Origin: Pagrus major
Taxonomy: Eukaryota > Chordata > Actinopteri > Spariformes > Sparidae
Direction: 5' to 3'
Assembly: GCF_040436345.1 (NCBI RefSeq)
Contig: NC_133225.1
Location: 25,338,040-25,402,039, forward strand
Length of the DNA: 64,000 nt
Part shown: positions 1 through 64,000 of the stretch, piece by piece
Numbering within the stretch: the stretch's first letter is position 1
Layout of the letters: each line of letters begins with the position of its first letter
Position numbers and translations under genes: made by a program
Notes under the pieces: model-generated
What the model was told of the DNA's origin: nothing
Seen by the model: the letters and a program-made list of their open reading frames with translations, nothing else
The model's database searches: none

Positions 1-354
1 GACTGATATTGAGGAAGCCAAACTTTGACTAAACATCCTCTTCATAATCATCACCTTACTGCAACGGATGTACAAAATGTACGGAGTGTTTCTGCACCAG
101 CTGACATCACATGACATGCCTCTTGCTCAAATTAAAGATGTTGAACGCTGACAAACCGTTACCAAAGGCCTGCAGGAGCCATAATGATCGTGCCTCTACA
201 GAGAGCAGGAGCTGGTGTGGAGCCACCTCGCTCTCAGTTATTGTCGAGTAAACACACACAGCAGAGCCAAGAGCAGCATGTCAGTCAGCCAGGCAAGAAA
301 GGCCAAGTGGAGGAGCCACTCGACGGCCAAAATGAACTGTAGAGACAGACGGAG

Positions 355-396
355 AGGGGCTGTGTGTGAGTGTGTGTGAGAGTGTGTGAGTGTGTT
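355..396. repeat. Degenerate TG/GA microsatellite
   Basis: A run of TGTG and TGAG units on the plus strand, imperfect throughout. Confidence 0.8.
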
Positions 397-3300
397 AGAA
401 AGTCAGAGAGAGCAAAAAAGAAAATAAGGGAGAGAGTGCCAGCATTTGTCTCATGCCAGCCAGATAAGAGGGGTGCCAAGGAGTTTTGATGTCATGCTGG
501 TGGTGGTGGGGTGACGGAGGGGTTAACTACTCTCTGATCCTCTCGCAGGCAGAAAGTAGGTCTGTTTGTAGTACTGAGACGAATATAAACAACTTTTCAA
601 AAGAACACAGTACTTGATTAGTGTTTCTGACCTTTCACTGGCACTGAAGTTATTTAGAAAGCGAAAGAAGGGGCACTTATCATGTCGTCTTTTCATTTAC
701 TTCAATTGCAAAGCACAACACTGTTTGCAAAAAAAGCTGGAACACTGTAAAACACAAAACAGGCTGGGATCATTTGCTTTTCCTTCTGGACAGTAGCCTT
801 TTCTCAGTAGGCGATTTGAGGTGGGACGAGGGGGGGACGCTGCACCCCAGATGCTATCCTGTCAGGACCTATCATCGATACATTACTGAAAATTATGACA
901 TTTTGACAGAGCTTTTCAATTTAAACCATTGCAGCTTTTCTAGCATTTAAGGGACTAGCAGTCCAGGAAACTAACAATTAACTAACTAACAATTTGTCAG
1001 ACATAATGTAGGTGCTAACTACAAACAAAACTCATTACATCATAACAACAGTAAGTGTTGGAAAACTGTATGTTGAAGTAAACTTGTATGTAACACTGTG
1101 ATCCTACCCTCTCACTGAAGTTACACAGAGCAGAAACAAGTGATGGGGGGGCGGAGTGGCTGAGACAGAGACACCATTCACTCTATTACAAGACACTGTG
1201 ACATCAGAAGCTGTTATTTTAAGGTTTAAAAAGTTACATAATGTTACTTTAAATGCAAAAAACAGCTATCATATGATCAACAACTTGACAAAAACACATC
1301 ACAGGAGAAGAAGCTTCACATAATCTTTTTGTAAATAAATACTGGTATTTGTGGGTGAGGACCCCATAAAGTTGAAGGTATTTAATACCTTGGAGGGAGC
1401 GTGTTGCTGTACAAAGACCTAATTGTGGGTGGACGGAGATCTGCCCGTCTGCTTGCAGTGCGGGTTTCTGAAGTCCTTAATGCAATGCAAACACGGTTTA
1501 AAAAGATTTACTCTGACACATATAGGGGAGTTTAAAAAGCCATGTTTCATCCTGCTCCCTATTAAATGAAATGTAGCATGATCTCTATATATTAAGCCAG
1601 GGCTAAGTTAGCCGTTGAGGATGCTAGCAAAGCAGTAATTTGATAAAACTGCAATGAAGACCGGTCCCGATGAAATTTAGAGCTCTTTAAGCCGGCGCTA
1701 TTCCCTGCGGTCCTCGACATTAAACCGTGCCAAGTCCATATGGGAAATTGATATGCAGTACGTGTGGCTTATTCCATTAGACTCATTAAAGTGTCACTTT
1801 GTCATCAGCACACTCTCGCACTTACAGCTTGCCTTACAACTGCAGCAAAGGACTCATTGTATCGCGTGTATAAAGTACAGCAGAGAACATTTTTTACGTG
1901 GCAGGCGTAATTTGTCTTCCAGACAGCAGTTGAAAGACATCAACATAGAGCGTATTGAATAGGAGGTATAGAACGCCGTTTAATTTGTAGTCTGACATGC
2001 AGAACAGGTCAACTGATGGAAAGGGGCAAATAGAATTTCAGTCTATTAATGCAACATTTAGTTTGATACAAATTAATGCTACCTTTCTGCAGCTCATTTC
2101 CCCACTCAGGCTACACTCTGTTAAAATCATTGAAGTGCCACATCTACACGCTGGCTTCTCAGCTGCAGCACTCTAACTCAAACTAGTGTTTTTTGTTCCT
2201 TTTGTTAATCCAGCACTGAATTTCCCTGAAGCCAGCGGAGGTTTTTCTCTCTCTAGCAGACTGACCTCCTGTGCAGACACTAAATTGCAGGAAAGGGGTT
2301 TTTCACGCTCGGCTACAGTTTGTAGTGGCAGAAACTTTATCAAACGTCTCCGACGAGGATCTGAGCGGGCCGTGTTTAGCCTCTGATTAAACGCTGCCTC
2401 TCCGAAGGGAATCTGACCACCGAAAAACAAGCACGCTCCACAGAGTCCGATTTGTGGAAATCAGAGTATTTTTCTGCCAATAATATACGAATGCGGGACA
2501 TTTACACTTCTCACCACTCACAGAAAGGCTTTTGGCGGGCTTGGCAGAGAGCAGATCTACAAAGAAGGCAAACCTAAAATCAAGCTCTCCTTCCAAGATT
2601 CCTCTGTCAACCAAGCCTTGACAACATATTTTCGGGACATTCCAGCCAGCAACCCAATGGAAAACAACCATTTACTGGTCACATCACACATCATAAGGAA
2701 ACTTAAAATCAATGAAGAAGTCCTGCTCAGGAAACAACAACCACAATACGAGAGTGATGGGAAAAAAAGCACTGAAAGTTAGTTATTTGATATCCTGATA
2801 CTTTTTTCATATCATTTAAAACAAATCGCCCATTGGCTGTACATCATTTAAACAATTAGCACACAACATTCTCAGAACAGTTTGCCCTTTGGCAACGCTG
2901 AGGCACACCGAGTCCTGACAAACACATGTGCTTAATAACCAGTGGGAAGTAGGTAATTGCTGGTGCACGACGTAGTTTACACACCGATGTTTTAAATCAG
3001 TGACATAAAGCAGAGTCGGAGCGCATGATTTATGGCTACGTGCTGATTAAATTAATGTCCACGACTTTCTTTCTTCCCTTTTCACACGCTCAAAATGGGA
3101 GACGAATACAAAAATCGACCCCCTCCTCCCAAAAAAATACCATACATCTGTTTCACACATACAGTTCCTGCCACATTCTTCTGCGTCTGCCAAAAGCTTT
3201 TAGGGATGCACACCACTTGATGCCTGAGTTAGTGTGGCGTGCACTGTGGAGAGTGGGAGTCGAGGTTTAAACACAGCAGAGTCATCTATCTGAAAGAGAT

Positions 3301-3973
3301 GTACCCTTCAAACCATGACAGAGCCTAACATTTCCCAGAACATCTGGATAAAACATAAACTGAATAAAAAGGGAGAAATTATAGCAATATCTCAATGATG
3401 AAAAGCTCCGAGCAAAAATAAAAAATCACTAAAGGGAGTGGCTGTATTGCACAATTTTACACGGATGCATAAAGAAAGTGCTCCCATAATCTATGACATC
3501 TCTTTCACCTCCTTGTAAACTGCTCCCTTAATATGAGTGTAAGAAAATGCCAGAAGACATATAACAGTCCAGACAGACATCTCGGTAGCAGGGAGAGCAG
3601 GACAAGCTCCTACACACTCAGCCTGCAGGACGGAGGGATTTTTTCCGGGGGTGAAGTGCCTTTAGTGTCAACAGTGTGTCCTGTTGAAAACTGCACTGAG
3701 GCAGTTCCACCCAGCATGATTTATAGCCTTCCTGAGTGTTATTAAAAGGCTAAATGCAACTCTAAACACATTTCACATAGTCGCTGCCCTGCAGAGGACC
3801 CTTTATGTTCAGAGGTGAACATCCCGTGCTCAGAAACATTTACAGTTTATATAGCTGGAAAACAATTTATTTTCATGAACGTGTCACAGATTATTACTTC
3901 GGAGCTACAGGGCGGAGGCTGAAAGGTGGAGCGACAGTGATTCTTTTGAAAAGATGCTGCACCTCTCTCGTGT

Positions 3974-4626
3974 TTAAAAGGTCCAGTGTGTAGGATTTTG
4001 GGGAATTTAGGGGCAGAAATTGATTTTAATATTCATGATTGGGTTTTCAGTAGTGAATAATCACCTGAAACTAAGAATCATTGTGTTTTTGTTACCTTAG
4101 AATGAGCCTTTTATGTCTACAGAAGGGTCCTCTTCCATACATTACGGAAAATCTGGATACAGCCCCGCTCATTCCTATGAAAGCTGCTCAGTGGTGCATG
4201 AAGCCAAAAAAGCTCGACTTCCCGGGTATAAAATTACCCGGGTCTTCCGCGGTGTACAGCCAGTAAAGCGTGTGCACTAGAGACTTCCACCGACCAAGCC
4301 GGCTAACTTCCGGTTAAGTGCCAGGCTAACTTGAATTGGGATAAAATTATTTAACTGTGCGGCTCTTGGAGATTTTCCAAATGCTGTAGGAATGAATGGC
4401 TCAAATTATGATGGCAAAACGAGCCATTTCGAGGGGGCTGTGCCGCTTCAAAGCTTAGTGCTTTTCCTGCGTCCACCATGTTTCTTCAGTAGCCCAGAAC
4501 GGACAAACCAAACAGTGGCTCTAGAGTGGGTGTTCTGTGATATTTTTGCACTTTTTGTAGAGGTGAGGTGAACCGAGGGGTATTCTGTACCAGACGTCAC
4601 TAAACCCTACACACTGGACCTTTAAA
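3974..4626. mobile_element. Inverted-repeat MITE-like element, long copy
   Basis: The ends are inverted copies: it begins TTAAAAGGTCCAGTGTGTAG and ends with the complement (CTACACACTGGACCTTTAA). Internal stretches ('AATGAGCCTTTTA', 'CAGTAGCCCAGAACGGACA', 'GTGGCTCTAGAG', 'GAGGGGTATTC') are shared with the second copy at 50870-51204. This copy carries about 300 bp extra in the middle, including a perfect 8-bp inverted repeat around a 6-bp loop at 4221-4242. There is no transposase frame, so it is non-autonomous. I recognise the family as widespread in teleosts but cannot assign a superfamily. Confidence 0.85.
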
Positions 4627-5104
4627 TTAAAGGTGCATTTACTTGCACCATGGTGATCAGCTTGTTCCCCACTTTGAGCAGAAATCTGATTTCCATGCAG
4701 CAAGGTTGGCAGCTGGGTTCAATTTCAGGTAAACTGATTATGAATAAACCCAGCTGGCACGGGTAGATAAATCCTGCAGATAAAAACACTAGGCCGTGTC
4801 AACAAATTGTGCACAAATGCATGAAAAGTCCTCCCAGAAGAGGACATCAAGCAAGGCCCTTTAAGAACAGAATCTCATGATCTGTTCTACATGATTCCAT
4901 CCTTGTTTAGTTTATTACATGGACGGCTGATCGTGATGCCCGAGCTGTTTTTGGCAAGCGGAGAAAAGAATCTGAGGGCTCCATTGTCCTGCCTCTACCT
5001 GATAACTTACGTTAATCAGAATTTGGTGATCATCCAAGTGTAGAAAGAGTGTTGCACTTTATTAGGTTTAAAAACTTTGTAAGATAATTAATCACAGTTT
5101 AGGG

Positions 5105-5262
5105 TCAAGCTGCAACAATTAAACGATTAATCAAGTAATCAAGTGCTTGGACAAAAGAAGCAATCTGGAGACGTCACTTTGGGAAATTGTGATGAGCATT
5201 TTTCACAATTTTTGGACATTTTATACACAAATGAAAATAACTGTTCGTTGCAGCCCTAGTTT
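5105..5262. repeat. Fragment of a dispersed teleost repeat (ATTAATCG family)
   Basis: It has the family's hallmark ends, GCTGCAACAATTAAACGATT and GTTCGTTGCAGCCCTA, and the internal 'GACGTCACTTTGGGAAATTG'. It is related to the copies at 7942-8460, 53250-53445, 60595-60890 and 63350-63762. Confidence 0.75.
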
Positions 5263-6810
5263 CAGGAATTGAAAGTAGCTAAGAGTACGTATATCTCCTT
5301 AAAGATACATAAATCATGCATGCATATATGTCTTTATCTTTGGCTTTCTTTTCCAAGTCTGCCATGTAAGCACATTGTGGCCAGGAGAAGCCCCGATTGT
5401 TCCTGGAAATGCCTGGCATGTGAACCACAGTGACAGACCAGTGACCTCTGACCTCTGGCTGGAAGCTCGCAGACTGACCAGTAAACCAGACAGCAGCAAA
5501 TAAAAGGCGGATGGCCGGCCACGCCTTTCAGCTTCTTTCTTGCACAATACAGCCATATCATATCCACTGGCCGCTGATCACAGGGAACCGAGCTCTTCTC
5601 TTCACATGTGATTATAGTTCAACTCCACTGTTGCTCTTTTCTGACAATTCTCATTACAGTGAGCCGGAGTAGAGACAGGACTCCCAGTGATATCATCCAT
5701 AAACACATCCTGGAGCTGCTTCATTGGCGGTGAATAGAAGGTCAAGTTTTTGGATTGTAATGGAAGAGGATATTATTGGGTGTCATTTTCTTGTCGATAA
5801 GTGTTGCATCAAAACTGTGATTCACAGCAGCTGCATATCATCTCAGAGAGACGGCTGTTCCAGCAGAGGGAGGGAAAGTAAAAGTGAGTCAACTTTGCTT
5901 CATGGAGAACAGTATTAGCACATGAAATCTAATTTTCAGGGTAGACTTTGCCTCTACACTGCACAGTCGTTTCCACTTGTCTATTTCCAGAAATGAAGTA
6001 GCTGCAGAAGCACAGGCTTGGCTCTCCTCCGCTCCATATTCGATCATGGAACTCCATTTGAAGTAGTTATAGCTAACTCATCCAGTTAAGTAATGTGGAT
6101 TAACATTCCTCCCTTGCACAGAGCAGGAAAAGGAAGATACAAGGGAGAAGGGATGGAAAGAGAAGGACCAGAGGAGAACGCTTTGCGCTCAACTGTATAT
6201 TACAGCAAAAAGCATTTAAGGAGGACAGAGATAATCCAAACAAAGCTCAGAAAACCTTCCGGAGAGGATTCATCACGACCCATCTGGGAGGGGGGGGTTG
6301 TTTTATACTTAATATACACTCAAAAGTCAGAGATCAGAAAAAAATTCAAATGCTTTCCACGAGCGACTTCATAAACAATTCAAATTTCACTCAAACTGAA
6401 TTCAATCATACTTATATTAGTCAACCAAAAAGCCAGTAACATACACCATGAGTTCATCATCTCTTCGATACCACACACTCAGCCATGTTCGGTAAGAGGG
6501 CAGTGGAAATATAGCTCCTATGTTTGTTGAATGAGCAAAAACACAAACTAAGCCTCTTTACTTTCAACCACAGACAAATAAACTGATGATTTATTTTAGT
6601 GTTTGTTTTGGAAAAGGGCAGTTAAGTCAAGATTGTAGTATTGTTTCCTAGAGGCCACAGCCTGGCCTGGTTCTCCACAAGCTGTCTCATCTTACTGCCT
6701 GAAACAGCCACTCTGTGACCATCAGTCAGACCTACACTTTAACAACTGTTTGAATTGAGACTTTATGCATGTCTTATCTTTCAACTAACCTCAACTATTG
6801 AGGGGGTTTG

Positions 6811-6825
6811 GTCGGGGGGGGGGGG
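6811..6825. repeat. Poly-G run
   Basis: An almost uninterrupted G homopolymer on the plus strand. The length is likely to be uncertain in any assembly. Confidence 0.75.
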
Positions 6826-7238
6826 ACAATAGCTATCCAGCTGACTGGGTAAGAGCCCTCCATTGTCTGCCAGTGGAGTCAAGTCTTTCCCCGTGCAGAG
6901 GCTCCACAGTGACAATGGGACGATAATCTAAACACCAAAGATCATTTACATGAGAGGGGAGGCTGAGTGATAGCAGTGTGTGGACATCTATGAGATTAAG
7001 TCGAGGGTGTAGTGTTCTGATGCCAGACATGAAGTCAATGATGGATGACTTAAATGCTCTTTACAGTCGCTATAAAGCCCCTGCCTGATGAGGGCACATG
7101 CTTAAAGTCCCAACAAAGAGTTTTTCATGACAGATTGCATCGTTGAATTCACGCGTGTTGAGATGAACCCGCAGAGTGAGCGGAGCCAGCAGAGAAGCAG
7201 GGGAAACAAGGGAATGATAACCGAGTATTGAGACTCAC

Positions 7239-7344
7239 CAGACGCGCTCAGGTCCAGGACGCTTTGGAGCAGCAGGGCGATCCACAGAGCGCAGCCTGGA
7301 CATCTCCACAGACGCTGACTCACCGCTGCCCGAGTTGGATACAT
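7239..7344 (-). CDS. ror1: Signal-peptide first coding exon, probably ror1 (5' end only)
   Basis: ATG at 7344 opens about 35 codons, then a consensus donor (TCTG|GTGAGT) in phase 1. The peptide has a basic start (MYPTRAAVSQRLWR), a hydrophobic core (CALWIALLLQSVLDL) and a small-residue end (SASG), which is a typical cleavable signal peptide. ROR1 is a single-pass receptor tyrosine kinase-like Wnt5a receptor with Ig, Frizzled, Kringle and kinase domains, and its first exon encodes little more than the signal peptide. The exon sequence alone is not diagnostic. The call rests on synteny: in human, ROR1 follows PGM1 in the same orientation, as here. No second exon is seen between 1 and 7238, which fits the very large first intron of ROR1 genes. 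The flanking 7345-7670 is CpG-rich and probably holds the 5' UTR. A different secreted or membrane protein cannot be excluded. Confidence 0.62.
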
Positions 7345-7670
7345 TCCTCCGGCTCTGTGTTAAACCTTCGCTCCGCTTTTCACATCCACTGCACTCAAAA
7401 ATGGAATTTGCGAGCAACTCCCCCACAAAAAAAGAAATGAACAGTGCTTCACCAGACTGTGCGTTCAGAGCGCACCAAACCCTCTCGGGCTGAAAAAAAT
7501 AAATAAAGTGAAATTCTGGAAGAGAGTTGTCTCCGGTTCTCCTGCTTTCTGTCTCTTTCCTCGTCGCAGCAGCCCAGCTCACTTTCCCCCTCACTGTCTC
7601 TCTCTCCAACTGAGCGCAATCCTTCCTACAAACTTCACTGGAGACTTGTGCCCACAGGAGCCACATGGCT
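7345..7670 (-). promoter_or_regulatory. CpG-rich 5' UTR / promoter of the ror1-like exon
   Basis: This stretch upstream of the signal-peptide ATG is richer in CpG than its surroundings and has pyrimidine-rich tracts. It contains an upstream ATG at 7666 in another frame whose reading frame runs through the ror1 start. The transcription start cannot be placed from sequence alone. Confidence 0.4.
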
Positions 7671-7941
7671 CTGATTAGCCACGTGTCGCCACCCTGCGGT
7701 CACTGCGGGGACTGTCAGAGGGCAGGCAGGCATTTAAATTACAGAAATGGATTTAGCTGAATTTTAAGTGCGCATTCTGGAGACAGAGAGGTCCTGAGAA
7801 ACGTAAAAACATGAGAGGGGAAAAAAATAACATTATGGTGAGATTGTTCAATGTCAGTTATTGTGTTTAAGGTCGAGAATAAACCTTGTGTCTGTCTTTA
7901 GTCATGTGCAAATATGCACAGACAAAATTAACTACAAATTA

Positions 7942-8460
7942 AGGCTGCAGCTAATAATTATATCCATTATCGATTAATCTGCACACTATTTTCTATTAAC
8001 GATGAATGGATTACTTGTTTGGTCAAAAAATAATAAAAAAATGTTCTCAAATCCAAGGTGATGTCTTCAAATGTCTGGTTTTTGTCCGTCCAAAAGCTCA
8101 GTATGATATAAACCAGACAGAAGCAGAAAATATCCACATTTTAGAAGTTGCCATTTTTTTAATATTAATTTTTATTGACATAGTTTAAAAAATAACATAA
8201 AACCCACACGTACATCAATATCCAAAGCCCAACTTAAACAACTCCCCACGTGCAATGCTTTGAGGATGAGTTTTTTTTTTGCTGGTACCATGCCCAACAT
8301 TAGAGCTGCTTAATGTGTGAATCCAAAGAGAGCCAAGTCTCTTTTTTTGCCATTTTTGTCTGAAAAATTGCAACTATGATTAATCGATCACTGAAACAGG
8401 TGGCAATTATTTTTCTCTTGATCAACTAATCTATTTGTCCGCTGATCATTGCAGCTGTAA
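7942..8460. mobile_element. ATTAATCG-family repeat, interrupted
   Basis: The left part begins 'GGCTGCAGCTAATAATTAT' and the right part ends 'GATCATTGCAGCTGTAATA', giving complementary GCTGCA/TGCAGC ends. The family consensus is interrupted between about 8160 and 8335 by unrelated A/T-rich DNA, probably a later insertion. Confidence 0.75.
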
Positions 8461-8652
8461 TACAGATTATGACAAGTGAAATGAGTCAAAAGTCATACAA
8501 CAAGTCTGAAACCGGATTAAGTTTGAGAAACATGGGTACAAAATAGTGTGAAAAAGTACCAAAAAAAAAAGTTTTCAAAAATGGAATAAGGCATAAGGAA
8601 TACAGTGGATGATTTAAACAAAAAGAAAAAAAAACAAAGATGAGATGTAAAA

Positions 8653-8682
8653 CATACAAACAAACAAACAAACAAACAAAAC
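8653..8682. repeat. (AAAC)n microsatellite
   Basis: About six to seven tandem AAAC units. Confidence 0.9.
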
Positions 8683-9590
8683 CCCAAGACTTTAGAATAA
8701 AGTACAGTGTGACTTTAAAAAAAAAAAAAATTCCAACTCTTTAAAAGTGATTTAAAAGAAGATACTGATGCAGCCAGCTGTAGTTCCTCAGGCTCAGGAG
8801 CCCAAACAGCAAACACTCAGTCATCTTTAGTCTTTAGGCGTGAGCTGGGAACAGAATGTAACAGAAACATAAAATAAAATGTGGTTATACAACCCTACAT
8901 GCACACCCAAACTTAAATTATGACAAAAACTAAAGGAAGTAACCCAAAAGGAAGCTCCTCAGTCCCCTGAAGACAAGGACCAAAATATTCTCCTATGACA
9001 ACAGTATACCAATGATACATTCAGGGAATGTGAAGAGTGAATTAAGCATGACCTTATACATGTTGCACTGATGATATTTCTGATGTTCCTATACAGGGTT
9101 TGTTCATTATGTTACACCCACCACATAATATACTAAAACTATACGTTTTTGAAAGGACAGTCAGAAAATGATCATTGTACATTTTGCCACCAAGTTCAGC
9201 ATCTGGCTTGTTGAACAGTGACTGTCATGTGATTTTGTGTACTGCTGTATGAAAACAAGCCTGTTTTTCAGCTACACACACTCATTTGACTAACATGTGA
9301 TCCAGTGTGATGTGAATTAATAAAATAAATTGTGTTTTTATCTTTCTGGATTATCTGATATGGATCCACCCAGAACTGATTAGATGATCACATGTGGTGG
9401 TGACTTCAGCAAATATGACTGACTTTTTTTAGAGGTGACTATTCTGCCATATATTTAACTCAGTGAACTTCATTCAGTTCCCATCCATGCACTACATGGA
9501 CAAATACATATTAATAAAGGAAAGAGAAGAGAATATGTTGGGGGTTTATTGGGCTTTGAACAATCATGCCTGTAGACATGTTAACTAAAG

Positions 9591-9592
<2 letters not shown>

Positions 9593-9621
<29 letters not shown>
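9593..9621. repeat. (CA)n microsatellite
   Basis: About fourteen uninterrupted CA units. Confidence 0.95.
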
Positions 9622-12600
9622 ACACAATTATTAATTCCAGAGCCTTGCAGAATTATTAACCCGGCTCACCTCTTCCTCCATAACTCCACACCTTGTTTCA
9701 TTTTACTCTGCTCCCTTCTGGATTTTGACACATACTTTGTCTCTGCATGTGTGTCTGCACACACAGAGCACTTTGAAAGACTAATACCGTCATATTTGGG
9801 GCAGGGAAAGAATGGTAGCAATTTAGCATCTCCGGTCCCCCCTTTATTGTGACCTACCCCTGCTCATTAGAGGGAAATATCATCCTCTCTGAGGTATGTT
9901 TCGGTTTAACTGTTACAGAGTAAAGGAGTAGCGTGTATGAATTATGCTTTAAGGTGGATTATGGTTTTTTGGGATATGAGAGAGGGTGCAGTGGGCTGCT
10001 CATGAGTGTCAGGGGCTTCACCTCTGATGTCCCTCCTCCTCATCAGGCTCAGGGTCATTGGCTGCCTCGTAAGTACTCCTTCCTTCCCCTCCTCTCCTGT
10101 CCAGTCATCCCTGGGGAGATGCTGCTAATCAGAGCTTACAGATAACAGTTCACAAGCTTCCTGCATGCCATGAGATAGGACAAGGGTGTGTCCGAGTGTG
10201 TGTTGGGGAGAATAAAAGCTTACATTTTCCAGATTTTGGTCTATATGCTTCTGTGTTGTTTCAAGAATTTCTGTTACTGTATATTGTATGTCAACACATC
10301 TTTGCAGAGTCCCTGGTCCACCGTTACTTGAGTGGTTGAGGAAATTAAGAATACGGTGATTATGAGGGTTGAGGGACACAAAGCAGCAGGTTGCGATAGC
10401 TGCCAAAGATCTGATCAGAACCAGGGCTACAGTCGATTCAAGCAATTCAACATGTAAGCAGAGACAGCAGTTTATTTGTGAATGATGATGGAGTGCTCAG
10501 CCTCACTTAAAAAAACTGGGCATAACAATTATTTCATGCCAGAGGTCGTGATTTTGAAAAAGTGTATAATTCCTCTTGATTCAATTGATTTGTGAGTGAA
10601 ATATGTGCGCTTGTAGCTCCGACTTAGAACTGCAGTCTGCAGCTTCAAGGACTTCAAGTGGTTTGAGTGCCTATTTCTGGTGAGCTTCTTTTGGACTGCA
10701 GAAAAAAAGGAACACTCAAAGCGTGTGAGATTTCATGTGCAGACATGGCGTGTGCATGATTTCAGACAACACAAGACTTTTGTGCTCTGGAGATATCACA
10801 GCGAGAGCAAATTCAAACGAAATAACTTTAAATAACTGTTAAACCGAAAGAAATTGGCCATGACTGATTACAGTTTGGAGAAACGCGTGAGGTGATGTAC
10901 ATCATATGTCAGCTGGGTTTCTTACTGAGGCACCCTTTTAAATTTGCTGTTTAAGCAGCCAGATGAATTTAACCTAAGCTCTGCTGAGGTGGTTTTCTCT
11001 GTAATAAGGACCGTCAGAGGAGTGCAGGGCCTCACCACTGGGCCGATCAAGTAGCGAGATTACTTCTGACATTTTCCTCCTTGATGTCTATCGACTTCAT
11101 TTTGCCTAAAGTAGGATATGATTATTAAAATTGCAACCATGCATAGTGAAAGTCATCTAACTTTCATGGTGGGGTGGATTAGGGTTCTGAAGGTCTCTTT
11201 GAAGAGCAGATCCCTGAGGCTTTTCTCCAGCGGCCACAGCACATGGACAGGGAGGCCCTTTGTTACATGGTTGGCAAAGATGTCTGGGTAAATAAAAGTG
11301 AATGAAAGGATGAGGGTGATGATGCCCTTTCAAGAAACTATCTGCCACATCTTCTCTGTATTTTCCTTGTGCCTTCGAAACATTCAGTCTGTCTCATTTC
11401 CTTCAGATGAATCTAATAAATCTTGCTTTAATCTGATTTTCCTTGCAATCGTCTGAAATGTGCTAGCATTTTGCACATTCTTCAATCAGTGGATAACTCA
11501 AGACAATTTCCGTCCCAGTTCAGACATTAAATGGCTGACAGACAATACTGGCCGCACTGCATCCTTTGCATCCCCTTCCACCCACGCCTGTCCAAATCAG
11601 AGCTTAAAGACTGTGCTACATATTGAATTTTGCGCTGTTACTCTACTCCCAAGAGGTGTCTTTTGGAACATACTGCAGTCAGAGCTAACATACAAGAAAT
11701 GCAGGATGGAGGGAACTTTTTTCAGGCCAGTACTGCAGCCTCCCTGCATTTAAAGAAAGGGAACTGTCACTATGAGAAGGCAACATTCATACAGACTGTA
11801 AAAACATCCAATCTCCTGACATTTATTTAAAAAAACATCCAGAAATCCTGTCACAAAAATAGGTAAATGTGTACACTGGTGCTTAGCATCTTTACATTGT
11901 CCTGTTCTTCTCAACAGGGCCTCCATATATGTGAAGTTTCAGGCAGCAGAATAATAATTGCTTGCAGTCGAACACATGTAAGACACATCTCTGGGTTTAA
12001 TTGTGTACCACATTTTTCTTCTTTTGTTTGTATTTATAGCGCAGTACATATGGGGGAAGGGGGAAGCCCACGGAAAGCAATGAGAGAACAGCTTATTTGT
12101 ATTTTAACAAAATATTCTAATTTAAGATTAAATCAGGCTTAAAAACTGAATAAAATGCAACGTTGTCTGCCTGCAGTTTACAATAACTTTTAACATGAAG
12201 TATTTCTGGTGCAGTAAAAAGCCTCAATATCCAGTTTCTATTTGATCTCAAATCCAAGAATGGATCCATATAGTCTCTCCATCGAGCCAAAACTTCAGAG
12301 GACACTGAGCCATGGACGTGTGGTGTTTCCTGGCATATTAGTCTTCTCATTGACTGCGAGCCAGAAGAAGAATGGATGAGAAGGACACGGAGCAGCCTGT
12401 TGACACAAGCCAGCCTCGTCTCTAACATTGCTTGGTTGAACTGTGTGGTCAGAATTGTTCCAGCTCATCTCGTCTCATTTCTGAACAGCTTTTATGGCCT
12501 CACACATCATCCTGTACACTTCGGCTCCAGACCCACTGAGAGTGTTAAGATGGCGATGACTCATGTGGAGCCTCAACATCTATTAATGCCAGGTTTTTTT

Positions 12601-13072
12601 TTTTTTTTTGAGACCTTGTTGATCTCACGTACTGCGTCAAAGCTTGTTCACATCTAGTCGATGAGCTGGAGGTGATATCTTAGTTTTATAAGACAGTAGA
12701 CAGAGTAGTTTTAATTCATCATTTTCTAGCTTTGGCTTTACTTTACACTAAAAAACACAAAAAAGCAGATTGTGTTATTTTAAATTGAGAGGCATGGTAA
12801 GATGGATTTCTGATAACACATCCTGCTACAGCACTTCATTCATGTCACAGACCTTTTAATTGGGACTATACAAATGCCTACTAGTGTTATGCCTACTCCA
12901 TTAAGGACTGGGCCTAGTTTGCTCATTTCAAACCCAGTAATTACATTACTCACAAATAGTCTCCCTTACGCTGAATGTTTGGGTAGTTAGCTTCGTTGTT
13001 GGCCTGGAGGGCTAACAGTTTCAGTTTGGTCTCTGCTCTGGTACGGGATTTGTTGGCTTGCCGCAAGGGCTG

Positions 13073-13300
13073 AGGCTGGGAGGAAGTTCAGGGCCTGTAT
13101 ACACCTGGCATTAACACTGATCTGAGGCGATCCAATCATTGAGATCTGATCGTTTAGACCACATTCTCAGGTGGTCTGAAAAACAGGTCCTTTCTCTGTT
13201 CCACTGTTACCAGCTCATATTCTGGGCTGTTTTTAGATTTCATAGATCTGACTTTCATCTATGCAGAAAAACACAGGTGGATGCTGATAATGCATCCACA
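13073..13300. repeat. Probable dispersed repeat fragment
   Basis: The stretch 'CCTGTATACACCTGGCATTA' followed by GATC-rich sequence resembles the end of a common fish interspersed repeat. Only one copy is in this window, so this rests on recollection and the right boundary is uncertain. Confidence 0.4.
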
Positions 13301-15769
13301 CTACAACTTTTTTCAAAAAGATAAATTAACCAAATTGTGTGATCAGTAGATACTATATGTCCTATTTTTGTTCGGCAATATGAAGCTAAAACAACAGGGG
13401 ATTCAGTGGCAGCCAAAAACAGTTCAGCAGAATAATGCATCCGGCCCTTAACACTCAGTAAGGACACTTCAAATCAAACAGTGATAGTAGTAAACGGTGT
13501 TCTCAGCACATACTTTATTTGATTGAGTGTGACACCTGATAGTCATTTTTCCATATTAACAAGCAAGTTCTCCATCAAAAATATTGACAAACGTCAGACG
13601 GATTGTATCAGGGAAATGCTAGAGTCTAATAAAGCATTGAAAATGTTACTGTCAGATACTGTTCTCCCTGTATTCAACATGACGGGAAGCTCAGACATGC
13701 GTCAAATTCACACTGCTCATTTTATTCATCACAACAGGTAAGTCCTGGGATCTTCAGCCAGCTATGACTAAATGTGTCCACTATTACAGAGGGAACAGTA
13801 TCTGACAGGAATGTTTTGAGCAGTCACAAAGCATTATGGTACATAATCCTAAACACATTTGTGTTAAATCAGAACACCACACATCAAACTTGGATCTATT
13901 TCATATTCCAGGAATACTTTGCTCACTGCAGAGGGTTCCCGGCAGCTCATGTTTGCCCCATTGCCACAACCACCATCATAACTTAGTGGAGAACAATGTC
14001 CATTAGAGTTCTGGAGTGATGACATTAAATGAGAACTGATTCATTGGTTTTGAAAAAGACAGATTGGGATAATTATAAAATGGGTGTAGTCAGGTGTTAT
14101 GGAAGCTTCACTTCTCCTAAGTCTGCATCACTTGACACAGAAGACTGTGGATTGGTGAAAGAAAAGACAAACTTAAAGAACCAGAGCAGTAAACTCTGAC
14201 TGCACAGCACACAGCCACAGCCTATGCTTCCCTTCGTCACCATTTTGAGGACTTTGAGAATGATGCCTTTGTCCGTCGTGTTGCCCTCTTCTTGCAGGAG
14301 AGCAATGAGCAGGCTGCTCTAAAAACACAAGGCTCCATGCCAGTGCCAGAGAAAGCCATTTGGACATCTAATAGCTGCGGACCAGGCCAGCTTAATGTAA
14401 GCCTTATTGTGATTACCTGATGTAATGACAGCCAATCCAAATACAGCCTGCAAGCCATTACCAGCCGCACAAGAGGAACACATTATGTATTGCACTATGT
14501 CAGCCTGACAGAGTCTGAACAATGCAGCATGAAAAAGTTTCCACCCTGTTATGGTGACTCCTTAGGGGATGGAGAGGAACTGTTTAGGGCAGTTATACAT
14601 CCTAAATGCAACAGCCTGTAGCTTTGATGGCTGGCAATGAGCCCTAAAAGCTCCATCCTCAATCTAAACGTAAACACAGATAAAAGATTTGAAACATTTA
14701 TCCGGATTTAGCTCTTAATCGTCAAAAATGCCATTTGGAATGTCTCAAAGCTTGTGTCAGGAAAATTACAGGAAATGGTAACATAACTTCGTCATACATC
14801 AATCTTGTCAAATATGTGTGAGAAAACACAACTTGAATGGTCAATTAGTTCCAGCTCAGGAACTTTTACTATTTATTACCATGTGTTTTTGGGGGGTAGA
14901 GCTGATTGTGTTGGTCAGTATGAATAACTCTGACATACATGACAGAAATTAGAGGAGAATGTGCCACCTGTGAATGAGGCCAATTTTCCCTTTCGTGTTC
15001 AGAAAGAAAGCACGGAGCGTTCTCTGAGCGGAGCACCTGATTTTCCACCCTCGCTCCTTCTAACTAAATTGCAACCAATTCACATCCAGATATGGTAGTT
15101 GTGTGAGGAAAGGGTTGACAACAAGCCAACACCTGTAGAGTCTCAAACAGTCTGAGCAGCAAACATCCTTCACTTGTTTCTTTTGTGAAAAAACTACATT
15201 TCAAGCATTTTTAAGGTAAAAGCTGTTCCAGCTCTTGTCTGTTTGTCTTTAGATATAGTCTGTGGGACCCCCAGACCTCCTGACACTTCATAACTTAAAT
15301 CGTTAATCAGTATTACAGCGACTATCTCATTACACACGAAGACTTGTGAGAGAGGGAGGGAATTCATCAGTTTATGCTTCTCTGCTCGCCTCAGGAATGT
15401 CTTTGGAGAAGCATTGACTTTTTCGAAGCACTTTATTCTCCTGGAGGCTCGTCCAACAACTTGGCTCACTCCCCGCAGGACAGGATCTTTGCGTTTATCT
15501 CTAGAATAATTCCCCGGCTGAAAAGAAGCTATCATTAATACCGCCCCCCCACACACTCTTGTTTCAGTCTCTCTGGTGGGCGCTCACTTTCCTCAACCCA
15601 GGTCTGCTAAGGTAATTACAGCTGGCTCGAACACTTAATCAAGCACCAGCTGGTTTCTTGAAGGTACAGTATCTGCATATGAATTAAATGCATTACATAT
15701 TGTGAAACCGGAAATTAAAAAAGAAATGATTTAAAACACGACAACAGTACTTCTTTTATGTAAGGTTAT

Positions 15770-15775
15770 TTTATT
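15770..15775 (-). terminator. Candidate poly(A) signal of pgm1
   Basis: TTTATT on plus reads AATAAA on minus, about 615 nt past the pgm1 stop. That is a normal 3' UTR length. Other signals further left are possible. Confidence 0.45.
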
Positions 15776-16388
15776 ATGCGGTGGATGTGTTAGTTCTCAA
15801 GGTTCAGGTTGAGAGGCTATTGTGGTGGTTTTGGAGAACAGAGGGAGGGGAAGGCACCAGGTCGGTCAGGGAAATGTGGGGTGAGGTTGCCCCAAATCAC
15901 TGATTCATGGTCAGTTTGGCAGTTTATCCATCTAATGATACAATTCAGAAACAGATCTGGACAGAAATTACATGAGGCACACTCCATTTAAGTTTTTCAG
16001 TCCACTTTTGAATCTTTAAATTTTGTTACTACATCTTCACTGCTGTCTACAAAAGGTCTGTTTTAACCTTTTTAACTAATCTGTATGAACGTGACAATGT
16101 CTTTAAGTGTGGTTCGTCACCTGAATTTGACATGTTAAGACAATTTATCTAATCTCTGCTTTTGTAAAAAAAAAAAAAAAAGCAGTCAAACACTTAACAT
16201 TGCTTTAAATCGAGAGCTCCTCGTGTAATTTCTTGCAGTCAACCTGCATGTTGAGTTTCAGTTTTTCATCCAGCTTTGTTTCTAGGGGCAGGAACTGAAG
16301 CCAGTGCAGTATTCAAGGGCAACTTCACCCCCGAGAGAGCGGAGGTATCCTGTTGCTGAGGGTGAGTGGAGGCAGTGTGGCAGAGGAA

Positions 16389-25100
<8,712 letters not shown>

Positions 25101-27585
25101 CATCAACATCGGGAGGGTTTCACAGATAACGGTACTTTATCTATACTTGGATGTTGTAAATAAATAGATAGGGCTTAATAATTAAATAAATCACAATTTT
25201 GCAGTATGGTAACCTGATGGTGCAACAGGGCCGCAGCCAGGATTTTAGAAGTACTAAGGTGGTGTCCCCCTTGCAACCCCCACCACCCAGAGAAAATGTA
25301 TTTAAAGTATTTATAAAAAAAACAAACAAGGAAAACAGTCTTAATTCCCCCACTCCCTACACCAGCTTAAAAAAATAAATAAAGAAAGTCATAAGAGATA
25401 GTAGTGAAGTGACAGGAAGCAAGTGATTTTTGGGGGGGTTTCAGAATAATCAGCAGACTTTGTGACACGAATGCCATATTTCTACAGTTTTCCTCACGAT
25501 TGTTGTGCCAAGTCTCAGAGTAAGCTATTCAAAATAGCTATGAAGAGTTTTGAAATCTGATAAGTAGTGGGTGATTTGAGGGGATGAGGAGGAATGTCAT
25601 CCCCCTTGTTAAACAGCCATCCTCCTCTCCATCCGCCGGTAGTAAAGACAATACAGGCACAGAGGGATTGTTCAGTTTAATATGTTTCTATGATCCTTCA
25701 GTAGAGTTAGCACTACCCCTCTCAGTGGGCAATCACTGACGGCTGGTAAGCCCTCAAGTGCATGGATCTGTTACTGTTCTGTTATTTGGTTTCCCAAAAT
25801 TAAGGTTGAACTGTTGATTAAAGTCTTCTGCACACTGCCAGCAATAATATTCTGGGGAGAAATACTGAAACTCTTGCTTTTGTATTTGTAATTTTGGACT
25901 AAAAGTGGTAAAATTCAAAACATATCAAGTCTGAATATACTGGTATTGGTGTTTAATGCCACCATGGGTAAGTTTTGAACTGTAGAATCTTAAGTCCTAT
26001 AAAAGGAAGAAAAATACAGAAGAGAGCACAACGTCCTCAGTGCTAGTTCTGGTCCAGAAGATGCAAAATAACATTTCCAGATGGACAATCCAAGCAAAAC
26101 ATCCACCCCTGAGCATGGTACTGGGGCCCTTAAAATCTATGGTATTTGACATCGTAGTCTTCACCTTATAGAAATGCCAGTGAAAATAACAGCCATTTCC
26201 CAATGATGGATTATATTTATTCATGCTGGAGCAGACGTTTGTAACCTCGAGGTACCAAAGGTCCCTAAATAGATAGAGGGGTCAATGACTGCAGGGCTAG
26301 TTGTTCAAAACTTTACACCAGCTAGAAGATCTATCTGCAAATAAATCACAAAGTTACCCATTCAAAATGCTCAGACAGAAAGATAATGCAATACAGAGCT
26401 CTATTAGAGTGAGAGAGTGGCCTTCGCAGAGGAAATGTTGTGAAATAGTCTGTTTCAGGCCACGGCTGTTTGTCTGTTGCATCACTGTGTTTGATCACCA
26501 TAAGCAGAACAAAGTTTAACGTCAGACCTGCCAGTGAGGGGTGTCAAGGATATGTCGCTGCATGTATTTGCATGTAGTTGCATTGACCAATGCCATGCAC
26601 ATACCAACCAAGAGCAGAGTCAACTTACTCTCAGTTCTGTCAGTTTGAAGCATCACATTAACACATAAACCTACATCTTAGTGACATGCGATTTATTCCC
26701 TATCCCTATTTTTCTGCTACCAATAATTGATCTGGAAACCTCTTTATTGCATTTTAATTTTGTAACTTTTAAAAGAAAACATTGTGACTGGAATCATACA
26801 AAAATAACACAGCATGAAAAAGAAACAACACTAAATCTTTGCAGAATGACAGTCTCAGAAAGTAGATATTTAATTCGGCTGACTGCCACTGAAGCCCCAC
26901 TGCCCCGAGCAGTCAAGTGTTACTAAACTTCTGTGTTGGCGAAAGGAAGAGCAGACAGGGGCTCCAGACATTAAATACATCTCACATGTCATGTGACATT
27001 TAGTGAGCTGGCTCTACTGTTTCAGCAGTGAAAGTCAAAGGGCAAATAATGGTTTGAGAGATAAAAATAGGAGGTCAAGACAGCTCTCAACTGGAAAGGC
27101 CAAGGGCAAATAAAGTTTAGACCTGAGCGCTATGCAAAGGAATGCATTTCATTGCCAATCCAAAATCCCCACAGCAGCATACTGTATTAACATTATGGAG
27201 AGTGGTGACCAATATCTGCACAGTAACATAGATTTCATTCAGGCTGATACAAACTGAGTGCAAGAACTAAGGTACAGTCCTTTATTTATATGTAAAAGCC
27301 GTACCCAGTAAGCACAGGTCAAAAGTTGTCTTGGCTAAAGGCGGACAACATTTGATTTAAAATAAACATAACCACTGTTTCAACAGCATTTAAATGTGTT
27401 TTTCAATGTGAAGGACGCCCTAACTACATGTCAGGAGCAGTACTGAAAACCCATTAAAACTACTGTCTTTATTTTATGCATTTCCTCTGAAAACATGATG
27501 TTGATGTGGGGCGCAATGAAGCTTTGCATTCAAAGGTGTAAACCACAGACAGATCAGTTGAAAAAAAATTCTGCGATAGAAAATA
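25101..27585. other. Intergenic region between pgm1 and efcab7
   Basis: No exon, RNA gene or clear repeat was recognised. The open frames are short and without domain character. Part of the right end may be efcab7 3' UTR. Confidence 0.6.
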
Positions 27586-27591
27586 TTTATT
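27586..27591 (-). terminator. Possible distal poly(A) signal of efcab7
   Basis: TTTATT on plus (AATAAA on minus), about 800 nt past the efcab7 stop. No nearer canonical hexamer was seen, so this is only a candidate. Confidence 0.25.
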
Positions 27592-28392
27592 TAAATCATA
27601 TTTACATCTACACGAAGGAAGTGATAAAACAGTCAGATGTTTTTAAAAGTAAAATACATAAAAACACAAGAAAATAAGATCTTACCACGTTTGTTTTGGC
27701 CTTTATGATTCTCTGACTGTGCAGTGACATGAAAAGTAGCTAAAATCATCTTTCATTTTATTGTGATTGATGTTTTTGGAGCACCGAAATTTGAAATATT
27801 GAATATTAACTTGAATATTCAAATTTTAAATAACACACCATTAGACACATGAGTACACCTTTTTAGTCAGTTGACCACAACAACAGTCTTAATCTAAAGG
27901 ATAAATTATGAGTAAACAGGTCATTTTGGAAATTTAAATCCATGCATTGTATGCATATAAAATGTTAATTATTGTTAGTGGAATTCTAACATTATTTGTC
28001 ACACATACACAGGCACAACAAAAAGAGTAACATCCTAATCATCTGTACTTCATGACTACAGTGACCATCTCTGTCTGCCATCACTGGTCACTGAGCTTCT
28101 GAAACCCCATTCTTGCAGGTGGACTTGATCGAGCTGCAGGCCACAAGCAGACAGAGGATCTCAGCTGCTGGTCTGATGTATAAGGCTTTACAAAACACAC
28201 AGGTAGTCTTTAAAAAATGGTTTCTAAAAGTTAAAATGATTAGACAGTGTCCCCTTTGATTCAAGCAGTAACAGTATATAGGATCATTTCTATTCATTAT
28301 GTATCCTATATGAAACCATTGGTAAACTTTGTCCATCACTTTTCTGTATCACTAGCTAAGGTGGGCTTTGAATTCTAGATGGGAGCACAGCT

Positions 28393-28473
28393 TTAAGTGC
28401 AGGGTAGTATCGTCTCCACACAGTTGTAGGTCCAGTCCTGTCTGTCATTGATGGGCAGGACGTGTTGGCACAC
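28393..28473 (-). CDS. efcab7: efcab7 exon 13 (C terminus and stop)
   Basis: Acceptor TTCTAG|GTGTGC, 26 codons and TAA. It reads VCQHVLPINDRQDWTYNC, closely matching the human C terminus. Confidence 0.94.
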   Translation of the reverse strand: MCQHVLPINDRQDWTYNCVETILPCT

Positions 28474-31400
28474 CTAGAAGACAGAAAACACATCTTAGTA
28501 TTAGTATAGTCATTTCATTCCATTGTGCCATCATATCATTTATAATAAAAGCATTTTATTTTTCAGAATTAACGATTAAATTGTACATTTGAATTTAGCA
28601 GAATGGATCATTTTTAAAGTCATGGTTTAGGATCTTTTTCTTTTCATAATAACCAAGACAACATTCTCGGGAAGACTTCATACCATCTTCGTCCTGGCCG
28701 GCACCTCGACAGCAAACACACTCATTCCTCTGCTGCTGCAGCAGTTCCTGCTCTGCTCATTGTTCACATGGACAGTCACTTTCTGGTTGGTCTGCAACAC
28801 AATGGTTATTGGTCACTTCACTAATTAGCTTTCTTAACGTGAAATCACAAAATACGCTCGAGTATCAGATACACAAACAGACAAACAGTGCAGATGTGCA
28901 GATTATTAGGACTCTGTAGTATAAAACAATGGCCTATTTTATTTTTGCTCATAAAAATGTAATTAATGTGCTTTATTAACATAAAACTAGAAAGAAAAAA
29001 ACAGATAACATTATCTAATCATCATGCACCAAACTGTTGCTATGTTTGGACACAACTGGAGGTTATGTGGGTGCTGTATGTGTTAACTACTTCCTGCTTA
29101 TGAATCCACAAGCTGCTAGTGTCTTTGTAGTTGAATTGTAAGGAAATCAGTCAATATAAAACAAAATAAATGACAAATCAACACCTTAATGGAGACTAAG
29201 TAAATTGAAGACAAAGGTAACAATTTCTCGTGTTCAGTAGTCTCTTTGTTATCAGCAGATCATTCTTTCTGTGTAGCTCCTGTTGCTATGAGAATCAATA
29301 CGATGGCTGCATATCAATTACAAACAGGGCGAATGGTCCCTGCAACCATACACTTCAGACAGGGTGTCTAATACAAACCCTGGAGAGTGTTTTCATTACC
29401 AGATACTAAAAATAGACTTACATAAACAGCCTGATGTTCTGTGCTCTGAGTAATGCTGTGTAAAATTTGGGAAATAATGAGTTTTTTCTTTCATTCCTTT
29501 CATTTTCTTTTATGTAAAGGACCTCATGAAATGATAAAATAGATTATTAACTTACAGTCTTCACTCATTTCAAAGTTAGACTATCACCCCCCTAGTGGTT
29601 ATTAGGATGCATGGCAACTTGACAATCACATTGAACTAGGAACATTCACTTGCCTCTAAGTAATAAAACTGTGCTTCACATTCATGACACTGTATGGCCT
29701 TAATTTTCAGAATGATGCTCTACCTGCACAGTTAGATAATCACATCTACACAAAGTTTGTCATCTACCTTGTTGGCTATGAGGGAGGAGATCCTGTGTTC
29801 TCCTCTGTAGGTGTAGACGAAGATGTTGTCATGTCCCCTCAGTGCTTTGGCCCCTGTCCTTGTTGTGATGGACTTCTGGAGGGCCTGGTTCAGAAGCTTG
29901 GGGCCTGAGTCCAGACTGAGTGGCTGGATGGATGGCTGAGTGCCTTCACAGTGGACATCTATCTGGAACGGACAAGCCTGACAGAGTGGGGGGGTAAAGG
30001 AGTCCATTCAATTAGTTCTCACAATCAGTAGCCTCTATGTGTTTCTCTCAGTATTTGTGTGTATTAACCAGTGCTTTTGTACAGTAAAGCTTTGGTCATT
30101 GAAATCAAGTGTATGAAACAGAAATAGACAATTCAGTGGCTTGGCTATAATATACGTTTTAAGTGAGAGCACATGGGTAAACTTACATCTACTAGCTCCA
30201 GCATTCGGTTGTAGCCCATGGCTTCCAGGGTGACCCACAGGTCAGCAGGGTCTCCATCTTTCTCTGTGGCCTCCATCAGGTTCAGCTCCATGAAGCCCTG
30301 CCGTGTCAGCTGGTTCTTTCTCATATCAAAGTTCTCTGCACACCCAACAAACAAATAATGAAAGCCACAGCTGAGCCCCCGTCTTACATTTTATTTCATC
30401 ATAATTTTACCTTAAATTTGAGAGTGCAGGGCAATAATGACAATGATTACCTTTGCAGACAGCCCAGGCGTCCTTGTCACATTTCTCTCCACTGGTCCTC
30501 AGCTCAAAGAAATTGTACTCCTCCAGACTGAGCAAACCACTTCCATCCATGTCTATCACCTCAAAGATGTCAGACAGCACCTCCCTGTGGCACAGAGGGA
30601 GCAGCACAGAGAAATGTCATGCAGGACTGTCCAAATCTGCTTTTCAATCGTGCATCCATCCATTCATTCATTCAACAGCTGTGGAACCTGGATGAACCCG
30701 AGGTCTCTCACAAATGTGTTTCAAATCACAGATGCATACAAATACATATATACATGCACACACTCACCTGAGCTCTCTGGTGAGGTCTAGCTCTCCAGTG
30801 TCCGTCCTGTAAACAAGCTCTACAGGTTTATTAGAGAGACTCTTTTTGCTTCTTTTTTTTATTTTGCAGCCACTAGTGAAGGGAAGCAGGTAATAAGTCC
30901 CAGCATTCAATTCTCCTTTCCAGACATACTTCTGTAGGAACACAGGGTAACAAAGCACATTAAAAACACTGAGCATACCCTGGAATGTAGTGAAATCAAG
31001 TGTAAACATCTTTTAGCATTGTTTAGCATCAAAAATGGCTACTACCAGTGGTGGTACCTGAGTAAAGTGAATTTTCACACTTTATACTTCTATTACACTA
31101 CATTTTAGAGGGACATGTTGTACTTTTTACTTCACTGCAGTCTGGCAGCTTTAGTGACTAGTTACTTTACAGATTAGCATTTCTCAAACCCTTCATGTCT
31201 AGTGAAAACCATGTACTGTATCTCCAAATGTTGTTGTTTGGAAATTGATTTTTTTTCTTTCTTTTACTTCTTAAGATAAATAAATTATTAAAAAATCCTC
31301 TTGGATTAGCTGGAAATGCATTGTCACAAAGCTGAAGACATGTTTTTTAGAGATGCATAGTTCTCACAGGACAGCAATGCTACAAACATATGATTATCTT

Positions 31401-34105
31401 ATAAACCATGATGCACTGCAGTAGCTTAAACTACCCAGCAGTATATTAAAAAAATTAAAATGAACCTTGAAATTCTACAGCAGCAGCTTTTACTTTCTGA
31501 TATTTTGAGTAAATTTAGCTGATAATACTTCCATACTTTTACCTAAGTAAGGCTTTGAATGCAGGCCTTTGTGGTATTGCTACTTTGACTTAATTAAATG
31601 ATCTGAATACTTCTCCAAATAAAAACATCCAGCATTAAAGGGTAAATATTTGACACAAAAAGGATTTTTGGCACTGATTAAAACTGAATATAAGTGTTTT
31701 TGTACATGTACATCCCTCAACACACACAAACGTACTTCCTTGTCTTTTGACTCAGTGAAACACACAAATGTTGAGTCTTCTTTGGTTTCGCCAGCTGATG
31801 TCACAAAAACAGTCGTGTCCACGGTCATCCATGAGGACGGCTTGTCTGAAAAATAACATAGAGATAACACAAGATGACAGGGTTTTGAATAGATTGATAC
31901 ACACTTTGTTGAAAGAAATAAAAACAAAACTACATATTAAATACAAAACTAACCAATACAAAAACCTTTGATATAACGTATAATATAAAGAATCTAATTT
32001 AATTTTAAGAAATGCAGATTTATGCGGTCTTCTCTGAAACCAAAAAAACTTTAGGAGATGTTTTGAACTTTTATCTTTGTCTCTACTAAAACACACACAT
32101 ATAGGAAGGATCTTTCACGACCAACATCAATCCACTATCTGTTATTGCCTGTTCAAATTTTATGAAGTGAACTGTACCCTCTTCATAAATAAGCATACAC
32201 TGAGCTGGGACACAATCTAAGACATTTCCTATTAAATCTGACCTGGTGCCACACAATGTAAAATACAGTGCAGAGGCAAATATAGGAAGTCAGTTTCCAG
32301 TGTGGTCTTTTTGTTTGTGATTCACAATCTGAAAATTACTTGTTTTTTTTTATGTTACAATGTCACAAAAAGCACCTTTTACAACTTCAACTTTACGGTA
32401 TTCCATTAAAAACAGTGGTGAAGACGGGGTGCAGAAAACAGGCTAGCAAGAAAATTAAATGAATCCTGAGGGACCTAAGTCTAAATCGAGAATCCTTTGG
32501 AAGGTGCTGTCCTGTTCCTAGCCTATAATAAAACCCCTGTGGCCAATATAGTTATCACTTTGTAACCATTTTTGTTTATATATAACATAATACAGCACCA
32601 GTACCTGGTCTGTGGCTGAGGCTGAGTGGTTGGATGGTTAGGTATACGTTGGTCGTCTGGGGGATATGGAGCTGGTACTGCAGGGAGCTGATACTCCCGT
32701 CTTCCTCCAAGAAGAAACAGCCCTTCACATCACTGTGATGCCACTCCTGGAACAATGCAGTGTGACAAATAAAGCTGAATGATAAATAATGATTCCAAAG
32801 CCTTAGCAGACCAAGCCCCAGTGTTTTCTATTTTTAAGCCCTTTGAAGCATCATATTCAGTCTATAATGTTATCTGTATCACAATATATTTATTATGTGT
32901 GGTCTCCATAGATCCTGACACAACTCCAACAAACTATTTTGCTGCTTGACAACAAAATGCATTAATTCATTCAACAGAAACCAAAACTAATTTGCAGTTC
33001 CTATTAAAATGGGGATTGATCTTGTGACAGGGGAAGAATATTTTGGCATGAAAAAGTGAATTAAGCAGTCAATCCTAACAGCGACGTTGCTCACTTGATT
33101 AACAGAAACTGCCGTTGTGATAATTACCACTCCAACCTTCGGGGGGCATATTCATTATTACGCAGTTTATGTCAGCTCAGCAGCATGTAAACACTTGTTA
33201 TACTCATGTCGATCCAGAGGAGGGCAGAAGTGTTACACTGTGTTACTGCTGAAGGCGAAGCGAATCTCCCTCCTGGACCTGATACGGCAAATTGGAGTCC
33301 ATTTAAGTTTGATAAATACAGCCTTTTCAATCTTGGGCCAGCGGTCATTCAAAACTATCAAGAGGCTACTTAGGCAATATTTATGAATCCTAATATTTCT
33401 CTCATTTTGAAATCCTGTTGTTCCTTTTTCTGGCAGCACAACCGAAATGAGGTAATAATTTGAAATTGAACAGGAACATCAAAACAAGGAAGTTTTCCTT
33501 CCACTCATTGGAGACACATTAAATGAAAACACAGTTGGTGTGGACACACAGTAAGAGGACACTGAAGGGCCAGGCGGGTCTGGAATAGGCTATATATCCT
33601 TTTAGTGGACAAATAAATCACCAAGTTAAACAAAGAAAGTCCCATAAAGACGGAGCATGTCACTCCTGTAGAGAAAAGCCATTTTCTCAAAGTATTTATC
33701 TTGGGCTGTGAGAGGCATAAAAGATCAAACCATAACACTTCAGTGGTTTGTCCAGACAATATTAAATGAGGGAAATGGCCATGGGCACCCATCCACTGCT
33801 TAAAGACATCAGAATTAATGCCCCCATAGAGAGAGGGTCAGCCTGCAGACTAATACAGGCGCTGTCACCTGCTCCGGCCACAGGGCTGATTTACTGCTAC
33901 GCGGAGAGGGTCGCAGGACACCAAACCAGCCACAAACACAATCACACATACACACACACAAACAAACACACACACACATTTTAACCCTAACCTTATTTTA
34001 TGATTCTTATAATTACAACCAACACATAAAAACAAATCCTGAGAATAAAGAATATTCCTCATTGGTTATGTCTGTATTCATGATGACACATTTGCTTCCC
34101 ACAAG

Positions 34106-34163
<58 letters not shown>

Positions 34164-37100
34164 ACATTCACCCCTCAACAAAAACACAGCCTACCCTCCA
34201 CCACCTCCCAATTATCAGCCTGTGGCTATATAGCAGCCAATAAAGCGAGCAGAACTTCCCTCAGAGGTAATCTCTGGACACACATTCTTTCACCTCCATG
34301 ATGTCTGGCCCTTTCCAATCTCAACACACTGCTCGGACCTGAGAGATGGAGCAGGGGGCTGTTATTTTTATTTATTTATTTTTCTTGCTGTAAAGCAAAC
34401 CAGCCAAGGTTAAGCCAAAAAGAGTGAAAACAAAGAGTGCAGGATCAATACAGTGTATATCTATCCACCCTGGGCTAAATTCGCCCATCAAAAACACTGG
34501 GCAACAGCGACAGTGGGAGAGCAGTGGGGCTGAAAGGTCCTGGCTATCATGGAGCCGTTCACTCGAGCCCCCACAGTGACATTTTCCAGTCAGAGATGGT
34601 GATCTTTCAGAATCATAACTTAAGCATGTTGGTTATATGATGATAAGCATAAATTGTAAATGAAATGGATGAATTCTGACTATTTTAAATTAAGAGCTGA
34701 AAGATTGAGTCAACAATTTTTTGAACAATTGCTCGTTAAGTTGTTTACTCAAATTGTAAATTGGATATCTTTGATTTTTGGAGTGTTGATTAAAAAAAGG
34801 TCATATTTGGTTTTGACATTTCACAAACTAAATGCTCAATCAATTTATTGGAAAAATAATTGACAGGCTAATTGACAACGGAGAAAAGGACATTATCACT
34901 AAAGAGATGGTTACCTGTAAGCCTGAGGGCTCTTGTACTTTGCTGGCCTTGGTGCTGCTGGACGTCATAGTGATTGGGTTGGACAGGGACGACCGTCTGC
35001 TGCGAGCGGAAGAAGGACGAGAGGATGATCGGCTGTCTGAGACAAATCAGAGAAAAACGTAAAAACTCAATAAAAAAAATGCTAATGAAAAAACACAATG
35101 CAAAAACAATACATAAAGATTTTTAATGAATAAATCAAGTTGGCATCTCTTTATATTAGGGTACACATATTAACCATTAACTAGCTGCCTATCAGCAGGC
35201 ATATTAGTAACTTACTGGCTACTTATTAGTCATTATAAAGCAATTATAAATGCCTAATTCTGTATTACCATATTTTACAACTACTAACCTTTTTAAAGCT
35301 GACATCTTCACTGTATTCCGTGAAGCTAAAAATGTTAGTGGGCACTCCGTCTGAAGTGGGTGCACAAGCTTGAGGGTGTAAATACTGTCTTTTTAAATCA
35401 ATTTCGGGCTTCCAGAGACTTTGTTTGTGCTGGATAGCTGTATGGAGCCATTTCATTTTCTGTTGTTTCCTTGTATCTTTAAACAGACTTCCATCTATTT
35501 CAGTTGTTTAGGAGAATGGTGCAATGTTGTTTTGCTGTGAAGCTCCAAAAATGTAGACTACAAATCTTCACCTGACTTTCCATCAGCATAGAGGTGAGTA
35601 GATAATGACAAAATGTTCATTTATTAATGATCATTATTCATGTACAACAACTTGCTTACTATCATTTAGCAGTATTTAGGAGGTTATTGAGGGAAAAGTC
35701 TTTGAATGGCCCAGCAGTTGAAGAACATGGTAATGCAGAACAAGGCATTAATAAGTGCTTAATGACTAATAAAGAGCAAAAATGCTACTAACATGCTGCT
35801 GATACACAACTAGTTGATGGTTAGTATGTGTACCTTAATATAAAGTGTTACCATCGAGTCATAACATTGCTGCAACAGAACAGAAAGCTCAATCGACTGA
35901 CTGACAGATTAAGTACAGCCCTCCCCTCTCCAAACAGCAAACACACTTTCAAAAGAGAGATGAGGTGCACAACATAATTGACACTGCAATCTGTCTTCTC
36001 AGTAAGTCCATTCCAGAGTCAGCTACTGTGCATTTGGGTTCTGAAAAAGTGTGATCTCAAGTTAAACTCGCTTTTAATTAATTACAGAGGCCTTTTAAAT
36101 CACAAATGGCATAACAGCACCCTCTCAAATCCATTATCTTGCGCAACTTTTTTTCCTCTTGAACACTAATTGAAGCCTGAAAATATCAATTCATTAATGA
36201 GCGCTCTGATTGTTTCCAAGTCTGGGAAATCAAGCTGTGAAGTAATGTGATGGGCTTACAAGCAAATTACCGTAGCAGAGAAATAAATAGACCCACTGTC
36301 AAGGTATGTGTCATGGATCTATTTTGTATTGATGGCGGTATTTTAATCTAGACGACTAAGTGGTAACTGTTGTGTGAAAGTGGACAAAGATGCACTGAAA
36401 CGTGGCCTAACAAAAGCTTCAATGTGAGTTTATACTGAATGTGAATTTATAGCAAGTGTTGCCCAGGACAAGTGCTGGAAGAAACTGCAAGAGTTGAACA
36501 AAATAGACCAATTATCAGAGAAACACTGTGACAGTTCATCAATTGACCTAACTGTTTGCCAAAACATGTAAGTAACAAAATACCTGATGCATAATAAATC
36601 AGTATCTCATCAATTATTTGTAAAATAATTAGCAAAAATTGCCCATGTCCCATACAGTTCTAACATATTTCTCAGGGTAGTAGTAGTTTATACTGACAAA
36701 TGTGGGACCAAATGAGCAGTCAAAACTGTTTTTGAGCTCCAACAATAACCCATTCAACACATGCGCTCACATCTCATCTCGTGCCAGAGTCTTGTTAAAA
36801 TGTAGCGGGTATAAATCAATACGTGGGAGAAGCACAATAATGTGATAATCCAGACAACTATGTGGGAGCTCATTTGTTTTTGCAGTGGTGGTCGAGCGGG
36901 CCCTCCTCTCGACCACCGTCTAATCCCTCATCAGCTCCCCAGTGAGAAGTGGTGGAATCCTCCAAATCAATAACATGAACATGGACTGACCACTTAAATC
37001 AACCCCATCTATCTTCCCACTGTGGGCCTGTCCCTGGCTCGCTCATCCAGAATCTCTGTTCTTCTCTTTCCTCAAAATGCTGGTTTTAAAGTGCGAAGAA

Positions 37101-39870
37101 GTGGATTTTTTTTACATCCACCTTTAACTAGGTGAAGGTGCTGTCTTCTACAGAAAAAACTCTGTGGTTCATTATCCTTGGTTGCAGATGGGTGAAGCTC
37201 GACTTGATGCCAGTCCTTGTTTGTTTAAGCTGTGAAAACATAGTTCTGGCAAGAGCTCTAACTCAGCAGCCATAGTTGAAAGGCAGCGTTTTTCATCAGA
37301 GCAGATGGAGCTTTTGTCAATCTCTTAATGGCAGAAATGATTACCCAAATCACAACACTTTACAGTCTCCTCCCTCCAAACACGCTGCCCTAATTGTGCG
37401 GCTATTATGATGTATGGCCTGTCTTAATGAGGTGATTTGTCACAGGGGGAGTGAAAAATCGATCAATAACAGAGCTATTATTTATTCATCAAAACTAATC
37501 GGTGAGGCGTATAGGGGCAAGCAGTGTGTACTGGTGTGCAACTATAAATTGGAATCAGAAGTATACTTGGTGTGCAGTTTCCATTGGCTGCTACTTTGGA
37601 GCTGGAGATGGTGTTTCACAAACTGACATTATGTTTAGGAGACGTACACCAGGACAATGTGAGCATTTTCAAGCAAGTCTTATATTTTTCTCAATATCAG
37701 TATCTTGTCCCCCCCTTCTCTTGTTTTTTTCTTTTGAATGTTTGTTAATTCATACTTCAGACGTTGATGTTTGAATCAGACTCCATAAAATATGGTAAGA
37801 GGTTAGATATAAATATGCTTCAATGTTATTTTTTATGTGAAAGTCTTTCCGATGGTAGGAAATGTGGATTTTTTTTCTCTCTCATTTTTTCCCCCTCAAA
37901 AGTACATTTTCCCTTGTGGAATTGCTATTCGTGTTTTAAACTTTCAATAAATATGTATAACAAGAAAACAAAACATGCATTACATACTTAACTGTTATAT
38001 TGGCTCAGTTGTATGTTAGATTCTTCTTGGATGTCACATGTTTTACCTTTCTTGAGTGTCGTATCTGAGTCTGTCCTTGGTGTTTCTGGAGGCTGAGGCA
38101 GAGTTGCTGCCGCCTGTGATGCTGCTGCTGCTGCTGCTGCTGCTGCTGATGACACGGAGCTCTTCGGAGGGCTGTATGACTGACTGCCAAAGTTCTGTCT
38201 CTTCAGCTTGGCATTAGCCTCAAGCCTCTCCAAAAGAGCCATCTGACACTGCTCCACTGTAGACACAAGCAATCTGCAGAACTGACAGCAACAGGAAACC
38301 AGTAGTAAGACGCTGATACATGAGGATGTTCTAGGGTCAGAAATGCTTATGTCTTGGATGGAGGTAAGGATATGACAAGAAATAAGGACTTTTCTTTGCC
38401 ATTTGCATCACTGACTCTGCATTTTATGTGAACTTTATTCAACTTTAAAGATAAACGTTTTGTACAAATGATCCACAAGAAAAGTTATTTTATCCTTAAC
38501 TGTGGTGCATTTGAACTGGTTCAGAACAATACAGATGGAAGGGTGGCACTCAATCCCATTGACCATTTTTGGTATAATTTTACTTTTTCTAAAAGTTTTT
38601 CCCCCCGACTGTTTGGGATAGAAGCCTTAGTTCTGAGGCTTTGCTAGTTTAAATAGCTGATACTTAAAGATGGGAAATATGTATTTAAAATACACTTACA
38701 TGTGTTTTCTATACAGCTACATGGTAACACGGTCAGTAAGAAAGAATAGAAGTCACTTCATACTTGTCTTAACTTACTTCTGCATAGTCCAGTTTCCCAT
38801 CTTTGTTGACGTCAAGTAATGAGAAAATAGCATTCACCTCTTCAATGGTCATTTTCTCGCCTCTCTGGAAGATTCAACATATTTTCTAATTAGGCAGTCT
38901 ACATCTGTAATACAACAGTTGTTGAGGTACAGTAATTCAGTTGTCTGAATACAGTGCATCACACAGTTCCCTCAAAACTAAACCTAAACATGAACCTAAA
39001 ACAATAAGAATACAAAATCTTTTAGGCAACTCACAGTGGTGAGGGCCTTCTCCAGTTCACTGTGTGAGATGTAGCCATCTCCGTTCACATCCATCTTTTT
39101 GAAGCTTCTCAGCAGCTCGGTCTCCTCAGTCTTCTTCTCACACTTGAGAATCTCACAGAAGTCGTCAAAGTTCAGTTTGAATGTTGTCGAGGTCCAGTAT
39201 TTACTGAGAGTTGCATGGGATGGATTCCTACCAGCCTGCTGGAGAGCTAAATAGGAAAGAACATTGAGTCTACAAGTAGCAACAGCTGATGACAGCAAAT
39301 GTGGCAGGACTTCTAATGGCTTTTCTGACATACCTTTTAAATGTCAGGTACATTTTTGAAACATGTAATATATTGTGTTTTTGCAAATTGTAACATCTGT
39401 ACCACTGATTATAACAAAAGTCAACATACACTTCCCCTCTTGTATTTCCCCTTAAGTAGCTTCAGAGGTAAAGAGGCAAGATTCCATGTTTTTATTCTGT
39501 AAAAGAGAAATGCTCTAAATGTCTTGTGCATCACTTTATCACATTTTATATTTTTGGAAACTCTGGAATCATCACTAGATGTTCTCGCGGACTGATCCAT
39601 GTATACTGTAGATGCACGGCATCGTGTTCCGAATAACCACGAGCAGGTAATAGGGGTGTAAGAGTTTAACGGGAAATGGCACATAAAATTCTCTAGTGAG
39701 CAAACTATTTAGCCTAGTTAATACTTTGACATTAGCTTACCACGACATAACTGCTGTTTCGAAGCGATATTCGTCAAACTAGATCTGAACACAGCTAAGT
39801 ATGCGGCTCTGCAGTGCATGTAGAAAGCCTCCTCTTCATCAGAAGGACGGGGTGACTCTTGAAAAGACAT
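28393..39870 (-). CDS. efcab7: EF-hand calcium-binding domain protein 7, complete 13-exon CDS
   Basis: EFCAB7 works with IQCE to anchor the EVC-EVC2 complex at the base of the primary cilium and so promotes Hedgehog signal output. The 13 exons join in phase to 1884 nt (627 aa; human is about 629). EF-hand loops are visible at about 96-107 (DVNGDGYISHSE), 132-143 (DVNKDGKLDYAE) and 412-423 (DMDGSGLLSLEE), all with canonical calcium-ligand positions. A low-complexity linker (about 176-262), rich in Ser, Pro and Ala, includes nine consecutive Ala. The blocks KGCFFLEEDG, SSWMTVDT, YNFFELRTSGEKCD and LTRQGFMELNLMEA match human EFCAB7. The start MSFQESPRPSDEEEAF is the first ATG of exon 1. It is transcribed away from itgb3bp through a shared promoter. 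Introns not listed separately hold nothing I recognise. Confidence 0.96.
28684..28791 (-). CDS. efcab7: efcab7 exon 12
   Basis: Acceptor GTTGCAG|ACCAAC, donor AAGATG|GTATGA, 108 nt, phase 0 at both ends. It contains KVTVHVNNEQSRNC and RGMSVFAVEVPARTKM. Confidence 0.94.
29768..29977 (-). CDS. efcab7: efcab7 exon 11
   Basis: Acceptor CTGTCAG|GCTTG, donor AACAAG|GTAGAT, 210 nt, phase 0 at both ends. It begins ACPFQIDVHCEG and ends ISSLIANK. Confidence 0.95.
30187..30335 (-). CDS. efcab7: efcab7 exon 10
   Basis: Acceptor GTGCAG|AGAAC, donor GTAGAT|GTAAGT, 149 nt. It encodes ENFDMRKNQLTRQGFMELNL and DLWVTLEAMGYNRMLELVD. Confidence 0.97.
30451..30584 (-). CDS. efcab7: efcab7 exon 9 (EF-hand 3)
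   Basis: Acceptor CCACAG|GGAGG, donor AAAG|GTAATC, 134 nt. It contains LSDIFEVIDMDGSGLLSLEE and YNFFELRTSGEKCDKDAWAV. Confidence 0.97.
30768..30931 (-). CDS. efcab7: efcab7 exon 8
   Basis: Acceptor CCTACAG|AAGTAT, donor CTCAG|GTGAGT, 164 nt. It contains WKGELNAGTYYLLPFTSGC and LVYRTDTGELDLTREL. Confidence 0.95.
30932..31735 (-). other. efcab7 intron 7, mostly a dispersed repeat
   Basis: About 31038-31575 resembles a common fish repeat ('GGTACCTGAGTAAAGTGAAT', 'TACTTTTTACTTCACTGCAG', 'CAGCTTTAGTGACTAGTTAC', 'TACTTTTACCTAAGTAAGGC', GAATGCAGGCCTTT). This is from recollection; there is no second copy in the window. Confidence 0.6.
31736..31845 (-). CDS. efcab7: efcab7 exon 7
   Basis: Acceptor TTTTTCAG|ACAAG, donor AAGGAA|GTACGT, 110 nt. 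It encodes DKPSSWMTVDTTVFV through VCFTESKDKE. Confidence 0.93.
32605..32746 (-). CDS. efcab7: efcab7 exon 6
   Basis: Acceptor GTTCCAG|GAGTGG, donor ACCAG|GTACTG, 142 nt. It contains KGCFFLEEDGSISSLQYQL and VYLTIQPLSLS. Confidence 0.94.
33943..33978. repeat. Imperfect (CA)n microsatellite
   Basis: CA units interrupted by CATA and CAAA. Confidence 0.9.
34108..34158. repeat. (CA)n microsatellite
   Basis: About 25 uninterrupted CA units. Confidence 0.97.
34915..35036 (-). CDS. efcab7: efcab7 exon 5 (Ser/Arg-rich linker)
   Basis: Acceptor GTCTCAG|ACAGCC, donor TTACAG|GTAACC, 122 nt. In the phase set by exon 4 it reads DSRSSSRPSSARSRRSSLSN and on to EPSGLQ, resembling the corresponding human linker in composition. 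Confidence 0.85.
35037..38046 (-). other. efcab7 intron 4
   Basis: It contains a long inverted-repeat element at 35148-35849. Non-repetitive high-complexity blocks at about 36150-36320 and 36830-37020 could be regulatory. No exon was seen. Confidence 0.8.
35148..35849. mobile_element. Inverted-repeat element with about 145-bp arms
   Basis: The left arm (35148-35290) and right arm (35705-35849) are diverged reverse complements. Both carry forms of TTATATTA(G/A)GGTACACAT, TTAACCATTAACTAG, CAGC(A)GGCATATTAGTA, CTTATTAGTCATTA and ATGCC(TA)ATTCTG. The 35291-35704 centre is unrelated sequence without an open frame of interest. It is a non-autonomous element whose family I recognise as common in fish but cannot name. 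Confidence 0.75.
38047..38281 (-). CDS. efcab7: efcab7 exon 4 (poly-Ala linker)
   Basis: Acceptor GCTGTCAG|TTCTGC, donor AAAG|GTAAAA, 235 nt. It begins FCRLLVSTVEQCQMALLERL, then a Ser/Pro stretch and nine GCA-encoded alanines at 38122-38149. The Ala frame is the one fixed by the flanking splice phases; the alternative frame would read poly-Gln. Confidence 0.93.
38778..38864 (-). CDS. efcab7: efcab7 exon 3 (EF-hand 2)
   Basis: Acceptor CTTCCAG|AGAGGC, donor GCAGAA|GTAAGT, 87 nt, phase 0 at both ends. It reads RGEKMTIEEVNAIFSLLDVN and on to the second loop. Confidence 0.94.
39035..39246 (-). CDS. efcab7: efcab7 exon 2 (EF-hand 1)
   Basis: Acceptor TATTTAG|CTCTCC, donor ACCACT|GTGAGT, 212 nt. 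It contains GRNPSHATLSKYWT, KLNFDDFCEILK and the first calcium loop. Confidence 0.95.
39741..39870 (-). CDS. efcab7: efcab7 exon 1
   Basis: ATG followed by 43 codons, donor CGTG|GTAAGC, phase 1. It encodes an acidic start (PSDEEEAF) and the conserved CRAAYLAVF. Confidence 0.92.
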
Positions 39871-40397
39871 CTTTGGAAGAAGATATCGACCTGGTTACCG
39901 TTAGCTAGCACTCTCCAGCTATGAAATCAGACGACGGCCAACACGGCAGCTAACTCAGACTAAATTATGTTATTTGTAATTTTTCGTGACACTTTACAAT
40001 CACCCGAACGCATGCAAAGGTGCATTTTATTCGTTAAAATTCGCGTTAGCAATGACACTGAAACACTGTTGCTATCTGCTGTCTGTTGCTAGGTAAACAA
40101 AAACCCATCTGTGTTCACCTAAAACGACACGGAAGAAACAAACGTTAACCTTTCCCGTTGCTTAAAAACTAATGTGATGCTGTATGGCATCTCTGTGTAA
40201 TATAGATAATGTTAATGTTTAAAATATAAATAAGGATTTATTTTTTTATTCAGACTGTTTGTTGCGTGGTCGTTTTAGCAAAAGGGGACATGCGGAACTT
40301 TGTAAAGGCCAGCCTATGTTTTACACGAACTGTTGTGAGTGTAGCAAAGGCGGCAGTTTCATAAATTTGTGACAAACTTCTGCCAAGACAGCTTAAA
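39871..40397. promoter_or_regulatory. Bidirectional efcab7/itgb3bp promoter
   Basis: The 527 bp between the two divergent ATGs must hold both 5' UTRs and promoters. The human orthologues are also divergent. An X-box-like site is at 40085-40098. No TATA box is placed convincingly. Confidence 0.8.
40085..40098. promoter_or_regulatory. X-box-like (RFX) motif
   Basis: GTTGCTAGGTAAAC resembles the RFX-binding X-box (GTTGCC then RGYAAC half-sites), with one mismatch in each half. RFX factors drive ciliary genes, which fits efcab7. No binding evidence is available from sequence. Confidence 0.4.
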
Positions 40398-40402
40398 AAT
40401 GC
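40398..40402 (+). CDS. itgb3bp: itgb3bp exon 1, five coding bases
   Basis: ATGCC|GTGAGT: only the Met codon and two bases of Pro are coded here. Exon 2 supplies the third base to give MPV. Confidence 0.85.
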
Positions 40403-43400
40403 CGTGAGTATTGTTCACTGTATCGTTTTGTTTTGTCGCATTGATTACTAAATTCAACCGTATGGTAACTAACAAGACTTTAACTCAGAAATATTTAATG
40501 TAATGCACCATTCGAGCAGCAGAGCATATAATAATCACAAATGACAGCTAACAGTACATACCATATTAGCTAGTTTGTGTCCGACTTTAGCTAAGAGTGT
40601 GGTTAAGTATTGGGGATTTTGTGTGGCCTCATCCTTATGTCCAACAACTGTCATGGTGTCACTACTATTTTCCCATAGAAGTACTGTATTTTGCTGTAAT
40701 TTATCGTACTATTAAAGCATACTGAAGATTCAAGTAACCAGTAATTCGTTGTCTTATTTCAACAGTGTGAGAAGAGTTCTGCACTTGGACAATGCCCATA
40801 ATGTAAGTAGATAAATGCTTCTTATACCAGGTGTACCTGACAATGTCTTTAATTTACTGTTCTCCCATAGCTGATATACTGCTTTCTCACTTCTGTATAA
40901 AATAATGTTTTTAAAGTATAACATATAGGCCGCCTGTTTTGATTGCATGTTTGAATAAAATGTTGTCTTTTCTCTATCCTAAATAGCACCCAGCCTCCAA
41001 AATACCAGTACCTGCAAGAAACCATGCACCTTTGACTGGGACTGCCAGCTCTCAAGCAGGTTTGCTGACAAATATCTTGGCAGATCTCGTCTCAGGCATA
41101 TCAGTGTCTGTGACAAAAGCTATCCTAAAACCGGTGAAGCATTAGCTACACATAGAAGCAGATCAAATGAATTTAGGCCATGTGCATGCTGGTGTAAAAT
41201 TGTCCTTCCAAGAATGGCTCTGACATACTGGTCATTGTCTCGTGTCTAATGTCCGCATAGTCCAGTCAGTCATGTTTCAACCAGTTGTAATTAACACCTG
41301 TTTGTCTTGCACACATGCGCAAACTCTGAAATCGGTTTTATGTGCTTTGTTCACAACTTGTGATGACCAGTCCTAACAAGTCAGCTGTAGTTAAATGTTA
41401 CAGAAATGGGGCAATTGACTAGAATGTCAGAGGTTATCTGGGCATCAAATGACTGAAGTCTTGACCTACAGAATGTGTGACTATGAGGCACGGTGTTGCT
41501 TTCACTCACCTTTTTCTGCGTAATTGACAAATTTAAAGATTTGATTGCCTGTAGTTTTCCTCTCATGATCTTCTGATATTAAGATAGCTACAAAATTGTA
41601 CCACCAGATAAATTACATCAACCCACAAGCTCCATTCTCTGTCCACCTTTGGAAAAGATGCAACTCCACTTTAAATTATTGAGCTGGGGTTGTGGTCCTT
41701 ACTGATTTTTTTTTTAGGACTATTTAGATTATGACTTTTAAGTTCAGTCATACTGTTATTATTGTAATCCTTGTGTGGTAAATAAAACTTGTCAGTTCAG
41801 AAAGCACAGTAATTTGCATATACGCCAGTGTTCTGTAGGTTGTGTTATTAAGGATTTGGTTCTTAATCAACAGGCAAGACCAAAGTCACAAGACATGAAC
41901 AAGAGGTCCCAGAGACAGAGTTGGAAAAGTGAGTATTTTGGTCACAGCTTTTGCTTTTCCCATATTTTAGACTATTATTTTTGTTAATAACTTATATTTT
42001 AGGCTGTAAATTAAGTTTATTCACTGCTAACTGTCAATACAAAAAGAGCCAAACTAGAGCAGAGAGTTAAAGGGTTACAGAGAACTCCCTTTTATGAGTT
42101 GCTATATTTCAATTGGCACACTTTCCTGATGGTCATAATGACATATCAGACTTTAATGACAGGAGACACGGAATGACGGGGATCCATCACTGGCCAAATT
42201 ATCAGTGATTTACATAGCACTAAAAATAGTTGTATAAGAGTCACTTAACACAAGAACCATTTCCTTAGTCAAGGCAGACATTTGGTGTCTGGCCCATCCA
42301 TCAAGACAAGCATTAGTTTTTAATTTTATAGTGCTGTCACTAATACGTTACATGAGCTCAGTTTACAGTACATTCATAACACTCACTTGGTTATGTCATA
42401 TTAGGGTCATTTGGGGTAGAGCAGTGTTTTAATTTATTGTGAAAATAAATGTAATAGGCCTAGTATTTGGAGGAACATTATAAAACCCCAAATGGCCATA
42501 CTAAAAACAGGCACACTTCCAAAGCAGTAAAGTTTAAAAAAAAGTACAATAAAGTACAACAAAAAAATGAACAATCAAATTAATACATATGAGATAAAAT
42601 TAATAATTGGTTAATAACAGGGATATTAGATAATCAATTATTTAGCTATAGACAATGTTTCAGATCATAGACAGTTACTATTTAGGAATAATAAACAAGA
42701 ATAGTTTTTCATTGTACTGGGCTGTATCTTATTATCCATAAGGTTTTAAAATTTTCCTTGGGCTCTTTCAGGCTCCACCAGTTGCCTACTTTTAACCCTC
42801 TCACTATTTTAACTATATATTTATTTTACACAGTAAAACAAAGCAGCAGAGTCAAAACAACAAAAGAAAAGAAGCAAATGGTGTAGGTGAGATTTAGAAA
42901 ACTCCTCGAGGCTTATAGAAGCAATCTTACCTCAATACGCATTATAAGCAAATACAAAAGTCATGTAAGCCACAAAAATACGCAAAGATGCAACCATAGG
43001 ATAAAAAACAAGCACAAATTAGGCAACATAAAAAACAAAAAGCATAAAGTTATGTAATGATGTAATGAGGGTGTGTGTGCTCTTCATGCATGGTGCCAGC
43101 CTATTGCCACAAGCAGTGCACATGCTCAGAAACATATTTTGTTTAGTTAACTCCTTAAGAAAGAGCAGGTGTGGGGGAGAAAGGTCAATTATAGTCAGAT
43201 ATGATGAGTTCAGATAGTCCAGTTTGGTTCATCAGCTACTGATCACTATATAATAACCAAGAGACATCTTTTGGTATTAATATTTACAGCCAATAACATC
43301 AGTTATTCAACGTGGTGTCTGCAGGTCCTTAAAATGTCTGAAATTCAATTTTATAAACAGTAAGACTCTTAAGTCATTAAAGTATTCTTAAACTTGAAAA

Positions 43401-46400
43401 TGTGATTTGTCACAAACATTTGATCTTATTTCAGCGATCCATCTGTTCATTTTTTTGTCAAAATGAGTCAAGCTCATATGCCAGAATGTTTACATCTCTG
43501 ATGCAAATCATATCACCTACCACTGTCTCATACTGTCTTTTTATTTTGTACTTGCACTTACCTGGTTGCAAAATGTAGATTAACCTGACCTCTGCACAGA
43601 ACCACATTCAGTACATGTATACTACTTACCTTTATACTTAAATGCAATGCAATGCAATGCAATGCAATAACGAAAAATTAAATTTTGTTAAAAAATATCT
43701 TGAAAATGTCAATAAAAAGCATTAATTTAAGTGTCTGGTAGATACCTGTAGACACACTGTTCAAATGATTATTAAATGAAGACTTCTGAACATTGTACTG
43801 TTCTTATCTCACTCTCTTTTGCTTTGAGCAGATTGGACTCCTTGCGATCTAAACTGGAACAATCAGTGGATGCATTCATCAAGGCCAGGAAAGAGCTGGA
43901 GGAAATCTTTGTGAGAAGGACTTTTTCTTTGGTCTTAAATCTCTACAATAGGCGGAAATATGTCTGGCTCCATCATATCTGGAGATTGAGAGATGATGGT
44001 TTTTATTACATACTGAATATTCACTTCTGACATGGCTTTTCCTTTCCGACTAGGGCTGTGATTTTCTTTTTTTTTCCCTTTGTTCTTTCATTTCTAATAC
44101 TGTGAGCTATCTGTTCATTTTTCTCACCAGTTCCTGCATGTTACTGGGTTTTTATGGTTTTCTTTTGATCTCCTTGATCCTGTATTTTAATCAGTCAGCA
44201 GAGGGCAGCAGTGAACAAGGACGGTTCCTCACTGGATCTTCTACTGACCTGAGGACTGAGCTAAAGAGACACAGGGAGCTGAGTAAGTCCAACAAAACAC
44301 TGTCAGATATGACTGTGATAGTCAGTCAGATAAAGTGAGGTTGAATCTGGATGTAAAATACACAAAACAAGTTCTGATTTATGTTCTGTTTTAAAGCAAT
44401 TGTGATGGTTTGTGTTTTTCAGCATCCAGAGTAGAGTTATCTTTGAAAGAAAATAAGGAGCTCAAGCATCTCAGTCAAGGTAATGTATCCGCTAATAAAT
44501 GCAATAAACCTAACACAGTGTGAGAGTAAACAATCTTTTATTGTTTAACATTCATGTGCTGTTATGCTTTTATGCCATCAAGACAAACACACCTACTTCA
44601 CATTACTGGGATATTATCACATTGATCACTGAGTGGCTTTACGGCTACGTGCTGCTAGTTAGAGCTGAGTGCTGACCGATATCATAAGCTGACACATGTT
44701 TGAAGACAAGTGCAGTAATTCAACGCCTATTTTCTAAAAGGGAGCATTCATTTTGGTCAATTAAACAACTTGAATGTTTGTTTATTGGACAACCGCCTTA
44801 AGTTACGTCCAGGATATGAGGCCGATGTTTCAACATTTGGCCTGTATCAAGACTGTGTTTGTTCACATAATTTTTCAATGACATCCTCCAAATTTAATAG
44901 TTGTGATTGTGACCTTATCTCGTTGTCTTTAAAGGGCTGTAAGAAAACACATTTGTTCCCAATTGTTTTGGCTTATTTTTAAGATGAGCAGACAAATGTA
45001 TGTAGTCACGAGGCTGTCTCATTCCAAAAAACATCCCCATCTGCCATTGCTTTACTTCGGTTTGCTTAGTCCTTCATCTTCTTTGCTATGTTACATTAAC
45101 AGCATCAATGGATGCTTGTTTCAGTTGTTCAGACAAAGTGTGCTCTGCGACCTTTAGAGAAAAACAACATTTTGTTATGGCTACACAAACAAGTCAGTAG
45201 ATTTCCTCGGGAAAGAATTAATTTGATTACTTTAGGCACATATAATGCCTGCAGCAGAGCAATTCTTGTGATCCAATCATACAATGGGGACTTGTGTAAA
45301 ATTAATAGGGGTTATTGTCAGTAGGCGAGCTTGTTTTCCGATAAGGTTGTTAGAAATTATTTTAATTAGTTCCAGTAAGGGAGCTGAACATACACGATTC
45401 ATTGTGGATCCACACCACAGGAATGTCACATTTTTATCACATGGTGGATCCGTGAAATTTATCAGTTTTGCATAAGCCTCCTTACAACAACAGACTTCAC
45501 AATGTCAAGGCAGATAGCTGTGGGAGAGAATTGGCCCTCTATGTGCATTGAGACACACATTTTAAGTAAACAAACTGTTATTCAAAGCTGCTGAAGAGTT
45601 CTGGCCTATATCTGCAGGGACTGTGGAATCCAGACAGCTGATCTTGATGGTATCTTGGAGCATGATTCTGCTCCAGTGTTAAATGTTTGTTTAGATTCAC
45701 TGCTAAGGCCTTAAGGGTTTGGATCCCAGCACTGACGACAAAGGAGGGGGAGTGAAAGAAACTTTAAGTGCTTCATGAGGACATAGGATTATAGACAGTA
45801 TGGGCTGCTTGTTCTCTTATCTTGACATCATCGGTGGGAATCATATTTATGTTCAGTATTATGTGTGAAAGTTATCAAACAAAAGGGTTTATCATACCCA
45901 ACAAAATGTAGCATGTTTATTAACATATATCTACATTAAAAAGTATGATTGTATTTTTAAGTGCATATGGAAATACTTCATTGAAGCACTACAATAAACA
46001 TACTGAATATGGATTTGACTAATTTCTCCACCACATCAGATGTTTTCTTGAGGTGTATAATGGTGATTGATTTATAGATCAGTGGAATTAACTGTTTTCC
46101 ACTCATAGACTCCACACTCAATAGATCCAGAGTCATTTTGTAAAATTGGATTGTCTTAGCCTGACTACACTTTACAGGAAAATCTTTGATGGAGGACAGC
46201 CAACTTAAAGTGAGTGGTCGTTAGTTCATTCACCTAATTTAGGAACATGGTGGAGCGGCTAAAGGCATTTTGTGTGTGAGCACAACTCTTCAACCTGAAG
46301 TCTTTACAAAACTACACTGGGTCATCTCAGGATGTTTTAGTGGCTGCAACATGATTTCAAGTGACCAAGCAGAGATGCCATTACCTGAGCCAAATGCATG

Positions 46401-49376
46401 CATACTAGTATTGCTGCTGTAAAAGTGCAGCAGCTGTTTGACTCCCTTTAAATTAAACCTGCGGTGCAGGAGTTTTATATTTAAATGGATGTCTGTTACA
46501 TTTAAGACCTTGCCAAAATTAGTTAATAGAATGCTGATTAAGCCCCAGTTAAATCTCTCTGCATTTTTTCAGTTCAACATAGTTTTCAAATATGGAGTCT
46601 GTGGCAAAAAAGATTCATAAGCTGAAGATACCGAATCCAAAGATGGTGCCTGTTCAGTCCAATGAGAATTGCTCGCCTGGCACATACGCAGAAAAAGTTT
46701 TGTAGCTTCTTGGTTTTCTTCCTGGTTTTCACGGGCTGCTGAATATGCGTAGCAGCGTTTCTCTGTTTAAATTGCTTTTCTCGGCGTGAGAGAAGTTTTA
46801 CAAATATGAAACATGGATCAAAAATCTCTCTTTTTTTTAAGCTATGTCAAAAATTTTCAGCTGCAATACCACGAGTGGCCACAGGGCAAAATTAACCTTA
46901 ACCCTCTCGATTGGGGATGCAAAAGTGCAGACAATAGTGATATTTGACTGTAGCAAATATACAGACTATTCATTACAGTATAATGGATAATTGTAAATGG
47001 TAAAATGTAGTGTAACAGTAGTACATGTAGAGAAAAGTAACAATCAGCAAACTGACAGGTACACAGAAATATCTGTCTCAAGTTTGCTAACATTAGCTAC
47101 TGGTCAAGTGCAAGTGAGGCCCTAGCAGCAAACACTTGAGTATATTAAAGTTACCCAGGATACATTTTAATACTTGCGCATTAAACTTTTTATTTGTAAA
47201 AGGGAGAAAAATGTTATTCCATCTTTCTTTACATGGTCTAGCTTTAAACACAGAAGATTTTGGAGTCTTGTATATTGTCTCCACTTAGGAGTTTGGTAAA
47301 ACAGATCTTGTATGGCAGCCATTACACACCAGGTCGAGCCCATTCTGCATGTTCAGACTCTGAACCCCATGCTCTCCCCTCTCTTAGATGCCTGGACTCC
47401 AGCATCTCCAAGCCAATCCTCCAATCCCACTTGTCCTCCTGTTTCTTCTTCCCTACCAATATCCCCCTTTTTTTCCTGCCTTGTCATCCCCGTTGTCCGC
47501 CTTACCCTGTCATAGTAGAAACTACGTCTTTTCTCAGAGTGAGAGTGCAGTGTTGAGAAGCGCTTACGACCGTCCTTTAAGGTTAACAAAAGTTTCAGTA
47601 AGCATTCTAAAGAAGTCGCTCTCGGTGAGCAATCAGGCTTGGGGCGAGCATAAATCCTGTGGGTATAGTCACGGCATTACAAATACCCGCAGCGTCTGTA
47701 TGTGCTGATGACTACAAAATTGAAAAAGAAAGGCCCTAATAATTCTGAGGCAAGTTTCCCTCAGCACTAGGTATTGATTATTTGTGTGTGGTGAGAGATT
47801 TGGAAAATTCAATTAAAGGAGTTGTGCAAAGGATTCATAAATTCAGCCCCTCCAACCCGTATCGAGACATGGTTATGTTCTAAATCAATGCTGCGCTTCA
47901 CAATATATTTTCTTAGGAACATAAAAATAAATAACATTTAAACAGTTCTGCTTACTACAGAAACAAATTTTATTTTCTCCGAAGCTTTTAAGCAACAGTC
48001 AAGTACTGACTTGTACGCATCTTGAGGATGGTAACATATTTTTATTGCAGTTTTTCCCATAAGAAAATCCTATATAATATGAATTTTGAGATGACAAAAT
48101 GAGGGGAAAGGGGACGGCTCAGCAGTGTAAAAATTGATCAGGCCATAGATGGGGCCACGTTGGGGAAGATTTGTATGTCAGCAGTAATGGGCTGTATTAA
48201 AAAGAAGATTCCTTAAGATGTCATAAAAGTGATGGGGCTGTGTCGCAGGTCGTGGGCCGCCGGCCCAGGCTGCTCCCAGACTCTGGCACATCAATCCTAG
48301 GCAGACCTCACGGAGAGATGCCACCTGCCCACCGGGAGTTTTATGCTTTCTGATTGAAAACACGGTTGCAATTAAAGGGGGGAGTTGTATATTAGGCTGT
48401 TTTGGTCCAAGTGAAGCCTTCGATCGACAACGTGGGTTGCAGAGTATGCAATCTTTGCAGGCGTGATTTCTGATTTAGTGAATGTCACTGGATTTCATCT
48501 TAGGATGCAAAAAATATACTTCCATGTTTCTTTGAAATATTAACAATGCAAGAAAATAGGTGTTTTTCAAAAGAAAATATAGTTGAAGGTTGAATGAAAA
48601 CACTAATTAGCATTATCATAAGATGAGATTTTATGATTGTAGTTGACTTTGTTTTTACATTCGTTCGTGTGCATATTTGTTCAGACTATTTTGCCTCAGC
48701 ATTTGTTTTCTGTTTTTTTTTTTTTTTTTTGTTTTTTTTTTAGAGTTGCATGATCTACTTTCTTTCTAGGCCCAATCCGAGTCCAATACCTGAATTTGGA
48801 TATCTCCTGATCCTTTTTTTGTTTTTGATATTATGTGTGAGGTTAAATGAGGCTGTAGTAAACCACACCTCCTATTAAAAGAGGGAAGAATATACAAAAT
48901 TGGATTTAATTGAAATGTCTTATAGAGCAATTTGTTTAAACTGTAGGTTAAATAGTCTTCACATACTAACAGGTGTAGAAGAGCAAATAGAGACTCCCTT
49001 AATGCTTTGAAAAACAAATCAAGTGCACATCAATGTATTATCAACTACGAGTATATATGTATATTTCTATACATGCGTTCAGAAGTGAGAGAATTTCAAA
49101 GAGTGCAATTGGAAATACTTGGATCAGTGACATCAGTCCAATATCCAATAAGTGAATTACGTCAGTATGGGCACCAGATACGATCAGATCGGATCTGTCC
49201 CAGCTCTATTTGTGTTGTCTTGAGCATCACCCAGATTATTGAATAGAAGGCTTTTCTTTTTTTATTGACACTTTTACTCATCTATAAATGCTTGAATTAA
49301 GGTTTCATCATCTCTCTTTTTAGGAAATGTGAAGACGGGCAGCTCCTACGAGTTTCTGAAATCCATTATGGGCTAA
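40398..49376 (+). CDS. itgb3bp: Integrin beta-3 binding protein / CENP-R, complete 8-exon CDS
   Basis: CENP-R is the R subunit of the CENP-O/P/Q/U/R group of the constitutive centromere-associated network; the mammalian protein is also described as the nuclear-receptor coregulator NRIF3. The eight exons join in phase to 447 nt (148 aa, against 177 in human). The N terminus MPVRRVLHLD resembles human MPVKRSLKLDG. The middle is charged and coiled-coil-like (LDSLRSKLEQSVDAFIKARK, KRHREL, LSLKENKELKHLSQ). The end SYEFLKSIMG matches human SYEFLKAILN. Synteny and opposite orientation to efcab7 and alg6 agree with human. It is shorter in the N-terminal half, which is poorly conserved, so exons 3 and 4 are the least certain. 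Introns 4 and 7 are large; the others hold nothing I recognise. Confidence 0.92.
40766..40802 (+). CDS. itgb3bp: itgb3bp exon 2
   Basis: Acceptor TTCAACAG|TGTGAG, donor CATAAT|GTAAGT, 37 nt. It reads VRRVLHLDNAHN. Confidence 0.85.
40987..41059 (+). CDS. itgb3bp: itgb3bp exon 3
   Basis: Acceptor CTAAATAG|CACCC, donor AAGCAG|GTTTGC, 73 nt, phase 0 to 1. It encodes a basic, Pro-rich stretch (HPASKIPVPARNHAPLTGT). The donor is weak, and support comes from phase continuity. Confidence 0.7.
41874..41928 (+). CDS. itgb3bp: itgb3bp exon 4
   Basis: Acceptor ATCAACAG|GCAAG, donor GGAAAA|GTGAGT, 55 nt. It encodes the charged GKTKVTRHEQEVPETELE. Confidence 0.75.
41929..43831 (+). other. itgb3bp intron 4
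   Basis: A/T-rich. It contains an (AATGC)n tandem repeat and, around 43310-43420, a fragment ('GGTGTCTGCAGGTCCTTAAA') resembling a common fish repeat end. No exon was seen. Confidence 0.75.
43641..43668. repeat. (AATGC)n tandem repeat
   Basis: Five perfect AATGC units and a partial sixth. Confidence 0.95.
43832..43910 (+). CDS. itgb3bp: itgb3bp exon 5 (coiled coil)
   Basis: Acceptor GAGCAG|ATTGG, donor ATCTTT|GTGAGA, 79 nt. It reads KLDSLRSKLEQSVDAFIKAR and on to KELEEIF, with heptad-like hydrophobics. Confidence 0.9.
44195..44282 (+). CDS. itgb3bp: itgb3bp exon 6
   Basis: Acceptor TTTAATCAG|TCAGCA, donor CTGA|GTAAGT, 88 nt. It begins SAEGSSEQG (human has ALEGSRELE). A second AG four bases downstream would break the frame, so the first is used. 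Confidence 0.86.
44423..44479 (+). CDS. itgb3bp: itgb3bp exon 7
   Basis: Acceptor TTTTTCAG|CATCC, donor CAAG|GTAATG, 57 nt. It reads TSRVELSLKENKELKHLSQ. Confidence 0.88.
44480..49323 (+). other. itgb3bp intron 7
   Basis: At 4.8 kb this is the largest complete intron in the window, and no exon or clear repeat was recognised. It contains a T run (about 48713-48740) and non-repetitive blocks (about 45300-45560, 47640-47880 and 48120-48400) that resemble conserved noncoding DNA. Open frames at 47260-47708 on plus have no domain character. Confidence 0.8.
48713..48740. repeat. Poly-T run
   Basis: Nearly pure T on plus, interrupted by a single G. Confidence 0.85.
49324..49376 (+). CDS. itgb3bp: itgb3bp exon 8 (C terminus and stop)
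   Basis: Acceptor CTTTTTAG|GAAATG, 17 codons ending TAA. It reads GNVKTGSSYEFLKSIMG, the conserved CENP-R tail. Confidence 0.93.
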
Positions 49377-50869
49377 GGTACAATAATCTGCTTTAACTCT
49401 AATTTTAGTGCAATGAATTACCAATTCTAGTACAAGACTGACAGAAATCCATTGCCATACATCTTGCTTTATCACCAGATAGTTTTGGTTTATGGAAAAT
49501 ATGCCTCCTGTTAACTCTTCTTTGTGAACATTCAATCTTGACAGTGACTGTAGTGTGTATAATATCACGGGGTGCCAGTGGGGTTACAATCATGTTTTCC
49601 TCTCCCATATTCCCCAGGTTTTTGTTAGCGAGGCATCTCGGCTGTTGACAGCTAATGGAATTGCTCTTCACCTCCTGCGCGTATGATCCCGCGGAGATAA
49701 GGCAGGAGATGAATGTGGAATCTGCGCTGTCAGTTGTGAGGCTGAGATGTCTCGGAAGCCGTCACTCATTTGCAGGAGAAGTGTCTGAAACGGTGGGAGC
49801 GAATCCTCTGACATGTTAGACTCTGTCTACCCACAGGAGCCTCTGCCTGGCAGCTGACAAATGTTGATTCTACATTAACCACAATGCTGCAACGCTGTGC
49901 AAATAATGTTCTTTCAGATGGCAACCCTCATCCCCTTTATGGCTAAAACTATGCAATCCTCCCCACCTGTGTAGTTTAACACCTTTGAAAAGTAAAGGTG
50001 GGGGGGTGGGGGGGTGGGCGGCAAACTGTCTTACACAACACAGTAGTCTCTTTATTTGGCAGTGCCTGGGAAGGCCGAGGCCTCTCACTGCCCGAGTCGA
50101 CCTAAGCAACAGCTGGTGTTCACAGCAACATTTCCTATTTCTGCCTAAGGTGGATCGTGTAACTCTCACTTTATCACCCTTAGAGGCCACGTGAAGGACA
50201 AAGCCAGCACACCCATAAACAAAACTAATGTTTTGATACAAGTCCCTTTGGAGATTGATAGAAGGGTCCATGGTGCTTTTAATGGCCCCCTTACCACCCC
50301 TGATGCATCAAATAATCTCTTACCTATTCCAGCGCTTTTCACTGTGGGATCTAAAACTGATCTGGGGTCCCTCAGGGACATTTTCTTTATCTCCCATTAG
50401 CACAGACTTTTAGCTTTGAGTGTACAGTATCTACTTAACAGTGCCTGCCACTAGTCTGAACTTCAGAGCCACAGAAACTAGGGATTTGCATCCTCTGTAA
50501 CTAGTCAGAGACTAGGCGGTGACAGGAGCCTTATTTTCACTGTGGCTTGAAAATGAAAAAGGCTCACTGTCTGGTGTGTAACTATTTCACTTTATTTAAC
50601 GTTCTTTTTAAACGCCAGAAGCAGCCTGATATTGTTGAATGTGACATTTATATGTGAGTTTTTAATTGCAAATTGGTTACAACAAAGCAGTGTAAACACA
50701 GCCCGACAAGGCAGTATTATATCTAGTAACTTTATTATAACTGTGTGCAATGCCAAATACTTTGTTTAGATTGTTTATTGTAGGTCTTTATGAATTGATA
50801 TAATTTAGTTTCCTAACTCAAACTAATGCTTATTTTCCTTAGTAATTAATCTTTTGATTTTTTTTTCAA

Positions 50870-51204
50870 TTAAAGGTCCAGTGTATAAGATTTAGGGCAG
50901 AAATGGAATATAAAATGTATAAAATGCTTCATTAGTGTATTATCACCTGGAAATATGGACCGGTGTGTTTTTGTTGCCTTAAAATGAGCCTTTTAGATCG
51001 ACACAGGGAGCAAGTCCTCATCCAGAATCTGCCATTTTATTTCTACAGTAGCCCAGAACGGACATACCAAAAAGTGGCTCTAGAGAGGGCCTTTGGTGTT
51101 TTTAGTGACTACTGTAGAGGAGGGTTAAGTGAGGGGTATTCAGTTGGTTGCAATCTGCAACCTCACTGCTATATGCCACTAAATCCTACACACTGGACTT
51201 TTAA
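50870..51204. mobile_element. Inverted-repeat MITE-like element, short copy
   Basis: It begins TTAAAGGTCCAGTGTATAAG and ends CACACTGGACTTTTAA, its complement with few changes. It is homologous to 3974-4626 but lacks that copy's extra central segment. It is flanked by A/T-rich sequence and has no coding capacity. Confidence 0.88.
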
Positions 51205-52408
51205 TCAATTACTCTTTTAGTCTAGAAGATGTCATGGAATAGTAAAGAATGTCCAGGTTTCAAGATACTAAAGTGATGATACATCATTACAGTGATAAAA
51301 GTCACATTTGAGAAGCTTGGATCATTGATAAACGCCTTACAGTACGATAAATAAGTTATCAAAATTGTTGTTCATTAATTTTCTGCAGCTTTTGCCCAGT
51401 TATCATGGAAATGTCACTTTTTGTCATTGGTTATTTGACCAATCTTTTTAACATTATTTAATTTGAGTGAAGTAGACCTAAAATGATTTTGTTTTGAATG
51501 TGTTGACTTTTAATATTGTACTCCAGCTATATTAGTTGTGTACCTGTATTACTCTACTAATTTACTAACATTCAGAAGTGGGACTCACATCTTTCTAAAT
51601 GAATTGACATGACTTTATATAAACATGTGTAATAAAAGGGCAAACCAGCGCCTTCCACACCACCTCTAATTGGCCCCTTGTGTTCATGTTCCATTGTAGT
51701 AACAGTTAACTCAGATCTTGGGCTCCTATTTGTCCCCATGGCCTATTATTGGCTAGCGGCCTGGAGCCTCAGATGCACGGGCAACCCTCACTGACCTGAT
51801 AACATTTATAGTTGTAATGGATTTTTTTATGCCCGTCATTAACTGGCTCAGAGATTGGAGAAAGAAATTGCTTGTACCTTTTTCTGTGGTATTTCAACTT
51901 TATAGCATTATGTTCAGATATGTCACCTTCCATCATCTCTTTTTAAGGCCTGTCCTGTCACTGGCTTTGTTTTAAATGAACAGGTCTTTTGTGCAGGACC
52001 CTTGTAGTATCTGGGGCTGGTAATGAATATTTAATGATATTGAGTAAAAGCTTTTGAAAGATATAATTTCTGTCCAATTATTGGCTCTGTCTCTGCCAGA
52101 CTGTTGGGGGTGATTTAGCGGACTACTTGGTAAATGTAGACAGTTTATATGAGGCTGCTCAAAATCTAATCATTTAACAATGTGGCAATAAAACCCATGT
52201 TCACTTTAGGTCATTGAGAAATTGTATTTATTTTCACAAAAACTAAGTTTGTACAAAATAACTTTCAATGATGGATAAAAATATACAGTAGAAAACCGTA
52301 AAAAAGAAAAGTTCACATGAATAGATAATGACAACCTTTAATGCTAGACCTGAGTCCGGTCCCATCAGGAATGCATTTTAATCACAATCCCCAAAAGAGG
52401 TACTGAGG

Positions 52409-52535
52409 GTGGACAAAATAACAGGAACACCTTACAATATCATTAAGTCAACTATGGCTTTAAAAGTTGCCGCAAAATCAAATATACACCTCTCCCAATA
52501 GTCATTACAACAGGTGTTCCTATTATTGTGGCCAC
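52409..52535. mobile_element. Small MITE with 23-bp terminal inverted repeats
   Basis: The termini at 52409-52431 and 52513-52535 are complementary at 20 of 23 positions; both contain AGGAACACC on the appropriate strand. The whole element is 127 bp, far too small to code. Confidence 0.85.
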
Positions 52536-53137
52536 AAACTAAAGCTTGAGCATACAGGCACAGAGCTTTCTAAAGTCAAGTGTATCAGCTGAACACTGCT
52601 TGTGAGATTAGCCAGCAATACTGTAGCTTGAAGATTGAAGTATCATTGGTCCAAGCATAAAGTCCTCATTGCATGCTATTTTGACCGAGAAAGCTGAGTT
52701 CTCCTGCTGCAGACGTCCCGGCAGTGCCTACATGTTCCAGGATGCATTGCATTGTGAAAATGTCATTCAAACGTCAATCATATTTTGGGATGCTAATGAA
52801 AATGTAGCTGGTTAACATGCAAGAGAACAAGTTTTGTTTATGAGCAGCAGCCTGCCCCGTTTATCCAGACACACCAGCAATCTGAGCTGAAATAGCTTGT
52901 AGTTCTTCCTTAACACCAATTACATCACTGGTGTTAACAAGAACAGCTTTTGCAGCAGAAAAATGTTTTCTCTGTCAATATAGCATGCGCTGAGGAATTT
53001 ATTGCTTCAATTGACTACATTTACCATCAACACTGAGTGGACATCCACATAAAAAGTAGATATCTTTCCCGTCAAGTAAAGGCTAAATTGAGCTTTTTTT
53101 ATTGAATTTTTGTATAGGAGAGGACAATTTCATTTAA

Positions 53138-53143
53138 TTTATT
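53138..53143 (-). terminator. Candidate poly(A) signal of alg6
   Basis: TTTATT on plus (AATAAA on minus), about 395 nt past the alg6 stop. A second hexamer lies at 53098-53103. Confidence 0.45.
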
Positions 53144-53249
53144 TGGTCCAAACTTCCGAAATATCACTACCCTTTGCTTTCACTAAATGTCACAGCTCCT
53201 CTGAGTTGCCATTTCGTAGTATGTTGATTTTTCAGCCCTTTATACGCAT

Positions 53250-53445
53250 TTATGTAGAGCTGCAACCAACAAAAAACTGAAGAATTACAATTTACTGCAA
53301 TGCAAGAAAAGCAGGGAAAAAGCAGGGAACTGTCATATTTAAGCAGCTGGAACCGTCACCAAAATTGACTAAACGATAAATTATTTTTCAAAACAGTTGC
53401 CAATTGATTTTCTTTCAATCAATTAATCGTTGCAGTTGTACATCT
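53250..53445. repeat. ATTAATCG-family repeat in the alg6 3' UTR region
   Basis: Ends GAGCTGCAACCAAC and AATTAATCGTTGCAGTTGT, with the internal 'AAGCAGCTGGAACCGTCACC' typical of the family. Confidence 0.75.
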
Positions 53446-53536
53446 GTTCTATTTGCACTTGGGACATGATGGCACGAGTGATAGCCTTCATGCACATTCA
53501 GAGCAGACAGTGTGGATCACTCCCCTTTGACATCAT

Positions 53537-53734
53537 TCAGTTCTTCTTCTTCTGGCTCTTTCTGCTCGGTGGCCCGCTGAACTGAACAATGTTGAAATAT
53601 ACAAATGTTCCAAAGAAGTGCAGGAAAGCAGTAGTAGACACCAACACAGGAAACAAGTCAGGTAGATGTGGAGGAGGAACCAGAGCGACACTCGCGACAC
53701 TCAGACCTGCCATGGCTATGACGCTGATGTAGAA
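53537..53734 (-). CDS. alg6: alg6 last exon
   Basis: Acceptor GTTACAG|TTCTAC, 65 codons then TGA. It reads FYISVIAMAGLSVASVALV, then LPDLFPVLVSTTAFLHFFGT, ending SRKSQKKKN with an ER-type lysine-rich tail. Confidence 0.95.
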   Translation of the reverse strand, partial: FYISVIAMAGLSVASVALVPPPHLPDLFPVLVSTTAFLHFFGTFVYFNIVQFSGPPSRKSQKKKN

Positions 53735-56700
53735 CTGTAACGCAGACAAGCAGAGACAGAGGGGATATGAAATTGATTGAAAAAAGAACAGGGACACGAG
53801 TCATTTAGTCTGTTGAGTTCAAAATGAAATGCTTAAAGACTTAAGAACCTCAGGCTGAGGTGAAATAGCTGCAGTCAGGTGCTACTAGAAAGTTTGGAAA
53901 ATACTTAATACTTAATCCTTAAATTGGCTCGAACATCATCTGGTGTTTCATCCACGCAATCACTCATTTAAAAATCTTTTTATAATTGAAATGAAACAAT
54001 CATCATCATATTGAAATCATTAAGAATAAAGTAATCATTATCAAACATATTATAACAGTAAATATGAACAGCTGGTAAAATCAAAACTTTAAACTTTAAT
54101 TAATTTATATCGATTGCTGGAGGTAAAGAGGAATTTTGTATTTATGACAACTTAGATGAGTCTGGTAATTGTTGATTTAGGTAGCTTCAAAGTGTTTTTA
54201 ATCATAAAAGGTTTAACCCAAGGTCACCTTAATTTTTAAACACAAAAATTGAGTTTGTCATGGAGATGGTTCAAGTGATCATCGTGTGATCAAGTATGGA
54301 ACCTCAGTCACGTGATCATATATGGGAAGGAGATCGTAACCTCTGTCTCTCATGCATGCCATTTCCATGATGAATACCATGCGAGGTGGTTGGGAGTCGA
54401 GATTATTTTTTCAGTTTGGGCTTGGAGACAGAATATTTTTGAAAAAACAAATCCTGTCTTTCAGATTGAGCTGTGGGGTTTAGAAGATGTGGGAGTTCAC
54501 AATACGGGGAGGGTCTAAAGAAAGATGTTATAACGCTGTATGAGTTCAAGCCCAGGATCCAGCATTTTAAGTATCTGAACTACTATTGGAGCTGAAAATT
54601 TAGGATACCCAAGTCTCTTTAAATGCAGAAATACGGCCTAACTGCCTTTTTGCAATGACTGAATTGATATTCCATACCAGAAACTGTTCCTCATAAAATA
54701 ATGAAAAGACTGGGCACCTCAGGCTAAGAACAAACTGTTAGCTTTTCTTCTAATTTTAAGTGCAACTATAATATCAAACCAATGAATGATTTAATTTGAA
54801 AGAGCTCTCAAATCAGATTAGATATTTATCACTGGATGACTTCCATCAAATTGGTCATTTAGAGCTGCTATAAAGAAATGATGATTCTGCAGAACAGCCA
54901 TCCTGAATTAAGTCCCACATAACTACTTTTTGCCGTGTTACAGAGTTGCAAACAAAACTGTTGGTGAGAGTGAGATCATTCATGTGTCTATTTGGACTTT
55001 ATGACCCAGAGACAAGTCAGTGAGTAAGATGGAGGAAACACCTCCTGCCCACACCCTCCCCGCCACCCCAAACCCATGAAACCTTATCGCCTTCATTGGG
55101 GCTCGCTATTTATGCTGCTTGTGTAAATAAATATATCTAGGCAAACCTGTGTTAATGACATGTGCTATAAAAAGACACCTCCTCTTAATCTCTGACACCC
55201 TACCGGTGCCCCTGTCGCTAAGGGGCTGGCAGTGCAGCCACTTCAGACGCTGTGGAAACTTAAATAAGTGATAAATAATTCTTTGGCTGGCAGTGGCTTT
55301 CATCCCCGGACAGCTTACACAGCTTACAGCGGCACATGATCTTTATTTATACAGTTGGGTATATCTTCTCACACGCTTGCAATTTGGGTCTAGTGCCACT
55401 TTCAAAGTACAGGCCACCTGGGATCCTGAAATCAGCACCCTTCTTATTACAAATGCATCAGCTGTACATCCTCCTCCCCCCATGTACAAGAGCAGACATG
55501 AACTATTGACTTAATCAAGCAGCGATATCACTCACACTACTTTGTTTTCGGTTCAATGAACGTCAGAAACAACAAGACGCCATGCTTTAAATTTAAAGCC
55601 CCTTTGTCTCAGATTGGACATTTTTTTAATTTTGGCACCTCCTAATGGCCATATCCAAAATACACTGTGGTAAAGAGGAACTGAGGCCACAACTGATCCT
55701 GTAACAATGATAGGAATGGGCTGATATGAGTTTTTACTGGGATTATCTCATGTCTCCACAGACAAAAGCTCACTGCATTAGAATAATTTGAAAAATGCTA
55801 TAATGAAATTTAAATTCTACACATGGTGGCTTTAAATTAACCCTATGTGCACAATCTGTTGAAAACAAGGATGAAGACATATAAAACCTCCTTCCCTACC
55901 TGTCTTAATAAGCATTAGGTAATCTGCATGACCTTTATTTTATTGACCTTATTGTCATTAGCAACCAATTAGAGCTGCAACCACAAAGATAAAAGCTACT
56001 GCCTGCTGTACAAATCTCAACACAGCTTGACCTGCAGCATGTAACTGATATAAACCATGACATCACATCTGCACTTCCTAAGTGTATTATTTGATATTGT
56101 TTTGACTGGAGATGCTAATTTTAAGCAATTTCTTTAATTGATAGGCGGCTGCCTTTTTCAATTGATTATCGTTAATCAATAATCATATATGAAATATGTT
56201 GGACATTTTTCCATTAGAAAACTGTTTTAACAATGACATGATTTTTCTTCGATGCAAAAAAAGAGTAGGCTACATTAAGAGTTAAAATAACATAATGTAA
56301 ACACCAAGTTACTTTAATGATAAATTGAATAACATACAATAAAGACCTCATTATAATTGCAGAGCTCCTGTCTGTCACTATTCAACAACTGCCCACACTG
56401 AGGCTGCTAAATGGCTAAAATGTAATAATATCAGTTACTTGTATTGCAATTTAATATTTTTCTCATACCAGTATTTTGTATTTTTTATATATATACTTGA
56501 TAAGCAAGTATTTGTAATTGTAACGAAGACTTTTTAATGTATATGTGCCCATCTATGATTGTCGATTAAGTCATTTTAATAGGCTAAATTCCTAAGAAAT
56601 CCATTCATTATTTCTCATCCTAGTTTGTGATACGGTAAAAATGTTCCCTCGTCAGTCCACACATACTCCATAAGGACTGAGTTGAAGATTTTCAGGTCAA

Positions 56701-59700
56701 AAGATGATCAAAACCAGACTAAATAAAAAGAATAAAGAAAAGTCAACTTTTGTAGATATAAAGTTACATATAACCAGGTTTGACTAGAGAAAACACTTAT
56801 TACACATATTGGTGTTAGGTTTTTCAATTAAAAAAAATATGCAATTCAGATCATTTTGGACCATTATTATTACTATCTGTGTACAAAAAGCTGAAAGAAG
56901 CTGTTTAAGAAGTCCTAGCTACAACCAGATCTGTGATAAGTCATCTTGTTACTCGTCAAATACTGGCGCTTTGGAATTTTTAGGACTCTAAATAGCAAAA
57001 TGCCCCTAAAACAGTTATATGTAACTTCTAACATCTAACACCTTGATTAACTTAACAACCAAATGTAACCTGGTTGTAACATAGACAGTACAAACCCACT
57101 AAAATCAGTGATGACTATAATACTGTTCATCATTGCACCAGGACTTTGACCCCACTGACCTTCCATCTTACAATACAGGCCAGGTCCAGTTTGGGTAGGC
57201 AGAATAGCAGCTTGCGATAGGCTCCCAGTCGCAGCTCTTCTCTGAACAGTGCTCCAGTGCAGACAGTAGAAAGACGCTGAAGAAGAGGAAGGCCAGCGAG
57301 GTCACAACGTAGGGCACCAGCAGACCATCCTTTAGTAACAGAGGCACCATGCTGCACAGAGGGACAAGGATAAGAACAATGGAGCACTTACAGTTCACAA
57401 TTTGGAGATTTTTGCTGATGTCTGGAGCATTTACAATAACACAAAGGACAGCAACGTAATTGACTCTAAACAGAGTCAGAAAGAGTTGCAGCTGGAGCTC
57501 TGATACAGACTTTTACAATGGAATAAGGAAAATGGGATTTATATATATATGTATATCAGAAATTGAGAATAGAGCAACAGTAGACAACATAGCTTTTATC
57601 CAGCAGGCCTGCACAAGCAGTCTGTCCCCTGAGGAGAGATGGCTCTGACATTCATGCCAAGCTTATCTTAGTTTAGCAGAGGGCCATGGACAAGAACAAC
57701 AGTTGACTCATAGTAAATCGCACGTCACCCCAGCTTGTAAAAACCTATCCGCTCCCAACAAACCACTCATTCTGATTTTTACTCCAACAAAAAAGCCCCA
57801 TTCAGCAGATAAATGTTGAACAATTTGGAAATACATACTTGGTCAATTTAAACAGACTGGCTGCATTCTGTCCTCTTAAAATTGCTATGGTTGAGCATCC
57901 ATTCAGCCAATTATGCTAACAAAAGATGTATTTTTTAAAATGGCAGAGCCTGTAGAGGATGCAGATAATGTGATGTTAGACTGTACTGAGAGGCAGCTAC
58001 AGAATGACCTCCTGTCCCTACACAACGCACACTTAGACAGCAGGCATGCAGACTATGCCATGTAATCCCCAGATATCCTTATACTAAACCACACGCACAA
58101 CAATTAGTGCTGCCGGAAGAATTTAACAACAGCTGGTGAAAGTTAGACACAGCATTCGCAGCACTACTTGTCTTTTCCATTCATGGTCCTCAGCTCGACC
58201 CGTATCGCAGATCCATTTAGCTTTTTAGGATTATTTCTACGGCTGCTTCTCATTTGATAGTTAACAATGGTGAGACAGAGAAAGAAATAAAAATAGGTGA
58301 TTATAAAATTCCAGATTCAAAATCTGGCCACTAGATTTATGTGGTACATGGCATTTAAGCCACTTGGACATCTCACTCATTTATGTTTTTCAAGAGGAAA
58401 CAGTAGCACAGGTAGATAAAATCAGTGAACTGACTCAGTAATGTCAGTTATAAAGCAATATCTATCTATCTTAATTCTGCTAACCATAGCGTAGAGTGTA
58501 TGTGATTGAGAACTCTCGAACTTTTGTGTTTTATGTCCAACATATAAGGCAGGTTTTGTAAGAAGTAAAAGATGCACTATTGATGAGTATTTAAGGAAAA
58601 AAAAAACATAACCATCAGTAAAGGCACATGGTCTTACCTGAATGTAGAGACCTGCAGGAAATAAATAGCCACCAAGGGGAGGTCATTCAGTAGGAGGCAG
58701 ACAGGCCTGGAAAAGATCAAAGTTCAATATACTCAGTGTTAAGCACACTCAACAGTAAGTACCATTAAATATTATTTTACAATAAGACAGGAAGTGAGGC
58801 CATGTTCAGTCAGAGCTTAATGTGAACTGATATCATGCGTGTATCACATTAAAGGAACTCACCCCATATTATGTCCACATTAATTGATTATGACCGTCTC
58901 TCTCAAGGCAGTCAAGTGTTTGTTGTAACACATTAATTTATACCAGTATATTCCTTTGACTGTGAATGCACTCGGACGTATGGTATGGTACAGTAAAACC
59001 TTCAATAACTGTGCTTAAAAATCCAACTTGAAGTAAGTATTCAATTTCATCATTAAAAGACCTGAAAATGTTTTGCCAAGAAGTCACAGTGTTAAAATGA
59101 TGACGTCATGGCACATTTGTGTTTCTGTGTAGTGAAAGCCTCTTATTCGATGAACCTAGTTGCCTGCGTCATTGCTAGCTGGCGCTAGTTGCACACTGTG
59201 CTCCGAGGGGGGCACTTTCCATCGGTCCCTGAGCCCATAATTACAGGCAGTGCTCTTTGGCGATCCTGTTACAGCCCAATAATTGATCCTGCGCAAACAA
59301 CGCCCCGAGCTGCTGCCTGCCATTCTTTCCTAATCCCTGGACATGCATTACTGATTGATTCAGGGGGACAGGTGGGAGATATAACTCAATAGTTAATAAA
59401 GCAACAATCTACCCTAATCTAGATTAATAGATGAGCCCAGATCTAGGAACCAAATCCCTCGCTGTCAAATCTGTGCCAGACTTCGCTCTCCTCCTACAGC
59501 CGCCACTTATACATATGGAGGTAAATGGTAATGAATCACACACACACACACACGGACGTCTTTAAGTTCAGGTCTGGGTTCCTTCAGCTTGTTCATTGTC
59601 AAATCCGAGGTGCATTTTCAAGGTTTTCATGCAACTTACTTCTGTGGTAAATTACATATTTCTATACATACACTCAAAATGATTATTCACTTCATCAGAT

Positions 59701-62700
59701 TAATCAGATGTTATGGTGTTATAAACAACCAAATTATGTTTTGTGATAGCATTCTACAGAAAGGTGACAAATAGAAGAAACACACAAAAAAGTTTCATGT
59801 TTTAAAAAGTGTCACCTTTCTGTAAGTAGACTTGGCATCATATATACCCTGGCTCAGTCAGTATAACACAATTTATTTATGAAAGTAATGCTGTTCTAAT
59901 TTAAGGCATTTTCAAGCCAAAATCCAAGAACTTTTCATACCTTGAACAAACACATTAAAATCTAAGCATTTTAAGGTTTTCCAGCAGCCATACAAGCCCC
60001 GTCATGTATGCAAGTGCTGCATTCACTCTGTTAAATATGACCCTGACACACAGCACAGCACATATCATGACAATAGAGTGTGATGACAGAGGTGAATAAC
60101 TCCTCAGTTAGCAAGTCTGTACTTAAATAGATTGTTCCTCTGCAACTCTGGGAGCACAGCAGGAGGATGATGTCACTTTTACAGAGTGCTCATGTATTCA
60201 ACTCATTAACAATCCGCAGGACATAAACTGAGATCAGACGAACAGCTCCCTTTGTGGGCAGAAATTAAATCTATACTCATGAATATTTGAGATGTCACTA
60301 GAAGATAGAAAAAGCACCGTCACGGCGGTCACAAGTTGGGACAAAACCTGGAGAAGTTACTGCTATTACCTCGGTACTTACAAAGCAGCCAAGAGGATGG
60401 ACTTCTCGTGGACTTGATAGGAGAAGAGGAAAAACGCCAGAGATGAATTAGCCTAAAAGTGACATTGAAATTATTAGTATTACTGTAACTGAAAATCAAT
60501 ACTGGATAGAATCATTTTTAATAAAGACAGTGAGAAAAATACTAATGTATGAAAGGATGTCTCAATAGTGTACACATTGTAATTACTGTAGTTTGTAGAA
60601 TAATCGATTAGTTTGTTTTCTATGCAATGTTTAAAAAATGAGAAAAATGTTGATTAGTGTTTCCCAAAACCAAAGATGACATCCTAAAATGTCTTGTTTT
60701 ATCCACAAGCCAAAGATATTCATTTTACTGTCATAGAGGAGTAAAGAAACCAGTAAATATTCTTATTTAAGAGGATGAAATCAGACAATTTTGACTTTTT
60801 TTCCCTCCAAAAATTACTCAAACCGATAAATTGATTATCAAACTGTTGGTGGTTAATTTAGTAGTTAACTGATTTATCATTGCAGCTTTAAACTATCTGA
60901 CAATATCAAAGACAAGACAGTGAAATTCTAAACAAATTAAAATAATTAAATTACTGATATTTGAGCCTACATGTGATGGGTTACAAAACAGACCTAATCT
61001 TTCTCTAAGGGGAAGATCTGTAGATTCGGCTTGCTATTGTTTTGGATGCACTTACCAAGGCCAGTTTAAACTGCCAGAAGGTGGGCTTCGTCAGGAGTCT
61101 GACAGAGGACGGTAGGACCGCCAGGAGAGTGCAGGCAGTACTGTAAACAATACAAGTGAGCAGTCAGATTCAACACCAAAAACAGTTAATGCACAAAACA
61201 ATAAAAAATCTCCACTGGGACATGAAGGAAAAAATAATTATACAGCAGACGAAATGTAGAGTATGAAATCAATTTAGAATCAATATGAATAAATGCATTT
61301 GCACATAATTCCAGGCGCTCATTTTTCTGTTGTGTTGATATGGCTTCATGTACGAACTGATAACAACCCCAGATTTGTTTTGCATCAGTGGCGCAAGATG
61401 AGCTGATATTGATGTGAAACAATCAAATGTAAAACCAAAAGCTGTGGGTCTGTTTTTTTAGACACCGCCTGCTCCGCAAACTAAGACCTCTGCTATGTGG
61501 GACCAAAAACCAAATACTGGCCCCTTCTCAGGGTTAGCAGGCATTAGTTTAACCCTTCAATTGTCACCTGCTGGGGGTGGAGGCACCGGAAGAGAGTGAC
61601 TAAGTGTCAGTGTGAATGTGCTGAGAGGTCGGGCAGCGAGTTAGCTCAATGCGTGAGGGCAACAATGTGTTGGTGCTACGACACAGACAGACACACACAG
61701 ATAGATGGAGATAATGATGGTGGTAGATAGACAGAAGTAATAAAAGGACCAGTAAGTGGGTATTTAGTGTGTGTATGAAAGCGAGTGTGTTATGCGTGTG
61801 TTATGTGCAGGGCAGGGTTTTGCGGTCCGGAAGGACATGGATCACTTTTCACAGCTGATTCATTCTATGTACACAGTACACCCACACCACACCAGAGCAT
61901 TTAGCAATCCGCTCCCTGTGCCAAAAAGACAAGAGTGTTTTTCATTTGTTGGAAATGCACTACAGTCAAAGAAGTCCAACTTGATCCCTGGACTTAGCAG
62001 TCTGGCAGAAACGTGTCCATGCTGCGGACATAAGACCCCTAAATTTAGCGTGCTGGGTTATTTAAGCAGGCTCCACCATGACACAACTGTTGCATCGACT
62101 TCTTCTCACTGTGATCGAACAGGTTCTCAGCTTTTGGTCAAAGTAACTTCCGAATACTTCTTGGGGTTCTGCGCGGGCCAGGGGGCAGAGAATCTCAAGT
62201 GTTTATTACGTCATCTCCGCCGCAAGCACGATTAATTGTCTTCATTGTATCACATCATCCATTAAAGTACATATATCGATATCATTTTTGAAAAGGAAAT
62301 CGGGTTACAATGCTTCCATCTCTGTATACAGGCCACAAAATTAGCACCAGCCCATCAGCCAAATGCTGGTAAAATATGCAGGTTGGTAGATTTTCTTTAC
62401 TCATCAGCCCAAAAAAAAGTAATCTATTGAGTGGGAATGGTAATCTATTTATTCTTATATGACACACTGCAATAGCTCCTTGGGCAATCCAGCCTCTTGT
62501 CACCACACTTCCAAAGACAGCTGTGACTTCACATTCAAATGTTCCTCACAAGATGTTTCCTGACGGGATGATCTGGTTTCCACCCCACAGGATCACTGTC
62601 ATCATTTCCTTGGGTAAGCTCTGCTTTCCCAGGAAACGAAGAAGTGAAAACAAGAGGCAAGAGGGAGGGGAGTCAAAGAAAGACAGACAGACAGAGAGAC

Positions 62701-62837
62701 AGACAGAGAAAAAGAGAGATGAAAGATAGATGAGGGAAAAAAAGGGATTACCTGAGGTAGATCTGGGAGTCACTGGACAGAATGGATCTGATCTTTATCA
62801 GGATGTTCAAGCTGCACCATGTGTTGGCCACCTTATC
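53537..62837 (-). CDS. alg6: ALG6 alpha-1,3-glucosyltransferase, 3' six exons, with apparent frameshift
   Basis: ALG6 is a multi-pass ER membrane enzyme (GT57) that transfers the first glucose from dolichyl-P-glucose to the Man9GlcNAc2-PP-dolichol N-glycan precursor. Only the C-terminal part, about 230 residues, is in the window; the 5' exons lie beyond the right edge. Matches to human ALG6 run in order: DKVANTWCSLN (human DKVANIWCSFN), VHEKSILLAALPVC (human VHEKSILLVSLPVC), STFSMVPLLLKDGLLVP (human STFSMLPLLLKDELLMP), and the last exon with ISVIAM, LPDLFPVLV and VYFNI, ending SQKKKN. Hydrophobic spans in every exon fit a polytopic protein. The penultimate exon changes frame at about 57236-57244. 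As written it hits TAA at 57168-57170 and loses the last transmembrane region. Convergent with itgb3bp, as in human. Confidence 0.93.
53735..57159 (-). other. alg6 last intron
   Basis: No exon was seen. An ATTAATCG-like fragment lies near 56130-56260. A GC-richer non-repetitive block at about 55060-55310 contrasts with the A/T-rich surroundings. Confidence 0.75.
57160..57351 (-). CDS. alg6: alg6 penultimate exon, internal frameshift
   Basis: Acceptor TGTGCAG|CATGG. The first frame reads SMVPLLLKDGLLVPYVV and on to SALEHCSE. Downstream, similarity continues only in another frame (EELRLGAYRKLL and on to CIVRWK). One added base within GAGAAGAG restores EEE, as in human, and makes the exon end in phase 0, the phase the last exon needs. 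Without it the frame stops at TAA 57168-57170. Two phase-0 donors are possible in the downstream frame, AAG|GTCAGT (chosen for alignment length) and ATT|GTAAGA twelve bases earlier. Confidence 0.85.
57352..58637 (-). other. alg6 intron
   Basis: Nothing recognisable was found on either strand. Confidence 0.7.
58638..58706 (-). CDS. alg6: alg6 internal exon
   Basis: Acceptor TTTTCCAG|GCCTG, donor ATTCAG|GTAAGA, 69 nt, phase 2 at both ends. It reads PVCLLLNDLPLVAIYFLQVS and on to TF. Confidence 0.93.
58707..60381 (-). other. alg6 intron
   Basis: It holds a CA microsatellite at about 59538-59554 and a non-repetitive block at about 59150-59400. No exon was seen. Confidence 0.75.
60382..60452 (-). 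CDS. alg6: alg6 internal exon
   Basis: Acceptor CTTTTAG|GCTAAT, donor GCTTT|GTAAGT, 71 nt, phase 0 to 2. It reads ANSSLAFFLFSYQVHEKSIL and on to LAA. Confidence 0.95.
60595..60890. repeat. ATTAATCG-family repeat
   Basis: 'AATCGATTAGTTTGTTTTCT', 'CATCCTAAAATGTCTTGTTT', 'CAAAGATATTCATTTTACTG' and TTTATCATTGCAGCTTTAA follow the family's usual order. Confidence 0.78.
61056..61140 (-). CDS. alg6: alg6 internal exon
   Basis: Acceptor GTTTACAG|TACTG, donor GCCTTG|GTAAGT, 85 nt, phase 2 to 0. It encodes TACTLLAVLPSSVRLLTKP and WQFKLAL. Confidence 0.92.
61141..62751 (-). other. alg6 intron with a 154-codon plus-strand open frame
   Basis: No alg6 exon was seen. A plus-strand open frame at 61771-62235 has a CPCCGH motif and a basic end (LLRHLRRKHD) but no family I recognise. 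A GACA-rich tract lies at about 62675-62706. Confidence 0.7.
62752..62837 (-). CDS. alg6: alg6 internal exon (first in window)
   Basis: Acceptor GTGGACAG|GATAAG, donor CTCAG|GTAATC, 86 nt, phase 0 to 2. It reads DKVANTWCSLNILIKIRSIL. The acceptor is preceded by a long TG repeat instead of a pyrimidine tract. Confidence 0.93.
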
Positions 62838-62841
62838 CTGT

Positions 62842-62842
<1 letters not shown>

Positions 62843-62926
<84 letters not shown>
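62843..62926. repeat. (CA)42 microsatellite abutting an alg6 acceptor
   Basis: 84 bp of uninterrupted CA on plus, equal to TG in the alg6 transcript, ending four bases before the acceptor AG. Confidence 0.97.
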
Positions 62927-62930
<4 letters not shown>

Positions 62931-64000
62931 TGCTTTAACAAGAAATTATGTCATTTGAAAACACAAAAACAACACTTTGATGCCAGTGTAATAAAATAAC
63001 AGAATTCCATTATGAAGAGAAAGCAAATAAGTGGCATTGCTGTAAGTAATTATTTCCCCACTGAAAGTGCAATAAAAATTCCCCGGGGGCATTCCAGAGG
63101 GACATTTGTATGTAACCCTCCATCATAAATTTACTCCCCTGCCAGGAAAAGCATGGGACTTATTCGTAAACTTGAGGACAAAAGGTCAAGAGTCGAGGCA
63201 GAGTAGTTTTTGCATAAGCAGCAGATACAGACCAACCACAGAGCCCTGCTGACAAATACAGAATATCAATATATAATATACAATATATAACTATTCTCTA
63301 TAGTATTATTTTAAGCAAAAAAATGTAAACTATTTTACTAAACTAATTTCTAGGACTGCTTTTCATTATCAATTAATCTTCCAGTTATTTTCTTAATTGA
63401 TTAACTGATTTGCTTATAAAATGAAAATAAAATAAAATAGTGAAAACATTTCCTATAGTCAAAATTACTGAAAACAGAGAATAATAATCAATTAGTGGTA
63501 TTAAAGAAAATGAATTGCCATCTATTTTGATAATCAACAATAACTGTTTTAGTTTCAAGCAAAAATGGCAAATATTTGCTGGTTCCAGCTTGTTAAATGT
63601 GAGGATTTGCTGCTTTTCTTTGCCATTAATGGTAGTAAATGAAGAGTCTTTGGGTGACTGTTGGTTGGACAAAAGAAGAAATTTAACGACGTCACCTTAG
63701 GCTCTGAGAAATTGTAATTGGCATATTTTACACATTTTAAAATAAACTACTTGCAGCCTGTGAACTGGTAAATTCTTTATTTCAGCTCTGATAAAAAAAA
63801 ACATTTTTTCTCTGTATTAGAGACTGCATCATTCTTTAATTGTTTTTATAAATAACCCGTAAAATCAGATCTTTAAGTTTTGTGAATGATGTGGAAGATA
63901 TGTTACAACCTTTAATACCAGCCTAAAAGTACTTGCGGTTTATGAGAGATGAGGAGGGCGTTGCTGGGAGATTCAGTTGATTTAAGTGCTTAAGCAGTTG
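62927..64000 (-). other. alg6 intron running off the right edge
   Basis: No exon matching the preceding ALG6 segment (human FPVDRGLFE region) was found. It includes an ATTAATCG-family repeat (63350-63762) and a non-repetitive block near 63010-63190. Confidence 0.7.
63350..63762. repeat. ATTAATCG-family repeat
   Basis: 'GACTGCTTTTCATTATCAAT', 'AATATTTGCTGGTTCCAGCT', 'GACGTCACCTTAGGCTCTGA' and TACTTGCAGCCTG identify the family, here close to full length. Confidence 0.78.

Follow-up and report, generated by a model that had tools for sequence, protein, structure and literature searches.

ALG6 is an ER enzyme that adds the first glucose onto the dolichol-linked N-glycan precursor. According to an excerpt of PMC6801728, ALG6 has three extra membrane spans at its C-terminus, together with a C-terminal dilysine. 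In an excerpt of PMC4422726, efcab7 and pgm1 appear in the gene list as ALG6 neighbours, PGM1 is listed as duplicated in the teleosts studied, and the alg6 duplicate that arose from the teleost genome duplication is given as lost in medaka, stickleback and tetraodon; hence, losing the remaining copy should matter. Frame breaks may also come from assembly: as described in a section of PMC8081667, long-read vertebrate assemblies before polishing stood at Q30-35, short indels were their commonest errors and caused frameshifts, and once the goals, Q40 included, were met, frame-shift base errors were present in <3% of genes.

The window (the whole stretch of DNA that was analysed, 64,000 nt) carries the C-terminal part of a predicted ALG6 ortholog, six exons of which were placed from 62837 downward (Table 1). 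An AG acceptor was present in all six exons and a GT donor in the five that have a donor. The phases were consistent at the alg6 junctions, except at the exit of exon 57351..57160 into the last exon. When the DNA of this exon was compared with the window by blastn (E <= 1), no second copy was found, the sole other match being 27 nt long with an E of 0.085. Also on the minus strand are efcab7 (28-40 kb) and pgm1. The efcab7-like stretches, found with a human query, number 13 and lie at 28405-39873 on this strand, and pgm1 looks complete, with 11 minus-strand stretches at about 16390-24970.

Table 1. Positions of the alg6 exons and of the features around the frame break in the window.
Feature	Position	Strand	Remarks
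alg6 exon	62752..62837	minus	open in the expected frame; acceptor adjoins a long TG tract
alg6 exon	61056..61140	minus	open in the expected frame
alg6 exon	60382..60452	minus	open in the expected frame
alg6 exon	58638..58706	minus	open in the expected frame
penultimate exon of alg6 (192 nt)	57160..57351	minus	phase 2 at entry and, as written, at exit (splice sites, phases, frames)
short purine-rich stretch holding the frame break	57235..57243	minus	frame A passes to frame B at 57240
premature TAA, frame A	57168..57170	minus	ends 8 nt before the exon end
frame B continuation EELRLGAYRKLLFCLPKLDLACIVRWK	57160..57240	minus	frame reading and Pfam scores
last alg6 coding exon	53537..53734	minus	open frame with two hydrophobic spans, closing in SQKKKN (the dilysine end) and then TGA

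The borders of the penultimate exon, read on the minus strand, are cag/CATGG at the acceptor and GGAAG/gtcagt at the donor. Frame A of this exon gives MVPLLLKDGLLVPYVVTSLAFLFFSVFLLSALEHCSE (57350..57240), then KSCDWEPIASCYSAYPNWTWPVL, and then the TAA, and frame B gives EELRLGAYRKLLFCLPKLDLACIVRWK, which continues in frame into FYISVIAM...SQKKKN and the stop of the last exon. The ALG6-like reading reaches ...EHCSE in frame A and is picked up one frame over at 57240, at a site that is no long homopolymer. Relative to the conserved frame, one base is missing from the penultimate alg6 exon. The original prediction had placed a frame change near 57230-57250 in this exon, and our coordinates, the TAA and the resumption of frame B at 57240 agree with it. 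Its phase argument was borne out as well, i.e., the 192-nt exon leaves in phase 2, whereas the last exon (53734..53537) requires phase 0, and the stop does lie near the exon end, the TAA ending 8 nt short of the junction. Human ALG6 is taken to read SEEELQLKS here; the peptide EELQLKS was absent from the alg6 literature matches listed. Downstream, frame B remains open for 92 codons up to the natural stop, and an open frame of this length has by itself a chance of ~0.02 under the local base composition.

Support for the two-frame reading came from the Pfam profile PF03155 (ALG6/ALG8), for which the cutoff of the Alg6_Alg8 profile is 25 bits. The part before the break scored 113.9 bits over profile positions 252-412, and the as-written sequence reached 116.9 bits, with the alignment extended to 417. 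When frames A and B were joined by X, the score was 130.5 bits (profile 252-481). With shuffled tails (n=6) the score was 114.9-117.4 bits, and some of these tails lengthened the alignment too, the furthest to position 466 of 482, but the score was not raised. With peptides that carried a few extra exon-border residues, the part ahead of the break scored 103.8 bits, the sequence as written 106.1 and the joined frames 123.3. Alone, the frame B tail reached 13 bits (E 0.05), which is under the cutoff, so that the evidence is its place in line and not its own score; as the sole tail that adds much to the profile score, it is by this measure apparently beyond chance. In addition, the joined product (a query with a few extra exon-border residues) aligned with residues 324-552 of the yeast ALG6 structure (6SNH/6SNI) with an E of 5e-15. 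The alignment continues to the end of the protein; similarity to 6snh is poor around the break and improves again in the last exon, at its PDL motif. Yeast ALG6 was the single PDB match up to E 1 for the joined product, and this match, together with the neighbours pgm1 and efcab7, points to ALG6 rather than to its relative ALG8. The earlier naming of the gene as alg6 is upheld by both the PF03155 match and the yeast structure match. Frame A of the penultimate exon alone gave no PDB match up to E 1, and a Pfam scan of 53401-63000, translated in all three frames of the minus strand and with X in place of stops, brought up no family, such long diluted frames being a poor query. The DNA of the exon had no match in phage records, and no relative of the frame A protein was found in prokaryote genome contigs (589 pattern-matching stretches, 0 confirmed) or in viral contigs (94 such stretches, 0 confirmed); in all of these collections only stray host DNA could help.

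As the sequence is written, HCSE is followed by 23 foreign residues and then by the TAA. The original prediction had put the loss at about 85 residues and at one final transmembrane region; we counted 92 residues (27 in the penultimate exon and 65 in the last one), and the lost part holds two strongly hydrophobic spans, with Kyte-Doolittle means of 2.17 and 1.67, as well as the dilysine end SQKKKN. A weaker third span has a mean of 1.05. Both strong stretches and SQKKKN are out of frame as written and are present when frame B is read into the last exon. Translated as it stands, the sequence would give a protein that has no dilysine ER-retrieval signal and probably lacks two of the three spans.

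At the other end of the part placed, a perfect 84-bp TG tract (42 repeats, 62843-62926; CA on the plus strand, TG on the minus strand) ends 5 nt before exon 62837..62752. Only GACAG stands between the tract and the exon, so that an ordinary pyrimidine tract is missing. A TG repeat next to an acceptor has a parallel in CFTR exon 9, and the length of the repeat might affect the inclusion of this exon, which is 86 nt long, so that its skipping would break the frame.

The two neighbouring genes served as controls of sequence quality. Read against solved PGM1 structures in three frames, pgm1 gave 11 stretches (5 + 4 + 2) that together span the enzyme, with an offset of 23 between chains 5hsh and 5epc. 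From their printed positions, neighbouring stretches are at least 67 nt apart, so that the frame changes between them presumably fall at introns; a gap of one residue leaves the frame unchanged. The human efcab7 query gave 14 rows. One of these, a chance row on the plus strand (E 9.8), was dropped. The 13 minus-strand rows cover residues 15-628 and are at least 103 nt from their neighbours; five have whole-residue gaps, and one row is weak (E 0.22). No frame break was observed in the 11 stretches of pgm1 or in the 13 of efcab7, ~3.5 kb of control coding sequence. These controls rule out a very poor assembly, but an error rate near 1 in 10 kb is still compatible with them. The window contains 0 N bases. 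Tandem repeats were considered as a clue to the sequencing method and were uninformative, the longest array listed being 84 bp. No second lesion was found in the six alg6 exons placed.

The earlier note had left the origin of the break open between an assembly error, a segregating allele and a fixed change; there is still no proof, but base rates and the intact remainder of the gene now favour an error. The best explanation, which we hold to be reasonably probable, is a one-base consensus or assembly error in the short purine-rich stretch of alg6, so that the base would have been lost in sequencing rather than in the animal, and the animal probably makes full-length ALG6. An error is favoured because an isolated one-base loss is found in an otherwise intact gene that is reported to be single copy in three teleosts; as read from the letters, the presence of only one lesion, the agreement of splice sites and phases elsewhere and a downstream frame open to its natural stop all argue for it. 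The choice among the explanations rests on base rates, and the likelihoods given here are judgements, not measurements. A few percent of about twenty thousand genes amounts to hundreds of frame-error cases, and the real loss-of-function alleles of one human genome number perhaps a hundred, of which few affect conserved single-copy enzymes. A highly polished assembly would swap the ranks of an error and a real rare allele. Against an error, no long homopolymer lies at the site, and no breaks are seen in pgm1 or efcab7, so that errors are not frequent locally. The rule for nonsense-mediated decay sets the limit for the stop at 50 nt from the last junction; the TAA, being late and <50 nt from the last junction found, lies where real disabling variants are better tolerated. 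A real one-base deletion, either segregating or private to the sequenced animal, is a less probable alternative. Its mRNA would probably escape nonsense-mediated decay and yield a protein that ends in the foreign tail of 23 residues and has neither the last two hydrophobic spans nor the ER-retrieval signal. The position of the TAA, which ends 8 nt from the last-exon junction, fits such a deletion, as do the single lesion in six exons, which a young allele predicts, and the lack of a local excess of breaks in pgm1 and efcab7; base rates, however, point to an error unless the assembly is highly polished, and human ALG6 defects lead to a congenital disorder of glycosylation (excerpt of PMC2861021). 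Among the literature matches listed there was no report of an alg6 lesion of this kind, which is not proof of absence; those listed on truncation did not name ALG6-CDG, and alg6 S478P had no literature match.

Recent genome duplications are known in salmonids and carps. A fixed change, in which the species has a truncated ALG6 or this is one decaying copy of two after such a duplication, is improbable: the splice sites, the last exon and the downstream frame are intact, so that decay would be very recent, and the duplicate alg6 is reported as lost in three other teleosts (excerpt of PMC4422726). A decaying pseudogene is not supported, since several independent lesions are expected of it and one was found in the six exons placed; alg6 was not named among the matches listed from the teleost pseudogene and frameshift literature. 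It is likewise improbable that the species truly has a shortened ALG6 that lacks the last two hydrophobic spans and the dilysine signal and is tolerated in this form, or that the break is circumvented via the acceptor at 57241, which would restore the frame with an internal deletion. The least probable explanation of all is that the break is real yet circumvented, through either a cryptic splice site or ribosomal frameshifting. Use of the cryptic acceptor at 57241 (ttcAG/AGAAGA) would bring the preceding exon, which leaves in phase 2, into register with frame B and would drop the first 110 nt of the penultimate exon, but this acceptor has 12 pyrimidines in 20. An acceptor at 57166 also suits frame B, but it leaves nearly none of the penultimate exon. 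Of the nine GT sites upstream of the break, five have a phase-0 exit that would suit in-frame joining to the last exon, but the nine score 3-6 out of 9 on the donor consensus, against 8/9 for the normal donor. Moreover, every route removes conserved sequence, and none of the splice changes examined at the break restores the full product. Skipping of the penultimate exon was rejected because it would join phase 2 to phase 0, and the donor-like ATT/GTAAGA at 57171 because frame A exits there in phase 2 and is unfit for the last exon. The slippery heptamer of a -1 frameshift has the form X XXY YYZ, and a programmed -1 ribosomal frameshift was discarded in turn, as the codons at the break, A GAG AAG, do not form such a heptamer.

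If the break is an error, the outcome is one corrected gene model. If it is real, the locus would show, as a natural experiment, whether a vertebrate needs the ER-retrieval signal and the extra C-terminal spans of its ALG6.

Like late-gene loss-of-function indels that escape nonsense-mediated decay, alg6 has its stop in the exon before the last, 8 nt away from the junction, but its break is known from a single sequence. The frame-shift errors of assemblies, as presented in a section of PMC8081667, are likewise single short indels in a coding gene that is otherwise intact, and the alg6 site differs in not lying in a long homopolymer. With respect to the enzyme itself, the gene in the window resembles yeast ALG6 and PF03155 in the profile match when it is read through, in the alignment to the yeast structure and in the C-terminal dilysine (as in the excerpt of PMC6801728), and it differs from ALG6 in a penultimate exon that is one base short, which as written removes 92 residues and adds a foreign tail of 23. 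Its neighbours, efcab7 and pgm1, are the same as those in the excerpted list of PMC4422726.
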